A stretch of DNA of 64,000 nucleotides from Halomonas fontilapidosi (lineage in GTDB: Bacteria; Pseudomonadota; Gammaproteobacteria; Pseudomonadales; Halomonadaceae), in contig NZ_JACHXQ010000002.1 in assembly GCF_014192285.1 (NCBI RefSeq), forward strand, positions 344,968 through 408,967, given 5' to 3'. The translations under genes were made by a program, and so were the position numbers. The notes beneath the pieces are model-generated. The model made no database searches. It saw only the letters and a program-made list of their open reading frames with translations, and was not told the origin of the DNA. Positions 1 through 64,000 of the stretch are shown here, piece by piece. How positions within the stretch are numbered: position 1 is the stretch's first letter; every line of letters starts with the position of its first letter.

Positions 1-322
1 CGATATCCCCTGGCAGATCCCCGATGCCGCCGTGGGCGGCGTGGAAGCCCTGCCCTACCTCGACAGCTACCGACGGCTGCGTGAAGAGTCCGACCCTGCC
101 ATGTTTCGGCTGATGGCCATGGGCGTGGATGCCTACGAGCTGGCCAGACGCCTGCCGCAACTGCAGGCGATCAGCGGCAGTGAGCTGTTCGGCGCTACCG
201 GCACCCTGAGCCCGGCGGAAGATGGCCGAATCCAGCGCCGCCTGCCTTGGGCACGTTTCGTCAATGGGGTCCCTCAGCCGGTGCTGACGCCCGGGGTCTT
301 CGGCGATGACCGGGCCCCGTGA
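1..322 (+). CDS. lpoA: Penicillin-binding protein activator LpoA, C-terminal part (5' end outside window)
   Basis: The reading frame is already open at base 2 and ends at a TGA at 320-322, so only about 106 C-terminal residues are present. The motifs GVDAYELARRLPQLQ and GATGTLS, followed by a WARF..GVPQP ending, match the C-terminal periplasmic-binding-protein-like domain of LpoA (YraM). In E. coli LpoA is an outer-membrane lipoprotein that activates PBP1a peptidoglycan synthesis. The signal peptide and lipobox cannot be seen because the 5' end is missing. The gene overlaps yraN by 17 bases, the usual lpoA-yraN arrangement, which supports the assignment. Confidence 0.9.
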   Translation, partial: DIPWQIPDAAVGGVEALPYLDSYRRLREESDPAMFRLMAMGVDAYELARRLPQLQAISGSELFGATGTLSPAEDGRIQRRLPWARFVNGVPQPVLTPGVFGDDRAP

Positions 323-674
323 CGCCCGCGCCAGGGGCGCCGCCATCGAGCAGCTCGGCGCCCGCTGGCTGTCGGCGCGCGGCCTTATCCTCGAGGCCAG
401 CAACCAGCATGCCAAGGGCGGCGAGATCGACCTGGTCATGCGCGATGGCGAGGTCCTGGTGTTTGTCGAGGTGCGCCACCGCGCCGATCGCCGCCACGGC
501 CACCCCCTGGAAACCGTCACCGCCGCCAAACAGCGCCGCCTGATCCGGGCGGCGCGTTTTTATCTCCAACGCAACCGGCTATCATGTCCCTGCCGCTTCG
601 ATGTGCTGGCCGTGACCGGCAGCCCCCCGGACATCGAGATCGAGTGGGTGGCGAATGCCTTCGAAGCGCACTGA
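306..674 (+). CDS. yraN: YraN family protein (UPF0102), predicted endonuclease-fold protein
   Basis: The product has 122 residues, the usual UPF0102 length. The conserved GGEIDLV segment and the strand VLVFVEVRHR (about residues 37-58) give the E-x-D and E-x-R/K pattern of restriction-endonuclease-like folds. The biochemical function of the family is not established; structural similarity to Holliday-junction-resolvase-type nucleases is family knowledge, not something proved here. The start codon lies inside the 3' end of lpoA (17-base overlap), and diaA follows after 39 bases. The order lpoA-yraN-diaA-dolP is conserved in gammaproteobacteria and is the main support for the name. Confidence 0.93.
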   Translation: MTGPRDARARGAAIEQLGARWLSARGLILEASNQHAKGGEIDLVMRDGEVLVFVEVRHRADRRHGHPLETVTAAKQRRLIRAARFYLQRNRLSCPCRFDVLAVTGSPPDIEIEWVANAFEAH

Positions 675-1307
<633 letters not shown>

Positions 1308-1312
1308 CTCCC

Positions 1313-1891
1313 ATGACCCGCAAGTCCCTTCTTACCCCCCTGCTGCTGACCCTCGGCCTCGGTATCGCCGGCTGCACCACCGTTACCGGCGTGACCAACC
1401 CCGGCACCATCGATGAAAACTACGGTGAGCGCACCTTTGGCACCCAGGTCGAGGACGAGAGCATCGAGACCAAGGTCAGCCACAACCTCGGCCGCACCGA
1501 TGCCCGACTGGGCGATGCCCGCATCAATGTCGACAGTTTCAACGGCGTCGTCCTGCTGACGGGCCAGGTGCCCAGCGACGAACTCAAGATGAAGGCCACC
1601 GAGGTCGCTGAACGGGTCCGCAACGTCCGCGAGGTTCACAACGAACTTGCCATCGCCGCCAACCTGCCCGCCAGCCAGCGACTCGCTGATACCTGGTTGC
1701 GCACTCGCATTCGCACCAGCCTGGCGGCCAATGAGGAGATCGACTCGGGCCGCATCCGGGTAGTGACCGAGAACAATAGCGTCTATCTGATGGGTATCGT
1801 CACCCGTAACGAGGCGGAGCGCATCGTCAGGGCCGTGTCCGGCGTCGGTGGCATGCAGCGCATCGTCAAGGTATTCGACTACCTGGACTGA
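1313..1891 (+). CDS. dolP: Outer-membrane lipoprotein with two BON domains, DolP (YraP)
   Basis: The ATG at 1313 is preferred over an in-frame ATG at 1265 inside diaA because it opens directly into a lipoprotein signal peptide: basic MTRKS, a Leu-rich core and the lipobox IAGC. The mature part carries two tandem BON (phospholipid-binding) domains, roughly residues 45-115 and 125-190, each with the hydrophobic/Gly pattern (FNGVVLLTGQV and NNSVYLMGIV). The total of 192 residues equals E. coli DolP. DolP localises to the outer membrane and division site and supports envelope integrity. A hairpin downstream closes the lpoA-yraN-diaA-dolP unit. Confidence 0.92.
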   Translation: MTRKSLLTPLLLTLGLGIAGCTTVTGVTNPGTIDENYGERTFGTQVEDESIETKVSHNLGRTDARLGDARINVDSFNGVVLLTGQVPSDELKMKATEVAERVRNVREVHNELAIAANLPASQRLADTWLRTRIRTSLAANEEIDSGRIRVVTENNSVYLMGIVTRNEAERIVRAVSGVGGMQRIVKVFDYLD

Positions 1892-1905
1892 TCACGTCCC
1901 ACAAC

Positions 1906-1937
1906 GTGAAACGACAGGCCTGGGCCTGCCGTTTCAC
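1906..1937. terminator. Hairpin between convergent dolP and sspB
   Basis: A 14-bp stem with one mismatch and a 4-base loop (left arm 1906-1919, right arm 1924-1937) lies between the two convergent stop codons. No T-run follows on either strand, so it is a hairpin-type or bidirectional terminator candidate rather than a textbook intrinsic terminator. Confidence 0.55.
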
Positions 1938-1959
1938 CGTGCGACGAGCGAATTCCTGC

Positions 1960-2388
1960 TTACTTGATGACCCGCAACGAGGGACGCCCCTTGCGCGGCG
2001 GCGCATCATCTTCATCGTTCTCTTCCGAGGGAGCGTCATCCACGCTCTCCTCCACCTCGGTAGCACCGGCCGGGATCACCGGCTCATGGCCGAACACCAT
2101 GCCCACGCCGTTCTCCCGGGCATAGATCGCGATCAGCGCCTCGATGGGCACCATCACCTGCATGGGGCGGCCGCCGAAGCGCGCCGAGAAGCTCACCGCC
2201 TCGTTCTCCATGGCGAAGTCGCGAATGGCCGTCGGGGCGAGGTTGAGCACGATCTGGCCATTCTGGACGAACTGGCGGGGCACCTCGACACCTGCCTGCT
2301 CGGCATCGACGACGATATAGGGCGTCAGGTCGTTATCCAGCAGCCACTGGTACAGGGCTCTGGCAATATAGGGGCGGCTCGATTGCAT
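1960..2388 (-). CDS. sspB: ClpXP protease specificity-enhancing factor SspB
   Basis: The ATG at 2388 (MQSSRPYIARALYQWL) is chosen over one 36 bases upstream because AGGAGG sits 7 bases before it. The 142-residue protein has the SspB substrate-binding core (about 1-110), an acidic flexible linker (EESVDDAPSEENDED) and the C-terminal tail GRPSLRVIK. That tail is the conserved motif that docks on the ClpX zinc-binding domain. SspB tethers ssrA-tagged proteins to ClpXP. It lies 47 bases downstream of sspA on the same strand, the standard sspAB operon. Confidence 0.95.
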   Translation of the reverse strand: MQSSRPYIARALYQWLLDNDLTPYIVVDAEQAGVEVPRQFVQNGQIVLNLAPTAIRDFAMENEAVSFSARFGGRPMQVMVPIEALIAIYARENGVGMVFGHEPVIPAGATEVEESVDDAPSEENDEDDAPPRKGRPSLRVIK

Positions 2389-2435
2389 CGTTTGGCCCTC
2401 CTGGGACGAAGACCCGGCCTTCACCGGGTCGAAAT

Positions 2436-3062
2436 TCAGGGGCGCATCTCGCGTTCGCTTTCACTGAGGGCGGCCTTGAAGCCATCGCGATCGAACAGGC
2501 GCTCCATGTAACCCATCAACGGCTTGACCTGTTTTTCAGGCAGTTCGATCCCCAACACCGGCAACCGCCAGAGGATCGGGGCCAGGCAGCAGTCCACCAG
2601 CGTGAACTCTTCGCTCATGAAATAGGGCATGTCCTCGAAGATCGGCGAGATGCCGACCAGGCTCTCCCGCAGCTCCTTGCGGGCCTTCTCCACATCCTTC
2701 TTCGCGCCACGCTGCAGCTGCTCGACCAGCGGGCACCACTCGCGCTCGATACGGTGCATCCACAGCCGGCTCTTGGCCCGCGCCACAGGATAGACGGGCA
2801 GCAGGGGCGGATGCGGGAAGCGCTCGTCGAGGTACTCCATCATTACCTTGGACTCGTAGAGCACCAGATCCCGGTCGAGAAGAGTGGGCACGCTGTTGTA
2901 GGGGTTGAGATCGGCGAGTTCCTCGGGGTGCTGTTCGTCGGTCACCTCGACGATATCGACAGCCACGCCCTTCTCGGCGAGCACGATTCGCACACGATGA
3001 CTGTAATGGTCATCTCCTCCGGAGTAGAAGATCATCGACGACCGCTTGGCCACTACACCCAT
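2436..3062 (-). CDS. sspA: Stringent starvation protein A (GST-like RNA polymerase-associated factor)
   Basis: The 208-residue protein has a thioredoxin-like GST N-domain (about 10-85, with [12 protein letters not shown] and NPYNSVPTL) followed by a helical GST C-domain. The family signature [11 protein letters not shown] is followed by PVYPVARA. SspA binds RNA polymerase-sigma70 and acts in stationary-phase and acid-stress responses; it has no glutathione transferase activity. It is the first gene of sspAB and lies immediately downstream of the petABC operon, a common gammaproteobacterial order. An 18-bp perfect palindrome at 3132-3149 and a possible minus-strand -10 (TATCAT, complement 3093-3098) lie upstream. 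Confidence 0.96.
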
Positions 3063-3131
3063 GTAACAATCCTCGCATCAGTTCGTGCCGAAATGATAAC
3101 ACGACCGGCCCTATCTTGAGGGCCCATCGTG

Positions 3132-3149
3132 CTGCCCGATATCGGGCAG
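3132..3149. promoter_or_regulatory. Perfect 18-bp palindrome upstream of sspA
   Basis: The sequence CTGCCCGAT followed by its exact reverse complement has no spacer. It lies about 70 bases upstream of the sspA start and just beyond the petC terminator hairpin. It could be a regulator-binding site or a cruciform-type second hairpin; nothing in the sequence decides between these. Confidence 0.4.
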
Positions 3150-3156
3150 AGACCAC

Positions 3157-3189
3157 GAGGGGCGCATGGTTGTCCGCCATGCGCCCCTC
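3157..3189 (-). terminator. Terminator hairpin of the petABC operon
   Basis: A perfect 13-bp GC-rich stem (3157-3169 with 3177-3189) and a 7-base loop start 22 bases after the petC stop codon on the minus strand. There is no T-run afterwards. Confidence 0.6.
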
Positions 3190-3211
3190 CTGAATGTCCG
3201 TCGTTGACGAA

Positions 3212-3979
3212 TCAGTGGACGTCGCGCCAGTACTCGCGCTTGAGCAGGTAGGAGATGACCCCAAAGATGAAGATGAAGATCAGCACCTTCGGACCCAGCG
3301 ACTGCGCCTGCAGCTTGGACGGCTCCCCCACGTAGGCGAGGAAGTTGGTGAGGTCGTAGACCGCATCCTCGAACTCGGCCGGTTCCATCGCGCCAGGCTG
3401 GGTGACCTGCAGCGTCTCACAGGACTGGTACTTGCCGGTCAGGGGATCGAGCTCGGCCCCCTCCACGGGACGGTCCGTCGCGGCGCACACCTTCTCTTGC
3501 ACCCCCTGCAGCGGCTCCAGCACATTGGGCATCGAGACGAGGTCGAAGACCACGTTGTTGACGCCGGTGCTGGTGCTGGGGTCCTTGTAGAAGGTCAGCA
3601 GGTAGGAGTAGATCCAGTCGGTGCCGCGCAGACGTGACTCCAGGGTCAAGTCGGGCGGTGGCGCACCAAACCATGCCTCGCCATCCTCCTCGCTCATTGC
3701 AATGTGCATCTGGTCGTTGAAGGCCAGGTCCGGCGAAAAGATCAGGTTCTCCTCGACAAGGTCCTGGGGAATGTTCAAGTCTTCGGCAGCCCGCGCGAAG
3801 CGCTGGTGCTCCAGAGAGTGACACCCCATGCAGTAATTGACATAGAGCTTCATGCCGTTCTGCAGTGACGACTTGTCCTGGAGATCCGGCTCCATGGAGT
3901 ACGGGACGCTAGCCCCTCCCGCGGCCATGGCCGTGACGGGCACCAGCGCGAAGAGCAGTGCGAACAGTTGCTTTTTCAT
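3212..3979 (-). CDS. petC: Ubiquinol-cytochrome c reductase, cytochrome c1 subunit
   Basis: The ATG at 3979 overlaps the petB stop by one base (TAATG), and a Sec signal peptide follows (MKKQLFALLF to about A20), so the longer upstream frame is not used. The mature protein has one c-type heme site, CMGCH (residues 50-54), and a likely axial-Met segment (VSMPNVLEP). A single C-terminal membrane anchor (about 230-248) is followed by a basic tail, KREYWRDVH. It carries electrons from the Rieske protein to soluble cytochrome c in complex III, facing the periplasm. Its 255 residues are normal for proteobacterial c1. It is the third gene of petABC. Confidence 0.97.
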   Translation of the reverse strand: MKKQLFALLFALVPVTAMAAGGASVPYSMEPDLQDKSSLQNGMKLYVNYCMGCHSLEHQRFARAAEDLNIPQDLVEENLIFSPDLAFNDQMHIAMSEEDGEAWFGAPPPDLTLESRLRGTDWIYSYLLTFYKDPSTSTGVNNVVFDLVSMPNVLEPLQGVQEKVCAATDRPVEGAELDPLTGKYQSCETLQVTQPGAMEPAEFEDAVYDLTNFLAYVGEPSKLQAQSLGPKVLIFIFIFGVISYLLKREYWRDVH

Positions 3980-5238
3980 TAGCCAGTCACCCTTTCCGGA
4001 ACGGGTTTGGTCTTCTCCAGCCGGGTATAGAACGGCATCAGCAGGAAGAAGGCGAAATAAACGATGGTACATACCTGAGACAACAGGGTACGCCCCTCGG
4101 TGACCGGCAGCACCCCGAGCACACCCAGGATCACAAAGCTGATCGCGAACAGCGCCAGCATGGTCTTGGACATCCAGCCCTTGTAGCGCATCGAGCGCAC
4201 CGGGCTGCGGTCGAGCCATGGCAGCACGAAGAGCACCGCAATAGCTCCACCCATCGCAATGACACCCAGGAACTTGGCGTCGAGACCGAACAGCGAGAAG
4301 GTAATGGCGCGCAGGATCGCGTAGAAGGGCGTGAAGTACCATACCGGCGCGATGTGATCCGGCGTCTGCAGCGGATTGGCAGGCTCGAAGTTGGGCTTCT
4401 CGAGGAAGTAACCGCCACCTTCCGGGAAGTAGAAGATCACCACGCAGAAGACGAACAGGAACACCGCCACGCCAACGAGATCCTTCACCGTGTAGTACGG
4501 ATGGAAGGGGATGCCGTCCAGCGGCTTGCCACTCTCGTCCTTCTTCTTCTTGATATCGATGCCGTCGGGGTTGTTGGACCCGACTTCATGCAGGGCGATG
4601 ATGTGCAGCACCACCAGCGCCAGGATCACGATCGGCAGCGCCACCACATGCAAGGCGAAGAAGCGGTTGAGGGTAATGCCGGAGATCAGGAAATCACCGC
4701 GAATCCACTGGGTCAGGTCGGGACCGATGACCGGGATCGCCGAGAACAGCGAGATGATGACCTGGGCGCCCCAGTAGGACATCTGCCCCCAAGGCAGCAG
4801 ATAGCCCATGAAGGCCTCGGCCATCAAGGCCAGGTAGATGGTCATGCCGAAGATCCACACCAGCTCGCGGGGCGCCTTGTAGGAACCGTAGAGCAGACCG
4901 CGGAACATGTGCAGGTAGATGACCACGAAGAATGCCGTCGCGCCGGTTGAGTGCATATAGCGGATCAGCCAGCCGTACTCGACATCGCGCATGATGTACT
5001 CGACGGAGGCGAAGGCGCCCTCGGCGGAGGGGTTGTAGCTCATGGTCAGCCAGACCCCGGTCAGGATCTGATTGACCAGCACCAGCAGCGCCAGGGAGCC
5101 GAAGAAGTACCAGAAATTGAAGTTCCTCGGCGCGTAGTACTTCGCCATGTGGTCCTGCCACATCTGGGTGGCCGGGAAGCGGTCATCGACCCAGCGCATC
5201 AAGCCGCGCTCCGCCTTGACTTTGTTCGGATTACCCAT
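3979..5238 (-). CDS. petB: Ubiquinol-cytochrome c reductase, cytochrome b subunit
   Basis: The product is a 419-residue integral membrane protein with about eight to nine hydrophobic helices. Four heme-ligating histidines are visible in two helices: RYMHSTGA and IYLHMFRG, then FALHVVALP and VLHIIALHE. The quinol-oxidation loop reads APVWYFTPFYAILR, where the PEWY motif of mitochondria is replaced by PVWY, as I recall from related gammaproteobacteria. Cytochrome b holds the Qo and Qi sites of complex III. It overlaps petA and petC by one base each (TGATG and TAATG), indicating tight translational coupling. Confidence 0.98.
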   Translation of the reverse strand: MGNPNKVKAERGLMRWVDDRFPATQMWQDHMAKYYAPRNFNFWYFFGSLALLVLVNQILTGVWLTMSYNPSAEGAFASVEYIMRDVEYGWLIRYMHSTGATAFFVVIYLHMFRGLLYGSYKAPRELVWIFGMTIYLALMAEAFMGYLLPWGQMSYWGAQVIISLFSAIPVIGPDLTQWIRGDFLISGITLNRFFALHVVALPIVILALVVLHIIALHEVGSNNPDGIDIKKKKDESGKPLDGIPFHPYYTVKDLVGVAVFLFVFCVVIFYFPEGGGYFLEKPNFEPANPLQTPDHIAPVWYFTPFYAILRAITFSLFGLDAKFLGVIAMGGAIAVLFVLPWLDRSPVRSMRYKGWMSKTMLALFAISFVILGVLGVLPVTEGRTLLSQVCTIVYFAFFLLMPFYTRLEKTKPVPERVTG

Positions 5239-5837
5239 CAGGCAGTCTCCTCATCTTCGCCGACCGTGATCAGCACATCGCTGTCGAAGCGGTAAGGTGG
5301 CACTTCGAGGTTGGTGGGCGCCGGCACGTTGACGAACACCCGACCGGCCAGATCGAAGCGCGAACCATGGCAGGGACAGAAGAACCCCCCCGGCCAGTCG
5401 TCGGTTCCCACACCCTCGGCATCCGGTTCAGGACGATAGAGCGGCGAACAGCCCAGATGGGTACAGATACCCACGATCACGCCGATCTCGGGCTTGATGG
5501 AACGCATCGGACCCTCGATGTAATCGGGCTGCTGCTCGACCAAGGAGTCGGGGTCGGCCAGGCGCGAGGAATCGAAGCCCTTGGTGCGCTCGATCATCTC
5601 CTCCGTGCGATTGATGATCCATACCGGCTTGCCCCGCCACTCGACGGTCATGCGCTGCCCGGGCTCGAGCTTGGACACATCCGCCTGGACGGGGGCACCC
5701 GCCGCTCTTGCCCTGGCACTAGGCTGCCAGGAAGCCACAAAGGGGACCGCAACCCCGACAGCACCCACCGCACCCACGACGGAGGTGGCGCCTACGAGGA
5801 AACGGCGCCGACCCTTGTTTACGCCGTTATCTGCCAT
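5238..5837 (-). CDS. petA: Ubiquinol-cytochrome c reductase, Rieske iron-sulfur subunit
   Basis: The 199-residue protein starts with a Tat-type signal-anchor (GRRRFLVG followed by a hydrophobic helix, about residues 10-36). It contains both halves of the Rieske [2Fe-2S] motif, CTHLGC and CPCHGS, including the two cluster Cys, two cluster His and the disulfide Cys pair. It shuttles electrons from quinol to cytochrome c1. GGGAGA lies 9 bases before the ATG. As first gene of petABC it should carry the promoter; a weak candidate is listed at 5920-5948. Confidence 0.98.
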   Translation of the reverse strand: MADNGVNKGRRRFLVGATSVVGAVGAVGVAVPFVASWQPSARARAAGAPVQADVSKLEPGQRMTVEWRGKPVWIINRTEEMIERTKGFDSSRLADPDSLVEQQPDYIEGPMRSIKPEIGVIVGICTHLGCSPLYRPEPDAEGVGTDDWPGGFFCPCHGSRFDLAGRVFVNVPAPTNLEVPPYRFDSDVLITVGEDEETA

Positions 5838-5919
5838 TTTCTGGTTTCTCCCATCAGCTTACCCGTTGTTCCATCACGGGCAGTGAATCCCCCGCGACCA
5901 CGGATACCAAATGCAGTCT

Positions 5920-5948
5920 ATGGTAAAAAATCGTGTCGCCCCGCACAA
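5920..5948 (-). promoter_or_regulatory. Possible sigma-70 promoter for petABC
   Basis: On the minus strand, TTGTGC (complement 5943-5948) and TACCAT (complement 5920-5925) are separated by 17 bases. They match the -35 box at three and the -10 box at four of six positions. The site is about 83 bases upstream of the petA start and is the best box pair I saw in this gap. Confidence 0.35.
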
Positions 5949-6000
5949 GGAAAGGTTCCCTGAACCTACCCAAAACCTGTCGACAAATTCTTGATGCGGA

Positions 6001-6035
6001 ACAAAAAACGCCCAGGTCAATGGACCTGGGCGTTT
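6001..6035 (-). terminator. Rho-independent terminator of rplM-rpsI
   Basis: A perfect 13-bp stem (6006-6018 with 6023-6035) and a 4-base loop are followed on the minus strand by a run of six T residues. This is a textbook intrinsic terminator, 23 bases after the rpsI stop codon. Confidence 0.9.
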
Positions 6036-6057
6036 GGGTGCGACAATACGCGACGTA

Positions 6058-6447
6058 TCAGCGCTTGGAGAACTGCGGGCGACGACGCGCCTTGCGCAGA
6101 CCGATCTTCTTACGCTCAACCTGGCGAGCATCACGCGTCACATAGCCCGCCTCGCGCAGCTGACCGCGGAAATCCTCGTTGTAATCCATCAGGGCACGGG
6201 TAATGCCGTGACGAATGGCGCCGGCCTGAGCAGAGCCACCCCCGCCCTTGACGGTGACATAGACATCGAACTGGCCAAGGGTGTCGGTCAGCTCGAGCGG
6301 CTGGCGAACCACCATGCGGCCGGTGACGCGACCGAAGTAGTGATCCAGCTCGCGGCTGTTGACAGTGATCTTGCCGGTGCCCGGCTTCAGGAAGACGCGG
6401 GCGGTAGAGGTCTTGCGGCGCCCGGTACCGTAATACTGCTGTGTCAT
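6058..6447 (-). CDS. rpsI: 30S ribosomal protein S9
   Basis: The 129-residue basic protein (E. coli 130) shows the S9 signatures [14 protein letters not shown] at the N-terminus and [15 protein letters not shown] in the middle. The conserved C-terminal tail RRPQFSKR reaches the ribosomal P site and touches the anticodon stem of tRNA. It is the second gene of the rplM-rpsI operon, 13 bases after rplM, and is followed by a strong intrinsic terminator. Confidence 0.99.
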
Positions 6448-6460
6448 GGCGAAGACTCCC

Positions 6461-6889
6461 TCAGATGTTCAGTGCTTGCGGCTGCTGGGCAGCATGCGGA
6501 TGCTCGGTGCCGGCGTAGACCTTGAGCTTCGAGTACATGGCGCGACCCAGGGGACCCTTCGGCAACATGCCCTTGACGGCGGACTCGATGACGCGCTCTG
6601 GTGAGTGGGCGATCATCTTCTCGAAATTCATGGAACGCAGGCCACCCGGGTAGCCGGTATGGCGGTAGTAGGTCTTGGCGCTGGCCTTGTTGCCAGTGAC
6701 ATGGACCTTCTCGGCGTTGATCACGACGATGTAGTCACCGGTATCCACATGCGGGGTATATTCCGGCTTGTGCTTGCCGCGCAGGCGACGAGCGATCTCG
6801 GTGGCCAAGCGGCCGAGCGTCTTGTCCGCAGCGTCGACGACGAACCAGTCGCGCTGGACGGACTGCGGTTTGGCAGTGAACGTCTTCAT
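6461..6889 (-). CDS. rplM: 50S ribosomal protein L13
   Basis: The 142 residues equal the E. coli L13 length. It starts [15 protein letters not shown] and has the conserved [13 protein letters not shown] and HTGYPGGL segments, with an [10 protein letters not shown] element near the C-terminus. L13 is an early-assembly protein of the large subunit that binds 23S rRNA. The operon leader (about 110 bases) holds a good -10/-35 pair and a long hairpin. Such leaders are known in L13 operons elsewhere and may mediate autoregulation. Confidence 0.99.
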
Positions 6890-6961
6890 GGATGAATCAC
6901 CATTTGATGTGTTGGGTTCTGCCGCCGGGCGTCCGGCATGGAACCATCCCTATTCTTCTTG

Positions 6962-6988
6962 GTTGCCGGCTCTCGAGAGGCGGGCAAC
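6962..6988 (-). promoter_or_regulatory. Hairpin in the rplM 5' leader (possible L13 autoregulatory structure)
   Basis: The outer arms GTTGCC and GGCAAC, with an inner CTCTC/GAGAG stem and a small mismatch, form a stable structure inside the transcribed leader between the promoter and the rplM start. L13 leader RNAs are a known class. I infer the role only from position and stem stability. Confidence 0.4.
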
Positions 6989-7004
6989 GGTGGAGCGAGC
7001 GCGC

Positions 7005-7034
7005 ATTCTACACGACCCCCTGCAGGGATGGAAA
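7005..7034 (-). promoter_or_regulatory. Promoter of the rplM-rpsI operon
   Basis: On the minus strand, TTTCCA (complement 7029-7034) and TAGAAT (complement 7005-7010) are separated by 18 bases. They match the sigma-70 -35 box at four and the -10 box at five of six positions. Transcription would start near 6998 and give a leader of about 110 bases. Confidence 0.6.
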
Positions 7035-7049
7035 GGGGCAACATCGCGT

Positions 7050-8240
7050 TCAAGGCTTGTGGGGCAGCGCCAGGTAGTCGTGGGACTGCATCTCCTGGAG
7101 TCGCGAGAGGGTGCGCTGAAACTCGAACGTCAGGCGACCGTCTCGGTAAAGCTGCTCGGCCGGGACCTCGGCAGACATCAGCAGCTTGACACCCCGGTCA
7201 TAGAACTCGTCGACCATGTTGATAAAGCGCCTGGCCTGATCATCCGTCGCCCCCGTCATGCGGGTCACGTTGGAGACCAGCACGCTGTGAAACTCGCGGG
7301 CCAACTCGATGTAGTCATTCTGGCTGCGCGGACCATCACACAGCTCGGTGAACTCGAACCACACCACGTCGTCGTGCAGCCGGCGGGCGTGCAGCACCCG
7401 ATGATTGATCTCGATCGGCGCCGCTTCCTCGCCCTCTTGGCCGGCGATCTCGCGGAAGCTGCGGGCCAGCTCGGCCTCGGCCGCATCATCCAGCGGCGCA
7501 TGGTAGATCTCGGCACGCTCCAGGGCGCGCAGGCGATAATCGATACCCGAGTCCACGTTGATGACCTCGCAGTGACGCTCGAGCAGGTCGATGGCCGGCA
7601 GGAAGCGGGCCCGCTGCAGGCCCTCCTTGTAGAGCTCGCCGGGGACGATGTTCGAGGTCGCCACCAGCACCACGCCATGGGCAAAGAGCGACTCGAGCAG
7701 ATTGGCCAGGATCATGGCATCGGTGATGTCCTTGACAAAGAACTCGTCGAAGCAGATGACACGGGCCTCGGCGGCGAACTTGGCGGCGATCAGGGTCAGC
7801 GGGTTGCGCTCGCCCTTGTAGTGCTCCAGTTCGTTGTGCACCCGCTGCATGAAGCGGTGGAAATGGGTGCGCATCTTCTCGGGAAAGGGCAGCGTCTCGA
7901 AGAAGGTATCCATCAGGTAGGTCTTGCCGCGCCCCACCCCGCCCCACAGGTAGAGGCCGTGGATCGCCGGCAGCGCCGGCTCGGAGGACGCCTCACGGTC
8001 GCGCCGACCGATCAGGCCAGCCATCCGCGACTTTAGCCCTGATCCCCGCTTCGGCGGCACCACGCGGGCAGGCGGCGTGGCCACCAGCTCGTCGTAGAGA
8101 CGCTGCAGGTGCCTCACCGCCTGCTCCTGGGCGGCATCTGCCTGGAAGCCGTGGCGCTGGATATCCGCCCGATAGCGGGTCATCGGTGTCTCGACGGGCT
8201 GCGCGCCGCGGGAAGCTGTGGAGGGGGGCGTCTCGCTCAT
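7050..8240 (-). CDS. zapE: Cell division ATPase ZapE
   Basis: This AFG1/ZapE-family P-loop ATPase has a Walker A motif GGVGRGKT (residues 100-107) and a Walker B strand VICFDEFF. The ATG at 8240 gives 396 residues; an internal ATG at 8183 would give 377, close to E. coli ZapE (375). The first 20 residues (MSETPPSTASRG..) look like a poorly conserved extension, so the start is not certain. Longer upstream reading in this frame passes through promoter-like DNA and is rejected. ZapE associates with the Z-ring late in division. It is encoded just upstream of rplM-rpsI. Confidence 0.92.
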   Translation of the reverse strand: MSETPPSTASRGAQPVETPMTRYRADIQRHGFQADAAQEQAVRHLQRLYDELVATPPARVVPPKRGSGLKSRMAGLIGRRDREASSEPALPAIHGLYLWGGVGRGKTYLMDTFFETLPFPEKMRTHFHRFMQRVHNELEHYKGERNPLTLIAAKFAAEARVICFDEFFVKDITDAMILANLLESLFAHGVVLVATSNIVPGELYKEGLQRARFLPAIDLLERHCEVINVDSGIDYRLRALERAEIYHAPLDDAAEAELARSFREIAGQEGEEAAPIEINHRVLHARRLHDDVVWFEFTELCDGPRSQNDYIELAREFHSVLVSNVTRMTGATDDQARRFINMVDEFYDRGVKLLMSAEVPAEQLYRDGRLTFEFQRTLSRLQEMQSHDYLALPHKP

Positions 8241-8282
8241 GGGAATGTCTAAAGCCTTTACTCGGGACGTTCGAGAGGAAAG

Positions 8283-8288
8283 ATTATA
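8283..8288 (-). promoter_or_regulatory. Possible -10 box for zapE
   Basis: A perfect TATAAT on the minus strand lies about 43 bases upstream of the zapE start at 8240. No convincing -35 box is found at 16-18 bases, so this is a weak call. Confidence 0.35.
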
Positions 8289-8325
8289 CGCGTCCCGCCC
8301 TGACTTCACATCGCCGACCGCCGCG

Positions 8326-8356
8326 TTGACCCTGCGCACTGCATCACCCCTATAAT
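8326..8356 (+). promoter_or_regulatory. Promoter of yhcB
   Basis: TTGACC (8326-8331) and a perfect TATAAT (8351-8356) are separated by 19 bases, longer than the optimum of 17. The predicted transcript start near 8363 leaves a leader of about 68 bases before the GTG start of yhcB. Confidence 0.6.
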
Positions 8357-8430
8357 GGGAACCCGGCTCGACCCGGACAGACGACGCTCGACGCGTCGAG
8401 TCGCCCAACGCTCCAGGGAGAACGCAAGAA

Positions 8431-8880
8431 GTGGACGAGAGCAACATCAACGGGATGCTGGCCATCGCCTGCCTGCTGGCCGGCATTGGTATCGGAGCAC
8501 TGGGCTACCACCTGCTGAACGCCAGCGCCGGCAACGCTCAGCGCCTTCGCCAGCGTCTCGCCGAACGCGAGCGGGAATTGGCGGAACTCAAGGACGGCAT
8601 GGGCGACAGCCTCGAGCGCATTGCTCGGCTTGCCGAGAACCTGCAACGCGAGAGCCTGGAGCTCGAGCAGGAGGCCGAAGACGCCATGGAACATCTCGGC
8701 GCTCGCTCACTGGCTCGCCAGGCCATGGACGCCGTCTCCCCCACCGCCGCCGCGACCGCAACGACGAACGAACCCGCCGTGCCTCGGGATTACGCCGACG
8801 GCAACCGCGGCACGCTCTCCGAGGACTTTGGACTGAAAAACGGCGAAGCGTCCACCGACAAGCAGCCACCGCGCCACTGA
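8431..8880 (+). CDS. yhcB: YhcB family protein (DUF1043, ZapG-like)
   Basis: The product is a 149-residue membrane-anchored protein read from a GTG at 8431, with GGGAG about 10 bases upstream. An N-terminal membrane helix (about residues 8-30, LAIACLLAGIGIGALGY) is followed by a charged coiled-coil (about 35-85, rich in Glu/Arg/Leu) and a low-complexity tail. YhcB/ZapG is linked to coordination of cell division and envelope synthesis in enterobacteria. The GTG is preferred because the next ATG (codon 9) would remove residues just before the membrane helix. Divergently oriented to zapE. Confidence 0.85.
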   Translation: MDESNINGMLAIACLLAGIGIGALGYHLLNASAGNAQRLRQRLAERERELAELKDGMGDSLERIARLAENLQRESLELEQEAEDAMEHLGARSLARQAMDAVSPTAAATATTNEPAVPRDYADGNRGTLSEDFGLKNGEASTDKQPPRH

Positions 8881-8914
8881 CGTCCTGACGCTTCGACAGA
8901 CCCGCCCCCTAGAG

Positions 8915-8930
8915 TGAGGGCAGGCCCTCA
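8915..8930. terminator. Small hairpin between yhcB and the Nif3-family gene
   Basis: A 6-bp stem TGAGGG/CCCTCA with a 4-base loop sits in the 53-base gap between convergent stop codons. It is short and lacks a T-run, so it is only a possible terminator. Confidence 0.3.
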
Positions 8931-8933
8931 GCG

Positions 8934-9695
8934 TCATGCAGGATTATCGATATCGACGAAGCGATGCTCGATATCACACTCCGCCGCAAGCCGTTCGCCC
9001 AGGGCCTGCACGCCATAGCGCTCGGTGGCATGATGGCCCGCCGCCAGGTAATGGATGCCCATCTCCCGCGCCAGATGGGTCGTTCGCTCCGAGATCTCGC
9101 CGGAGATGAAAGCATCGGCCCCGGCCTCCTGGGCAACGCTGATCATGTCCTGCGCCCCGCCGGTGCACCAGGCGACGCGACGGATATCGCCGCCGCCCGG
9201 CGCCTGGATCAGCAGCGGTTCACGATCCAGACAGGCGCTGATATCCCGCGCCAGGCCGGCGGCATCGAGGCCTGGCCGGGACTCGCCCAGCCACACCAGT
9301 CCCTCTCCAAGCGCGCCGTCGGCGCAGCCCGTGACGCTGAAGCCAAGCCGGCGGCCGAGCTCGGCATTGTTGCCAAGCTCGGGGTGGGCATCCAGCGGCA
9401 GATGGTAGGCCAGCAGATTGATGTCGTGAGCCAGCAGGGTCGCCAGGCGACGGCGCTTCATGCCGGTGATGGTGACCGATTCGTTCTTCCAGAAGTAGCC
9501 GTGATGCACCAGCACCAGGTCAGCCTGCCAGGCCACGGCCTCATCGAGCAGCGCCTGGCAGGCAGTCACGCCGGTCATGACCCGCTTGACGTCCTCGGTG
9601 CCCGCCACCTGCAGGCCGTTCACGGTATAGTCCTTGAAGCGATGGGGTTCGAGCCATCGGTCGCAGGCAGCGACCAGCTCATCACGATTCGCCAT
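8934..9695 (-). CDS. Nif3-like dinuclear metal centre hexameric protein (YbgI type)
   Basis: The ATG at 9695 (MANRDELVAACDRWL) gives 253 residues, the family size (YbgI 247). A much longer open frame continues upstream but lies antisense to degS and is not coding. Metal-ligand motifs are visible as LVHHGYFW, YHLPLDAH and, near the C-terminus, AAGHHATERYG. Family members form hexamers with a dinuclear metal site; the label GTP cyclohydrolase 1 type 2 found in databases is weakly supported. The molecular role remains unclear. It is convergent with yhcB and divergent from degS. Confidence 0.92.
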   Translation of the reverse strand: MANRDELVAACDRWLEPHRFKDYTVNGLQVAGTEDVKRVMTGVTACQALLDEAVAWQADLVLVHHGYFWKNESVTITGMKRRRLATLLAHDINLLAYHLPLDAHPELGNNAELGRRLGFSVTGCADGALGEGLVWLGESRPGLDAAGLARDISACLDREPLLIQAPGGGDIRRVAWCTGGAQDMISVAQEAGADAFISGEISERTTHLAREMGIHYLAAGHHATERYGVQALGERLAAECDIEHRFVDIDNPA

Positions 9696-9725
9696 ATAGC
9701 CTCCGGGCGTGGTCGAGTTGGCAAT

Positions 9726-9747
9726 GTTACAATCCGCCCAGTGTAAC
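9726..9747. promoter_or_regulatory. Inverted repeat GTTACA-N10-TGTAAC between the Nif3 gene and degS
   Basis: A perfect hexamer dyad with 10-base spacing is centred in the 108-base divergent gap. It overlaps a TACAAT that could be a -10 box (9728-9733). It has the shape of a helix-turn-helix dimer site, but I cannot name the protein. Confidence 0.35.
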
Positions 9748-9803
9748 CAGCGGGAGGACGCCCCGCGACCAAGCGCCAGCACCCTCGACAAGGACCCCGC
9801 TGC

Positions 9804-11021
9804 ATGCGACGCACCCTGCTTCCCTATCTCTGGCCCGTGCTCATCGGTGTGCTGGCGGCCGTTGTGCTGCTCAATGCGTTTCCACAGCTGATTGGCCGAC
9901 CGGCACCCCCGGCGACGCCACCCGCCACGCCGGCACTGGTGCCGTCCGATGATGCGACACGCGCCCGCGAGGCCCCGGACATCCGTCAGGCCGCCCCCCT
10001 CGTCCGCCAGCAGGGTCCAGGCAGCTATGCCGACGCGGTGGAGCGCGCCGCGCCGGCCGTCGTCAACATCTACTCGTCTCGGGTGGTCGAGCGTGAAGAG
10101 CACCCGCTGATGTCGGACCCCTTCTTCCGCCAGTTCTTCGGTGACGAGTTGCCAAGCCGCCAGCGGATGCTCTCCAGCCTCGGCTCCGGGGTCATCGTCA
10201 GTGACGATGGCTACGTGCTGACCAATCATCACGTAATCCGCGGTGCCGACCAGATCCAGGTCGCCCTGCGGGATGGTCGCGAGACCCTCGCCGAGGTGAT
10301 CGGTACCGATCCCGAGAGCGACCTTGCCGTGCTGCGCATCGACCTGGAGTCGCTCCCGGTGATCAAGCTGACCGACACCACCCGGATCGCCGTGGGCGAT
10401 GTCGCGCTGGCCATTGGCAACCCTTTCGGCGTCGGCCAGACGGTGACCATGGGCATCATCAGCGCCACCGGACGCAGTCATCTCGGGCTCAACGCCTACG
10501 AGGACTTCATCCAGACCGATGCCGCCATCAACCCCGGCAACTCGGGAGGCGCACTGGTCAACGCCAAGGGCGCGCTGGTCGGCATCAACACCGCCATCTT
10601 CTCGCGCTCCGGCGGCTCGCAGGGCATCGGCTTCGCGATCCCCGCCAACCTGGCCCGCAATATCCTCGACGAGCTGGTCACCCGCGGTCGCGTCATCCGC
10701 GGCTGGATGGGCATCGAGGCTCAGGAGCTCAACCAGGAACTCGCCGCCTCCTTCGGCCTGCAGACGGCGGCCGGAATGATCATTGCCGGCGTGGTGCCGA
10801 ACGGCCCCGCCGACCGGGCGGGGCTGCAGCCTGGCGACGTGCTGCTGGAGGTCGATGGCCGGCCGGTGCTCGATCCGCGGCGAACCATGAGCGAGATCGC
10901 CGCGGAGGCGCCCGGCACCCGCCTGCCGCTGACCGTGGTGCGGGGCGGCGAGCGCCGGGAAGTGATCATCGAGCTCGGCGAACGCCCGACTCCGGAGGCG
11001 CGCCGAGCCGACGGGGCGTGA
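9804..11021 (+). CDS. degS: DegS/AlgW-type periplasmic serine protease
   Basis: The product has 405 residues. An N-terminal membrane anchor (about 8-28) precedes a low-complexity linker, a trypsin-like domain (about 75-280) and a single PDZ domain (about 295-390). The catalytic triad is H143 (TNHHV), D173 (ESDLAVL) and S247 (GNSGGAL). One PDZ plus a non-cleaved anchor distinguishes DegS/AlgW from DegP, which has two PDZ domains and a signal peptide. Such proteases start the sigma-E/AlgU envelope-stress cascade by cutting the RseA/MucA anti-sigma factor. It is longer than E. coli DegS (355) because of the N-terminal linker and the insertion around VVEREEHPLMSDPFFRQFF. Confidence 0.93.
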   Translation: MRRTLLPYLWPVLIGVLAAVVLLNAFPQLIGRPAPPATPPATPALVPSDDATRAREAPDIRQAAPLVRQQGPGSYADAVERAAPAVVNIYSSRVVEREEHPLMSDPFFRQFFGDELPSRQRMLSSLGSGVIVSDDGYVLTNHHVIRGADQIQVALRDGRETLAEVIGTDPESDLAVLRIDLESLPVIKLTDTTRIAVGDVALAIGNPFGVGQTVTMGIISATGRSHLGLNAYEDFIQTDAAINPGNSGGALVNAKGALVGINTAIFSRSGGSQGIGFAIPANLARNILDELVTRGRVIRGWMGIEAQELNQELAASFGLQTAAGMIIAGVVPNGPADRAGLQPGDVLLEVDGRPVLDPRRTMSEIAAEAPGTRLPLTVVRGGERREVIIELGERPTPEARRADGA

Positions 11022-11035
11022 TGCCCTTTCTCAAC

Positions 11036-11069
11036 GACGCGGGCCCCGCCGATCGGCGGGGCCCGCGTC
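11036..11069. terminator. Bidirectional terminator hairpin between degS and hisD
   Basis: A perfect 15-bp GC-rich stem (11036-11050 with 11055-11069) with loop GATC lies between two convergent genes. No T-run follows on either side. Confidence 0.65.
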
Positions 11070-11107
11070 CCTCGAGCCAGCAGGCAGGCCACCCGGCATG
11101 CGGAACC

Positions 11108-12430
11108 TCACGGCGTTAGACGATACTCGGCCGAGCGCGCATGGGCGGTGAGCGACTCCCCCCTGGCCAGCGTCGAGGCCACCTTGCCGAGTTCTCCGGC
11201 GCCCTCTGCCGAACAGTGGATGATCGAGGAACGCTTCTGGAAGTCGTAGACCCCCAACGGTGAAGAGAAGCGCGCCGTTCCCGAGGTGGGCAGCACGTGG
11301 TTGGGGCCGGCACAGTAATCGCCCAGTGCCTCGGCCGTATAGCGCCCCATGAAGATGGCACCGGCATGCCGGACCTCCGACAGCCAGCCTTCGGGATTGG
11401 CCACCGAGAGCTCCAGGTGCTCCGGCGCAATGCGATTGATCAGGGCCACCGCCTCATCACGATCCCGGCAGTGGATCAGTGCACCACGACGGGCCAGCGA
11501 CTCTCGCACGATAGGGGCACGCTCCAGCGTCGGCAGCAGCCGAGCGATCGATGCCTCCACCGCCTGCAGGTGCTCGAGATCCCAGCTCACCAGCACTGCC
11601 TGGGCATCCTCGTCGTGCTCCGCCTGGGAGAACAAGTCCATGGCCAGCCAATCCGGATCCGTACCGCCGTCCGAGATCACCAGGATCTCCGAGGGGCCAG
11701 CGATCATGTCGATACCCACCTGGCCGAATACCGCCCGCTTGGCGGTCGCCACATAAATGTTCCCCGGGCCGACGACCTTGTCCACGCGCGGCACCGTCTC
11801 GGTGCCAAAGGCCAGCGCCGCCACCGCCTGGGCGCCGCCCAGGGTAAAGACATGGTCGACGCCGGCCAGATAGGCCGCGGCCAGTACCAGCTCGTTGAGG
11901 ATGCCATCGGGGGTGGGGACCACCATCACGATCTCACGTACGCCGGCCACATGGGCAGGAATGGCATTCATCAGCACCGAGGAGGGGTAAGCCGCCTTGC
12001 CACCCGGCACATAAATGCCTGCGCGATCCAGGGGCGTGACCTGCTGGCCAAGCACGGTGCCATCGGCCTCGGTGTAGTGCCAGGAGGCCGGCTTCTGGTG
12101 CTCGTGATAGGCACGAATGCGCTCGGCAGCGCTCGACAGCGCCTCGCGCTGCTCCGTCGGCAGCCCCTCGAAGGCCTGGCGCAGCCGGCCCTCGCTCAGG
12201 GTCAGCTCGGCCATGGACGTCACGGCGAGTCGATCGAAGCGGTTCGAGTACTCGACCAGTGCCGCGTCGCCCTGCGCCTTGACGGCAGCGAGGATCTCGT
12301 CGACACGCCGCTGGACCTCGGCATCGGAGACCCCCTCCCAGGCCAGCAGGTCGGCCAGGCAACGATCGAAATCGGCCTGCGAGGTCGTCAGCCGCGCGAT
12401 GTCGACGCCGTCGGTAGGGGATGGGCTCAT
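11108..12430 (-). CDS. hisD: Histidinol dehydrogenase
   Basis: The 440-residue enzyme catalyses the last two oxidations of histidine synthesis (histidinol to histidine, NAD and Zn dependent). The ATG at 12430 is preferred to one at 12463 because GAGAGGAAG precedes it. Conserved elements include [41 protein letters not shown] and the catalytic Glu-His pair in RIAPEHLEL. It is encoded 79 bases downstream of hisG on the same strand; hisC does not follow, since the next gene (degS) is convergent. Confidence 0.98.
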
Positions 12431-12509
12431 GGCAGTCGCTTCCTCTCGAAAGGGGTTGGTCATCTAAGGACATTGATGCAGCACCGGGCCGCAGGCAATG
12501 CCGATCTGG

Positions 12510-13172
12510 CTATGGCGCCGACACGGCAAGGCTATCGCGACGTACCGCCACCGCCTCGCGCAGGCGCGCGATAAGCGGTTTCAGGCGATCGTGCTTCATG
12601 GTCATGGCCGCCTTGTTGACCACCAGCCGCGTACTGACCGGCGCGATCAACTCACGCGGCTCCATGCCGTTGGCCCGCAGGGTGTTGCCGGTATCGACGA
12701 TATCGACGATCTCGTCGGCCAGGTTCATCAGCGGCGCCAGTTCCATGGCCCCGTACAGCTTGATCACCTCGGCCTGGATCCCCTGCTCGGCATAGTAGCG
12801 GCGCGCCACATTGACGAACTTGGTGGCCACCCGCCGGCGAGCCCGGGCCGGCTCGGCCCCGGTGATGCCGGCAGTCATCAGCTTGCAGCGGGCAATCTCC
12901 AGATCAAGGGGCTCGTAGAGGCCCTCGACGCCATGCTCGAGCAGCACGTCCTTGCCGGCCACGCCGAGATCCGCCGCGCCGAGTTGTACATAGGTCGGCA
13001 CGTCCGTCGCCCGGATGACCACCAGCTTGACGTCCGGCAGGTTGGTGTCGAACAGCAGCTTGCGGCTCTTGCCCAGGTCCTCGACCGGGGCGATGCCGGC
13101 ATCCGCCAGCAGCGGCAGGGTCTCGTCGAGAATACGGCCCTTGGAGAGGGCCAGAATCAGTTGCTTGCTCAT
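12510..13172 (-). CDS. hisG: ATP phosphoribosyltransferase, short form (HisG_S)
   Basis: The ATG at 13172 ([17 protein letters not shown]) gives 220 residues. This is the short form that lacks the C-terminal ACT-like regulatory domain of enteric HisG (299 residues). Short HisG forms a hetero-octamer with the HisZ regulatory subunit, so a hisZ gene is expected elsewhere in the genome. The phosphoribosyl-pyrophosphate-binding stretch [15 protein letters not shown] is present. It catalyses the first committed step of histidine synthesis. murA lies 20 bases upstream, so the two are probably co-transcribed. Confidence 0.96.
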
Positions 13173-13192
13173 GGTCTCGCCTGTTGGTCGAC

Positions 13193-14723
<1,531 letters not shown>

Positions 14724-14769
14724 GGCACCGGCACTCCTGTGGTTCATCGATTCGTCGCAAGCACCCTGC

Positions 14770-14792
14770 CGACGGCCATGTCGCGGCCGTCG
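14770..14792. other. Hairpin between mlaB and ibaG
   Basis: An 8-bp stem CGACGGCC/GGCCGTCG with a 7-base loop lies in the 140-base gap between the end of mlaB and the start of ibaG. It could weaken read-through from mla into ibaG-murA-hisGD. No T-run is present. Confidence 0.35.
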
Positions 14793-14863
14793 ATGGCAGA
14801 GGTTTCATGGCAGCACATGGTAAAGAAAAGCACCGCACTTGGCGATGGGACGACAGGCGTAAC

Positions 14864-15202
14864 TCAGGCGGTGGCCGGCTCAGCGAGCGGCAGCAGGGTA
14901 TCGAGCCCGGCGACGCGGGTCAGGCGCTCGAGAGGAACCGAGAGCCGCACGGCGGCCACCTCGACGCCGGCGTCGCGAGCCTGACGGGTCCACTCCAGCA
15001 GCACGCTCAGCGCGGCGCTGCTGACCCGGCCGACCCCGCTCAGGTCGAAGACCACCTCAGTGCCGGACGGCTGCTCGGCCAGCCAGGCGCTGCCCGCCCC
15101 GGCCATCGCCGAGGCGCCTTCGAAACCCACTTCTCCGGTCACGGCAAGGCAGCTGCCGTCGACCTCGAGAGAAGAGCTATGCTGCTCCAGCAGCACGCTC
15201 AT
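14864..15202 (-). CDS. mlaB: STAS-domain protein MlaB of the Mla phospholipid transport system
   Basis: The 112-residue cytoplasmic protein is one STAS domain, with the conserved DLSGVGRVSSAALSVLLEW segment containing the helix that contacts the ABC ATPase MlaF. MlaB is required for assembly and activity of MlaFEDB in the inner membrane. The start overlaps the mlaC stop by four bases (ATGA). It is the last gene of mlaFEDCB. Confidence 0.92.
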   Translation of the reverse strand: MSVLLEQHSSSLEVDGSCLAVTGEVGFEGASAMAGAGSAWLAEQPSGTEVVFDLSGVGRVSSAALSVLLEWTRQARDAGVEVAAVRLSVPLERLTRVAGLDTLLPLAEPATA

Positions 15203-15858
15203 GCTCGACCGCCCTGCTCCAGTTCCTCGACGTCAAGCTCGGGGGCCCAGCCATCGATGACCGCGTCATAGTCGCGATTATGCTCGCGCATGGCCTGGTC
15301 GAACTGATTGCGGAACGTCAGTCCCAGGTTGATGCCGTTGACGATCACGTTGACCACCTTCCACTGGCCGTTATCCAGCCGCAGCGAGTAGCTGACGGGA
15401 TAGACGCTGCCATCGTTGGCCACCACCTCCATGGCCACGCTGGCCTGGTCCTCATAGCGCGACGCCTGCTGGTTGTCGAGCACGCGTATCTCGCGATAAT
15501 CGAAGGTGACCAGGCCCTTGGTATAGGTATCGATCAGGGTCTTGCGGAAGGTATCGACGAAGCGCGACCGCTGTTGTGGCGTTGCATTACCGAAGTAGCG
15601 CCCCATCACGCTGGCCGCGATGTAACGGAAGTCGGCCACCTCCTCGAGGCTATCGTCGACGATCGCCTTGAGCTCGTCGATGTTGTCGGCGAAGTACGTC
15701 TCGCGTCCCTCGATCTGCGTCATGAGATCTTTGATGCTGTCGCGGATCATCTGCTCGGGGCGCTGGTCGGACTCGGCAGCCATCAGCGGCAGCGCCATCA
15801 GTGACAGCACGAGCCCGGCGAAAAGCGCGCGAAGGGTCATCATCTTCATCTGGTTCAC
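15199..15858 (-). CDS. mlaC: Periplasmic phospholipid-binding protein MlaC
   Basis: The 219-residue protein has a Sec signal peptide (MNQMKMMTLRALF.. to about the Ala-Ala at 27-28) and the Tol-Tol-Ttg2D/MlaC domain, including RYFGNATPQQRSRFVDTFRK and a VVNVIVNGINLGLTFRNQF ending. MlaC ferries phospholipids between the MlaA-porin complex and MlaFEDB. It overlaps mlaD by 4 bases upstream and mlaB by 4 bases downstream. An in-frame ATG at residue 4 (15849) is an alternative start. Confidence 0.96.
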   Translation of the reverse strand: MNQMKMMTLRALFAGLVLSLMALPLMAAESDQRPEQMIRDSIKDLMTQIEGRETYFADNIDELKAIVDDSLEEVADFRYIAASVMGRYFGNATPQQRSRFVDTFRKTLIDTYTKGLVTFDYREIRVLDNQQASRYEDQASVAMEVVANDGSVYPVSYSLRLDNGQWKVVNVIVNGINLGLTFRNQFDQAMREHNRDYDAVIDGWAPELDVEELEQGGRA

Positions 15859-16319
15859 TCCTTGGTCATGCTGGTCACGAACTGCTGGATCAGCTGTTCC
15901 AGCACCAGTGCCGACTGGGTATCGCGCAGGGTATCGCCATCAGCGAGCGTCTCGGGTGCGCCCCCCAACGAGAGCCCGATATACTGCTCCCCCAGCAGGC
16001 CCGCGGTGAGAATGGCGGCCGTGCTGTCCTCTGGAATATGGCCCTCGAGCTCTCCATCGAGCTCCATCACCACGCGTGCATCGTACCACTCGGTGTCCAG
16101 TTCAATGACCTCGACCCGCCCCACCGTGACGCCCGCCATGGTGACTCGCGCGCGCTGCTTGAGGCTCCCGATATTGGCGAAATTGGCTTCCAGGCGGAAG
16201 GACTCGCTGGGCAGCGTGAGACTCAGGCCACTGACCTTCAGTCCCAGGAACACCAGCCCCAGGATGCCTGCCAGCATGAACAGGCCGACACCCAGTTCCA
16301 TCGTCTTGCTACGCTTCAT
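15855..16319 (-). CDS. mlaD: MCE-domain lipid transport subunit MlaD
   Basis: The 154-residue protein has an N-terminal membrane helix (about 9-29) and one MCE domain (about 38-118). The domain contains the family pattern VTMAGVTVGRVEVI and the pore-loop region GLLGEQYIGLSLGG. MlaD forms a hexameric ring on the periplasmic face of MlaFE. Length is slightly shorter than E. coli MlaD (183), with a shorter C-terminal tail. It starts 16 bases after mlaE and overlaps mlaC by 4 bases. Confidence 0.96.
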   Translation of the reverse strand: MKRSKTMELGVGLFMLAGILGLVFLGLKVSGLSLTLPSESFRLEANFANIGSLKQRARVTMAGVTVGRVEVIELDTEWYDARVVMELDGELEGHIPEDSTAAILTAGLLGEQYIGLSLGGAPETLADGDTLRDTQSALVLEQLIQQFVTSMTKE

Positions 16320-16335
16320 CCGTTTGCTCCGAACA

Positions 16336-17118
16336 TCAGGAAAGCTCTCCGAACATCAGGGCGGTGAGCACGAAATCCAGGCCCAGTACCGCCAGAGAGG
16401 AATAGACCACCGTGCGGGTGGTGGCACGTGAGATGCCTTCCGAGGTGGGAATCAGGTCATAGCCCTGGAACACCGCAATCCAGGTCACCACCAAAGCAAA
16501 CACCAGGCTCTTGATCATGCCATTGCCGATGTCGTCAATGAACGCCACGCTGGCCTGCATATTGCCCCAGTAGGAGCCCTCGAAGACGCCGAGCCACTCG
16601 ACGCCGACCAGTTGGCCGCCCCAGATGCCCACCACGCTGAAGCCGATGGTCAGCAGCGGCAGGGCCACGAAGCCGGCCCAAAGCCGAGGGGCCACAACGC
16701 GCCGCAGCGGGTCGACGCCGATCATCTCCATGCTGGTCAACTGCTCGGTGGCCTTCATCAGGCCGATCTCGGCGGTCAGGGCAGAACCGGCACGGCCGGC
16801 GAACAGCAGCGCTGCCACTACCGGTCCCAGTTCACGCAGCAGGGAAAGGGCGACCATCTGGCCCAGCGCCTGCTCGGCCCCGAAGTCGACCAGGATCGTG
16901 TAACCCTGCAGCGCCAGCACCATGCCGATGAACAACCCCGAGACCAGCACGATGGCCAGCGACATGACGCCGACGAAGTGCATCTGACGCACCCAGAGGG
17001 CGAAGCCCGCTCGGGAGGGCACCCCGACCGCCGACTGGCCGAGGAAGATGCCGGCCCGGCCCAATGACTCCAGCAGGTCGCAGCCGCGCCGCCCCAGGTG
17101 TCGGATCCGCTCGATCAT
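16336..17118 (-). CDS. mlaE: ABC-type phospholipid transporter permease MlaE
   Basis: The 260-residue inner-membrane permease of the YrbE/MlaE family has about five to six hydrophobic segments. It contains the conserved motif [20 protein letters not shown] and a following [16 protein letters not shown] coupling region that engages the ATPase. It overlaps mlaF by 4 bases. It is the membrane part of the complex that moves phospholipids between MlaC and the inner membrane. Confidence 0.97.
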
Positions 17119-17927
17119 CGTGGCCCCCCACTGCCCAGGATATCGGCGTGGAAATCTATCGCCGGATAGTGAAAGGGCACCGGCCCATCAGGCTCGCCAT
17201 GCATGAACTGGCTGACCCTGGGGTCGCGGTCCGCGTCGAGATGTTGCGGCGTGCCATGGGCCATCACCTGGCCATCGGCGATCACATAGACGTAGTCAGC
17301 GATGGACAGCGTCTCCTTGATGTCGTGGGACACGATCACGGCCGTCAACCCCAGCGCCTCGTTGAGACGCTTGATCAGCTGCACCAGCACGCCCATGGAG
17401 ATGGGATCCTGTCCGGCGAAGGGCTCGTCGTAGAGGATCAGCTCAGGGTCCAGGGCGATGGCGCGCGCCAGCGCTACTCGGCGCGCCATGCCGCCGGAGA
17501 GTTCGGAGGGCATCAGCTCCCGCGCCCCGCGAAGCCCCACGGCCTGAAGCTTCATCAGCACCACGTCGCGGATCATGGCCTCAGGAAGGTCGGTATGCAC
17601 CCGCAACGGAAAAGCCACGTTCTCGTAGACGTCGAGGTCGGAAAACAGCGCCCCGCTCTGAAACAGCATGCCCATCCGCCGGCGCATCACGAACAGCGCC
17701 TTGCGCGACAGCGCATGGACGTCCTGGCCACCGATGGAGACACGCCCCGCATCGGGGATCAACTGGCCGCCGATCATCTTGAGCAGGGTGGTCTTGCCAG
17801 TACCGCTGGGCCCCATGATGGCCGTGATCCGACCACGCGGAATCACAAGATCCACGCCGCGAAAGATCTCCATCTCGCCGCGCGAGAAGTGCAGGCTCTC
17901 CACTTCCACGAGGGGGGAGTCTTCCAT
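17115..17927 (-). CDS. mlaF: ABC-type phospholipid transporter ATPase MlaF
   Basis: The 270-residue ATPase has Walker A GPSGTGKT (residues 39-46), the signature [14 protein letters not shown], the Walker B strand [15 protein letters not shown] and the switch histidine in VIVSHD. LSGGM instead of LSGGQ is typical of this ABC subfamily. It is the first gene of mlaFEDCB, divergently placed from the Ca/Na antiporter gene with about 96 bases between; I saw no clear promoter boxes in that gap. The operon maintains outer-membrane lipid asymmetry. Confidence 0.97.
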
Positions 17928-18023
17928 TGGTTAATCTTCCGTCAAGAATGTTATCGAACATCGTATCCTAACCATGGCCAGAGGCGCCAGCGTTCCTCGC
18001 GTCTTGCACCGCCAGGGGTCGGC

Positions 18024-19016
18024 ATGTTCAATGTGCGCCCCAAACTCATCGCCTCGGACTGCACCATGCTCCTGCCACTGATGATTGTGATGCTCGGCTT
18101 CGTCGGCCTGCTGTGGAGCGCCGACCGTTTTGTCGGTGCGGCCGCGGCCACCGCCTGGCGGGCCGGCATGAGCACCTTGCTGGTGGGGATGACCGTCGTA
18201 TCACTGGGCACCTCGGCACCGGAGATCGTGGTCTCGGTGATGGCCTCGCTGGAGGGTATCCCCGATCTCGCCATCGGCAATGCGCTGGGCTCCAACATCG
18301 CCAATATCGCGCTGGTGCTGGGCGTGACCGCCCTGGTGGTACCGGTCCCGGTGCGTTTCTCCATCGTGCGCCGCGAGCTGCCACTGCTGCTCGGCGCCAC
18401 CGGCCTTGCCGGCTACGCCCTGGCCAACGGTCACCTCGACCGCCTCGATGGCGGACTCTTGCTGGCGCTGCTGGTGTTCAGCCTGTGGTGGCTGTTCCGT
18501 GCCGACACCCCCGACGAGGACAATACCGGCGAAATTCCCGGGATGTCGCTGGGCCAGGCGTTGATCTGGCTGGTGGTCACCCTGGTCATCATGGTAGCCA
18601 GTTCGCGCGCCCTGGTGTGGGGCGCCAGCGAGCTGGCCCGGGGGCTCGGCGTCAGCGAACTGGTGATCGGCCTGACCGTAGTGGCCATCGGCACCAGCCT
18701 GCCGGAGCTGGCAGCCTGCGTAGCCAGTGCTCTCAAGCGTCACCACGATCTGGCCGTCGGAAACGTCATCGGCTCCAACCTCTTCAACCTGCTGACCGTG
18801 CTCCCGGTGCCGGCGCTGCTGGTCCCGGGTGCCACGGACCCCGCCGCCGCGGCTCGCGACTATCCGGTGATGCTGGTGCTGACCCTGGCCCTGGGGGCCC
18901 TACTGCTGTGGAACCGCCACGGCCAGCTGGGCCGCCTGGCGGGGGGACTGCTGGTACTGGCCTATGCCGGCTACCTGATCTGGCTCGGCAGCGCCGGCCC
19001 CTCCACCGTCGGCTGA
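18024..19016 (+). CDS. Calcium/sodium antiporter, CaCA family (YrbG type)
   Basis: The membrane protein carries the two inverted CaCA repeats: GTSAPEIVVSVMASL with NALGSNIANIALVLG, and GTSLPELAACVASAL with NVIGSNLFNLL. The ATG at 18024 is chosen because AGGGG lies 6 bases upstream (330 residues). An ATG at 18066 (MLLPLMIVML) would give 316 residues and resembles the enteric start, but has no visible ribosome site. About ten hydrophobic helices are seen. It exchanges cations across the inner membrane; the ion preference is not readable here. It starts the run of KDO/LPS genes, as yrbG does in enterobacteria. Confidence 0.9.
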   Translation: MFNVRPKLIASDCTMLLPLMIVMLGFVGLLWSADRFVGAAAATAWRAGMSTLLVGMTVVSLGTSAPEIVVSVMASLEGIPDLAIGNALGSNIANIALVLGVTALVVPVPVRFSIVRRELPLLLGATGLAGYALANGHLDRLDGGLLLALLVFSLWWLFRADTPDEDNTGEIPGMSLGQALIWLVVTLVIMVASSRALVWGASELARGLGVSELVIGLTVVAIGTSLPELAACVASALKRHHDLAVGNVIGSNLFNLLTVLPVPALLVPGATDPAAAARDYPVMLVLTLALGALLLWNRHGQLGRLAGGLLVLAYAGYLIWLGSAGPSTVG

Positions 19017-19059
19017 TGCCCCCTTGAGTGAAACCCCACAACGGGCAACAATCACTGCC

Positions 19060-20055
19060 ATGACCCATGACACCCCCTCAGTGGCCGGCACGTCCCTCCT
19101 GCGCGAGAGTGCCCGCCGCACCCTGGACCTGGAACAGCAGGCCATCGCCGCCCTGGCCGCGCGCCTCGACGACGCCTTCGACCACGCCTGCGAGCTGATC
19201 CTGGCCTGTCGCGGACGCGTGGTGGTCACCGGCATGGGCAAGTCGGGCCATGTCGCCGGCAAGATTGCCGCCACCCTGGCCAGCACCGGCACCCCCGCTT
19301 TCTTCGTGCATCCGGGCGAGGCCAGCCACGGCGACCTGGGCATGATCACCCCCGGCGACGTGGTGCTGGCGCTCTCCAATTCCGGCGAGACCGCCGAGGT
19401 CACCGCCCTGCTGCCGCTACTCAAGCGCATGGGCTCACCGCTGATCAGCATGACCGGACGGCCGGGATCGACCCTGGCGCGACACGCCGATGCCCACCTG
19501 GATGCCGGCGTCGAGCGCGAGGCGTGCCCGCTGGACCTGGCCCCGACATCATCCACCACCGCCGCCCTGGCGTTGGGTGACGCCCTGGCAGTGGCGCTGC
19601 TCGAGTCGCGCGGCTTTACCGCCGAGGACTTCGCCCTCTCCCACCCTGGCGGCAGCCTGGGCAAGCGCCTGCTGCTGCGGGTGGCCGACCTGATGCATGA
19701 AGGCCCGCGACTGCCCCGAGTCGCCCTCGGCAGCCCGCTGCGCGACGCCCTGCTGGAGATCACCCGCCAGGGATTGGGCTTCACCTGCGTGATCGATGCC
19801 GACGGTTACCTCGCCGGGGTCTATACCGACGGCGATCTGCGTCGCACCCTCGACCAGCACAGCGACCTCTCGGGCCTCTGCGTCGATGATGTCATGACCC
19901 GACCGGGCAAGCGGGTGGCCCCCGATACCCTGGCGGCGGAAGCGGTACGCATCATGGAAGACAGCCGTATTTCGGCGCTGGCCGTCGTCGATGCCGACGG
20001 CCGACCGGTTGGCGCCCTGCATATGCACGACCTGCTGGCCAGCGGCGTCATCTGA
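19060..20055 (+). CDS. kdsD: Arabinose-5-phosphate isomerase
   Basis: The 331-residue enzyme has an N-terminal SIS domain (about 40-180, with TGMGKSGHVAGKIAATLASTG and ALSNSGET) and two C-terminal CBS domains (about 200-325, the second ending RPVGALHMHDLLASG). It converts ribulose-5-phosphate to arabinose-5-phosphate for KDO synthesis. The ATG at 19060 gives the E. coli length (328); a TTG at 19024 is also open in frame but extends beyond the family. kdsC follows after 45 bases. Confidence 0.96.
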   Translation: MTHDTPSVAGTSLLRESARRTLDLEQQAIAALAARLDDAFDHACELILACRGRVVVTGMGKSGHVAGKIAATLASTGTPAFFVHPGEASHGDLGMITPGDVVLALSNSGETAEVTALLPLLKRMGSPLISMTGRPGSTLARHADAHLDAGVEREACPLDLAPTSSTTAALALGDALAVALLESRGFTAEDFALSHPGGSLGKRLLLRVADLMHEGPRLPRVALGSPLRDALLEITRQGLGFTCVIDADGYLAGVYTDGDLRRTLDQHSDLSGLCVDDVMTRPGKRVAPDTLAAEAVRIMEDSRISALAVVDADGRPVGALHMHDLLASGVI

Positions 20056-20100
20056 CGCCGCTGCCTCCACCCATCCACGCCCCAGACCGCCGGAGACACC

Positions 20101-20658
20101 ATGACCCTCGACTCCCCCTTGCTCGACAGCCACCTCGTCGACCGCCTGCGCCACGTCCGCCTGCTCGCGCTGGACGTGGACGGTGTGCTCACCGACGGCC
20201 GCCTCTACTTCCAGGCCGATGGCGTCGAGATCAAGGCCTTTCACACCCACGACGGCCATGGCATCAAGCTGGTGCAGCGTGCCGGCATCGTGGTGGCCTT
20301 TATCACCGGCCGCAACTCGCCGATGGTCAGCCGGCGCGCCGCCGCGCTGGGGGTCAAGCATGTCTTCCAGGGGGCCGAGAAAAAACTCAGCGTGCTGCGC
20401 GAACTGTGCAGCCGCCTGGAGCTGGACCTTGAACAGGTTGCCTACTGCGGCGACGACATGCCCGACGTGGCCGCCATACGGCGCGCCGGCGTCGGCATCA
20501 GCGTGCCTGGCGCCCCGGCCTATATCCGCAAGCATGCCGACTGGGTCACCGAATCCGTGGGCGGCCATGGGGCCGTGCGCGAGATCTGCGACACCCTGCT
20601 GCAGACCCAGGGGCACTGGGACGCCGTGCTCGACACCTACCTGCACGGCGCGAGCTGA
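20101..20658 (+). CDS. kdsC: 3-deoxy-manno-octulosonate-8-phosphatase
   Basis: The 185-residue HAD-superfamily phosphatase lacks a cap domain and works as a tetramer. The nucleophile motif is LALDVDGVLTDG (Asp25, Asp27), followed by FITGRNS and the acidic motif YCGDDMPDV. It dephosphorylates KDO-8-phosphate in the cytoplasm to free KDO for lipid A-core synthesis. It lies between kdsD and lptC; the lptC ATG starts 3 bases after its stop. Confidence 0.97.
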   Translation: MTLDSPLLDSHLVDRLRHVRLLALDVDGVLTDGRLYFQADGVEIKAFHTHDGHGIKLVQRAGIVVAFITGRNSPMVSRRAAALGVKHVFQGAEKKLSVLRELCSRLELDLEQVAYCGDDMPDVAAIRRAGVGISVPGAPAYIRKHADWVTESVGGHGAVREICDTLLQTQGHWDAVLDTYLHGAS

Positions 20659-20661
20659 TTG

Positions 20662-21243
20662 ATGCGCCTGCCGCGGCCCGGCTTCCGAAGCACGCTGTTG
20701 CTGCTGCTGCTCGCTCTGGGCGGCGGCATGGCGCTGCTCGACCTGGAGCCGCCGGTTCCCGGCCCGGTGCCGGGCGGGGAAGCCGGGGAGCCGGACTACT
20801 ATCTGGAGGACGCGCGGCTGACCCGTTTCGATGCCCAGGGACGCCCCCATCAGCGGCTCGTCACCCCGCGCCTGACCCATACCCCACATGACGACGTCAC
20901 GCGTCTGGACCAGCCGGAGGCAAGACTGATCGACAACGCGGGTCGGGGCTGGCTGGCCAGTGGCGAGCGCGGCTCCCTGGGAGCGAACGGCGACCTGCTG
21001 ACCCTCTCGGGCAATGCGCGGCTCCTGGCCCCCGCCGAGCGCTGGCAGCTCGATACCGAGGTGCTCCACTTCGATGCCGACAGCGGCCATGCCTGGAGCG
21101 ATACGCCAACTCTGCTGCGCCAGCCACCGCAGCGCATGCGCGGCGAACGCTTCGACGCCTGGATCCATGACAACCGTGTTCGGCTGACCGACAATGTGCG
21201 CGGATACCATCCGCCCGACACCCGCGAGGAGCCCGAGTCATGA
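20662..21243 (+). CDS. lptC: LPS export protein LptC
   Basis: The 193-residue protein has a short basic N-terminus, one membrane anchor (about 11-30, LLLLLLALGGGMALL) and a periplasmic beta-jellyroll typical of LptC (YYLEDARLTRFDAQGRPHQRLVTPRL). LptC joins LptBFG in the inner membrane and passes LPS to LptA. The ATG at 20662 is used; the track frame also includes a TTG immediately before it. It overlaps lptA by 4 bases. Confidence 0.94.
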   Translation: MRLPRPGFRSTLLLLLLALGGGMALLDLEPPVPGPVPGGEAGEPDYYLEDARLTRFDAQGRPHQRLVTPRLTHTPHDDVTRLDQPEARLIDNAGRGWLASGERGSLGANGDLLTLSGNARLLAPAERWQLDTEVLHFDADSGHAWSDTPTLLRQPPQRMRGERFDAWIHDNRVRLTDNVRGYHPPDTREEPES

Positions 21244-21773
21244 CGCGCCCCCCCTTCGCCCCCTTGCTGACCCTGGGTATTGTCGGCTTGTTGATGGGCA
21301 GTGCCCCGACCCTGGCCCTGGAGGGCGATGCCAGCGCCCCGATCGAGGTCGAGGCCGACCGCCTCGACCTTGACGACCGCGCCGGCACCGCCGTCTACCG
21401 CGGCAACGTGGACATCCGCCAGGGCAGCATGCAGCTGACCGGTGCCCGGGTAGAAATCCAGCGCAACGACCAGGGCCAGCTGTCCCGTGCCACCGCCAGC
21501 GGCGAGCGGGCCTACATCGAACAGCGACCCGCGCCAGACGAGCCCCTGGTGCGTGGCTGGGGACGGACTATCGTCTACCATGTCGCCGAGCGTCGCATCG
21601 AGCTGATCGACCGCGCCGAGCTGCACCGGGGCGGTGATACCTTCGATGGCGGCTACCTGGAGTACTTTCTCGACCGTCGCGTGGTCCAGGCCCGCGCCGA
21701 GGCCGAGGGCGTCGAGGAACGCCAGCGCGTGCGCATGACCCTCGAACCCGAACAGTCGGGCAGCCAACAATGA
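21240..21773 (+). CDS. lptA: Lipopolysaccharide transport periplasmic protein LptA
   Basis: The 177-residue protein has a Sec signal peptide ending near ALA (about residue 27) and an OstA/LptA beta-jellyroll beginning [19 protein letters not shown]. The pattern [20 protein letters not shown] is the family signature. LptA oligomers form the periplasmic bridge that carries LPS to LptDE. It overlaps both lptC and lptB by 4 bases, so the three are translationally coupled. Confidence 0.96.
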
Positions 21774-22495
21774 AGACCCTGAACGCCCGCCACCTGGCCA
21801 AGAGCTACAAGCGTCGCCGGGTGGTGCAGGATATCAGCCTCTCCATCGAGCAGGGACGGATCGTCGGGCTGCTGGGTCCCAACGGGGCCGGCAAGACCAC
21901 CTCGTTCTACATGATTGTCGGGCTGGTACGGGCCGACGCCGGGGAGGTCCTCATCGACGACCTCGACCTCTCCACGGCGGCCATGCACGAACGCGCTCGT
22001 GCCGGCATCGGCTACCTGCCCCAGGAGGCCTCGATCTTTCGCAAGCTGTCGGTCGCCGACAACATCATGGCGATCCTCGAGACCCGCAAGGACCTCGACC
22101 GCGCCGCACGCGGGGCCCGGCTCGAGCAGCTGCTCGAGGACTTTCACGTGACGCATATCCGCGACAACCTCGGCATGAGCCTCTCCGGGGGCGAGCGCCG
22201 CCGCGTCGAGATCGCCAGGGCCCTGGCAACCGAGCCCGCCTTCATTCTGCTCGACGAGCCCTTCGCCGGCGTCGACCCCATCTCGGTGGGTGAAATCAAG
22301 AGCATCATCCGCCAACTCAAGGCACGCGACATCGGGGTGCTGATCACCGATCACAACGTGCGCGATACCCTGGACATCTGCGATACCGCCTACATCGTCG
22401 GCGACGGTCGCATCATCGCCGATGGCTCTCCCCAGACGATCCTTGCCGACCAGCGCGTCCGCGAGGTCTATCTGGGCGAGGACTTCCGCCTCTGA
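21770..22495 (+). CDS. lptB: LPS export ABC transporter ATPase LptB
   Basis: The 241-residue ATPase has Walker [10 protein letters not shown], the signature [15 protein letters not shown], the Walker [14 protein letters not shown] and the switch His in ITDHNVRD, all at usual spacing. The length equals E. coli LptB. It powers LPS extraction from the inner membrane with LptFG, which are not in this window. rpoN follows after 142 bases that contain a sigma-54-type promoter. Confidence 0.98.
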
Positions 22496-22549
22496 CCGCA
22501 GCCCTCTGATATAACTGTCGTTATCATGCGACGGCATGAAGATTGCGCA

Positions 22550-22565
22550 TGGCACGATTGTTGCA
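22550..22565 (+). promoter_or_regulatory. Consensus sigma-54 (-24/-12) promoter in front of rpoN
   Basis: The sequence TGGCAC, five bases, then TTGCA matches the sigma-54 consensus exactly, with the GG and GC dinucleotides 10 bases apart. It lies 73 bases upstream of the rpoN start codon in an otherwise non-coding gap, on the same strand. Transcription would start near 22576. No enhancer-binding site was recognised. Confidence 0.75.
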
Positions 22566-22637
22566 GATTTTGCGCTTGCATGCCCCCTGGCCAGCGGCTA
22601 GGGTTGGGGTTTTCGGCAAGTCGAGGGCATTCGTCTC

Positions 22638-24062
22638 ATGGCCATGAAGGCGTCCCTGCAACTGCGCGTCGGCACCCAGCTGACCATGACCCCGCAGCTG
22701 CAGCAGGCCATCGCCCTGCTGCAGCTCTCGACCCTGGATCTGCGCCAGGAGATCCAGCAGGCGCTGGAATCCAACCCGATGCTCGAGGTCGAGGACGACT
22801 TCGGCGAGCAGGCGGTGAGCGAGGCAGCCGACGAGGAGTGGGCCAGCGAGATCCCCGACCAGCTCAGCACCGACAGTGACTGGTCCGACACCTATCAGGA
22901 CCTGGGTACCGCGCCCGCCGGCAGCGGTGGCGAGGGCCCTGACTTCGAACGCCAGGCATCAGGCCAGAGCCTCCAGAGCCACCTGGCCTGGCAGCTGGCC
23001 ATGACCGATCTGGATGCGCGCCAGCAGCGCATCGCCGAGAACCTGATCGACGCCGTCAACGGCGACGGCTACCTGATACAGCCGCTGGAGGAAATCCGTG
23101 ACGGCCTCAAGGATCAGGGTCTCGAGGGCCTCAAGTCCCGTGAGGTCGAGCAGGTGCTGTTGCGCCTGCAGCAGTTCGAGCCCACCGGCATCTTTGCTCG
23201 TGACCTGCGCGAGTGCCTGATGCTGCAGCTGGCCAGCCTGCCCGACGATACGCCGCTGCTGCCGCAGGCCCGCCGCCTGGTCCGCCAGTTCCTCGAGGCC
23301 CTCGGCGGCGACGACCGTCGCCTTCTGAAGCGCCGCCTCGGTCTCGACGACGCGGCCCTGGAGACGGTAATCGCGCTGGTGCGCTCGCTGGACCCGCGCC
23401 CCGGCAGCGCCTTCACCGACAGCGACAGCTCTTATGTCATCCCCGACCTGATTGCCCGCCACACCCGCGATGGCTGGCAGGTGGAGCTGAATCCCGAGGC
23501 CATGCCGCGCCTGCGCATCCAGCCCGACTATGCTGCCCTGATCCGACGAGCCGACAAGAGCGATGACAACCAGTTTCTCAAGGACCACCTGCAGGAAGCA
23601 CGCTGGCTGATGAAGAGCCTCTCCAGCCGCAACGACACCCTGCTGCGCGTGGGCCGCGAGATCATGGTGCGTCAGCTCGACTTCCTGGAGCACGGTGAGG
23701 AGGCGATGAAGCCGCTGATCCTGGCCGATATCGCCCAGGTCGTGGAAATGCACGAGTCGACCATCTCACGCGTCACGACCCAGAAGTTCATCCACACGCC
23801 ACGCGGCATGTTCGAACTCAAGTACTTCTTCTCCAGCCAGGTGGGGGGCGGCAGCGGCGAGGGGGATGCTCACTCCAGCACCGCCATCCGCGCGCGGATT
23901 CGCAAGCTGATCCAGGACGAGCCTGCCCGCAAGCCGCTCTCCGACAGCAAGCTGGTCACCCTGCTCGGCGAGGCCGGCATCAGCGTCGCACGGCGCACCG
24001 TGGCAAAGTACCGCGAAGCGATGGATATCCCCTCCTCCAGCGAACGCAAGCGGTTGAAATGA
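22638..24062 (+). CDS. rpoN: RNA polymerase sigma-54 factor RpoN
   Basis: The 474-residue protein has three parts. The Gln/Leu-rich region I (MKASLQLRVGTQLTMTPQLQ..) is the target of AAA+ enhancer-binding proteins. An acidic region II (about 50-100) follows, and then the core- and DNA-binding region III. The C-terminal RpoN box ARRTVAKYRE is at residues 451-460, and a HTH lies before it. It directs transcription of nitrogen, motility and polyamine-type genes in related bacteria. It follows lptB and precedes hpf, the conserved order. A sigma-54 promoter sits in its own upstream region. Confidence 0.99.
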   Translation: MAMKASLQLRVGTQLTMTPQLQQAIALLQLSTLDLRQEIQQALESNPMLEVEDDFGEQAVSEAADEEWASEIPDQLSTDSDWSDTYQDLGTAPAGSGGEGPDFERQASGQSLQSHLAWQLAMTDLDARQQRIAENLIDAVNGDGYLIQPLEEIRDGLKDQGLEGLKSREVEQVLLRLQQFEPTGIFARDLRECLMLQLASLPDDTPLLPQARRLVRQFLEALGGDDRRLLKRRLGLDDAALETVIALVRSLDPRPGSAFTDSDSSYVIPDLIARHTRDGWQVELNPEAMPRLRIQPDYAALIRRADKSDDNQFLKDHLQEARWLMKSLSSRNDTLLRVGREIMVRQLDFLEHGEEAMKPLILADIAQVVEMHESTISRVTTQKFIHTPRGMFELKYFFSSQVGGGSGEGDAHSSTAIRARIRKLIQDEPARKPLSDSKLVTLLGEAGISVARRTVAKYREAMDIPSSSERKRLK

Positions 24063-24085
24063 CGCCGCTCGTGCGGCTCCTGAAT

Positions 24086-24101
24086 CCCCTCGCCCGAGGG
24101 G
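24086..24101 (+). terminator. Short hairpin between rpoN and hpf
   Basis: A 7-bp stem CCCCTCG/CGAGGGG with a very tight 2-base central loop lies 24 bases after the rpoN stop. It may act as an attenuator or mRNA-processing site in the long operon; there is no T-run. Confidence 0.3.
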
Positions 24102-24163
24102 CTATGCAGAACAGCAAAAAGGGTTACAATCGACCCATCACCCGAAAGAGCAAGGAGCGTGTC

Positions 24164-24472
24164 ATGCAAGTCAACATCACCGGCCATCATATGGAACTGA
24201 CCGACGCCCTGCGTGACTATGTGCAAGAGAAGCTCGCCCGCGTGGAGCGTCACTACGACAACATCACCACCGTGCAGGTCACCCTCTCCGTGGAAAAGGA
24301 GCGCCAGCAGGCGGCCTGCACCCTGCACGCAGCCGGTGCCGACCTCCATGCCGAAGCCATGGATAATGACATGTATGCCGCCATCGATGCGCTGGCCGAC
24401 AAGCTCGACCGCCAGCTCGTCAAGCACAAGGAAAAAGCCCAGGCCCGCGCCCAGGGCGCCGGCGCTCGCTGA
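24164..24472 (+). CDS. hpf: Ribosome hibernation promoting factor, short form
   Basis: The ATG at 24164 (MQVNITGHHMELTDALRDYV) has AAGGAG 6 bases upstream. The longer in-frame stretch before it covers the rpoN-hpf gap and is rejected. The product has 102 residues, one S30AE domain with no C-terminal extension, so it is the short HPF that promotes 100S ribosome dimers together with RMF. It is encoded between rpoN and ptsN, the standard order. Confidence 0.97.
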   Translation: MQVNITGHHMELTDALRDYVQEKLARVERHYDNITTVQVTLSVEKERQQAACTLHAAGADLHAEAMDNDMYAAIDALADKLDRQLVKHKEKAQARAQGAGAR

Positions 24473-24479
24473 TTTCGCC

Positions 24480-24965
24480 ATGACACTGGACGCCATCCTG
24501 CCCCCCGAGCGCACCCTCTTCGATGTGCCCGGGGGGAGCAAGAAGCGGGTGCTGGAGTTCTTCAGCACCTTCATTGCCCAGAACACGCCCAGCCTCGACA
24601 GTCAGGAGGTCTTCAGCCGACTGATCGGGCGCGAGCGACTGGGCAGCACCGGCATCGGCAACGGGGTCGCCATCCCCCATGCCCGCAATCCCCACTGCAA
24701 GGCCCCCATTGCCGGCTTTCTCAAGCTGACCGAGCCGGTGGACTTCGATGCCATCGATGGTGAGCCAGTCGACCTGGTGTTCGTGCTGCTGGTGCCGGAG
24801 GAGGCCGACGAGGCCCACCTGGCGCTGCTCGGCCAGGTGGCCGGTGTGATGAACGATGTCGAGACCCGCTCTCAGCTGCGTCAAAGCAGCAGCCAGCGCG
24901 AACTCCATGAGCGCCTCACGGAGGCCATCCGACGACAGGCGCCGGCTGGCAGCCAGGGAAGCTGA
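24480..24965 (+). CDS. ptsN: PTS IIA-like nitrogen regulatory protein PtsN
   Basis: The ATG at 24480 gives 161 residues (E. coli 163). The phosphorylated histidine is H67 in NGVAIPHARNP. The EIIA-fructose-like fold pattern (FLKLTEPVDFDAIDGEPVDLVFVLLVP) is clear. PtsN receives phosphate from NPr (ptsO, encoded here) and EI-Ntr (ptsP, not in the window), and controls potassium transport and other processes by protein contact. It starts 7 bases after hpf. Confidence 0.97.
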   Translation: MTLDAILPPERTLFDVPGGSKKRVLEFFSTFIAQNTPSLDSQEVFSRLIGRERLGSTGIGNGVAIPHARNPHCKAPIAGFLKLTEPVDFDAIDGEPVDLVFVLLVPEEADEAHLALLGQVAGVMNDVETRSQLRQSSSQRELHERLTEAIRRQAPAGSQGS

Positions 24966-25013
24966 CGCCGTCACCTCGGGCCTGCCCGGCCATTCCACGA
25001 CCAGGAGACCCGC

Positions 25014-25934
25014 ATGCAGCTTGTGATCATCAGTGGCCGGTCAGGCTCCGGCAAGTCGATCGCGCTGCAGGCGCTGGAAGACCTGGGCTACTACGCGATC
25101 GATAACCTGCCGGCCATGTTGCTGGGCCCGCTCATCGATGAGCTCCAGAATGACCGCTCAATGCGCTCCTCGATTGCCGTCAGCATTGACGCCCGCAATC
25201 TGCCAGCTGCCCTGGCGCGTTTTCCCGAGCTGCTAGAAGAACTACGGGCCCGCCAGGTCGACTGCCAGGTGGTCTACCTGACCACCGACGCGCGCATCCT
25301 CCTCGAGCGCTTCTCGCAGACCCGCCGCCGCCACCCCCTGACCCGCGGCAGCGACATGACCCTCGCCGAGGCCATCGACACCGAGGAGCAGTCGCTCTCC
25401 GGCATCCGCGACCTCGCCGACCTGGTAATCGATACCACGCGCCTTTCGGTGCATGAACTCCGCGGTCGCATCACCGATCAGGTCGCCGGCCACCAGGCCG
25501 AGCGGATGACGCTGACGGTCGAATCCTTCGGCTTCAAGCGCGGGGTGCCGCTGGATGCGGACATCGTCTTCGATGCCCGCTGCCTGCCCAACCCCTACTG
25601 GGACCCGGCGCTGCGCGACGCCACCGGGCGTGATGCCAGCATCATCGCCTTCCTCGACGGCTATCCGGTGGTCACCGAGATGCTCGACGATATCCTCGTC
25701 TGGGTGGAGCGCTGGCTGCCGCACTACCGGGCCAGCCAGCGCAGCTACCTGACCTTGGCCATCGGCTGCACCGGCGGCCAGCATCGCTCGGTCTACCTGG
25801 CGGAGCGCCTGGCCGACCGGCTGGCAAGCCGACAAGACGGAGTGCGGCTTCGTCATCGTGAACTGGGGGTGCAGATCACCCTCCCCGCTGGCCAGGACGC
25901 GGTCGGCAGTCAACCGACCAAGGAAGGAAGCTGA
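25014..25934 (+). CDS. rapZ: RNase adapter protein RapZ
   Basis: The 306-residue protein has an N-terminal P-loop GRSGSGKS (residues 8-15) and the C-terminal RapZ domain with the conserved LAIGCTGGQHRSVYLAERLA. In E. coli RapZ binds the small RNA GlmZ and delivers it to RNase E, so tuning glmS; it also senses glucosamine-6-phosphate. Its size is about 20 residues above E. coli (284), with the additional residues in the C-terminal tail. Whether a GlmZ-like RNA exists in this genome cannot be told from the window. Confidence 0.96.
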   Translation: MQLVIISGRSGSGKSIALQALEDLGYYAIDNLPAMLLGPLIDELQNDRSMRSSIAVSIDARNLPAALARFPELLEELRARQVDCQVVYLTTDARILLERFSQTRRRHPLTRGSDMTLAEAIDTEEQSLSGIRDLADLVIDTTRLSVHELRGRITDQVAGHQAERMTLTVESFGFKRGVPLDADIVFDARCLPNPYWDPALRDATGRDASIIAFLDGYPVVTEMLDDILVWVERWLPHYRASQRSYLTLAIGCTGGQHRSVYLAERLADRLASRQDGVRLRHRELGVQITLPAGQDAVGSQPTKEGS

Positions 25935-25937
25935 GGC

Positions 25938-26207
25938 GTGCCGAGTCGCAAGCTGACCCTGACCAACCGGCGCGGCCTGCATGCCCGCGCCGCCACCAAA
26001 CTGGTGCAGTGCTGCCAGCCCTTTGACGCCCGCGTCACGGTTTGGCGCGGTAACCAGCAAGCCGATGCCGGTAATATCATGTCGCTGCTGATCCTTGCAG
26101 CCCCCTGCGGCACCGAACTGGAGATCAGTGCCGAGGGAAAGGATGCCGAGGCAGCCCTCGAGGCGATCACTGCGCTCTTCGAGGCCCGCTTCGATGAGGA
26201 TGGCTGA
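25938..26207 (+). CDS. ptsO: Phosphocarrier protein NPr (HPr family)
   Basis: The gene starts with a GTG at 25938, three bases after the rapZ stop, with an AAGGAAG ribosome site inside the rapZ end. The 89-residue HPr-fold protein has its phospho-accepting H15 in NRRGLHARAATKLV and a serine-region motif ADAGNIMSLLILAA. It passes phosphate to PtsN in the nitrogen PTS. It is the last gene of the rpoN-hpf-ptsN-rapZ-ptsO run and ends 5 bases from the convergent pmbA. Confidence 0.96.
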   Translation: MPSRKLTLTNRRGLHARAATKLVQCCQPFDARVTVWRGNQQADAGNIMSLLILAAPCGTELEISAEGKDAEAALEAITALFEARFDEDG

Positions 26208-26212
26208 CGCCG

Positions 26213-27553
26213 TCAGCTACCGGCCACCATCATCTCGTCGACCAGCCAGCTGCCGGTGTGGATGCTGCCGCGGGTATCGATGTCGCTCCCGACGCCGACC
26301 AGGCCCTGGAACATCGACTCCAGATTGCCGGCAATAGTGAACTCCTCCACGGGATAGCGGATCTCGCCATCCTCGACCCAGAAGCCGGCCGCCCCGCGCG
26401 AGTAGTCGCCGGTCACAGCGTTGACCCCCTGCCCCATCAGCTCGGTGACCAGCACACCGCGACCCATGCGCGCGAGCAGCGCCTCGCGGCTTTCCAACGG
26501 CGCGGAGACGCGCAGGTTGCGCGCGCCCCCGGCATTGCCGGTGGTCTCGAGCCCCAGCCGTCGGGCGCTGTAGGCCGAGAGCATGTAGCTGGCCAGGCGA
26601 CCATCGCGAATGAAGACGTTGTCACGTGTCTGTACGCCGTCGCCATCGAAGGGCGAGCTTGCCATGGCACCGACCTCCATGGGCCGTTCGCCGAGGCTGA
26701 ACCACTCGGGAAAGAGGGGGGTGTTCAACCGGTCGCACAGGAAGGACGCCTGGCGATAGAGGGCGCCCCCGGCGATCGCGCCCATCAGGTGGCCCACCAG
26801 GCCGCTGGCCAGGCTCGGGTCGAAGAGCACCGGCATCCTGCCGGTGGCCGGGCGCCGGGCGCCCAGGCGTCGCAGGGTGCGCCGGGCGGCGCTCTCGCCC
26901 ACCGCCTCGGCAGCGGCCATGTCGCGCGGGGCACGTGCGCTGGTGTAGTCGTAATCGCGCTGCATGCCGTTCTCGTCCTCGGCAATCAACATGCAGGAGA
27001 GCGAGTGACGGCTGCCACACTGGCTGCCCAGGAAGCCATGGCTGTTGGCGTAGACGCGCACCCCCTCGCCGCTCGAGAGGCTGGCCCCGTCGGAGCTCCT
27101 GATGCCCGCCATGCCTCGGCCGGCCGCCTCGCAACGCAGCGCCAGGTCGGTGGCCTCGTCGATGGAGAGCGGCCAGGGATGGTGGACATCGAGGTCCGGC
27201 AGCTCGGTCGCCATCAGGCGCGCATCAGCCAGGCCCGAGGCCGGATCCTCGCCGGTGTGACGGGCGATCGCCAGCGCCTTCTCGACCACGGCCCGCACCG
27301 ACGTCTCGCCGGCGTCGCTGGAGGAGGCACTGCCCTTGCGCTGCCCCACGTAGACGGTTACCGCGATGCCCTGATCCCGGGACAGTTCGACCGTCTCCAC
27401 CTCGCCCTCGCGAACACTGACGCCGACGCCCTGGTCGACGCTCGCCCCCACCTCGCAGGCATCGGCCCCCAGCCGGCGGGCCAGCTCCAGGGCCATGCGG
27501 GCGCGACTCTCCAGCAGGGTTTGCTGCGCGGCGGCATCGAAAGCCTGTGTCAT
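26213..27553 (-). CDS. pmbA: Metalloprotease PmbA (TldE)
   Basis: The 446-residue protein is the non-metal subunit of the TldD/TldE peptidase. N-terminal signature motifs (VSVREGEVETVELSRDQGIAV) and the C-terminal MGQGVNAVTGDYSRGAAGFW..G segments match PmbA. It lacks the HExxxH motif found in TldD, as expected. With TldD it degrades unfolded peptides and matures peptides such as microcin B17 in enteric bacteria. It is convergent with ptsO and divergent from darP. Confidence 0.97.
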   Translation of the reverse strand: MTQAFDAAAQQTLLESRARMALELARRLGADACEVGASVDQGVGVSVREGEVETVELSRDQGIAVTVYVGQRKGSASSSDAGETSVRAVVEKALAIARHTGEDPASGLADARLMATELPDLDVHHPWPLSIDEATDLALRCEAAGRGMAGIRSSDGASLSSGEGVRVYANSHGFLGSQCGSRHSLSCMLIAEDENGMQRDYDYTSARAPRDMAAAEAVGESAARRTLRRLGARRPATGRMPVLFDPSLASGLVGHLMGAIAGGALYRQASFLCDRLNTPLFPEWFSLGERPMEVGAMASSPFDGDGVQTRDNVFIRDGRLASYMLSAYSARRLGLETTGNAGGARNLRVSAPLESREALLARMGRGVLVTELMGQGVNAVTGDYSRGAAGFWVEDGEIRYPVEEFTIAGNLESMFQGLVGVGSDIDTRGSIHTGSWLVDEMMVAGS

Positions 27554-27628
27554 GAACGTCTCTCCTTACTCGGCCGGCCTTCGAACCGGCCCTCAAGATG
27601 ATGCATTGTCCAGCCCCGTGTCGCGGGC

Positions 27629-27637
27629 TGATATACT
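27629..27637 (+). promoter_or_regulatory. Extended -10 promoter of darP
   Basis: TGATATACT (TGn directly before TATACT) lies 37 bases before the darP ATG. No good -35 hexamer is at the usual distance (TTGTCC is 20 bases away), which fits an extended -10 promoter. Confidence 0.45.
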
Positions 27638-27673
27638 GTTGCGCAATTCGATCCCGACCAACGTGGAACCGGC

Positions 27674-28180
27674 ATGACTCAGGAAGACCTCTCCCCGGCC
27701 GACGAGCGGCCCAGCAAGTCCCAGCTCAAACGCGAGATGCAGGCCCTGCAGCAGCTCGGCGAGCAGATCATCGCCATGAGCGACGCCCAGCGCGCCCGCT
27801 TCCCGCTCTCCGACGACCTGCTGCGGGCCGTCGAGGAGACCGGACGCATCAAGGCCCGCGAGGCCCGACGCCGCCACATGCAGTATGTCGGCAAGCTGAT
27901 GCGCGGCGAGGACCTGGACGGCATCCAGGCAGTATTCGACGAGATCGAGAACGAGACCCTACGCCGCGATCATGCTTTCCACCGCCTCGAACAGTGGCGC
28001 GACCGGCTGATCACCGAGGGCGACGACGCCGTCGAGGCCTTTGTGGCCGAGTTTCCCGACATCGAGCGCCAGGCCCTGCGCCAGCTGATCCGCAACGCCC
28101 GCCGCGAGCGAGAGCAGGGCAAGCCCCCGACCAACGCCCGCCGGCTGTTCAAGCTGATCCGCGACGGCGCCGGCCTCTGA
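27674..28180 (+). CDS. darP: Ribosome biogenesis factor DarP (YjgA, DUF615)
   Basis: The 168-residue highly charged helical protein has conserved YjgA blocks: SKSQLKREMQALQQLGEQ near the N-terminus, ARRRHMQYVGKLMR in the middle and NARRLFKLIRD at the C-terminus. In E. coli it binds late 50S precursors near the peptidyl-transferase centre. It is placed next to pmbA (divergent) and convergent with tldD, so the pmbA and tldD genes flank it. Confidence 0.95.
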   Translation: MTQEDLSPADERPSKSQLKREMQALQQLGEQIIAMSDAQRARFPLSDDLLRAVEETGRIKAREARRRHMQYVGKLMRGEDLDGIQAVFDEIENETLRRDHAFHRLEQWRDRLITEGDDAVEAFVAEFPDIERQALRQLIRNARREREQGKPPTNARRLFKLIRDGAGL

Positions 28181-28202
28181 AGCGTGAAGCTTCCCGAAGG
28201 GG

Positions 28203-29657
28203 TCAGGACTGGGTCCCACCCACGGTCAGCTCGTCGAGCTTCAGCGTCGGCTGGCCCACGCCCACCGGCACGCCCTGCCCCTCCTTGCCGCAGACGCCGA
28301 TGCCGGTGTCGAGTTCCATGTCGTGGCCGATCATCGAGACGCGGCCCATGGCCTCGGGGCCGTTGCCGATCAGGGTCGCGCCCTTGACCGGCGCGGTAAT
28401 CTTGCCGTCCTCGATCAGATAGGCTTCGCTGGCCGAGAAGACGAACTTGCCGGAGGTGATGTCCACCTGGCCGCCGCCGAAGCTCACCGCATACAGGCCT
28501 CGCGACACGCTCTTGAGGATATCCGCGGGGTCGTCGCTGCCGGCGCGCATATAGGTGTTGGTCATGCGCGGCATCGGCAGGTGGGCGAACGACTCGCGCC
28601 GCGCGTTACCGGTCGGCGCCATGCCCATCAGCCGCGCATTGAGCTTGTCCTGCATGTAGCCGGTCAGGATGCCGTCCTCGATCAGGGTGGTGCTCTGGCC
28701 CGGCGTCCCCTCGTCGTCGACGGAGAGCGAGCCGCGCCGGTCGGTGAGGGTGGCATCGTCGACCACGGTCACGCCACGCGAGGCGACCTGCTGACCGATG
28801 CGCCCGGCAAAGGCCGAGCTGCCCTTGCGATTGAAGTCGCCCTCCAGGCCGTGACCCACCGCCTCGTGGAGCAGGATACCCGGCCAGCCCGGGCCCAGCA
28901 CCACCGGCATCTGGCCGGCCGGCGCGTCGACGGCCTCAAGGTTGACCAGCGCCTGCCTGACGGCTTCCCGGGCATAGCGCTCGGCGACGTTGTCGTCACG
29001 CAGCCGCACCATGGCATAGCGGCCGCCACCGCCGGCGCTGCCGCGCTCACGACGCCCGTTACGCACGGCGATCACGCTGACGTTGAAGCGCACCAGGGGA
29101 CGCACGTCGGCCGCCAGGGTGCCATCGCTGGCACGTACCAGCACCACCTCGTGGACGCCGGAGAGCGAGGCGCTGACCTGCGACACTGCGGGGTCTGCCG
29201 CCCGGGCCACCCGGTCGGCCAGCTTGAGCATGGCGATCTTGTCCTCGGCGGAGAGGCCGGTAAGCGGATCGACCCCGGCATAGCGGGACTGACTGGCCAT
29301 GGCCACGCCCGGCGCCACCGCCAGCCGTTCACCGCGGCGTACGATGCCGGACGCCGTGCGGCCGGTCTCGGCCAGGGCATCGGCGGTGATCTGATTGGAG
29401 TAGGCGAAACCGGTCTTCTCGCCGGCCAGGGCGCGTACCCCTACGCCACCGTCGATGTTATAGCTGGCCTCCTTGACCTCGCCATCCTCCAGCACCCAGC
29501 CCTCGTGCCAGCTGCGCTGGAAGTAGAGGTCGGCATAGTCGACGCCCGGGCCCATGGCGTGGCCCAGCCCGTCATCCAGGGCCGCGAGGTCGAGTCCCCC
29601 CGGCGTCAGCAACAGGTCTGAAGCCTCGTCGAGCATGGCATGAGTCTGTGATGTCAT
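28203..29657 (-). CDS. tldD: Metalloprotease TldD
   Basis: The 484-residue catalytic subunit of the TldD/PmbA heterodimer has the zinc motif HEAVGH (H264, E265, H269) followed by GLEGDF and a downstream GxCGKEGQ-like ending ([20 protein letters not shown]). Its start overlaps the yhdP stop by 4 bases, so the two are co-translated. The active site lies inside the TldD barrel and processes unfolded peptides. Its partner gene pmbA lies only 650 bases away. Confidence 0.98.
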
Positions 29658-32600
29658 TCGGCACTTTCCAGAGAGATCCGCGGCGAGGTCCAGGGGCCCT
29701 GCACGCGGTAGTGGATTCGGGTCACGCGGTCGATGGCGTCGCCGAACAGCTGGTCGGCGATGAACAGGGCGCCGCCGACCACCGGGGCGCCGGCGAGCAC
29801 TGCCGCAAGGGGCAAGTTGCTGCTCACCGGGACTGTGACGGCCAGGCGCTGGTCGAGTTCCCGACGCGCCAGGTCGACGCTGCCGTCGAGGGTGAAGCGG
29901 GTCGCCGGCCCCTCGATCTCCACCGGACCGCGGGTTTCCAGCACTCCACCATACAGGGTCGCGGCACCGGTGACACGATCGAAGGCGGTTCCCCGGCCGG
30001 TGACATCGGAGAAGTCGAGCCGCAGCCGACGCAGCAGGTTGTCGACGTTGAGCAGGCCAACGACCCGCGCCGAGGGTGACTCGATGTTGACGAAGCGTCC
30101 ATCGCGCAGGGCCACCTCGAGACTGCCCCTCGAGCGGGAAAGGGCGAACTGCCAGGGGGCACCCGGCCAGGCCAGCTGACTCTTGACCCGCGTCTCGGCA
30201 CTGCGCACGGCCACTGGCTGGCCCAGTACCGCCAGCGCGGAACCGAGGTCACCGCCATCCAGGTCGAGCCGCGCCCGGGTCAGGCTGTCGCCGCCGCCGC
30301 TCGCCTCCCAGACCAGGTTGCCATGGGCACTGATCTGGCCCAGCGTCAGGCCAACAGGATCGACCACCAGCCGGTCGGCCGCCGTCCGCCAGCGCCCGTT
30401 GAAGGGGCCAAGGCGCTGTCCCTGCCAAGCGATCTCGTCGATCCGCAGCCGGCCGTCGGGCACCGCCTCGAGGCCCTCCGGCAGCGGGGCTGCCTCGGGC
30501 GGCACATCGAGCTCATCCAGCAATTTACCGCCGCCGGTCGGTGGCGTCAGCAGCGCGTCCAGCGCCAGGCGATCCAGGGCGATATCCATAGGCTCACCCA
30601 GGGCCGGCCGATACGACAGGCGGCCGCTGGCAAGACTGCCGCTCACGTCCAGTTCCAAGCCTCCTCCGCGGGCGCCCCCTTCCACGGTCAGCGAGCCCAG
30701 GCAGCGGGACTGCACCTGCAGACAGTCGGTACGCAGGGCCAGCGAGGAGAGCGCGGCCGGCGCGGCACGGCCGGCCCGATCGCGGCTTCCTCGATCGACA
30801 AGCGGCGACAGCGCACGGGCCCAGTCGGCCACCGGCAGGCGCGGCTGGTAGCCCGTGAGACGCCAGCCGGGCCCACGAGGCCAGACGTCCGACGGGCGTC
30901 CCAGCCAGGCCAGCCCCTGCCCGGACGCACCGCCGTCCAACGCTCGCCAGCGCACGCCAAACCGGTCGCCCAGCCGGCCATCGAGGCGGCCCTCGCTCAG
31001 ATCGAAGCTCAGCTGCAGCGGCAGGCGTGCCTCGCGACCCTTGCCCACCGGATCCGGCAGGTTGATGGCCAGGCCCTCCAGGCTGCTGTCGAGGCGCAGC
31101 GAGGGACGCCCATCGCCGACCGAGAGGCGCCCCTGCCAGGGCAGCTGGCCCTCGATCAGCCCACCGAGGCCTGGCATGCCGCTCCACTCGACGAGAGCCT
31201 GGGCCTCGGCCCGGCCCGACAGGTCGAGCCCCCCGCCCAGGGTGTCGATCTCGCTGCTCACCGAGCCACCCAGCAGTCGCCCGCTCAATTGCCCCTTCAG
31301 GCCGCCTTGCTCGCCGCGCTGATGCCAGGCAAGAGGGCCTTTCAGATCACGCAACACCAGCTGTAAAGGGACGTGGACGAGGCGCGGGAAATCCGCCTCG
31401 GCGGTGATGTCGAGCACCAGGGAATCGGGCTCGCCCAGGGCCAGGGCGAGATCCAGGTTGCCGGATGCGCGGCCCTCGGCCTGCCAGTCTTCCAGCGCTT
31501 GCATGCCCTCCACGGGCAGCGCCAGCAGATAGCGGCGTAACGCCGCGGCCGAGGCATCGAGCCCGGCGCTGACCTCGAGCCGCTCATCCGCCAGGCGGAT
31601 CTCGCCGCCGCTGGCCTTGACCCCCAGACTCTCGGCCTCGTCGACGTCCGCCGTCAGGGTGCCGTGAGCCATTCGCAGACGTCCGCTGACGTTTTCGAGA
31701 GGCGGCCAACCGGGCGCGAAAGCCAGGCGTCCATCCTCCACCGCCAGGGCCAGTTCCAGGGCCGGCTCGACCTTGGCCTGCTCGCGACTCAGTGGCACAT
31801 GGAGGCGCAACGACCCCTCGGGTATCCGGCCAGCCACCCCACCGACGAGCCAGTCGGTAAGTTCCGGCCCCAGCACGCCCGCCGGCAGCCAGTCTGCCAA
31901 GGGGGTCTCTACGGCATCCAGGTCGCGCATATCGAGCTGGAGACCGAAGCCGCCACGCTGGCCGCCACCCGCCGAGAGTCCGAAACCGCCCTCGATCTGC
32001 CCCCCGTTCCAGTCGACCTCGAGCTCGCGCCCGCTGACGAAACTGCGCGGCCCGTCATAGGCCCAGTCGACCACGCCACTGGCGCGAGCAAGCCTCAGCG
32101 GCGCGCCGAACACCTGAGGAAAATGCAGCCGGGTGTCGCGGCCAACGAACTCGACGTGGCCCCTCAGGCCCCGCGAGTTCACCCAGACATCCAGGGGACC
32201 ACCGCCGGGGGCCTGCTGCCAGGGCGATACGGCCACGTCGGTCGCCGAGGCCCGGGCGACCCAGTCGCCGCCCTCGCGCCCCAGCCCCAGGCCGGTCACG
32301 CGCCCGCGCGGGTCCAGGCTGTCGATCACTCGCGCCAGGGCCTCGGGCAGCGGCAGCCGATCGCGCCAGGCCGCCAGGGCGCCGAGATCGAACTCGCTGG
32401 TGTTGAGCCACCAGCCGTCGTCGCGGCTGCGGGCGTACCAGTAGCGAGGCACGGCCGGCCCGGTGGCCGCCGCGTCGCCCTCGCCCTCGGGTCGGGCCCA
32501 GTCGGCACTGCGCGCATCGCCCTCGAGCCAGGTTTGCCAACCCGTCTGTTCACGCAACCACTGGCCGCGGGCCGTCACCCGGTTGAGCACGATGGCCGGG

Positions 32601-33508
32601 GATGTCGCCTCGTCACCGTTCGACTCGGGCTGGGCCAGCGCCAGCAAGGGGGCATCGACATCGAGGCGCACGTCGGCCAGGCGACCGGCGTGCCAGCGGC
32701 CCCACAGGCGCGCCTCGCCGCTGGCGGCCTCCAGGCGCAGGGCGTCGCCATAGCCCAGCACCTCGGAAAGGCCCAGCAGGCTGTCGAGTCGCATCTCCGC
32801 CTGCAGGGCCGCACTGAAGTCGCGCAGCCCCGAGGGCCCGGGGACCAGTTCCATCACCGCCCGAATGGCCTGCTCGCGCTGACCCTCTACCAGCACCTCG
32901 CCCTCCAGGTGAGTGCGACGCGCATTGCCGGTCATGACCAGCCGGGGCGCCTCGAGCACGGCACGCGTGCGCTGGCCATGCAGCACCAGACTGGCCTGCT
33001 CGACCCAGGCACTCTGGCGAAGCAGCATGCCGATCCAGAAGTCGAGGCGATCGAGGTCGAAGGCGGTCTCGGGAACCAGTTCGGGGGGAAGCTCCGCCGG
33101 GGCCGGCCAGTGCCAGCGTCCCGATGGATCCTGATAGAGATGCACGGTCACGCCCTGCAACCGGGCGTCGGCCACCAGGGGCACGCCGGCAGCCAGGCTG
33201 GCGAGGCTGTCCAGGCGCAGCTGGGCCTGCTCCACCTCGAGCAAGGGGACGTGCCCCAACCCCTCTTGCGAGCGAATCTGCAGGCCATCGATCGCCAGAT
33301 GCGGATCAAGATGCCGCAGGCCTGCCGTCACTGCGTCCAGCTCCACCACCGCATTGAAGCGGGCCGAGAGCAGGCGTTCCAGCTGCGGTGCCTGCTGCTC
33401 GAGCAGCACCGGCAGCAGGCGCAGCATCAGGGTCAGCACCGCCAACAGCGCCAAGATCAGCGCCAACAGCGTCAGCAACCAGCGAGAGACCAGGCGAATC
33501 GGGGACAT
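29654..33508 (-). CDS. yhdP: AsmA-like envelope phospholipid transport protein YhdP
   Basis: The 1284-residue protein has one N-terminal membrane anchor (about 8-30, [19 protein letters not shown]) and a very long periplasmic region of beta-strand repeats. The C-terminal AsmA-like segment includes [22 protein letters not shown]-type sequence. YhdP, TamB and YdbH are bridge-like proteins that move phospholipids to the outer membrane in E. coli. The length fits the family (1266). It lies 4 bases after rng and overlaps tldD by 4 bases, the conserved rng-yhdP-tldD order. Confidence 0.95.
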
Positions 33509-33512
33509 GGGC

Positions 33513-34976
33513 TCACATCAGCACGATGTCGTACTGCTCCTGGGAGTAGTGGATCTCCACCTGGAAGCGGATCGGCTTGCCGATGAATTCCTCCAGGTCG
33601 GCCACCGCGGCGGACTCCTCGTCGAGCAGACGATCCACCACTGCCTGGGAGGCCAGTACGGCATAGGTCTCGGCGCTGTAGGCGCGGTCCTCGCGCAGGA
33701 TCTCGCGGAAGATCTCGTAGCAGATCGACTCCGGCGTCTTGAGGGTGCCTCTTCCCGCACAGGTCGGACAGGCCTCGCACAGCGTCTGCTCCAGGCTCTC
33801 GCGGGTGCGCTTGCGGGTCAGCTGGACGAGACCCAGTTCGGTCACACCCGTGCACTTGGTCTTGGCATGATCGCGCTCCAGCGACTTCTCGAGCATGCGC
33901 AGCACCTGGCGCTGATGCTCCGGATCATCCATGTCGATGAAGTCGATGATGATGATGCCGCCAAGGTTGCGCAGCCTCAGCTGGCGAGCGATGGCGGTCG
34001 CGGCCTCGAGGTTGGTCTTGAAGATCGTCTCCTCGAGGTTGCGATGGCCCACGTAGCCGCCGGTATTGACGTCGATGGTGGTCATCGCCTCGGTGGGATC
34101 GATCACCAGATAGCCCCCGGACTTGAGCTGCACCTTACGCCCCAGTGCCTTCTGTATCTCGTCCTCGACGCTGAACAGATCGAAGATCGGCCGCTCGCCG
34201 GCATAGTGCTCGATGCGCTCCACCGCCGTGGGCATGAACTCCTCGGCGAATTCGATCAACTTCCCGTAGTTTTCCCGCGAGTCGATGCGCACCTTCTCGA
34301 TGTCATCGCGCATGACGTCGCGCAGGGTGCGCATGAACAGCGGCAGGTCGTCATAGATGACGCTCGGCGCCGCTGCGGTCACCATCCGCTCGCTGACTCG
34401 CCGCCACAGGCGCAGCAGGAAGTGCATGTCGGCGGCCAGCTCCTCGACGCCAACGCCCTCGGCCGCGGTGCGCACGATAAACCCCCCGGAGACCTCCAGC
34501 TGCTGCTCGGCACCGGCCGCCTCGACCAGGCCACGCAGGCGTTCGCGCTCCATCTCGTCTTCGATACGCTGGGAAACGCCGTGATGGGGCGAGTCGGGCA
34601 TGTAGACCAGGTAGCGCGAGGGCACCGAGAGATGGGTGGTCAACCGCGCCCCCTTGGAGCCGATCGGATCCTTGGTCACCTGCACCACCAGCGACTGACC
34701 CTCGTGGAGCAGCGCCGAGATGGACACTTGCTCGTCGGCCGGGGTGCCGGGGGGCATCACCTCGTGAGCATGAATGAAGGCGGCGCGGTCCAGGTCGATA
34801 TCGACGAAGGCGGCCTGCATGCCGGGCAGTACCCTCACGACCTTGCCCTTGTAGATATTGCCGACGATACCGCGGCGGCGAGCCCGCTCGATGAAGGCCT
34901 CCTGCAGCACGCCGTTCTCCACCACGGCGACACGGGTTTCCATCGGCGTCAGATTGATGAGTACTTCACCGCTCAT
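33513..34976 (-). CDS. rng: Ribonuclease G
   Basis: The 487-residue enzyme has an S1 RNA-binding domain (about 35-110, with GNIYKGKVVRVLPGMQAAFVD). The RNase E/G catalytic core carries metal-binding aspartates in MTTIDVNTGG and IIIIDFIDM, and a zinc-link CEACPTCAGRG near residue 405. It lacks the C-terminal scaffold of RNase E. RNase G trims 16S rRNA 5' ends and degrades some mRNAs. It lies between maf and yhdP in a mre-maf-rng-yhdP-tldD series. Confidence 0.98.
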   Translation of the reverse strand: MSGEVLINLTPMETRVAVVENGVLQEAFIERARRRGIVGNIYKGKVVRVLPGMQAAFVDIDLDRAAFIHAHEVMPPGTPADEQVSISALLHEGQSLVVQVTKDPIGSKGARLTTHLSVPSRYLVYMPDSPHHGVSQRIEDEMERERLRGLVEAAGAEQQLEVSGGFIVRTAAEGVGVEELAADMHFLLRLWRRVSERMVTAAAPSVIYDDLPLFMRTLRDVMRDDIEKVRIDSRENYGKLIEFAEEFMPTAVERIEHYAGERPIFDLFSVEDEIQKALGRKVQLKSGGYLVIDPTEAMTTIDVNTGGYVGHRNLEETIFKTNLEAATAIARQLRLRNLGGIIIIDFIDMDDPEHQRQVLRMLEKSLERDHAKTKCTGVTELGLVQLTRKRTRESLEQTLCEACPTCAGRGTLKTPESICYEIFREILREDRAYSAETYAVLASQAVVDRLLDEESAAVADLEEFIGKPIRFQVEIHYSQEQYDIVLM

Positions 34977-35009
34977 GCGGAAATCCTTGTCCAGAAAAGT
35001 CTGCCGCCA

Positions 35010-35615
35010 TTATGACATAGGCCCGCTCGGGAGCGCCCCGTTCCAGAGCGGCACGCCCTGCCGGACCAGCAGCTCGGCGGTCTCGAAGAGCGGCAGCCCC
35101 ACCACCGCCGAGTGGCTGCCCTCGATGTGCTCGACGAACACCGCCGCCAGGCCCTGGATGGCATAGCCGCCGGCCTTGTCCGCCGGCTCCCCGGTGGCCC
35201 AGTAGGCGGCAAGCTCCGCGTCGCTGATCGGTCGCAGGAAGACGCGGGTGGTCACGCAGGCCGTCAGCAGCCCGGCGGGGCCAGTGACGGCCACCCCGGT
35301 CAGCACCTCGTGGGCACGGCCGGCCAGCCCCCGCAGCATGGCCGCGGCCTGCTCGCGCCCCGCCGGCTTGCCGAGAATGGCAGCGTCGCACACCACGGCG
35401 GTATCCGACCCCAGGACGGGAAGCGCGGAAAGACGCGCACCGGCCAGCGCCTTCTCCCGGGCCAGTCGGACCACATAATCGGCGGGGGCTTCATCGCTCT
35501 GCGGCGTCTCGTCGATATCCACGGGGCGCACCTCCAGCGCCACGCCGATCGAGGCGAGGAGGTCACGGCGGCGAGGCGAGGCCGATGCCAGGCACAGCAC
35601 GGGATCCGGGGTCAT
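35010..35615 (-). CDS. Maf-family nucleoside triphosphate pyrophosphatase (YhdE type)
   Basis: The ATG at 35615 ([20 protein letters not shown]) gives 201 residues; a longer in-frame stretch upstream runs through mreD and is rejected. Motifs are [10 protein letters not shown], the substrate-loop [10 protein letters not shown] and the [28 protein letters not shown] region. YhdE-type Maf proteins hydrolyse dTTP and UTP as well as modified pyrimidine nucleotides; the position between mreD and rng supports that subgroup. Catalysis is in the cytoplasm. Confidence 0.94.
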
Positions 35616-35641
35616 GGCAGCTCCAGGGGGGCGCAGGAAGG

Positions 35642-36130
35642 TCAATCGCGAGCGAGGCGGCGTCCCAATGCCTCGAACAGGGTGGTGAGCCAGGGCCAGA
35701 GCACCGCACCGATCAGTGACGGCAGCAGGAAGGAGAGATGCAAGGAAAAAGGCCCGAACAGCGCCCTGAGCCACTGCTCACCGAGTTGCACCATGCCCAG
35801 CAGCACGAAGATCAGCACCGCCTGCTGAACCAGCGAATAGGCCCGAAAGCGCGGATAGACCAGCGCGCAGAGGAAGGCCAGCAGCGACAACAGCAAGGCA
35901 TTCTGGCCGAGCGGAGCCCCTTCGATGAGATCCATCAGCAGACCCAGCACGAAGCCATGAAAGACACCGACCCGCAGCGGCTCGCGCATGCACCAGTAAA
36001 TCAGCATCAGGCCCAGCCAGTCGGGGCGCCATATCTGCCAGCCATCGGCCAGCGGCATCACCTGAAGGCACATAGAAAGCAGCAGGGTCAACCAGATCCA
36101 CAGCAGGTTGGCGCGCGGGGGGGTGGCCAT
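35642..36130 (-). CDS. mreD: Rod shape-determining protein MreD
   Basis: The 162-residue inner-membrane protein has about five hydrophobic helices and the family pattern [17 protein letters not shown] and [21 protein letters not shown]. It links MreC to the rod-complex synthase RodA-PBP2. The ATG overlaps the mreC stop by one base (TGATG), indicating coupling. Confidence 0.95.
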
Positions 36131-37002
36131 CAGGGCGCCTCCTCGTCGACGGCCGCCGCGCCGACGTGCCGGGCCGCCTGCAGGGCGGGGGCGGCCAGTC
36201 CATCCTCGGGAGGTGCGGCGGGCGGCGCGGGGGGAAACAGCAGCAGGAAGTGCCGCGAACGCTGCAGCTGTGCCACCGGCGCGGCAGTGACCCGGGCGAA
36301 AGGCTGGCCCGGATCATGGACCACCTCCGAGACCCTGGCCACGGGGTAGCCCGGCGGAAAGCGCCCGCCCAGCCCCGAGGTGGTCAACAGGTCACCCTGG
36401 CGAATATCGGCCGTGTCGGGCACATGCCGGACGTTGAGCGCCTCGTAGCTGCCCGCCCCCTGGAGGACGAAGCGCAGGCCGTTGCGATTGACCTGTACCG
36501 GCAGGGCGTGGCTGGCATCGGCCACCAGCAGCACCCGGCTGGAGTAGGCCGAGGTGGCGGTGATCTGGCCGACAAGGCCCGAGGCATCCAGCACCGGCTG
36601 GCCGACATAGACGCCATCGCGACGTCCGCGGTCGAGGACCATCTGATGGGTAAAGGGGTCAGGGTCCAGTGACAGCAGTTCGGCGGTGATGTAAGGCATT
36701 TCACGCTGGCGGGTGGCCGCGAGCAGTTCACGCAGCCTGACGTTCTCGGCCGTCAGGCTGGCCATGCGCTGAACGCGGTGCGACAGGGTCAGGATCTGCT
36801 CGCGCAGCCGGCGGTTCTCGTCCACCAGGGCGCGCTGGTCGGAGAGTGCCAGCGAGGCCCAGTTGAGCACATCGCTGGGCAGGCTGACGACCCACTGGAT
36901 GGGGGCCACCAGGGTCGATAGCTGAGCACGCACGGGCTCCATGCGGGTGAAACGCGCGTCGGCGAACATCAGCGCCGAGGCCAGGATCACGCACAGCAGC
37001 AT
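36130..37002 (-). CDS. mreC: Cell shape-determining protein MreC (N-terminus uncertain)
   Basis: The protein is 290 residues from the ATG at 37002, with a membrane helix at its very start, a coiled coil (about 60-95) and two MreC beta-barrel domains (GQITATSAYSSRVLLVAD). Homology suggests the true N-terminus lies upstream. The 14 preceding in-frame codons read IKPLFSHGPLPGYR, matching the conserved MKPxFSxGP start of MreC. The first of these codons (37042-37044) is ATC, not ATG, and no ATG, GTG or TTG precedes it before the mreB end. It is preceded by a G-rich GGGGGA element. Either ATC is used, or the ATG at 37002 is, or there is a sequence error. MreC is the periplasmic scaffold of the rod complex. 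Confidence 0.88.
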   Translation of the reverse strand: MLLCVILASALMFADARFTRMEPVRAQLSTLVAPIQWVVSLPSDVLNWASLALSDQRALVDENRRLREQILTLSHRVQRMASLTAENVRLRELLAATRQREMPYITAELLSLDPDPFTHQMVLDRGRRDGVYVGQPVLDASGLVGQITATSAYSSRVLLVADASHALPVQVNRNGLRFVLQGAGSYEALNVRHVPDTADIRQGDLLTTSGLGGRFPPGYPVARVSEVVHDPGQPFARVTAAPVAQLQRSRHFLLLFPPAPPAAPPEDGLAAPALQAARHVGAAAVDEEAP

Positions 37003-37060
37003 GCGATAGCCCGGCAGCGGTCCATGCGAGAACAGCGGCTTGATAGGGCGTCCCCCCGAG

Positions 37061-38239
<1,179 letters not shown>

Positions 38240-38279
38240 TCATTTCCCAGACCCCACTGCCTGTCGAGGACATCCGATC

Positions 38280-38567
38280 ATGGCGCTTGAACACGCAGAC
38301 GTTCTGCGGGCCGCCCACCTGGCCCGACTCGGCCTGGACGACGACGAGGCCGCACACTACCTGGACGACCTGGGCCGCATCCTGGCGATGGTCGACCAGC
38401 TCCAGACCCTGGACACCGAGGGTGTCGCCCCCCTGGCCCACCCGCTGGAGACCACCCAGCGGCTGCGCGCCGACGAAGTCACCGAGCCCGACCAGCGCGA
38501 GTCCTTCCAGCGCTGCGCCCCGGCGGTGGAGCAGGGCCTCTATCTGGTCCCGCGGGTCGTCGAATGA
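38280..38567 (+). CDS. gatC: Aspartyl/glutamyl-tRNA amidotransferase subunit C
   Basis: The 95-residue protein starts at ATG 38280 (MALEHADVLRAAHLARLGL). The longer in-frame region upstream covers the divergent promoter gap. The conserved hydrophobic segments VDQLQTLDTEGVAPLAHPL and the tail EQGLYLVPRVVE match GatC. It stabilises GatA-GatB in the complex that amidates misacylated tRNA. Presence of gatCAB indicates an indirect route to Gln-tRNA or Asn-tRNA. Confidence 0.97.
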   Translation: MALEHADVLRAAHLARLGLDDDEAAHYLDDLGRILAMVDQLQTLDTEGVAPLAHPLETTQRLRADEVTEPDQRESFQRCAPAVEQGLYLVPRVVE

Positions 38568-38618
38568 CCCGCACCACTGCCATCCGTTTCCGGCAAGCCA
38601 TCACGGAGCCCAGGGCCC

Positions 38619-40079
38619 ATGCATGACAAGACTCTGACGGAACTCGCCGCCGGCCTTGCCGCCGGCGAGTTCTCCAGCCGCGAGCTCACCCAGGCGCTGC
38701 TCGCGCGCATCGACCGCCTCGATGGCGACCTCAACAGCTTTATCAGCGTGACGCCCGAGCAGGCCCTCGACGCCGCCGACCAGGCCGATGCCGCGCGCGC
38801 CGCCGGCAATGCCGGCCCGTTGACCGGCGTGCCCCTGGCGCTCAAGGACATCTTCTGCACCCAGGGCGTCAAGACCAGCGCCGGCTCGAAGATGCTCGAC
38901 ACCTTCGTCGCTCCCTACGACGCCACCGTGGTCGAGAAGCTCAGGGCCGCCGGCACCGTGAGCCTGGGCAAGACCAACATGGACGAGTTCGCCATGGGCT
39001 CCTCCAACGAGAACAGCTTCTATGGCCCGGTGCAGAACCCCTGGGACCGGGCCGCGGTGCCGGGCGGCAGTTCCGGCGGCAGTGCCGCTGCCGTGGCCGC
39101 GGGACTGGTCCCCGCCGCCATGGGCACCGACACCGGCGGCTCGATCCGTCAGCCGGCCGCCTTCTGCGGGATTACCGGCCTCAAGCCCACCTACGGGCGT
39201 GTCTCGCGCTACGGCATCATCGCCTACGCCTCGAGCCTCGACCAGGCTGGCCCCATGGCGCGCACCGCCGAGGACTGCGCCCGCTTGCTCACCGCCATCG
39301 CCGGCCACGACCTGCGCGACTCCACCAGCGTGGCCCGCGGCGTGCCCGACTATACCGAGGAACTCGCCGCGCCGCTGGCCGGGCTGAAGATCGGCCTGCC
39401 CCGCGAATACTTCGGCGAGGGCCTCGATCCGACGGTAGAGAGCGCCGTGCGCGAAGCGATCGGCGTCTTTGAGACGCTCGGCGCCACGGTGCGCGAAGTG
39501 AGCCTGCCGCACACCCACTTCGCCATCCCGGCCTACTACGTCATCGCCCCGGCGGAGGCCTCCTCCAACCTGTCGCGCTATGACGGCGTGCGCTTCGGCC
39601 ACCGCTGCGACGCCCCCGCCGACCTGACCGACCTCTACAAGCGCAGCCGCGCCGAGGGCTTCGGTGAGGAGGTCAAGCGGCGTATCCTGATAGGCACCCA
39701 CACCCTCTCCGAGGGCTTCTTCGACGCCTACTACAAGAAGGCTCAGCAGGTCCGCCGGCTGATTCGCCAGGACTTCCTCGACGCCTTCGACGAGGTCGAC
39801 GTGCTGATGGGCCCGGCCTCGCCGACCCCGGCCTTCGACCTGGGCGCCAAGAAGGACCCGGTCTCGATGTACCTGCAGGACATCTACACCATCGCCATCA
39901 ACCTGGCGGGCATCCCCGGCATCAGCGTGCCGGCCGGCATTGTCGGCGGCCGCCCCATCGGCCTGCAGATTCTCGGTACCCACTTCGCCGAGGCGCGTCT
40001 GCTCAACGTCGCTCACCAGTTCCAGCAGGCCACCGATTGGCACCTGCGTCGTCCCGCGCTTGCCGAGGAGACCCTCTGA
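38619..40079 (+). CDS. gatA: Aspartyl/glutamyl-tRNA amidotransferase subunit A
   Basis: The 486-residue amidase-signature enzyme releases ammonia from glutamine. The Ser-cis-Ser-Lys triad is visible as K76 (PLALKDIF), the cis-Ser at about 151 ([10 protein letters not shown]) and the nucleophile S175 ([10 protein letters not shown]). Length and start agree with the family. It starts 51 bases after gatC and overlaps gatB by one base (TGATG). Confidence 0.99.
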
Positions 40080-41545
40080 TGCAATGGGAAACCGTGATCG
40101 GGCTGGAGGTCCACGTCCAGCTTGCCACCCGCTCGAAGATCTTCTCCGGCGCCTCCACCGCCTTCGGCGCCGAGCCCAACAGCCAGGCCTGCGCCGTGGA
40201 CCTGGGGCTGCCCGGCGTGTTGCCGGTCCTCAACGAACAGGCTGTGGCCATGGCGGTGCAGTTCGGGCTGGGGATCCACGCCGAGATCCCCGAGGTCTCG
40301 GTGTTCGACCGCAAGAACTACTTCTATCCGGACCTGCCCAAGGGCTACCAGACCAGCCAGATGTATCACCCCATCGTCGGCCCCGGTGAGGTGGAGATCA
40401 CCCTGGAGGATGGTGCGACCAAGCGTATTCGCGTGCACCATGCCCACCTGGAGGAGGATGCAGGCAAGTCGCTCCACGAGGACTTTCACGGCATGACCGG
40501 CATCGACCTCAACCGCGCCGGCACCCCGCTGCTGGAGATCGTTTCCGAGCCGGACATGCGCTCGGCCAAGGAGGCGGCGGCCTACCTGAAGGCGATCCAC
40601 TCGATCGTGACCTATCTCGGCATCAGTGACGGCAACATGGCCGAGGGCTCGATGCGCTGCGACGTCAACGTCTCGGTGCGTCCCCGGGGGCAGGCGAGCT
40701 TCGGCACCCGCGCCGAGATCAAGAACGTCAACTCCTTCCGTTTCGTCGAGCGCGCCATCGCCTTCGAGGTGGAGCGCCAGATCGAGCTGCTCGAGGACGG
40801 CGGCGAGGTCGTCCAGGAGACCCGCCTGTTCGACCCCGAGCGCGACGAGACGCGCAGCATGCGCACCAAGGAGCAGGCCAACGACTACCGCTATTTCCCC
40901 TGCCCCGACCTGCTGCCGGTGGTGCTCGACCGGGCCTATGTCGACCATCTGCGCGACACCCTGCCGGAGCTGCCCGCCGACAAGCGCGCCCGCTTCCAGG
41001 ACCAGTTGGGATTATCCGCCTACGACGCCGGGGTACTCTCGGCGAGCCGCGAAATGGCCGAGTACTTCGAGGCGGTCAAGGACGCCTGCGGCGATCCCAA
41101 GCAGGCCGCCAACTGGGTGCAGGGCGAGCTCTCCGGCGCCCTGAACCGCGAGGGCCTGCCGATCCAAGACAGCCCGGTCTCGGCGACCCAGCTCGGCGGA
41201 CTCATCGCGCGGGTAATGGATGACACCATCAACGGCAAGGCCGCCAAGCAGGTCTTCCAGGCGCTGTGGAACGGCGAGGGCGGGGGTGACGCCAATAGTG
41301 CCGACGAGGTGATCGAGGCCAAGGGACTCAAGCAGGTCACCGATACCGGCGCCATCGAAGCGATGATCGACCAGGTCATTGCCGACAGCCCCGCCCAGGT
41401 GGCCCAGTATCGCGATGCCGAACCCGACAAGCGCGGCAAGATGGTCGGCTACTTCGTCGGCCAGGTGATGAAGGCCTCGCGGGGCACCGCCAATCCCCAG
41501 CAGGTCAACGCCCTGCTGAAAGAGAAGCTCGACGCGCTGTGCTGA
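40079..41545 (+). CDS. gatB: Aspartyl/glutamyl-tRNA amidotransferase subunit B
   Basis: The 488-residue subunit starts at ATG 40079, sharing one base with the gatA stop. The signatures [22 protein letters not shown]-type start, [12 protein letters not shown] and the tail-domain YqeY-like C-terminus ([19 protein letters not shown]) are present. GatB phosphorylates the carboxylate of Glu- or Asp-tRNA and receives ammonia from GatA. It is the last housekeeping gene before the catabolic region. Confidence 0.99.
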
Positions 41546-41575
41546 CGGAGCCCGCCTGGCAGCAAGGAGAACCGG

Positions 41576-42127
41576 ATGTCGGATGATGTCGGCGCGCGAC
41601 TGCGTGCCCTGCGCACCTTCAAGGGCATCTCGCAGCGCGAGCTGGCCAAGCGCTGCGGGGTCACCCACTCCAGCCTGTCGCTGATCGAGCAGGGCAAGGT
41701 AAGCCCCTCGGTGAGTTCGCTGAAGAAGATTCTCGACGCCATCCCGATGAGCGTCGGGGACTTCTTTACGATGGACCTCGAGAGCCGCAACCAAGTGTTC
41801 TATTCCGCCAGCGAGCTGGCCGACATGGGTTCGGGGGACGTTATCTACAAGCTGGTGGGGGCCAACCGCGCCAGCCGCGCACTGGCCTTCATGATCGAGA
41901 CCTACCCCCCTGGGGCCGACACCGGCCGCGAGATGATTGCCCACCAGGGCGAGGAAGCCGGCGTGGTGCTGGAAGGCAGGATCGAGATCACCATCGGTGC
42001 CGACGCCCGCGTGCTAGGCCCCGGCGAGGCCTACTACTTCGAGACCAACGTCCCCCACCGCTTCCGCAACGCCGGCACTGAGCCCTGCCGGCTGGTCAGC
42101 TGCGCGACCCCCGCCCGGGCGTTCTGA
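41576..42127 (+). CDS. puuR: XRE-family regulator with cupin sensor domain, PuuR-like
   Basis: The 183-residue protein has an N-terminal HTH_3 domain (about 6-60, with RELAKRCGVTHSSLSLIEQG) and a C-terminal cupin (about 110-180, with the GEEAGVVLEGRIEITIG and GEAYYFETNVPHRFRN blocks). This architecture matches PuuR/PauR, which represses putrescine catabolism in E. coli and Pseudomonas. AAGGAG lies upstream of the ATG. The adjoining polyamine genes make that role likely, but binding sites were not recognised. It may be co-transcribed with gatB (30-base gap). Confidence 0.82.
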   Translation: MSDDVGARLRALRTFKGISQRELAKRCGVTHSSLSLIEQGKVSPSVSSLKKILDAIPMSVGDFFTMDLESRNQVFYSASELADMGSGDVIYKLVGANRASRALAFMIETYPPGADTGREMIAHQGEEAGVVLEGRIEITIGADARVLGPGEAYYFETNVPHRFRNAGTEPCRLVSCATPARAF

Positions 42128-42139
42128 CAGCGAACGGCG

Positions 42140-42310
42140 TCAGCCCTGCTTGAGCTTCTCGATCTCCTCACGCAGCGCCTCGGCCTCCTCGGTCAGCGAG
42201 GCGTTGGCGCGCATGTCGCCGTTGCGCGCGGCCAGCATGGCCTGCTCGAGCTTCTGCTCATAGGTCTTCTGCAGCTTCTTGGTGGGATCGCTCTTGAAGA
42301 GGCCGAACAT
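42140..42310 (-). CDS. Small conserved protein, DUF6435-like
   Basis: The ATG at 42310 (MFGLFKSDPTKKLQKTYEQK) has AGGAG 9 bases upstream and gives 56 residues. The protein is highly charged and predicted to be two helices or a coiled coil (KLEQAMLAARNGDMRANASL, then EEAEALREEIEKL). It resembles small DUF6435 proteins of marine gammaproteobacteria from memory; no function is known to me. It is convergent with the PuuR-like gene and lies just beyond the aldehyde dehydrogenase terminator, probably with its own promoter in the AT-rich gap 42330-42405. Confidence 0.75.
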   Translation of the reverse strand: MFGLFKSDPTKKLQKTYEQKLEQAMLAARNGDMRANASLTEEAEALREEIEKLKQG

Positions 42311-42408
42311 AGCAATGACTCCTGCCGGGAATGTCATGTCAGGCTACGCGCCTCGACGGCAAAAAGCTATGCAATTACTGTACAGATTTATTTTCCCGTA
42401 CATGAAAG

Positions 42409-42443
42409 CGACGAGGCCGGCACTCCGGGTGCCGGCCTCGTCG
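42409..42443 (-). terminator. Terminator of the puuD-spuC-puuC operon
   Basis: A perfect 14-bp stem (42409-42422 with 42430-42443) with a 7-base loop starts 21 bases after the aldehyde dehydrogenase stop on the minus strand. It is followed by CTTTCAT, a short T-containing tail. Confidence 0.7.
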
Positions 42444-42464
42444 TATCAGCGTTGCCAACGGGCA

Positions 42465-43967
42465 TCAGGTCGCCAGTGACATCCAGACACTCTTGAGGTC
42501 GGAATACTCCTCCAGGGAGTGGTGGGACTTGTCGCGGCCGTTGCCGGACTGCTTGACCCCGCCGAAGGGCATGGTCTGGTCGCCGCCGGCCCAGTTGTTG
42601 ACGAACACCTGGCCGGAGGCCAGCCGCCGCGTCACCCGCATGATGCGATCGATGTCCTGGCTCCACAGCCCCGCCGCCAGGCCGTAATCACTGTCGTTGG
42701 CCATGGCGATGGCCTCCTCCTCGCTGTCGAAGCCGAATACCGCGAGCACCGGGCCAAAGACCTCCTCACGGCCGATGGCCATCGCCGGCGTCACGTCGTC
42801 GAACACCGTGGGCGGAATGAACAGCCCCTGGCCCTCCAGCGCCTCGCCACCGCAACGCAGCCGGGCCCCCTCCTCGACGCCCTGGCGAATATAGTCGAGG
42901 ATGCGGCGATGCTGGGTTGCATCGACGATGGCCCCCATGAAGCTCTGCGGGTCCAGCGGGTCGCCGGGCTGCATCGCCTCGGCTGCGGCCAGCACCTTCT
43001 CGACGAAGACCTCGCGGATGCTGTTCTCCACCAGCAGCCGAGAACCGGCGATGCACACCTCACCCTGGTTGTGGAAGATCGCGGCGGCCGCATGCTGGGC
43101 GACGCGGTCGAGATCCTTGCAGTCGGCGAAGACGAGGTTGGGACTCTTGCCGCCGCACTCCAGGTAGAGGCGCTTGAGGTTGGACTGGCCGGCATACTGC
43201 ATCAGCTGCTTGCCGGTGGCGGTGGAGCCGGTAAAGGAGAGGCAGTCCACCTGCATGGAGAGCGCCAGCGCCTTGCCCACGGTGTGGCCGAAGCCCGGCA
43301 GTACCTGGAAGACCCCGCGGGGAATGCCTGCCTCCCTGGCCAGCTGAGCGAGGCGCAGCGCCGAGAGCGGCGACTTCTCCGAGGGCTTGAGGATCACGCT
43401 GTTGCCGGCGGCCAGCGCAGGAGCGATCTTCCAGGCGGTCATCATCAGCGGGAAGTTCCAGGGCACGATGGAAGCCACCACGCCCAGCGGCTCGCGCAGC
43501 ACCAGTGCCAGGGCTTCCTCGCCGGTGGGCGCGACTTCGCCATAGAGCTTGTCGATGCACTCCGCCTGGTAGCGGATGCAACCGATGGCACCAGCCATGT
43601 CGCCCAGGGAACTGTTCACCGGCTTGCCCATGTCGAGGGTATCGAGCAGCGCCAACTCGTGCTTGTTGGCCTCCATCAGGTCGGCCAGGCGCAGCAGCAC
43701 CTTCTTGCGCCGCCCCGGCGCCAGGCGCGACCAGACGCCGCCATCGAACGCCGCCCGGGCATGGCCTATGGCAAGCTCGGCATCGGGGCTATCGCAGCTG
43801 GCGACACGCGCCAGGCGCTCACCGGTGGCGGGATTGAGGGTCTCGAAGGTCTCGCCACTGGCCGCCTCGACGAAGGTGTCGTCGATGAAGGCACGCGACT
43901 CGAGGGTCAGGCCGGCGGCCAGGGCCTGCCAGTCGGCCAGCGTCTTGGGGGGTTCAGGGCGGCTCAT
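42465..43967 (-). CDS. puuC: Aldehyde dehydrogenase, gamma-glutamyl-gamma-aminobutyraldehyde dehydrogenase type
   Basis: The 500-residue NAD(P)-dependent aldehyde dehydrogenase has its catalytic Cys at C305 (GEVCIAGSR) and general base at E270 (LECGGKSPN). The NAD motif FTGSTATGK lies at 246-254. The ATG at 43967 has GAGGAGA 8 bases upstream. Closest to PuuC/KauB enzymes, which oxidise (gamma-glutamyl-)aminobutyraldehyde to the acid. It overlaps the aminotransferase gene by 4 bases and is the last gene of a puuD-spuC-puuC operon. Substrate range of this family is broad, so the exact aldehyde is inferred. Confidence 0.85.
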   Translation of the reverse strand: MSRPEPPKTLADWQALAAGLTLESRAFIDDTFVEAASGETFETLNPATGERLARVASCDSPDAELAIGHARAAFDGGVWSRLAPGRRKKVLLRLADLMEANKHELALLDTLDMGKPVNSSLGDMAGAIGCIRYQAECIDKLYGEVAPTGEEALALVLREPLGVVASIVPWNFPLMMTAWKIAPALAAGNSVILKPSEKSPLSALRLAQLAREAGIPRGVFQVLPGFGHTVGKALALSMQVDCLSFTGSTATGKQLMQYAGQSNLKRLYLECGGKSPNLVFADCKDLDRVAQHAAAAIFHNQGEVCIAGSRLLVENSIREVFVEKVLAAAEAMQPGDPLDPQSFMGAIVDATQHRRILDYIRQGVEEGARLRCGGEALEGQGLFIPPTVFDDVTPAMAIGREEVFGPVLAVFGFDSEEEAIAMANDSDYGLAAGLWSQDIDRIMRVTRRLASGQVFVNNWAGGDQTMPFGGVKQSGNGRDKSHHSLEEYSDLKSVWMSLAT

Positions 43968-45358
43968 GCGGGTCTCTCCTCGGGTTGCGGCTCGTCGGCG
44001 AGGCGTGGTGCCAGGCACCGTGCGGTTTCGTCCAGCGCCTCGCGTGCCAGGGTCACCAGGTCATCGATCTGCTCACGGGTGATCACCAGGGGCGGGGCGA
44101 TGATCATCGTATCACCCACCGAACGCATCACCTGGCCACGGCGGAAGCTGATGTCGCGACACAGGGTGCCGGCGGCAAGCGCCTTGTCGAAGCGCTCGCC
44201 GCTGACCGGGTCGATGAGCTCCAGGGCCCCCATCAGCCCTAGGGTGCGGGCCTCGCCGACCAGGGGGTGATCGGCAAGCGTGGTCCAGCGGCTTGCCAGG
44301 TAGGGCCCCAGCTCGTCGCGGACCCGCTCGACCACGCCCTCGGCCTCCATGAGCTGCAGGTTCTTCAAAGCCACCGCGGCGCACACCGGATGGCCGGAGT
44401 AGGTGAAGCCGTGAAAGAACTCGCCGCCCTCCTCGACCAGGGTGTCGGCAACCCGATCGCCGACCAGCACCCCGCCGATCGGCAGGTAGCCGGAGGAGAG
44501 CCCCTTGGCGATCGGCACCAGGTCGGGGGCGAGATCAAAGTGGGCACTGCCGAACCACTCGCCCAACCGTCCGAAGCCGCAGATCACCTCGTCGATCACC
44601 AGCAGAATATCGTACTTCGCCAGCACCGCCTTGACCGCCGGCCAATAGCTCGCCGGCGGAATGATGGCGCCACCGGCGCCCTGCACCGGCTCGGCGATGA
44701 AAGCCGCGACGTTTTCCTCACCGAGCTCGAGAATTCGTGCCTCGATGGCCGCCGCACACTCGCGACCAAAGGCCTCGGGGTCCTGGCCCTCGGGACGCCC
44801 CTCATCAAACCAGTAGGGCTGACGGACATGGGTGATGCCCGGCACGCAGGGCCCGCCCTGCTCATGCATGGGCGCCATGCCGCCGAGGCTCATGCCGGCC
44901 ACGGTGGAGCCGTGATAGCCGTTCTCGCGGCCGATCACCCAGTGCTTCTGCGGTTTGCCCTTGAGGGTCCAGTAGCGGCGAACCATTCGCAGCACGGTGT
45001 CGTTGGCCTCGGAGCCGGAACCGGTAAAGAAGATGTGATTGAGGTGCGCAGGCGCCAGCGCGCAGAGCTTCTCGGCCAGCTTCACCGCCGGCGGATGGGT
45101 GGTCTTGAAGAAATTGTTGTAGTAGGGCAACCGGCGCATCTGCTCGGCAGCAGCCGTGACCAGCTCCTCGCGCCCGTAGCCCAGGTTGACGCACCACAGG
45201 CCCGCCATGCCGTCGAGGATCCGGTTGCCCGCGGCGTCGAAGATGTAGACCCCCTCGGCATGTTCGATGATGCGGCTGCCCTCCTCGCCCAGCGCCTTGA
45301 AGTCGGTGAAGGGATGCAGGTGGTGGGCACGATCCAGTGCCTGAAGCGACTGCGACAT
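43964..45358 (-). CDS. spuC: Class III aminotransferase, putrescine/polyamine type
   Basis: The 464-residue PLP enzyme starts at ATG 45358 (MSQSLQALDRAHHLHPFTD). The Schiff-base Lys is K285 (PIAKGLSSGYLPIGG), with the cofactor Asp256 in LLVIDEVICGFGR. The early HPFTDF motif and the WCVNLGYGREELV segment are typical of SpuC, putrescine-pyruvate transaminase of Pseudomonas. It would convert putrescine or its gamma-glutamyl form to the aldehyde that the adjacent dehydrogenase oxidises. Its 3' end overlaps that gene by 4 bases. omega-Amino acid or beta-alanine transaminase activity is an alternative. Confidence 0.85.
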   Translation of the reverse strand: MSQSLQALDRAHHLHPFTDFKALGEEGSRIIEHAEGVYIFDAAGNRILDGMAGLWCVNLGYGREELVTAAAEQMRRLPYYNNFFKTTHPPAVKLAEKLCALAPAHLNHIFFTGSGSEANDTVLRMVRRYWTLKGKPQKHWVIGRENGYHGSTVAGMSLGGMAPMHEQGGPCVPGITHVRQPYWFDEGRPEGQDPEAFGRECAAAIEARILELGEENVAAFIAEPVQGAGGAIIPPASYWPAVKAVLAKYDILLVIDEVICGFGRLGEWFGSAHFDLAPDLVPIAKGLSSGYLPIGGVLVGDRVADTLVEEGGEFFHGFTYSGHPVCAAVALKNLQLMEAEGVVERVRDELGPYLASRWTTLADHPLVGEARTLGLMGALELIDPVSGERFDKALAAGTLCRDISFRRGQVMRSVGDTMIIAPPLVITREQIDDLVTLAREALDETARCLAPRLADEPQPEERPA

Positions 45359-45389
45359 GAGGGTAGCTCTCCGGGTCGGGACGACGGCC

Positions 45390-46154
45390 TCAGGCGCCGA
45401 GGGGTTGTGGGGTGCGGGCAACGCGGTGCGCCTGGCAGGCCGCGGCGAAGCCGAGGAACAGAGCATCATGGAGCGGGTGCTCGCGCGGCTTCCATTCGGG
45501 GTGCCACTGAACGGCCAGGACGAAGCCTGGCGCACCGGCGACCGAGATCGCTTCGATCTGACCGTCAGGCGCCACGGCCTCGGCGACGAGCCCCGGCCCC
45601 AGTTCGGCGATGCCCTGCTGGTGCAGGGAATTCACCCGCGAGGTCGGCGCTGAGTAGAGCGCCGCGAGGCGTCCACCGGGGACCAGGGTAATATCGTGAC
45701 TCGGCGCATACGTCGTCTCGCGATCGCCCTCGGGTTCGCGATGGTCAAGCCGGCCGGGCACCTGCTGGAGGGCCTGGTGGAGGGTGCCGCCGAAGACCAC
45801 GTTGAGCTCCTGGAAACCGCGGCAGATACCCAGCAGGGGCAGCCCCAGGTCCAGGGCAGCGGGAATCAATCGCAGTACCGCCGCATCGCGATGCGGGTCA
45901 TCCCGGGTGTTCTCGGGCGCACGCTCGGCACCGTAGCGCTGCGGCTCGACATTGGTGTAGCTGCCGGTGAGCAGCAGACCATCGAGCGACGCCAGCAGGT
46001 CGCGCTCCATGCCGTCCTCCCACACCGGCAGGATCACCGGCGCCAGGCTATAATCGCGCAGGGCGGCGAGGTACTTGTCGGTGACCATGTGGGCGGGGTG
46101 GCCTTCCACCTCGCGCCGACAGGCGATCACGCCTACCAGGGGTCGAGTGCGCAT
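45390..46154 (-). CDS. puuD: Gamma-glutamyl-gamma-aminobutyrate hydrolase
   Basis: The 254-residue class I glutamine-amidotransferase-fold hydrolase (peptidase C26) has its nucleophile C111 in LLGICRGFQELNV and the catalytic His in VQWHPEW. PuuD releases GABA and glutamate from gamma-glutamyl-GABA, the last step of the Puu pathway; SpuA of Pseudomonas is the equivalent. It is the first gene of the puuD-spuC-puuC operon, divergent from the synthetase gene, so the pathway's first and last steps share a control region. Confidence 0.9.
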   Translation of the reverse strand: MRTRPLVGVIACRREVEGHPAHMVTDKYLAALRDYSLAPVILPVWEDGMERDLLASLDGLLLTGSYTNVEPQRYGAERAPENTRDDPHRDAAVLRLIPAALDLGLPLLGICRGFQELNVVFGGTLHQALQQVPGRLDHREPEGDRETTYAPSHDITLVPGGRLAALYSAPTSRVNSLHQQGIAELGPGLVAEAVAPDGQIEAISVAGAPGFVLAVQWHPEWKPREHPLHDALFLGFAAACQAHRVARTPQPLGA

Positions 46155-46408
46155 GGCGGTCTCCTCGAAACACGCGTGATGTCTGTTATGCTTTGCTCAA
46201 CATAGCGCGGTTGATTAATCTTGCCAACCCGGCACATGGAGCATCGCCTGAAACGCATCATCAAAAAGTTGTTTTATAGGGTATTTTCATGTCAAACCGG
46301 CTAACATCCTGATACTCACCCCCAGGTTTTCGTAAAAGATTTGACAACAAATATGTCCACCGCCAATGATGGCAACCATGCCAACATGCGAAGGAAACAG
46401 GTGTCACC
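46155..46408. promoter_or_regulatory. Divergent control region of puuD and the gamma-glutamylpolyamine synthetase
   Basis: This 254-base gap is AT-rich relative to its surroundings. Two perfect TTGACA hexamers face apart: one on the plus strand at 46341-46346 and one on the minus strand (complement 46290-46295). They sit inside a TGTCAAA/TTTGACA inverted pair. The plus-strand one is followed 18 bases later by AATGAT, a reasonable -10 box for the synthetase gene. For puuD a TATAAA (complement 46273-46278) is too close for classic spacing. A GATTAATC palindrome lies at 46213-46220. A PuuR-like operator is expected here but I could not identify it. Confidence 0.5.
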
Positions 46409-47785
46409 ATGCCCTCTCACCCCGTCGATGAAGCCCGTGATTTCCTGGCGCGTCATCCCGACGTCGCCAGCATCGACCTGCTGATCAGCGACCTCAATGG
46501 CGTGATGCGTGGCAAGCGCATCCCGCGGGCCAACCTGGAGAAGGCCTATCGTGACGGGGTTAACCTGCCCGCCTCGGTCTTCGCCCTGGATATCCTCGGC
46601 AATACGGTGGAATCGACCGGCCTGGGGCTCGAGACCGGCGACGGTGATCGGGTCTGTCGTCCCGTGCCGGGCACCCTGATGCCGAGCCCCTGGCTGCGCA
46701 ACGGCCGCCAGGCCCAGCTGCTGATGACCATGACCGACGCCGACGGGTCACCCTTCTTCGCCGACCCCCGCCAGGTGCTCGACCGTGTGCTGGAGCGCTT
46801 TCGCCGCGCCAGGCTGACGCCGGTCGTCGCCGTGGAGATGGAGTTCTACCTGGTCGACCGCCAGCGCGATCCGCTGGGGATGGTGCAGCCCCCCTGCTCG
46901 CCGGCCAGCGGTGAGCGTGCCAGCCAGAGCCAGCTCTACTCGATCACTGAACTCGACGAGTATGCGGACTTTCTGGAGGACATCCATGCCGCGGCCCTGG
47001 CCCAGCATCTGCCGCTGGACACGGCCCTCAAGGAGTGCGCCCCGGGGCAGTTCGAGATCAACCTGATCCACTGCGACGATGCCCTGACGGCCTGCGACAG
47101 CGCGGTGCTGCTCAAGCGCCTGATCAAGGGCGTCGCCCTGCACCATGGCTTCGAGGCCACCTTCATGGCCAAGCCCTATGGCCAGGAAGCCGGCAACGGC
47201 ACCCATGTGCATATCAGCCTGCTCGACGAGACCGGAAACAACGTCTTCGCGGCCGAGGACGAGGCCCTGCTCGGCACGCCGCAGATGCGCCACGCCGTGG
47301 CCGGGCTGCTCGAGCTGATGCCGGCCTCGATGGCACTGTTTGCCCCCAACCTCAACTCCTTCCGTCGCTTCCAGCCGGGCCTCTATGTGCCGATGGCGCC
47401 GACCTGGGGCTTCGACAATCGCTCGGTGGCCCTGCGCATCCCCTCGGGGCCCAATGCGGCGCGGCGCATCGAGCACCGCGTGGCCGGCGCCGACGTCAAC
47501 CCCTACCTGCTGCTGGCCGCCCTGCTCAGCGCCATCGATCACGGGATGCAACGCGCCTTGACGCCGCCCCCGGCCATCACCGGCAATGCCTATGACCAGG
47601 TGGCGCCGAGCCTGACCAACAGCTGGTGCCAGGCACTGGCGCTGCTGGAGGAGAGTGAAATCCTCAGCGAGGCGCTGGGGGCAGAATTCGTGCGGGTCTT
47701 CGTGGCCAATCGCCGGGCCGAGCGCGAGCAGACCTTGCAGGCCGTCAGCAAGCTGGAGTACGACTGGTACCTCCGCCACGTCTGA
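46409..47785 (+). CDS. spuB: Glutamine synthetase-like gamma-glutamylpolyamine synthetase (SpuB/PuuA type)
   Basis: The 458-residue GS-fold enzyme shows metal-site motifs EMEFYLVD and KECAPGQFEINL, the ATP/metal segment NGTHVHISL, and the conserved RIEHRVAGADVNPYL. The N-terminal part (DLLISDLNGVMRGKRI) is the PuuA/SpuB pattern rather than that of GlnA. It ligates glutamate to an amine such as putrescine with ATP. The operon context with puuD, spuC and puuC supports polyamine substrates. This window encodes a second GS-like protein at 57903-59270, so the two may prefer different amines. A terminator follows immediately. Confidence 0.87.
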   Translation: MPSHPVDEARDFLARHPDVASIDLLISDLNGVMRGKRIPRANLEKAYRDGVNLPASVFALDILGNTVESTGLGLETGDGDRVCRPVPGTLMPSPWLRNGRQAQLLMTMTDADGSPFFADPRQVLDRVLERFRRARLTPVVAVEMEFYLVDRQRDPLGMVQPPCSPASGERASQSQLYSITELDEYADFLEDIHAAALAQHLPLDTALKECAPGQFEINLIHCDDALTACDSAVLLKRLIKGVALHHGFEATFMAKPYGQEAGNGTHVHISLLDETGNNVFAAEDEALLGTPQMRHAVAGLLELMPASMALFAPNLNSFRRFQPGLYVPMAPTWGFDNRSVALRIPSGPNAARRIEHRVAGADVNPYLLLAALLSAIDHGMQRALTPPPAITGNAYDQVAPSLTNSWCQALALLEESEILSEALGAEFVRVFVANRRAEREQTLQAVSKLEYDWYLRHV

Positions 47786-47800
47786 GCCCTCGACAACCAT

Positions 47801-47834
47801 AGCGCCCCGGCCAAGAGGGTCTGGCCGGGGCGCT
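47801..47834 (+). terminator. Terminator of the spuB gene
   Basis: A perfect 13-bp GC-rich stem (47801-47813 with 47822-47834) with an 8-base loop starts 16 bases after the stop codon. Only a short TT follows, so termination may depend on stem strength. Confidence 0.7.
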
Positions 47835-47859
47835 TCATGGGGAACGGCTCTCGGCTCGC

Positions 47860-48453
47860 TCAGCCTTCCTGGGAGGCGGCCTCATGCCATTGCGGCTGGC
47901 CCTCTTCGAGCCTGACGCGATCCCCCTGGGGAGGGTGCTCCAGGCGGCTTGTCTTCACCGTCTCGCCATGGCGCCAGGTCACCTCATACCCTTCGGTCTG
48001 CTGACGCGTATCGACCACGGTGCGGCACTCCTGACGGGTCGTGGTGCGCGGCTGGGACTGCGCCGCCTGGGCATGCTGACGTGCCTCCACCCGCTCCTGG
48101 ACCTCGCGCCCGGCCAGGCCACCGCCGATGGCACCCGCCAGCGTGGCGATCTTCTTGCCGCTGCCGCCGCCGACCTGGTTGCCGAGCAGGCCACCGACGA
48201 TGGCCCCGGCGGCGGTGCCCAGCACGCGGTGAGGGTCTCGACTGCCTTGCCCCGTCGGCGCCTCCGGTGGCAGTTGCACGACCACCTGTTCACACACCTC
48301 ACGCGGGGTCTCCACGGTGCGCGTCAGGGTCTCGACGCTGGTGATCTGGGCATACGTCGGGCCACGCTGCTCCTGGATCTGCCAGGCGCCGAAGGCCAGC
48401 CCGCCCAGCCCCAGCACGGCCAGCGTAGCGCCCACCACAATCGACTTGCTCAT
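47860..48453 (-). CDS. Glycine-zipper 2TM envelope protein
   Basis: The 197-residue protein begins with a signal or anchor helix (about 5-25, VVGATLAVLGLGGLAFGAW). The middle carries a double glycine zipper of the 17-kDa-antigen/Rick_17kDa_Anti type, GAIVGGLLGNQVGGGSGKK and AGAIGGGLAGREVQ (about 82-117). The C-terminal 60 residues hold a Cys-containing beta region (QECRTVVDTRQQTEGYEVTW). There is no lipobox Cys after the first helix. Such proteins sit in the envelope and are often linked to stress; function is unknown. It ends 26 bases from the spuB terminator and appears to be monocistronic. Confidence 0.82.
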   Translation of the reverse strand: MSKSIVVGATLAVLGLGGLAFGAWQIQEQRGPTYAQITSVETLTRTVETPREVCEQVVVQLPPEAPTGQGSRDPHRVLGTAAGAIVGGLLGNQVGGGSGKKIATLAGAIGGGLAGREVQERVEARQHAQAAQSQPRTTTRQECRTVVDTRQQTEGYEVTWRHGETVKTSRLEHPPQGDRVRLEEGQPQWHEAASQEG

Positions 48454-48634
48454 CTGTCACCTCCTGAAGGGACGCACAACGCCACTCGCTGAAACGCTAT
48501 CGCGCCCGTCGTGAATGGCCACGAGGGCGCGGAGCGATGAGAGGCAGCGCGATCCGGCGCCACCCGACGTGACCCAGTATAGGGCCGACGCCCCCCGCCG
48601 GGTGGCAGAGGAAACGGCTTTCACATTGCCTGCA

Positions 48635-48660
48635 TGGCTGTCGCCAGAGGGCGACAGCCA
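48635..48660 (-). terminator. Hairpin downstream of the MetF-like gene
   Basis: A perfect 11-bp stem (48635-48645 with 48650-48660) with loop AGAG starts 6 bases after the stop of the MetF-like gene on the minus strand. No T-run follows. Confidence 0.6.
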
Positions 48661-48666
48661 AGCTAC

Positions 48667-49584
48667 TCAGGCCAGCGTGTCCTGGGGCGAGATGACGGGA
48701 TGGCCTGCCGCCTCATCGACGGCGGGCTCATCAGGCATCAGCGCTTGATGCCCCTCGAGCCAGCGGCGCGTGGCTGCGACCCGATTGAAGGTGAAGACGT
48801 GCAGGCCGACGAAGCCGCCCATGGCATTACCCAGGACGGGCTCCAGCCCCTGCAGCAGGCCATCGGGCTGATAGGGCGAGGGCCGCAGCAGCCGCCTCAT
48901 CCAGCCCGACTGACGGCGCAGCGAACGCACCGAGGGCCCCAGCCCCAGACGCAGGGCGATGGCGAGCAGGCGGGCGGGGTCCATGACCCCGGGAATACCG
49001 GCAAAAACCGGCAGGGTTAGGCCCAGCCGCTGCTGCCGCTCGCGCCAGGCACGCAGCGGCGCCGCCTCGAAGCACAGCTGGGTCACCGCATAGTCGGCCA
49101 GCGCCGCCTTGGCCTCCAGGTCACGCTGCAGCGCGCCCTCGGTCAGCCGCGGATGCCCCTCCGGATAGGCCGGCACCCCGACCCGCTCGGGGCGTGTCGT
49201 CAGGCCCGCCATGTCCTCGAGCAGTGCCAGGCCATGGGGATACTTGCCCAGCGGACGCTCGGCATCGCCGCCCACCACGAAGGCATCCCGGGCGCCCAGT
49301 GCCGCCAGGCGATCCAGCAGCCGCTCCAGATGGGCTCGGTCGTGGACAAGCCGGGCGGCAAGATGCGGAACCACCCGAAACTGCCTTGCCATCAGCCATT
49401 CGCAGGCCTCAAGCGTGCGCTCGAGACCGTGGCGCGGCGAGCAGGTCACGGTGATCACGGCACCCTCGGGCAAGGTCAGCGCCGCATCCTGCATGCCGGC
49501 GATGGGTAGCAGCTCGAAGCGGGTCGCCTGCCTCCGGCGCTGGCCGAACCCCGCTGACAGGGCGGCTCGATTGATATCGTTCAT
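48667..49584 (-). CDS. Methylenetetrahydrofolate reductase-like protein (MetF superfamily)
   Basis: The 305-residue protein shows the MTHFR TIM-barrel pattern: VITVTCSPRHGLERTLE, then FRVVPHLAARLV (the flavin/folate region, PHLA for PHLT), GARDAFVVGGDAERP (equivalent to IxxLRGD), YPEGHPR and ADYAVTQLCFEA. It lies 6 bases after the GcvT-type demethylase gene in a two-gene operon. In LigM and DmdA pathways a MetF-type enzyme oxidises 5-methyl-THF to 5,10-methylene-THF. I infer that role here rather than methionine synthesis. The C-terminal half (about 225-305) is divergent. Confidence 0.8.
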   Translation of the reverse strand: MNDINRAALSAGFGQRRRQATRFELLPIAGMQDAALTLPEGAVITVTCSPRHGLERTLEACEWLMARQFRVVPHLAARLVHDRAHLERLLDRLAALGARDAFVVGGDAERPLGKYPHGLALLEDMAGLTTRPERVGVPAYPEGHPRLTEGALQRDLEAKAALADYAVTQLCFEAAPLRAWRERQQRLGLTLPVFAGIPGVMDPARLLAIALRLGLGPSVRSLRRQSGWMRRLLRPSPYQPDGLLQGLEPVLGNAMGGFVGLHVFTFNRVAATRRWLEGHQALMPDEPAVDEAAGHPVISPQDTLA

Positions 49585-49590
49585 GGCAGC

Positions 49591-50796
49591 TTACCCCTTG
49601 GGTATCTCCTTGCTGGGGTCGTGGAAGGGTTTCTCCACCACGCGGGCCTCCTGCAGGCCGGTATTGGCCTCGATGCGCAGCGGCGTGCCCAGCTCGGCCA
49701 CCTCGACCGGCACCATGGCGTAGCCGATATTGCGCTCCTGGCGCGGCGAGTGAGTGGCCGAGGTCACCTTGCCGATACGCTCGCCTTGGGTATCGAACAC
49801 CGGGAAGACATCGATCATCGAGCCGTCGGTGAAGTAGCCAATCGCGGGCCCATCGATCTCCACACCGACCAGCTTGCGCGATACGCCCTCGGCCTTGATG
49901 CGCTCCAGCGCGGCACGTCCGATAAAGTCGTCATCGCCGCGCAGATCGATCATCCAGTCGTAGCCCATCCCCACCTCGAAGGGGTTGGTGTCGTACCAGA
50001 TGTCACAGCCGAAGGCGAGGATACCGCCCTCGATGCGGCGAATGTGGCAGGGGCCGATGACCTGCATGCCGTGAGGCCGACCGGCCTCGTAGACCCGCTG
50101 CCAGAGTGCCTCGCCGAAGCGGCTGGCCTCGCGCAGGTAGATCTCGTAGCCGATCTCCCCGGAGTAGCCGGTACGCGAGATCACCACCGACATGCCGTCG
50201 AGCTCGGCCTCCATCAGGTGGTAGTAGGGCATGCCCAGCACCGCCTCACCGAACAGGTCCACCATCACTGCCTTGGCCTGGGGCCCCTGGACCTGCACCG
50301 GGGCCACATCCACTTCCCGGATGGTGACGTCGAGGCCGGCGTTGAGCGCCAGGCCCTGGCACCACAGCAGGATGTCGCTGTCGGCGAGCGACAGCCAGAA
50401 ACGGTTCTCCTCGATGCGCAGCAGCACCGGGTCGTTGAGGATGCCGCCATCGGGAGCCGTGACAAACACATACTTGCACTGGCCCACCTGGCAGTGGCGC
50501 ATATCGCGGGGCACGAGCCGCTGGGTGAAGGTGAAGGCATCGGGCCCGCTGATCTCGATCTGGCGCTCGACGCCGACGTCCCACAGAGTCACGCCCTGCA
50601 CCAGGGCCCAATACTCGTCTACCGGGTCGGTGTAGAGGCGCGGATGGTAGTGGTGGTTGTAGACGCTGTACTTGCGCACCCCGTGCCGCTGTGAGGCATA
50701 GAAGAAGGGCGATTTGCGGATGCGCGGATAGAGCAGGATTTCCGGCGCCGATTGGGTGTGCTGAGTGCTCTGAATGCTCTCGATGGCCTGGGACAT
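49591..50796 (-). CDS. GcvT-family tetrahydrofolate-dependent demethylase, DmdA/LigM-like
   Basis: The ATG at 50796 (MSQAIESIQST) has GGAGGAGG 6 bases upstream; the product is 401 residues. The GCV_T domain spans about 45-280 and GCV_T_C about 290-385. Segments such as LWDVGVERQIEISG, LVPRDM, LNDPVLLRI, SLADSDILLW and YNHHYHPRLY resemble DMSP demethylase DmdA from memory more than the glycine-cleavage T-protein. The family transfers a methyl group (from DMSP, or O-methyl aromatics for LigM) to THF. The true substrate is unknown. It forms an operon with the MetF-like gene and is divergent from the FAD/GcvT fusion gene. Confidence 0.78.
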   Translation of the reverse strand: MSQAIESIQSTQHTQSAPEILLYPRIRKSPFFYASQRHGVRKYSVYNHHYHPRLYTDPVDEYWALVQGVTLWDVGVERQIEISGPDAFTFTQRLVPRDMRHCQVGQCKYVFVTAPDGGILNDPVLLRIEENRFWLSLADSDILLWCQGLALNAGLDVTIREVDVAPVQVQGPQAKAVMVDLFGEAVLGMPYYHLMEAELDGMSVVISRTGYSGEIGYEIYLREASRFGEALWQRVYEAGRPHGMQVIGPCHIRRIEGGILAFGCDIWYDTNPFEVGMGYDWMIDLRGDDDFIGRAALERIKAEGVSRKLVGVEIDGPAIGYFTDGSMIDVFPVFDTQGERIGKVTSATHSPRQERNIGYAMVPVEVAELGTPLRIEANTGLQEARVVEKPFHDPSKEIPKG

Positions 50797-50876
50797 GACG
50801 ACCTCCTCCACTGGCGTTTTACTGGGCACCGGCACCCACCGGTCGCCCTGCCTTCGACACTAGTCCCTGTGCCGAA

Positions 50877-50896
50877 CGCCCATCTCACCATGGGCG
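50877..50896. promoter_or_regulatory. Inverted repeat CGCCCAT-N6-ATGGGCG in the divergent gap
   Basis: Perfect 7-bp arms are separated by 6 bases, in the 236-base gap between the demethylase gene and the FAD/GcvT fusion gene. It is a candidate operator or a leader hairpin. Confidence 0.4.
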
Positions 50897-50915
50897 TCGA
50901 GCTTCTTGGTCTGGA

Positions 50916-50940
50916 CGACAGAGTCACCTCGGGTCTGTCG
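50916..50940. promoter_or_regulatory. Inverted repeat CGACAGA-N11-TCTGTCG in the divergent gap
   Basis: Perfect 7-bp arms (50916-50922 and 50934-50940) are separated by 11 bases, typical of a dimeric regulator site. It is about 93 bases upstream of the FAD/GcvT gene and about 120 bases upstream of the demethylase gene. The nearby GlxA-type regulator is the obvious candidate binder, but this is inference. Confidence 0.45.
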
Positions 50941-51032
50941 CCACCGGGCAGGGAGGCGTCGTCGCGTGAAAGCGTGCGGGCAGGGCCCTGTCATATGCTC
51001 GAGGGGAAACCCTCGAACTGAGGAGAATCCCC

Positions 51033-53600
51033 ATGGCGGCGCTACCCTCGCAGGCAGACGCGGTGATCATCGGCCTGGGCGGCATCGTTGGTGCCTCGGT
51101 CGCTCATCACCTGATCGAACAGGGCTGGACGAACCTGGTAGGGCTCGAGAAGTCCGCCCTGCCCTCGGATATCGGCTCCACCGCCCACGCCTCCGACTTC
51201 TGCTTCATGACTTCCCACGACCGCTTGGGTTGCTACACCACCACCTACAGCCAGCGCTTCTTTGCTGCGCTGGGACACTACCGCAAGGTCGGTGGCCTGG
51301 AGGTCGCGCGGGTCGGCGACGAGGCGCGGCTGGCCGAGCTGCAGCGCAAGGTCGCCTCGGGCAAGGCCTTCGGTACCCGGGTGCGCATGATCGATGCCGA
51401 CGAGGCGGTGGAACGCTTCCCGTTGCTGGACAGGGCGCAGGTGCTGGGCGCCATGTGGGACCCCGATGCCGGCCTGGTGGTCCCGCGCTCCCAGCAAGTG
51501 GCGGGGGAGCTAGTCGAGCGCGCCGTGCAGAGCGGCCACCTGCGCGCCTTCGCCGAGACCGAGGCGCTGGATATCGATGTCCGGGATGGCCGGGTCCAGG
51601 GTGTCGAGACAACCAGGGGCTATGTCGCCACCCCGCGCGTCATCGTCACCTCGGGCATCTGGGGCCCGATTCCCGCGGCCATGGGGGGTGCCGCCCTGCC
51701 GCTGATGCCGGTGGAGCATCCGCTGCTGTTCTTCGGCCCCTTCACGGCCTTCGCCGGCACCGGCAAGGAGATCGGCTACCCACTGATGCGCGACCAGGGC
51801 AACTCTGCCTATATGCGCGATACCGGCGACCCGAGCTCCACCGAGGGCGGCCAGCTGGAGTGGGGATACTACGAATCGTGTGAGCCAAGGTTGGTCCCCC
51901 CACGCGACATCCTCGAACGCCATCAGGCACGCCTCTCCCCGTCCATGCGCGACTTGGGGCTGGAGCAGGTAGAAACCGCCTTCGAACGGGCCATCGAGCT
52001 CGCCCCTGTTCTCGGTGAACTGGGCTGGGACGAGAAACACTCCTTCAACGGCCTGCTATCGGTCACCCCGGATGGCGGCTCGCTGGTCGGCGAGGCGCCG
52101 GAGACCCGCGGTCTGTGGCTGTGCGAAGCGGTATGGGTCAAGGACGGCCCCGGCATGGGCAAGCTGCTGGCCGACTGGATGACCCGGGGTCACCCTGAGG
52201 TCGATCCCTGCGGTATCGACATCGCGCGTTTCTACCCCGTGCAGAAGACGCCCCGCCATGTCGTGGGCCGCTGCGAGGAGATCGCCCGCAAGATCTACGA
52301 CCCGCCAGTGCATCCCCGCGAGCCCTTCGAGAGCGGTCGCGACCTTCGCCGCGGCCCCTTCTGGCCGCGCGAGCAGGCGCTGGGAGGCTATTTCATGGAG
52401 GCTGCCGGCTGGGAGCGCGCCCACGGTTATGCCGCCAACGAGACGCGTCTGGCCGGTTATCTCGAAAGGGTGCCAGAACGCCCCGTCGAGTGGGATGCCC
52501 GCCACTTCTGGCGGGTATCCAACGCCGAACAGCTGGCGCTTTCCGACGACGTCGGCATGATCAACCTCTCGCACTTTGCCATCTTCGATATCGCGGGCCG
52601 CGATGCCGAGGCCCTGCTGGAGCGGCTCTCGGTAGCCAAGGTGGGCGGCAATACTCCCGTCGGCAAGGGCGTCTATACCCACTTCCTGGACGCCTTTGGC
52701 GGCGTCCACTCGGATCTCACCATCGTGCGCCTGGGAGCGGAAGCCTGGCGGGTGGTCTGCGGGGGCGATACCGGCCACCGCGACCTGATGTGGATGCTGC
52801 GCCGCGCCGAGGAGTGGGAACTGACCCATTTTCAACTTGAAGATCGTAGCGACGGTCTCGCCACTCTGGGCCTGTGGGGCCCCAACGCCCGACGCACCCT
52901 GCAGGCCCTGGCCGACGATCCCGCAGCCCTCGACGATACGCGCTTTCCTTTCGCCACCGCCCGCGAGATCCGCGTAGCAGGGCTGCCGGTATGGGCGTTT
53001 CGCATCTCCTACGTGGGCGAGCAGGGCTGGGAGCTCTATGTGCCCGCGAGCTACGGCCTGGCGCTCTGGGACCGGCTGTTCGACGCCGGAGTGGTCCCGG
53101 TGGGCATCGAGACCTACGCCAACAGTCGCCGTCTGGAGAAGAGCCTGCGGCTGCAGAACGTCGACCTTCTCACCGACTACAACCTCGTCGAGGCGGGCCT
53201 GGCACGCCCCAGGGTCAAGGACGCGGCCTTCCACGGCAAACCTGCCTACCTGGAGCAACGCGAGCGCAACCAGCAGCCTGCCACGCTTTGCACGCTGGTG
53301 ATGGAGGAACACCACGACAGCACGGGCCGGCCGCGCTTCCCGGTCGGGCAGTCGCCGCTGCTCGACCCCGAGAGCGGCGAGGTACCGGTGGACGCCCTGG
53401 GCCGGCGCTCCTACACGACCAGCATCGCCTATGGCCCCTCGCTTGGGCGCAACATTGCCCTGGCCTACCTGCCTCCCGAATATGCCCGGGAAGGCGGATC
53501 ACTGCTACTCGAATACTTCGCCGAGCACTACCCGATGCGCGTCGCTGCGGTCGGCTATCGCCCCCTCTTCGATGCCGAGAACGCCCGCCCACGGGGCTGA
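51033..53600 (+). CDS. FAD-dependent oxidoreductase/GcvT fusion, dimethylglycine- or sarcosine-dehydrogenase type
   Basis: The 855-residue protein has an N-terminal FAD oxidase domain (about 8-385, Rossmann motif IIGLGGIVGASVA). An FAO_M central domain follows (about 390-445), then GCV_T and GCV_T_C domains (about 450-845). This is the order in dimethylglycine and sarcosine dehydrogenases, where formaldehyde released by oxidative N-demethylation is captured by THF. His52 in GSTAHASDF aligns with the covalent-FAD His of STxHAAG motifs, but the following residues differ strongly (FCFMTSHDRLGCYTTTYS). AGGAGA lies before the ATG. Substrate specificity is unknown; it is divergent from the demethylase operon and convergent with the AraC regulator gene. 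Confidence 0.83.
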   Translation: MAALPSQADAVIIGLGGIVGASVAHHLIEQGWTNLVGLEKSALPSDIGSTAHASDFCFMTSHDRLGCYTTTYSQRFFAALGHYRKVGGLEVARVGDEARLAELQRKVASGKAFGTRVRMIDADEAVERFPLLDRAQVLGAMWDPDAGLVVPRSQQVAGELVERAVQSGHLRAFAETEALDIDVRDGRVQGVETTRGYVATPRVIVTSGIWGPIPAAMGGAALPLMPVEHPLLFFGPFTAFAGTGKEIGYPLMRDQGNSAYMRDTGDPSSTEGGQLEWGYYESCEPRLVPPRDILERHQARLSPSMRDLGLEQVETAFERAIELAPVLGELGWDEKHSFNGLLSVTPDGGSLVGEAPETRGLWLCEAVWVKDGPGMGKLLADWMTRGHPEVDPCGIDIARFYPVQKTPRHVVGRCEEIARKIYDPPVHPREPFESGRDLRRGPFWPREQALGGYFMEAAGWERAHGYAANETRLAGYLERVPERPVEWDARHFWRVSNAEQLALSDDVGMINLSHFAIFDIAGRDAEALLERLSVAKVGGNTPVGKGVYTHFLDAFGGVHSDLTIVRLGAEAWRVVCGGDTGHRDLMWMLRRAEEWELTHFQLEDRSDGLATLGLWGPNARRTLQALADDPAALDDTRFPFATAREIRVAGLPVWAFRISYVGEQGWELYVPASYGLALWDRLFDAGVVPVGIETYANSRRLEKSLRLQNVDLLTDYNLVEAGLARPRVKDAAFHGKPAYLEQRERNQQPATLCTLVMEEHHDSTGRPRFPVGQSPLLDPESGEVPVDALGRRSYTTSIAYGPSLGRNIALAYLPPEYAREGGSLLLEYFAEHYPMRVAAVGYRPLFDAENARPRG

Positions 53601-53607
53601 AGACGTC

Positions 53608-54630
53608 TCAGCCGCCAGGCGACGTGCCCTCTGACGCCGCCAGCTCGGCCATGCGGTCATGGCGGCGCTTGCGCTCGGTACTCGGCGAGTGGCCGAAGTG
53701 GTCGTGGTAACACTTGGTGAAGTGGGTCGGTGAGACGAAGCCGCAGGCCAGTGCCACCTCGGTGATCGGCATCCGGGTCTGCAGCAGCAGCAGCCGCGCA
53801 CGGGCCAGGCGCAGCTCAAGGTAGTACTTGAGCGGGGGGCAACTGACATAGCGCTGGAAGAGGCGCTCCAGCTGGCGACGCGACAGGCCGGCGTAATCGG
53901 CCAGCTCATTGAGCGCCAAGGGTTCCTGGAGATTGGCTTCCATCAGGGTGGCGACTTCCTCCAGCTTGGGATGACTATGCCCCAGGCGCACTCGCAGCGG
54001 GCTGCGCTGGCGATCGCCAACGCCACGGATGCGTTCATGGATGAACTCCTCGGCGATCGCTTCGGCCAGTGCCAGCCCCTGCTGGCGGCTCACCAGGTTG
54101 AGCATCATGTCTAGGGGCGCGATGCCGCCCGAACAGGTATAGCGGTCGCGATCCATGACGAAGAGCTGAGAGGTGAAGGTCACCGCTGGGAAGCGCCGCG
54201 CCTCGTGCAGACTGCCGATGTGCTCCCAGTGCAGGGTGCAGCGATACCCGTCGAGCAGTCCCGCACTGGCCAGTGCATAACCGCCCGTGCACACCGCCCC
54301 CAGGGGAATATGACGCTCGGCCAGACGCCGTAGCCAGTCGAGCGTCGCACGATCGCAGTGCGCCTGCACGTCCACCCCACCGCACACCAGCAGCAGGTCC
54401 AGCTGCGGCATGGGCGCCAATGCCTGGTCCACCGCCGTTGCCAGGCCGCTGCTGGCCGTCACTGCCGTGCCGTCACGGCTCACCAGGTGCCAGGTGTAGA
54501 GCGGGCGATCGGCCAGGTGGTTGGCCATGCGCAGCGGCTCCAGCGCCGAGGAGAAGGCGAGCTGGGAAAACCCCGGCAGCAGCAGAAAGCCGATGTCGTA
54601 ATGGTCCTTGGCCGGTATGGGAGCCTCCAT
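53608..54630 (-). CDS. GlxA/GbdR-type AraC family regulator with DJ-1/PfpI domain
   Basis: The 340-residue protein has an N-terminal DJ-1/PfpI-like sensor domain (about 10-180, with AVCTGGYALASAGLLDG around the usual nucleophile elbow) and two AraC HTH motifs (about 225-320, ALNELADYAGLSRRQLER and ITEVALACGFVSPTHFTKCY). This architecture is that of GbdR, SouR and CdhR, activators of glycine betaine, sarcosine and carnitine catabolism in Pseudomonas. It is convergent with the fusion gene (7-base gap) and divergent from fhs, so it probably controls the one-carbon module. The ligand is not predictable from sequence. Confidence 0.85.
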   Translation of the reverse strand: MEAPIPAKDHYDIGFLLLPGFSQLAFSSALEPLRMANHLADRPLYTWHLVSRDGTAVTASSGLATAVDQALAPMPQLDLLLVCGGVDVQAHCDRATLDWLRRLAERHIPLGAVCTGGYALASAGLLDGYRCTLHWEHIGSLHEARRFPAVTFTSQLFVMDRDRYTCSGGIAPLDMMLNLVSRQQGLALAEAIAEEFIHERIRGVGDRQRSPLRVRLGHSHPKLEEVATLMEANLQEPLALNELADYAGLSRRQLERLFQRYVSCPPLKYYLELRLARARLLLLQTRMPITEVALACGFVSPTHFTKCYHDHFGHSPSTERKRRHDRMAELAASEGTSPGG

Positions 54631-54831
54631 TACCCCTCCTATCTATAGACCGACGCACGACCGCGACGCCCTTGCCTCAGGCATAGCCCATGCCCTCCGC
54701 TGTCGGCAAGGATGGCGTGCCGTCTCGGCTGTCGCTGTGCCCAAGGCTCCCGACGCCGGCAGGCAAGACCGACGCGAGAAGCGCGCAATACTGAACCTGA
54801 CGAGCGGCCTACGTCCAGAGGAGAGATGGCG

Positions 54832-56559
54832 ATGTCACCCCAAGCAACCGAACAGGCCTTGTCCAGGCCCGCCGACAACCTGAGCATCGCCCGCGCGGTG
54901 AGACTCTGGCCCATCGAGGAGATCGCCCACCGCCTGGGGGTACCCGGCGAAGCCGTGGAGCCCTATGGCCGTGGCATTGCCAAGCTCGACCTGACGGCCA
55001 TGACGGCGCTCGCCGAGCGTCCACGCGGACGCTACGTAGTGGTCACCTCGATGACCCCGACGCCGCCCGGTGAGGGCAAGACCACCACCGCCATCGGCCT
55101 GGTCCAGGGGCTGCAGCGGCTCGGCCACACCGCTACCGTGGCCCTGCGCCAGCCCTCCATGGGGCCGACCCTGGGCCTCAAGGGAGGCGCCACCGGCGGC
55201 GGCTACAGCCAGGTCCTGCCCATGGAACGCATCAACCTGCACCTGACTGGCGACATACACGCGGTGGGGGCGGCTCACAACCTGCTGGCGGCCATGGTCG
55301 ACAATCACCTCCACCACCGTCTGGAACCCGAGCTCGATCCTCGCGAGGTACGCTGGCAGCGGGTCATCGACCTCAACGACCGCGCCCTGCGGCATCTGGT
55401 CATGGGCCTCGGCGGGCGCGGTGACGGCATTCCCCGCCAGGGCGGCTTCGAGATCACCGCCGCCTCGGAGGTGATGGCGGTGCTGGCACTGGCAGACTCG
55501 CTGGTCGATCTGCGTCGGCGCCTGGGCCGGGTGATCGTGGGCCTGGACCGCAGCGGCGCGCCGGTCACCGCCGAGCAGATTGGTGCCGCCGGTGCCATGA
55601 CGGTGCTGCTCAAGGAAGCCCTCAAGCCCAACCTGCTGCAGACCCTGGAACATGCCCCGGCGCTGATCCACGCCGGCCCCTTCGGCAACATCGCGCATGG
55701 CAACTCCTCGATCGTCGCCGACCACATTGGCCTGCATGCCGGCGATTTCGTGGTCACCGAGGCGGGGTTCGGAGCCGACATGGGCGCCGAGCGTTTCTTC
55801 AACATCAAGTGCCGGGCCTCGGGCCTCGTGCCGGATGCGGCGGTGCTGGTGGTGACCGTGCGGGCCATGAAATACCACAGCGGCCGCCACCAGGTGGTAC
55901 CCGGCCAGCCGCTGCCCGCCTCGCTGCTGGCGGAATCCCCCGATGAGGTGCGCGAAGGCGGCGCCAACCTGCTCAAGCAGATTGACAACGTACGCGCCCA
56001 CGGCCTCAACCCGGTGGTGGCGATCAATGCCTTCCCCAGCGACCATGCCAGCGAGGTCGACGCCATTCGCGAACTGGCGGCCTCGGTGGGCGTGCGCGCC
56101 GAACTCTCCCGCCATGTGAGCGACGGTGGCGAGGGCGCCCTGGCCCTGGCAGAGGCGGTGGCCGAAGCGGCCGAGGCCGGCGGCGACTTTCGGTTCCTCT
56201 ACCCCGCCGAGATGCCGCTGACGGCCAAGATAGAGCGCATCGCCACGCGCCTCTACGGGGCGGAAGGGGTCGATTTTGCGCCGGGCGTCCGCGCGCGGCT
56301 GGAGGCCTGGGAACATGAGGGATATGGCGACCTGCCGGTATGTATCGCCAAAACGCACATGTCGCTGTCCTCCGACCCGGCCAGGCTCGGTGCTCCCACG
56401 GGCTGGCGGCTGCCGGTTCGCGAGGTGCGCCTCTCGGCCGGCGCCGGCTTCGTTTACGCCCTGGCCGGCGATATCCGCACGATGCCCGGCCTCAACGCCT
56501 CGCCGGCCGCCACCCGGCTGGATATCGACGACGAGGGCAATACCGTCGGACTCTACTGA
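54832..56559 (+). CDS. fhs: Formate-tetrahydrofolate ligase
   Basis: The 575-residue enzyme has the N10-formyl-THF synthetase P-loop TPTPPGEGKTTT (residues 75-86), followed by MGPTLGLKGGATGGGYSQV. The ATG at 54832 has GAGGAG 8 bases upstream; another ATG at 54826 is nearly on top of that site and less likely. It interconverts formate, ATP and THF with 10-formyl-THF. Running in reverse it could yield ATP while disposing of one-carbon units released by the neighbouring demethylation enzymes. It ends 2 bases from the convergent puuB. In LigM-type pathways an Fhs partner is also present. Confidence 0.93.
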   Translation: MSPQATEQALSRPADNLSIARAVRLWPIEEIAHRLGVPGEAVEPYGRGIAKLDLTAMTALAERPRGRYVVVTSMTPTPPGEGKTTTAIGLVQGLQRLGHTATVALRQPSMGPTLGLKGGATGGGYSQVLPMERINLHLTGDIHAVGAAHNLLAAMVDNHLHHRLEPELDPREVRWQRVIDLNDRALRHLVMGLGGRGDGIPRQGGFEITAASEVMAVLALADSLVDLRRRLGRVIVGLDRSGAPVTAEQIGAAGAMTVLLKEALKPNLLQTLEHAPALIHAGPFGNIAHGNSSIVADHIGLHAGDFVVTEAGFGADMGAERFFNIKCRASGLVPDAAVLVVTVRAMKYHSGRHQVVPGQPLPASLLAESPDEVREGGANLLKQIDNVRAHGLNPVVAINAFPSDHASEVDAIRELAASVGVRAELSRHVSDGGEGALALAEAVAEAAEAGGDFRFLYPAEMPLTAKIERIATRLYGAEGVDFAPGVRARLEAWEHEGYGDLPVCIAKTHMSLSSDPARLGAPTGWRLPVREVRLSAGAGFVYALAGDIRTMPGLNASPAATRLDIDDEGNTVGLY

Positions 56560-56561
56560 TC

Positions 56562-57854
56562 CTATATCCCGAGCTTGTCGCGGGTCTGGTAATACCAGGC
56601 GCCGATCGCGGAGAGCGGCACGCGCAGCAGGCGCCCGCCCGGAAACGGCAGCTGAGGCAGGCCGGCGAAGGCGTCGAAGCGCTCCTCGCGACCCGTCATC
56701 ACCTCGGCGATCAGCCGCCCGGCCAGATGGGTACAGGTGACGCCGTGTCCCGAGTAGCCCTGGGCATAGTAGACGTTGTCGTTGATCACCCCGAACTGTG
56801 GCAGGCGATTGAGCGTCATCAGAAAGGTGCCGCTCCAGGCGTACTCGACCTTAACGTCGGCGAGCGATGGGAAGGTCGTGAGCATCTTGGGGCGAATGAC
56901 GCCCGCGATGTCCGCCGGGTCACTGCCCCCATAGTTGACGCCGCCGCCATAGAGCAGGCGGTTATCATGGGTCAAGCGATAGTAGTCGAGCAGGTAGTTG
57001 CAGTCCTCCACCGCCAGGCCATGGGGGATCAGCGCGCGAGCCCGTGCCTCGTCCAGCGGCTCGGTGGTGATGATCTGGGTGCCGCAGGGCATCGAACGGC
57101 CCTCGATCTCGGGCAGCACGCCCTTGAGGTAGGCATTGCCGGCCATCACCACCCGCTCGGCCCTCACGCTACCCTCGGCGGTGCGAACCACCACCGGCGT
57201 GCCGTGTTCCACGCCGGTCACCGTCGAGTACTCGAAGATGCGCCCGCCCAGCGACTCGACGGCGGCCGCCTGGCCCAGCACCAGATTGAGCGGGTGCAGG
57301 TGGCCGCCACCGTGGTCGACCAGGGCGCCCGTGTAGCGCTCGGTATCGACCTCGCGCTTGACCGCCTGCCCTTCCAGCAGTTCGAGCTCCCGATAGCCGT
57401 AGCGCTCCCATAGCGCCTGGTGCTCGCGCAGCCCCTGCAATTGCCTGGCGTTGCAGGCGGCGAAGAGGTTGCCGTCCCGGAGGTCACAGTCGATGGCGTA
57501 GCGCTCGACGCGCTCGCGGATGATGCGGTTGCCCTCGAAGGCCATGTCGCCCAGCGCACGGGCCGTCTCGGCACCGTACTTCGCCTCGATGACGTCCATG
57601 TCGCGGCTGTAGCTGTTGACGATCTGGCCGCCATTGCGCCCCGAGGCGCCATAGCCAACCTTCACCGCCTCGAGCACCACCACCGAGAACCCGGCTTCGG
57701 CCAGGTGCAGAGCCGCCGAGATGCCGGTGAAGCCCGCCCCCACCACGCAGACGTCACAGCTCACTTCACCTTCGAGGGCGGCGCGCTCGGGGGCATCGTT
57801 GGCAGTGGCGGCGTACCAGGACGCGGCATGGTCACGTTCGAAAGGAACCGGCAT
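56562..57854 (-). CDS. puuB: Gamma-glutamylputrescine oxidoreductase
   Basis: The 430-residue FAD-dependent DAO-family oxidase has the Rossmann motif VVGAGFTGISAA (residues 38-49). PuuB-like segments are FERDHAASWYAAT at the N-terminus, YGASGRNGGQIVNSYS near the flavin, and the C-terminal YYAQGYSGHGV. It oxidises gamma-glutamyl-putrescine to the aldehyde with H2O2 release. It is the last gene of the minus-strand transporter operon, 48 bases after the second GS-like gene. A second PuuB-like gene at the right edge is a clear paralogue with related but distinct sequence. Confidence 0.88.
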   Translation of the reverse strand: MPVPFERDHAASWYAATANDAPERAALEGEVSCDVCVVGAGFTGISAALHLAEAGFSVVVLEAVKVGYGASGRNGGQIVNSYSRDMDVIEAKYGAETARALGDMAFEGNRIIRERVERYAIDCDLRDGNLFAACNARQLQGLREHQALWERYGYRELELLEGQAVKREVDTERYTGALVDHGGGHLHPLNLVLGQAAAVESLGGRIFEYSTVTGVEHGTPVVVRTAEGSVRAERVVMAGNAYLKGVLPEIEGRSMPCGTQIITTEPLDEARARALIPHGLAVEDCNYLLDYYRLTHDNRLLYGGGVNYGGSDPADIAGVIRPKMLTTFPSLADVKVEYAWSGTFLMTLNRLPQFGVINDNVYYAQGYSGHGVTCTHLAGRLIAEVMTGREERFDAFAGLPQLPFPGGRLLRVPLSAIGAWYYQTRDKLGI

Positions 57855-57902
57855 TCAGGCCTCCTGAAACAGTTGTTTTTCCCTTGGGGCCCCACAGTCT
57901 TG

Positions 57903-59270
57903 CTACACCCTCAGCAGCAGGTGCTCGCGTTCCCAGGAACTGATGACCTGGAAGTAGGCGCGGTGTTCGGCACGCTTGACGGCCAGGTAGCTATGGGTGA
58001 AACGCTCGCCGAGGATATCGGCCAGCGGCTGACAATCGTGCAGCAGATCCAGTGCCGGCCCGATATCGTCGGGCAGCTTGTTGCCGCCTGACCACGCAGA
58101 GCCGGTCATCGGCGGGCGCGGTTCGAGACGACCCAGCAGGCCCAGATAGCCGCAGGCCAGCGACGCCGCCATGACCAGGTAGGGGTTGGCATCCGCCCCC
58201 GCCAGGCGGTTCTCGACCCGCGTCGCCTCGGGCGATGACACCGGCACGCGCAGACCCACGGTGCGGTTGTCCATGCCCCACTCCACGTTGATCGGGGCCG
58301 AGCCGCTGGTCTCGGTGCGCATCAATCGACGGTAGGAGTTGACGTTGGGCGCCAGCAGCGGCATCACCGCGGGCAGGTAGCGCTGCAGCCCGCCGATGAA
58401 GTGGTGGAACAGCTGGCTGGGCTGGCCGTCCGCGTCGGCGAAGACGTTGTGCCCGTCCTTGGCGTCGAGCAGGCTCTGGTGGATATGCATGGAGCTGCCC
58501 GGCTCATTGGCCATGGGCTTGGCCATGAAGGTGGCATACATGCCGTGGCGCAGCGCCGTCTCGCGCAGGGTACGCTTGAACATCACCACCTGGTCGGCAA
58601 GGGTCAAGGGGTTGCCATGCTGGAAGTTGACTTCCATCTGGCCGGCGCCCTCCTCGTGGATCAGGGTGTCGAGGTCCAGGTTCATGGCTTCGCAGTAGTC
58701 GTACATCTCCTCGAACAGCGGGTCGAACTCGTTGACCGCATCGATGGAGAAGGACTGGCGGCTGCTCTCCTGGCGGCCGGTGCGACCGATCGGCGGCTCC
58801 AGCGGGTAGTCGGAATCGGTATTGGTCTTGACCAGGTAGAACTCCACTTCCGGCGCGATCACCGGCGTCCAGCCGCGGGCGGCGTAGAGCTCCAGCACCC
58901 GCTTCAGCACATGGCGCGGCGCCAGTTCGACCGGTTCCCCGGTCAGGTAGAAGCAGTCATGGATGATCTGCGCCGTGGGATCCTCGGCCCAGGGCACCAG
59001 GTAGATGGCGCTCGAATCGGGCACCAGTTCCATGTCGCGCTCGGCGGGATTCCAGAAGCGGATGTCCTCGTCATCGGGATAGCCGCCGGTGACGGTCTGG
59101 ATGAAGATCGAATCGGGCAGCCGCGGTCGGCCGCCGTTGAGGTACTTGCCGGCGGGCATGATCTTGCCCTTGAGGATGCCGGTCAGGTCGCTGACCAGGC
59201 ACTCGACCTCGGTAATGCCGTGACGCTGGAACCAGTCGTTGAGGAGCGGCTGCTCCTGTCGGTTACTCAT
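57903..59270 (-). CDS. puuA: Glutamine synthetase-like gamma-glutamylputrescine synthetase
   Basis: The 455-residue GS-fold enzyme has EVEFYLVK, HEEGAGQMEVNF and the substrate-site SSMHIHQSL, with RVENRLAGADANPYL in the C-terminal half. The N-terminal CLVSDLTGILKGKIMPAG pattern is PuuA-type. It differs in sequence from the spuB-type protein at 46409-47785, so the two are paralogues with probably different amine preference. It lies 57 bases after potF with a strong hairpin between. Confidence 0.88.
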   Translation of the reverse strand: MSNRQEQPLLNDWFQRHGITEVECLVSDLTGILKGKIMPAGKYLNGGRPRLPDSIFIQTVTGGYPDDEDIRFWNPAERDMELVPDSSAIYLVPWAEDPTAQIIHDCFYLTGEPVELAPRHVLKRVLELYAARGWTPVIAPEVEFYLVKTNTDSDYPLEPPIGRTGRQESSRQSFSIDAVNEFDPLFEEMYDYCEAMNLDLDTLIHEEGAGQMEVNFQHGNPLTLADQVVMFKRTLRETALRHGMYATFMAKPMANEPGSSMHIHQSLLDAKDGHNVFADADGQPSQLFHHFIGGLQRYLPAVMPLLAPNVNSYRRLMRTETSGSAPINVEWGMDNRTVGLRVPVSSPEATRVENRLAGADANPYLVMAASLACGYLGLLGRLEPRPPMTGSAWSGGNKLPDDIGPALDLLHDCQPLADILGERFTHSYLAVKRAEHRAYFQVISSWEREHLLLRV

Positions 59271-59295
59271 GGGGAATTTCCTTGCTCGGGATGGC

Positions 59296-59322
59296 GGGCC
59301 CCCGGCCCGATGCCGGGGGCCC
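59296..59322 (-). terminator. Intergenic hairpin between potF and puuA
   Basis: A perfect 11-bp GC-rich stem (59296-59306 with 59312-59322) with a 5-base loop follows the potF stop on the minus strand. There is no T-run; it may partly stop or stabilise mRNA, raising the amount of binding protein over the downstream enzymes. Confidence 0.55.
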
Positions 59323-59327
59323 TGCGC

Positions 59328-60392
59328 TCAGCGAGACTGGACCTCGGACCAGAGCTGCTGGAAGGTCTGCAGGGCATCGCCTTCCAGGCTGGGCGTAAAG
59401 CGCAGCCGCTCCATGTCCGCCTCGCTGGGCTGGACTGGCGGCTCGGTCAGCACCGCATCCAGGTAGGGCTCGGCGGCCGCATTGGGGCTGGCATAGTAGT
59501 TGTAGTTGGAGAGCTGGGCGCCGACCTCGGCATCCAGAATGAAGTCGATGAACTTGTGGGCCATATCCGGATTGGGCGCCTCGGCCGGAATCAGCATCGA
59601 ATCCACCCACATCTCGGCGCCCTCGTCGGGGATCATGAAGTCCAGGTGCTCGAAGGTCTCGGGGTCCTCGTCCTTGAAGAAGAGGTAGTCGCCGTTATAG
59701 GAGAGGCCCACATGGGTGACGCCACGCGCCAGCTGCTGCAGCGCCGGGGTGCCATCGGTGAAGCCACTGAAGGTGTCGCGTCCCTTGGTGTCGATCAACA
59801 GCCGGGCGGCCTCCTTCCAGGCGTTCATGTCGGTGCAGTCATAGCCATGGCCCAGGTAGGCGCAGGCACCGCCCATGCTGACCTGGCCATCGCCCATCAG
59901 CGCAAAGGGATGGTCGGGATTAACCTCGGGGTCGAACAGCAGCGACCAGCTCTTGGGGGCCTCCGGGAAGGTCTCGGTATTGTAGACGATGCCGGTGGTG
60001 CCCCACTGATAGGGCGCGCTGTACTCGGCCCCCGGATCGAAGGCCGGGTCCCGGAACTGCGCCATGACGTTGTCGAGATTCTCGAGCTTCGACTTGTCGA
60101 GCTTCTGCACCAGGCCGGTCTGGATCAGCCGCGGCACGTAGTAGTTGGACGGCACGATGATGTCGTACTGGGAGACCCCGCCGGCATTCAGCTTGGCGAA
60201 CATCTCGGGCAGCGAGTTGAAGTAGTTCTGCACGACGTCGACATCGTACCTCTCCTCGAAGGCCTCGATGATCTCGGGGTCCATGTACTCGGTCCAGTTG
60301 AACAGGTAGAGCTTGTTCTCCTGGGCCTGAACGCTGCCGGCAAGCAGTGCGGCGCCGACAGACAGGGCAAGTGCGGTCTTGTTGATTGTCAT
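59328..60392 (-). CDS. potF: Periplasmic polyamine-binding protein
   Basis: The 354-residue SBP has a Sec signal peptide (cleavage likely after SVQA, residue 23) and the PotF/PotD start LYLFNWTEYMDPEI. Substrate-site elements PSNYYVPRL, PYQWGTTGIVYN and the late WVDSMLIPAEA match. It captures putrescine or spermidine in the periplasm and delivers it to the PotGHI transporter encoded upstream. Ligand specificity cannot be set from sequence alone. It lies 41 bases after potI. Confidence 0.93.
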   Translation of the reverse strand: MTINKTALALSVGAALLAGSVQAQENKLYLFNWTEYMDPEIIEAFEERYDVDVVQNYFNSLPEMFAKLNAGGVSQYDIIVPSNYYVPRLIQTGLVQKLDKSKLENLDNVMAQFRDPAFDPGAEYSAPYQWGTTGIVYNTETFPEAPKSWSLLFDPEVNPDHPFALMGDGQVSMGGACAYLGHGYDCTDMNAWKEAARLLIDTKGRDTFSGFTDGTPALQQLARGVTHVGLSYNGDYLFFKDEDPETFEHLDFMIPDEGAEMWVDSMLIPAEAPNPDMAHKFIDFILDAEVGAQLSNYNYYASPNAAAEPYLDAVLTEPPVQPSEADMERLRFTPSLEGDALQTFQQLWSEVQSR

Positions 60393-60433
60393 CTCGGACT
60401 CTCCTGGTTTCCCCTAGGGAAGGCTTGGCCGGC

Positions 60434-61231
60434 TCATGCCTGCCGGCGACGGCTGAATATCAGACTGATGATGGCGGCAATGGCCACTGCAGCGATCATC
60501 AGCGTGGCGATGGCGTTGATCTCGGGCGATACCCCCTTCTTAATCGCGCCCCAGATGTAGATCGGCAGGGTCGCGCTCTCGGGGCCGGCGGTGAAGAAAC
60601 TGATCACGAAGTCATCCACCGACAGCGTAAAGGAGAGGAAGAAGGCCGAGATCAACGCTGGCTTGATGGTCGGCAGCATGAAGTGCACCACCCGCTTGAC
60701 CGGCGAGGCGTAGAGGTCCTTGGCGGCCTCGAAGAGGGTCGGGTCCAGGCCCACGAAGCGCGAGTAGACGATCAGCGCCACGAAGGGGATCTGGAAGGTG
60801 ACGTGGGCGATGATCATGGTCACCAGGCCCGGCTGCAGCAGCCCGGTCAGGCGATGGACCTGCACGAAGAAGGCCATCTCCGAGATGCCGAAGACGATGT
60901 CCGGCAGCACGATGGGCAGGTAGATCAGCACGATCAGCCAGCCCAGCTTGCGGTGACGATGGCGATACATGCCATAGCCGATCAAGCAGCCGATGCCCAG
61001 CGCGATCACCGAGGAGCTGATGGCAAGTATCATGCTGTTGGCGAAGGCCGAGAGGATCTCCTCGTTGCCCATCAGGCGGCCGTACCAGCGCAGCGAGAGG
61101 CCGGTGAAGGTCGCCGCACTGTTGGAGGCATTGAAGGAGAACAGCACCACCACGGCGAGCGGCAGGTAGAGGAAGGCCAGCGTGGCCCACCAGAAGGCGG
61201 TCAGGCCGCGCTTGAGCGTGCGCTTTCTCAT
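60434..61231 (-). CDS. potI: Polyamine ABC transporter permease PotI
   Basis: The ATG at 61231 overlaps the potH stop by 4 bases (ATGA), giving 265 residues. The longer in-frame region upstream lies within potH and is rejected. About six membrane segments are seen, and the EAA coupling motif EAAKDLYASPVKRVVHFMLP matches PotI/PotC. It forms a heterodimer with PotH in the inner membrane. Confidence 0.95.
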   Translation of the reverse strand: MRKRTLKRGLTAFWWATLAFLYLPLAVVVLFSFNASNSAATFTGLSLRWYGRLMGNEEILSAFANSMILAISSSVIALGIGCLIGYGMYRHRHRKLGWLIVLIYLPIVLPDIVFGISEMAFFVQVHRLTGLLQPGLVTMIIAHVTFQIPFVALIVYSRFVGLDPTLFEAAKDLYASPVKRVVHFMLPTIKPALISAFFLSFTLSVDDFVISFFTAGPESATLPIYIWGAIKKGVSPEINAIATLMIAAVAIAAIISLIFSRRRQA

Positions 61232-62151
61232 ATCACCACCTCCTCGCCGCCACCCAGGCGCTTGCCGATGCGACGCATGGCAAACAGCCCGATGAAGGTG
61301 GCGATCAGCATCAGGATCGCGCCGGCGGCTCCCAGCGGCCAGTTGGCCCCACCGGCGAACTGGTTGGCCACCAGGTTGCCGAGCATCATGCCCTTGCCAC
61401 CGCCCAGCAGCTCGGGGATCACGTACATGCCGAAGGCGGGGATCGCCACCAGCACGATGCCGGCCAGCAGCCCCGGCAGGGTCTGGGGGAAGACGGCGTG
61501 CCAGAAGGCACGCACCGGCGAGGCGAAGAGGTCCTGGGCGGCCTCCACCTGGGCGGTGTCGAGCTTCTCGAAGGCGGCGTAGAGCGGCAGCACCATGAAC
61601 GGCAGGAAGTTGTAGACCAGGCCCAGAGTCACCGCGAAGTTCGAGGGATAAAGCCCCATGTTGGGGGCAATGAAACCGAGGCCCTCGGCCAGGTTGGAGA
61701 GCGGCGTGCCCGGCGCCAGCAGGTTCATCCAGCCGAAGGTGCGGATCACCTGGTTGGTCCAGCTCGGCACGACCACCAGCAGCAGCATGATCGGCCGCCA
61801 TTTAGCGCGGCAGGTACTGATGTAGTAGGCGATGGGATAGGCGACGATCACCACCAGGCCGGTAGAGACCAGCGTCTGCCACAGCGAGCGCAGCAGGGTG
61901 TAGAGGTTGCCGGGGCTCCAGCCCAGAAAGCCGAAGCCCGCCAGGCGCCGGAACGACTCCAGCGACAGCGGCATCTCCGGCAGGCCATAGGGACCGTTGG
62001 TCATGAAGGCCACGCCCATCAGGTAGGCGCTGGGCAGCACCAGGAAGATCACGATCCAGGTCGCCCCAGGCGCCACGGTGACCAGCAGGTGCCGTGCCTC
62101 GCGCACCATGCCGCGGCTGCGGGCGGAGGGCGTTACGCCGGTATAGGCCAT
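61228..62151 (-). CDS. potH: Polyamine ABC transporter permease PotH
   Basis: The 307-residue permease has six hydrophobic helices with a cytoplasmic coupling motif VEAAQDLFASPVRAFWHAVF. The N-terminal 25 residues (MAYTGVTPSARSRGMVREAR) are a basic cytoplasmic tail. It starts 10 bases after potG and overlaps potI by 4 bases. It is the partner of PotI in putrescine/spermidine uptake. Confidence 0.95.
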   Translation of the reverse strand: MAYTGVTPSARSRGMVREARHLLVTVAPGATWIVIFLVLPSAYLMGVAFMTNGPYGLPEMPLSLESFRRLAGFGFLGWSPGNLYTLLRSLWQTLVSTGLVVIVAYPIAYYISTCRAKWRPIMLLLVVVPSWTNQVIRTFGWMNLLAPGTPLSNLAEGLGFIAPNMGLYPSNFAVTLGLVYNFLPFMVLPLYAAFEKLDTAQVEAAQDLFASPVRAFWHAVFPQTLPGLLAGIVLVAIPAFGMYVIPELLGGGKGMMLGNLVANQFAGGANWPLGAAGAILMLIATFIGLFAMRRIGKRLGGGEEVVI

Positions 62152-62161
62152 GTGCGTCTCC

Positions 62162-63289
62162 TCACTCGCTCAGGGTAACCAGATCTTCGGGGGCCACCGA
62201 CACCGTGACCCGGTCCCCCACCTCGGGCAGGTGCCTGCCGCGGTTGTTGAGGGTCGCCTGCAGGGTGCTCGCGCCGATCTCCAGGCGATACTCGGCATGG
62301 CTGCCGCGGTAGAGCCGCTCGCTGACCGTCGCCGGCAGGTGGTTGTCGCCGGCCACCTCACCGGGCAGCAGATCCAGCGTCTCGGGACGGATCAGCAGCA
62401 GGCCGCCCTCCCCGGCGTCCTCGGCGGTGAGTTCGCCAAGCGGCGTGGTCAGGCGATCGTGGTGGCGGGCAGTGACCGGATAGAGATTGTCGTGGCCCAT
62501 GAAGCGGGCGACGAAGGCGTTGACCGGGTGCTCATAGACCTCCCGGGGCGGCCCCACCTGCTGGATCACCCCGCCGTTGAGCACGGCGATGCGATCGGAC
62601 ATCACCATGGCCTCCTGCTGGTCATGGGTGACGAACACGAAGGTCATCCCCAGGCGCTTCTGCACTCGCAAGAGCTCCACCTGCAACTGGCTGCGCAGGC
62701 CGGCGTCGAGTGCCGAGAGCGGCTCGTCGAGCAGCAGCACGTCGGGCTCGTTGACCAGCGCGCGAGCCAGGGCGATGCGCTGGCGCTGGCCACCGGAGAG
62801 CTGGTCGACGCGGCGGTCCACCAGGTCGCCCAGCTTGATGAACTCGGCGATCTTCGCTACCCGGGCCTCGCGCTCCTCGCGGGGCAGGCCAAGCATCTTG
62901 AGCCCGAAGGCCAGGTTCTCGCGCACCGAGAGGTGCGGGAAGAGCGCATAGGACTGGAAGACGGTATTGACGCTGCGCTTGTGCGGCGGCACCTCGGTGA
63001 TGTCCTTGCCGCCGATCGCCAGGCGGCCGTCGTCGGCCTCCTCGAGGCCGGCAAGGATGCGCAGCAGGGTGGTCTTGCCGCAGCCCGAGGGGCCGAGCAG
63101 GGTAAAGAACTCGCCGGCCTCGATGGTCAGATCGACGCCGTCCAGGGCCACGGTGTCCCGCCCGAAGCGTTTGTGAAGCCCCTGCATCTCGATGGAGGAG
63201 GCCTCGCGGCTCGCCTCGTCCCCTGCCACTTCCCCGGCCTGTGGCGCGCCCGGTGACGCGATGGCTTCCGCCGCGATGGTGTCGCTCAT
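62162..63289 (-). CDS. potG: Polyamine ABC transporter ATPase PotG
   Basis: The 375-residue ATPase has Walker A GPSGCGKT (residues 66-73), the signature LSGGQRQRIALARAL, Walker B VLLLDEPLSALD and a C-terminal TOBE domain (about 290-370). The ATG at 63289 has GAGAGGG 7 bases upstream. A GTG at 63325 overlaps the preceding puuB-like stop as GTGA and cannot be ruled out (387 residues). The N-terminal 35-residue extension before the ABC domain is typical of PotG. It is the first transporter gene of the operon. Confidence 0.94.
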   Translation of the reverse strand: MSDTIAAEAIASPGAPQAGEVAGDEASREASSIEMQGLHKRFGRDTVALDGVDLTIEAGEFFTLLGPSGCGKTTLLRILAGLEEADDGRLAIGGKDITEVPPHKRSVNTVFQSYALFPHLSVRENLAFGLKMLGLPREEREARVAKIAEFIKLGDLVDRRVDQLSGGQRQRIALARALVNEPDVLLLDEPLSALDAGLRSQLQVELLRVQKRLGMTFVFVTHDQQEAMVMSDRIAVLNGGVIQQVGPPREVYEHPVNAFVARFMGHDNLYPVTARHHDRLTTPLGELTAEDAGEGGLLLIRPETLDLLPGEVAGDNHLPATVSERLYRGSHAEYRLEIGASTLQATLNNRGRHLPEVGDRVTVSVAPEDLVTLSE

Positions 63290-63321
63290 GGGGGTGCCCT
63301 CTCGGTTCTCGATGGCCCGGT

Positions 63322-64000
63322 TCACAGCCGGTCCCGCAGTTTGTAGAAGTGAGTGGCCAGCACCAGCAGCGGCTTGCGCAGCAGGGCACCACCCGGGAAG
63401 TGGCGATGGGGCATGGCGGCAAAGACATCGAAGCGTTCGCTCTGGCCGGCGATGGTTTCGGCCAGCAGCTTGCCGGCCAGCCCCGCCAGGGCCATGCCGT
63501 GTCCGGAATAGCCCTGGGCGTAGTAGACATTGCGGCCCAACCGGCCGAAGTCCGGCGCCCGGTCGAGCGTGATGGCCACGTCTCCACCCCAGCGATAGTC
63601 GATGCGCACCCCCTCGAGCACCGGGAAGATCCGCGCGATCTTGGCATCCATGCGCGCCTCGAGGCCGCGTGGCTCGCGTCCGTCGTAGCTGACCTCGCCG
63701 CCATAGATCAGGCGACGGTCGGCGGAGAGCCGGTAGTAGTCGAGCACGAAGTTGGCATCGGACAGGGCATCGTTGCGGGGCAGCACCCGGGCCGCCCGCT
63801 CGGCCGAAAGCGGCTCGGTAGCGATCATGTAGTTGGCGGCGCGCATGACGCGACCCGAGAGTTCGGGCATCAGGCCTGCTTGATAGGCGTTGGTGCCCAC
63901 CACCACGAAGTCGGCAGTGACCCGACCCGCGGTGGTGCCCACGCTGGCTGGCTGGCCGTGATGGACCTCCACGGCGGCGCTCTGCTCGTGGATCGTCACC
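63322..64000 (-). CDS. Second PuuB-like FAD-dependent oxidoreductase, partial (N-terminus outside window)
   Basis: The C-terminal 226 residues of a DAO-family oxidase are present; the frame is open at the right edge of the window. Segments FVLDYYRLSADRRLIYGG, TLDRAPDFGRLGRNVYYAQG and YSGHGMALAGLAGKLLAE are the same blocks as in the complete puuB at 56562-57854. Even so, many positions differ, so it is a separate paralogue and not a recent duplicate. The position directly upstream of potG suggests it is the first or an early gene of the polyamine uptake operon. Gamma-glutamylputrescine oxidase or a related N-substituted amine oxidase is likely. Confidence 0.8.
   Translation of the reverse strand, partial: VTIHEQSAAVEVHHGQPASVGTTAGRVTADFVVVGTNAYQAGLMPELSGRVMRAANYMIATEPLSAERAARVLPRNDALSDANFVLDYYRLSADRRLIYGGEVSYDGREPRGLEARMDAKIARIFPVLEGVRIDYRWGGDVAITLDRAPDFGRLGRNVYYAQGYSGHGMALAGLAGKLLAETIAGQSERFDVFAAMPHRHFPGGALLRKPLLVLATHFYKLRDRL

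Follow-up and report, generated by a model that had tools for sequence, protein, structure and literature searches.

Introduction

Few osmolytes of saline and marine settings are as abundant as glycine betaine, and the known routes for its first demethylation use O2 (GbcAB), homocysteine (Bhmt) or cobalamin (MtgBCD). We know of no enzyme shown to transfer a methyl group from a quaternary ammonium directly to tetrahydrofolate (THF). Folate-linked catabolism of glycine betaine and dimethylglycine was reportedly described in Arthrobacter by Meskys in 2001, and a haloarchaeal dimethylglycine oxidase and BCCT transporter are noted in an earlier study (PMC3102087). A sequence-only reading of the locus described here, made from a 64,000-nucleotide stretch of Halomonas fontilapidosi DNA (the window, whose numbering is used throughout), had known of no described pathway with this very gene set; that stands for the exact set only, as these related folate-linked and haloarchaeal systems had been noted before.

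Several described systems resemble the module in part. In logic it is like the LigM/DesA–MetF–LigH system of Sphingobium SYK-6, which also combines a methyltransferase, MetF and a formate–THF ligase, but the genes read at the locus include none for the catabolism of aromatic compounds. Its methyltransferase shares with DmdA (Pelagibacter ubique, 3tfh; Roseobacter) the GcvT fold family, an NDPV motif, some 36% sequence identity (measured against two Roseobacter DmdA) and, as proposed here, redox-neutral methyl transfer to THF, but it lies in a separate tree group, lacks the SKQ residues and is partnered with an enzyme of the dimethylglycine oxidase type. The partner has the FAD–GcvT architecture of Arthrobacter globiformis dimethylglycine oxidase (1pj5), although the Halomonas protein is of another lineage and only 34% identical to it. 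The GbcAB–DgcAB–SoxBDAG pathway with GbdR (Pseudomonas, Halomonas) is alike in proposed substrate, intermediates and GbdR-type regulator; its first step is carried out by a Rieske monooxygenase, whereas in the module a methyltransferase would act and the methyl group would be kept on folate. The cobalamin-dependent glycine betaine methyltransferase MtgBCD (PMC12478193) and Bhmt likewise remove the first methyl group non-oxidatively, but the module would do so with a single GcvT-family protein, and neither a corrinoid protein nor a homocysteine methyltransferase was found among the genes read at its locus. The parts of the module are familiar, and its first step, the proposed methyl transfer from glycine betaine to THF, would be new.

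Organisation and conservation of the locus

The five genes lie side by side at 48667..56559, as first read. On the reverse strand, the gene for the GcvT-like methyltransferase (49591..50796; 401 aa from the ATG at 50796) is followed after a gap of 6 bp by that for an MTHFR/MetF-like reductase (48667..49584; 305 aa), so that the two look like a single operon. Divergent from them is the gene for an FAD–GcvT fusion (51033..53600, forward strand, 855 aa), beyond which lie a GbdR-type AraC-family regulator (53608..54630, reverse strand, 340 aa) and the formate–tetrahydrofolate ligase Fhs (54832..56559, forward strand). Fhs can be read as 575 aa from the ATG at 54832 or as a longer frame from 54712; the start is probably 54832, since an operator-like motif (54730..54757, forward strand) falls inside the longer reading.

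The complete five-gene set was found by tblastn in 24 of 37 halomonad and Ectothiorhodospiraceae loci, and the GcvT-like and fusion genes occurred together in 34 of them, the match lying at a contig end in the remaining three (L040, L058 and L062). Among 34 genomes taken from a set of 250, a fusion at least 78% identical was present in all 16 with a Halomonas-type GcvT-like gene, and one at least 60% identical in 2 of the 18 without it. The five-gene arrangement exceeds chance, and in Halomonas the five genes are probably one regulon. The sequence-only reading had joined a THF methyl-transfer arm (GcvT-like protein, MTHFR and Fhs) with an oxidative N-demethylation arm (the fusion); this combination is borne out, being co-conserved far beyond Halomonadaceae.

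In the window the module is flanked by polyamine genes of Puu/Pot type. The flank is absent in L033, L035 and L037, and the full set occurs in no actinobacterial locus; these genes were therefore judged to lie outside the module, and the polyamine link that Puu-type flanks had suggested (N-methylputrescine or gamma-butyrobetaine) was rejected. No betaine transporter adjoining the module was seen among the 10 window genes checked, and a PHROGs scan gave no matches.

The reductase matched Pfam PF02219 at 37.8 bits, above the gathering cut-off of 24, and the equivalog TIGR00676 at 48.9 bits, far under its cut-off of 293.7. Its nearest solved structure is 7xg9 (E 1.4e-32), which we take to be from Sphingobium SYK-6, and the next is 1v93 (about 1e-10). 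We propose that it oxidises 5-methyl-THF to 5,10-methylene-THF. Fhs exceeded the cut-off of NCBIfam NF010030 (769.6 against 652 bits) and matched PF01268 at E 1.3e-236.

The GcvT-like protein and its relation to DmdA

The GcvT-like protein belongs to the GcvT-fold superfamily (Pfam GCV_T 137.6 and GCV_T_C 58.8 bits, both above cut-offs). The best GCV_T match of the genome lies elsewhere, at C1:211830. The GcvT-like protein fell below the cut-offs of the GcvT NCBIfam models (177.6, 165.1 and 131.4 bits; cut-offs 300, 235.85 and 459) and far below those for LigM/DesA (NF047885 and NF047633; 49 and 70.7 bits, cut-offs 580 and 800). Its best NCBIfam match was the DMSP demethylase model PRK12486, at 330.3 bits against a cut-off of 410. 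In the tree, the three DmdA rows on which the placement of DmdA rests formed a clade (100/99) with L090 next to them and the Halomonas protein outside, while Halomonas-type and actinobacterial rows grouped at 92/97, which falls short of the tool's star. The place of this protein among DmdA, LigM and GcvT, which the sequence-only reading had left to be settled, is thus, as judged by model scores for all three and by the tree for DmdA, that of a separate subfamily outside curated DmdA, LigM/DesA and GcvT. The subfamily is common to halomonads, Ectothiorhodospiraceae and Actinomycetota (61–69% identity) and, more distantly, haloarchaea (43–44%), and its members are now annotated 'glycine cleavage T C-terminal barrel domain-containing protein' or 'glycine cleavage system protein T'.

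The PRK12486 match and the shared NDPV motif favour a reading in which the GcvT-like protein would be a DMSP (sulfonium) demethylase and the fusion a separate dimethylglycine dehydrogenase, the two being clustered as both feed the folate pool. The score under the curated cut-off and the position outside the DmdA clade speak against this. Moreover, all 26 module rows have T-G-Y-[ST]-[GAS]-E at the position of P. ubique residues 195–200, where the three DmdA rows give S-G-[WY]-S-K-Q, a signature read from those rows. No dmdB/dmdD-like gene was present among the genes read at the locus; instead, the same genome carries a second DmdA-like paralogue whose relatives adjoin an acyl-CoA synthetase 47–50% identical to DmdB. 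We consider a DMSP demethylase here improbable. A tryptophan has been reported as a DMSP marker, numbered 171 in that study (PMC7487153), and by our own mapping corresponds to W197; it was dropped as sole marker, as two Roseobacter DmdA also have Y there. In the Halomonas protein this position (P. ubique 197) is Y211, and a variable block at 247–250 reads IGPC, against GHTS in the paralogue type. The earlier suggestion of a 'sulfonium, betaine or methylated amine' can be narrowed: the sulfonium becomes less likely, given the DmdB-like neighbours of the paralogue's relatives, which leaves an N-methylated amino acid, with glycine betaine the likeliest.

The FAD–GcvT fusion and its partners in other lineages

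The fusion has DAO, FAO_M, GCV_T and GCV_T_C domains, the architecture of dimethylglycine dehydrogenase/oxidase, and matched 1pj5 over its full length (E 6.9e-108). Residues equivalent to H48, H225, Y259 and D552 of 1pj5, which we take to be functional, were kept in 24/24 aligned rows, and we propose that the protein is a putative dimethylglycine dehydrogenase making methylene-THF. A Thalassospira protein with which it shares 60% identity belongs to a cluster that encodes a GbcA-like Rieske oxygenase, a GbcB-like protein, a BCCT transporter, a GlxA-type regulator, ETF, PurU, the fusion relative, GlyA and SoxBDAG. The Rieske protein is 44% identical to the GbcA of the Halomonas genome and scored 440 bits (GbcA cut-off 670), and the reductase 369 bits (GbcB cut-off 500), so that a role of this cluster in glycine betaine use is itself no more than probable.

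The actinobacterial orthologue of the GcvT-like gene lies downstream of an FAD–GcvT gene. Of the eight actinobacterial FAD–GcvT proteins aligned, six shared 52–57% identity with the dimethylglycine oxidase characterised from A. globiformis and grouped with it at 100/99; the other two (L044 and L048) showed 37% identity. Ten actinobacterial loci extended for 5 kb or more to either side; of these, nine had the fusion, eight Fhs and seven a sarcosine-oxidase-type enzyme (SoxAB in L041 and L042, an MSOX-like protein with AMT in five). BCCT transporters of betaine type are encoded at L046 and L049, where NF047988 was the best model (622 and 400 bits, the latter from a partial frame; cut-off 650). 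In all four haloarchaeal loci examined, MTHFR and the fusion accompanied the GcvT-like gene, with IlvA in three, GlyA in one and BCCT in H. hispanica; the route is known to end in conversion of glycine via serine to pyruvate (PMC12093977). No GbcA match above 150 bits was obtained in the five named actinobacterial isolates searched, as compared with 198–343 bits in six other actinobacterial genomes, which favours the glycine betaine reading set out below; the presence of GbcA-like proteins in 6 of 15 module-bearing actinobacterial genomes counts against it.

A purely oxidative route was also weighed, in which dimethylglycine dehydrogenation is the task of the fusion, and the GcvT-like protein either forms methylene-THF together with some other oxidase or is accessory. 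The MTHFR gene is indeed dispensable beside the GcvT-like gene, being missing in 8 of the 34 halomonad and Ectothiorhodospiraceae loci, but it is kept in the other 26, in 8 of the 10 actinobacterial loci and in the four haloarchaeal ones, which fits a 5-methyl-THF product. The GcvT-like protein has NDPV and not DD, which is found in the AMT rows, regarded here as methylene-forming; its gene accompanies the fusion in all 16 genomes; and across phyla it is more conserved than the fusion (61–69% against 33–42%). We regard a purely oxidative role as highly improbable.

Substrate and proposed pathway

That members of a single methyltransferase subfamily have dimethylglycine-oxidase proteins of distinct lineages as neighbours points to dimethylglycine as the shared intermediate, in which case the GcvT-like enzyme most likely transfers the first methyl group of glycine betaine to THF. 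That the locus is a folate-linked module demethylating glycine betaine is the reading towards which we lean modestly, and it draws on the gene set, its conservation, the tree groups, the switching of partners and the motif in both promoters. Points against it include the loss of MTHFR beside the GcvT-like gene in 8 of 34 loci and the lack of an adjoining betaine transporter among the window genes checked. The Thalassospira Rieske and reductase scores lowered our estimate for glycine betaine and raised that for another quaternary amino acid (e.g. proline betaine, beta-alanine betaine or gamma-butyrobetaine), with the fusion demethylating the resulting N-methyl amine.

The Halomonas genome itself bears on this choice. 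It encodes GbcA and GbcB, both above NCBIfam cut-offs, together with SoxB and a protein to which we give the name DgcA-like, no NCBIfam model confirming DgcA; thus glycine betaine is already covered without the module, which argues for another betaine. So do the three module genomes in which none of GbcA, DgcA-like and SoxB was found, the regulator being a paralogue and the putrescine/GABA-type genes around the Halomonas module. On the other side, that flank is unconserved, one fusion lineage is 52–57% identical to a known dimethylglycine oxidase, the other is represented in the Thalassospira cluster alongside GlyA and SoxBDAG, and SoxAB or MSOX-like neighbours recur in Actinomycetota. Another betaine as substrate is possible but rather unlikely.

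The module had been expected to stand in for GbcA, but the counts did not clearly bear this out and tell against the glycine betaine reading: GbcA was missing in 7/29 genomes with the module and 5/44 without it, a weak difference, and SoxB retention did not separate the groups. Of the seven module genomes without GbcA, four also lacked an orthologous SoxB (three had none, one only a 44% match), leaving sarcosine without its usual enzyme; SoxB was retained in four of the five module-less genomes without GbcA. In H. icarae (L020) no GbcA was found; by its coordinates this locus corresponds to G210, where a DgcA-like match was likewise lacking and SoxB is retained at 87%.

For glycine betaine, we propose that the GcvT-like enzyme would move the quaternary ammonium methyl directly to THF, giving dimethylglycine and 5-methyl-THF without O2 or cobalamin. 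The fusion, by analogy with its homologues, would oxidise dimethylglycine to sarcosine and pass the one-carbon unit to THF as 5,10-methylene-THF, and the MTHFR, judging from its family, would run in the oxidative direction to convert 5-methyl-THF to methylene-THF. From there, the housekeeping enzyme FolD together with the local Fhs would yield formate and ATP, and in cells that have SoxBDAG the oxidation of sarcosine would take place outside the module. The broader proposition, that a GcvT-family glycine betaine:tetrahydrofolate methyltransferase exists, common to haloarchaea, Actinomycetota and halophilic Gammaproteobacteria and having in DMSP demethylase a relative that acts on a sulfonium, we put a little short of an even call. 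If true, it would add a further natural route to the Rieske oxygenase, homocysteine methyltransferase and corrinoid systems and be the first known direct methyl transfer from a quaternary ammonium to THF, with the methyl group retained for NADH and ATP independently of O2 and B12. Osmolyte turnover in hypersaline soils, salterns and haloarchaea would also gain a marker gene, and genes annotated merely as glycine cleavage T-type proteins would be accounted for.

Regulator and operator-like motif

The regulator has DJ-1/PfpI and AraC domains and scored 434.1 bits against NF052371 (GbdR; cut-off 480). It is one of four GbdR-type proteins in the genome, one of which has an in-frame stop, and its nearest paralogue (G000:C4:18185) is 52% identical. 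A 28-bp motif, TGTCG-N6-CCAAG-N5-CGACGCC, is present in both divergent promoter regions: copy 1 (50893..50920, reverse strand) between the GcvT-like and fusion genes, and copy 2 between the regulator and Fhs. Both matches are exact by construction, the pattern having been derived from them. With up to three mismatches the genome held 110 matches against 27 for the reversed pattern, so this threshold is unspecific genome-wide. What is informative is that no further genome match had fewer than two mismatches and that the motif recurs in relatives: with at most three mismatches, copy 1 was found in 27 of 35 homologous intergenic regions and copy 2 in 32 of 33 (window included in each). This putative operator fits the local GbdR-like regulator, which, by analogy with GbdR, may sense glycine betaine or dimethylglycine and act through the motif on both divergent promoters.

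Gene layout and conservation of the module

The genome carrying the window is 3.6 Mb in size, and the window lies on its contig C2. The five genes claimed by the sequence-only reading were present as described: the MTHFR gene (48667–49584, minus strand) lies 6 bp from the GcvT-like gene (49591–50796, minus strand), the FAD-GcvT fusion (51033–53600, plus strand) is divergent from this pair, and the gene for the GbdR-type regulator (53608–54630, minus strand) is divergent from Fhs (54832–56559, plus strand). Both flanks of the module carry polyamine-type genes, which we did not count in the module because this flank is absent from loci L033, L035 and L037 and from the actinobacterial loci. Two different glutamine-synthetase-like proteins (46409–47785 and 57903–59270), both under the gamma-glutamylputrescine synthetase cut-off, flank the module.

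A genome scan gave 55 homologous loci, the closest relatives of the window locus being from Halomonas. Gene order in other genomes had been proposed as a check on the module, and it held: in tblastn searches, 34 of the 37 halomonad and Ectothiorhodospiraceae loci had the GcvT-like gene together with the fusion and 24 had all five genes, the match being at a contig end in L040, L058 and L062, with L023 and L057 stopping short of the regulator and Fhs. Eight of the 34 loci (L011, L012, L013, L024, L027, L031, L032 and L034) showed no MTHFR gene in the 1.3 kb past the GcvT-like gene. A 40-residue MTHFR remnant adjoins the GcvT-like gene in L012 (11261–11377), which suggests a gene in decay within part of the genus.

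Among the matches listed for 250 genomes of the family, the window-type gene (at least 87% identical) occurred in 33, a second GcvT-like type (49–54%) in 28 and a third (42–48%) in 21. Co-occurrence with the fusion was scored in 34 of the 250 genomes (16 of the 33 with the window-type gene and 18 of the other 217); the fusion was present at 78% identity or more in 16/16 of the former and at 60% or more in 2/18 of the latter, one further genome giving a partial match at 34%. The module is real and widely shared. It is a variant of the known scheme of methyltransferase, MTHFR and formate-THF ligase, coupled to a predicted oxidation of dimethylglycine.

Identity of the GcvT-like protein and its paralogues

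The window protein METHYLTRANSFERASE was the subject of the family placement. The tree against DmdA that the sequence-only reading had called for comprised 47 rows, three of them DmdA, with long branches flagged. The window-type and actinobacterial proteins grouped at 92/97 and were joined by the haloarchaeal proteins at 91/91 (both under the tool's star). Known DmdA, represented by its three rows only, formed a separate clade (100/99) that excluded the window protein; GcvT, SoxA and the fusion domains were placed elsewhere. The protein scored under the curated cut-offs for DmdA, GcvT, LigM and DesA. Like DmdA it carries NDPV at the position of DD in the AMT rows, and the S-K-Q seen in the DmdA sequences is absent from it. 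In view of these scores, the tree and the motif differences we claim no membership of a named family; the protein most likely works like DmdA.

H. fontilapidosi has a second GcvT-like paralogue, 50–52% identical to the window gene, on contig C14 (L067:11126–12295), its neighbours being Lrp, PurU, FolD and a BCCT transporter. Its relatives (L081, L089, L099–L103) sit with OsmC, an enoyl-CoA hydratase and an acyl-CoA synthetase, the last being 47–50% identical to DmdB in six loci. The C14 type would be a sulfonium (DMSP) branch, perhaps an unrecognised type of DMSP demethylase, and the window gene would belong to an ammonium branch. In the third, DmdA-like subfamily (L093–L098) an MTHFR-like gene adjoins in three of six loci (L095, L096 and L098).

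Actinobacterial and haloarchaeal relatives

Orthologues 61–69% identical to the GcvT-like protein occur in Actinomycetota (Rubrobacter, Actinopolyspora, Saccharopolyspora, Nesterenkonia and Brachybacterium). Ten loci extended for 5 kb or more to either side; of these, nine had the fusion, eight MTHFR, eight Fhs and nine an IclR regulator, and seven had a sarcosine-oxidase-type enzyme (SoxAB in two; an MSOX-like protein with a second GcvT-like protein in five). FolD and 5-formyl-THF cyclo-ligase were also found in L047 and L049, an FchA-like protein in L046, L053 and L054, and a betaine-type BCCT transporter in L046 and, as a partial frame, in L049. In three Rubrobacter loci (L047:7971–8945, L049:8940–9914 and L051) the dimethylglycine oxidase is separated from the GcvT-like gene by a cysteine-synthase-like PLP protein; like IlvA in the haloarchaeal loci, this protein may be a serine dehydratase.

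Four annotated loci on haloarchaeal plasmids hold a GcvT-like relative (43–44%), MTHFR and either one or two fusions; three of the four also have IlvA, and GlyA and a BCCT transporter each occur in one. A 2011 haloarchaeal genome comparison placed dimethylglycine oxidase beside BCCT transporters and suggested glycine betaine use; the GcvT-like gene is not mentioned in the retrieved portion of that paper (PMC3102087). At L056:4144–5991, next to two FAD-GcvT frames and a GcvT-like relative at 53% identity, lies a frame that may code for a corrinoid-dependent methyltransferase of the MttB type.

Glycine betaine as the candidate substrate

The fusions that accompany the methyltransferase are of several kinds. 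In six of eight aligned actinobacterial loci the adjoining fusion was 52–57% identical to the characterised dimethylglycine oxidase of A. globiformis and fell in the same group; those of L044 and L048 are of a third kind (37%). The fusion from Halomonas shares just 34% identity with the A. globiformis enzyme, as against 59–61% with alphaproteobacterial proteins. One of these, in Thalassospira marina, lies in a cluster with a Rieske oxygenase, a reductase, BCCT, a GlxA-family regulator, ETF, PurU, GlyA and SoxBDAG. The best model for the oxygenase was GbcA (440 bits, short of the cut-off of 670; 44% identical to H. fontilapidosi GbcA), and for the reductase GbcB (369 bits, short of 500). The Celeribacter relative neighbours a GlxA-family regulator, ETF, PurU and FolD; the Sinorhizobium and Paracoccus relatives had no such neighbours. 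Since one methyltransferase subfamily is associated with distinct dimethylglycine-oxidase lineages, dimethylglycine is likely to be the intermediate common to the module variants, and glycine betaine, as its natural source, is the likely candidate substrate. The nearest named relative of the module regulator is GbdR, whose described inducers are glycine betaine and dimethylglycine (PMC12093977).

Other findings argue against glycine betaine. The H. fontilapidosi genome also codes for GbcA, GbcB and SoxB, all above cut-off, and for a 690-aa Oxidored_FMN protein near a 52% GbdR-type paralogue; we take this protein to be DgcA-like, NCBIfam giving only other families, under cut-off. Within one genus, 7 of the 29 module genomes and 5 of the 44 module-less ones lacked GbcA (one further of the 44 had a fragment only); it was absent from 6 of the 34 halomonad genomes of the loci, partly the same genomes. 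The DgcA-like protein was missing from the same seven module genomes and from 7 of the 44. SoxB in those seven was present at 87% in three, represented by a 44% relative only in one and absent from three, so that sarcosine would be without its usual enzyme in three to four module genomes; it was kept in four of the five module-less genomes lacking GbcA. GbcA-like proteins were found in 6 of 15 actinobacterial genomes searched (198–343 bits; two in pieces; L048 left out), and five named isolates gave no GbcA match above 150 bits. These findings make another betaine a plausible substrate, though a less likely one than glycine betaine. A GbcA frame with one in-frame TGA was seen, despite the module, in G006 (L018, Halomonas halodenitrificans) and G286 (L019; coordinates as in G158).

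If confirmed, the proposed first step, transfer of a methyl group from glycine betaine to THF, would be new chemistry for this compound. Among the titles and abstract openings listed from the searched open-access literature, no GcvT-family glycine betaine:THF methyltransferase appeared. The available text of a 2025 MtgBCD paper names GbcAB, Bhmt and MtgBCD (PMC12478193). The nearest earlier idea found is in the retrieved text of a SAR11 paper, which postulated that a GcvT-like gene close to genes for glycine betaine transport may function in the metabolism of this compound, and noted a DmdA-like gene beside metF. A paper on Rubrobacter and lignin deals with DesA-like proteins (PMC9296663), and a further paper with a THF-dependent dicamba demethylase (PMC9404685).

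A shared promoter motif

In Halomonas the module probably forms a single regulon. When its two divergent intergenic regions were aligned, both proved to contain a 28-bp motif, TGTCG-N6-CCAAG-N5-CGACGCC. With up to three mismatches it was present in 27 of the 35 regions between GcvT-like gene and fusion and in 32 of the 33 between regulator and Fhs, compared with an average of 0.42 matches in the shuffled 64-kb window; genome-wide this level is unspecific (110 matches versus 27 when the pattern is reversed). Below two mismatches, the H. fontilapidosi genome gave the two window sites and nothing else; since the pattern was derived from these sites, they are exact by construction. We infer that the module regulator binds this motif.
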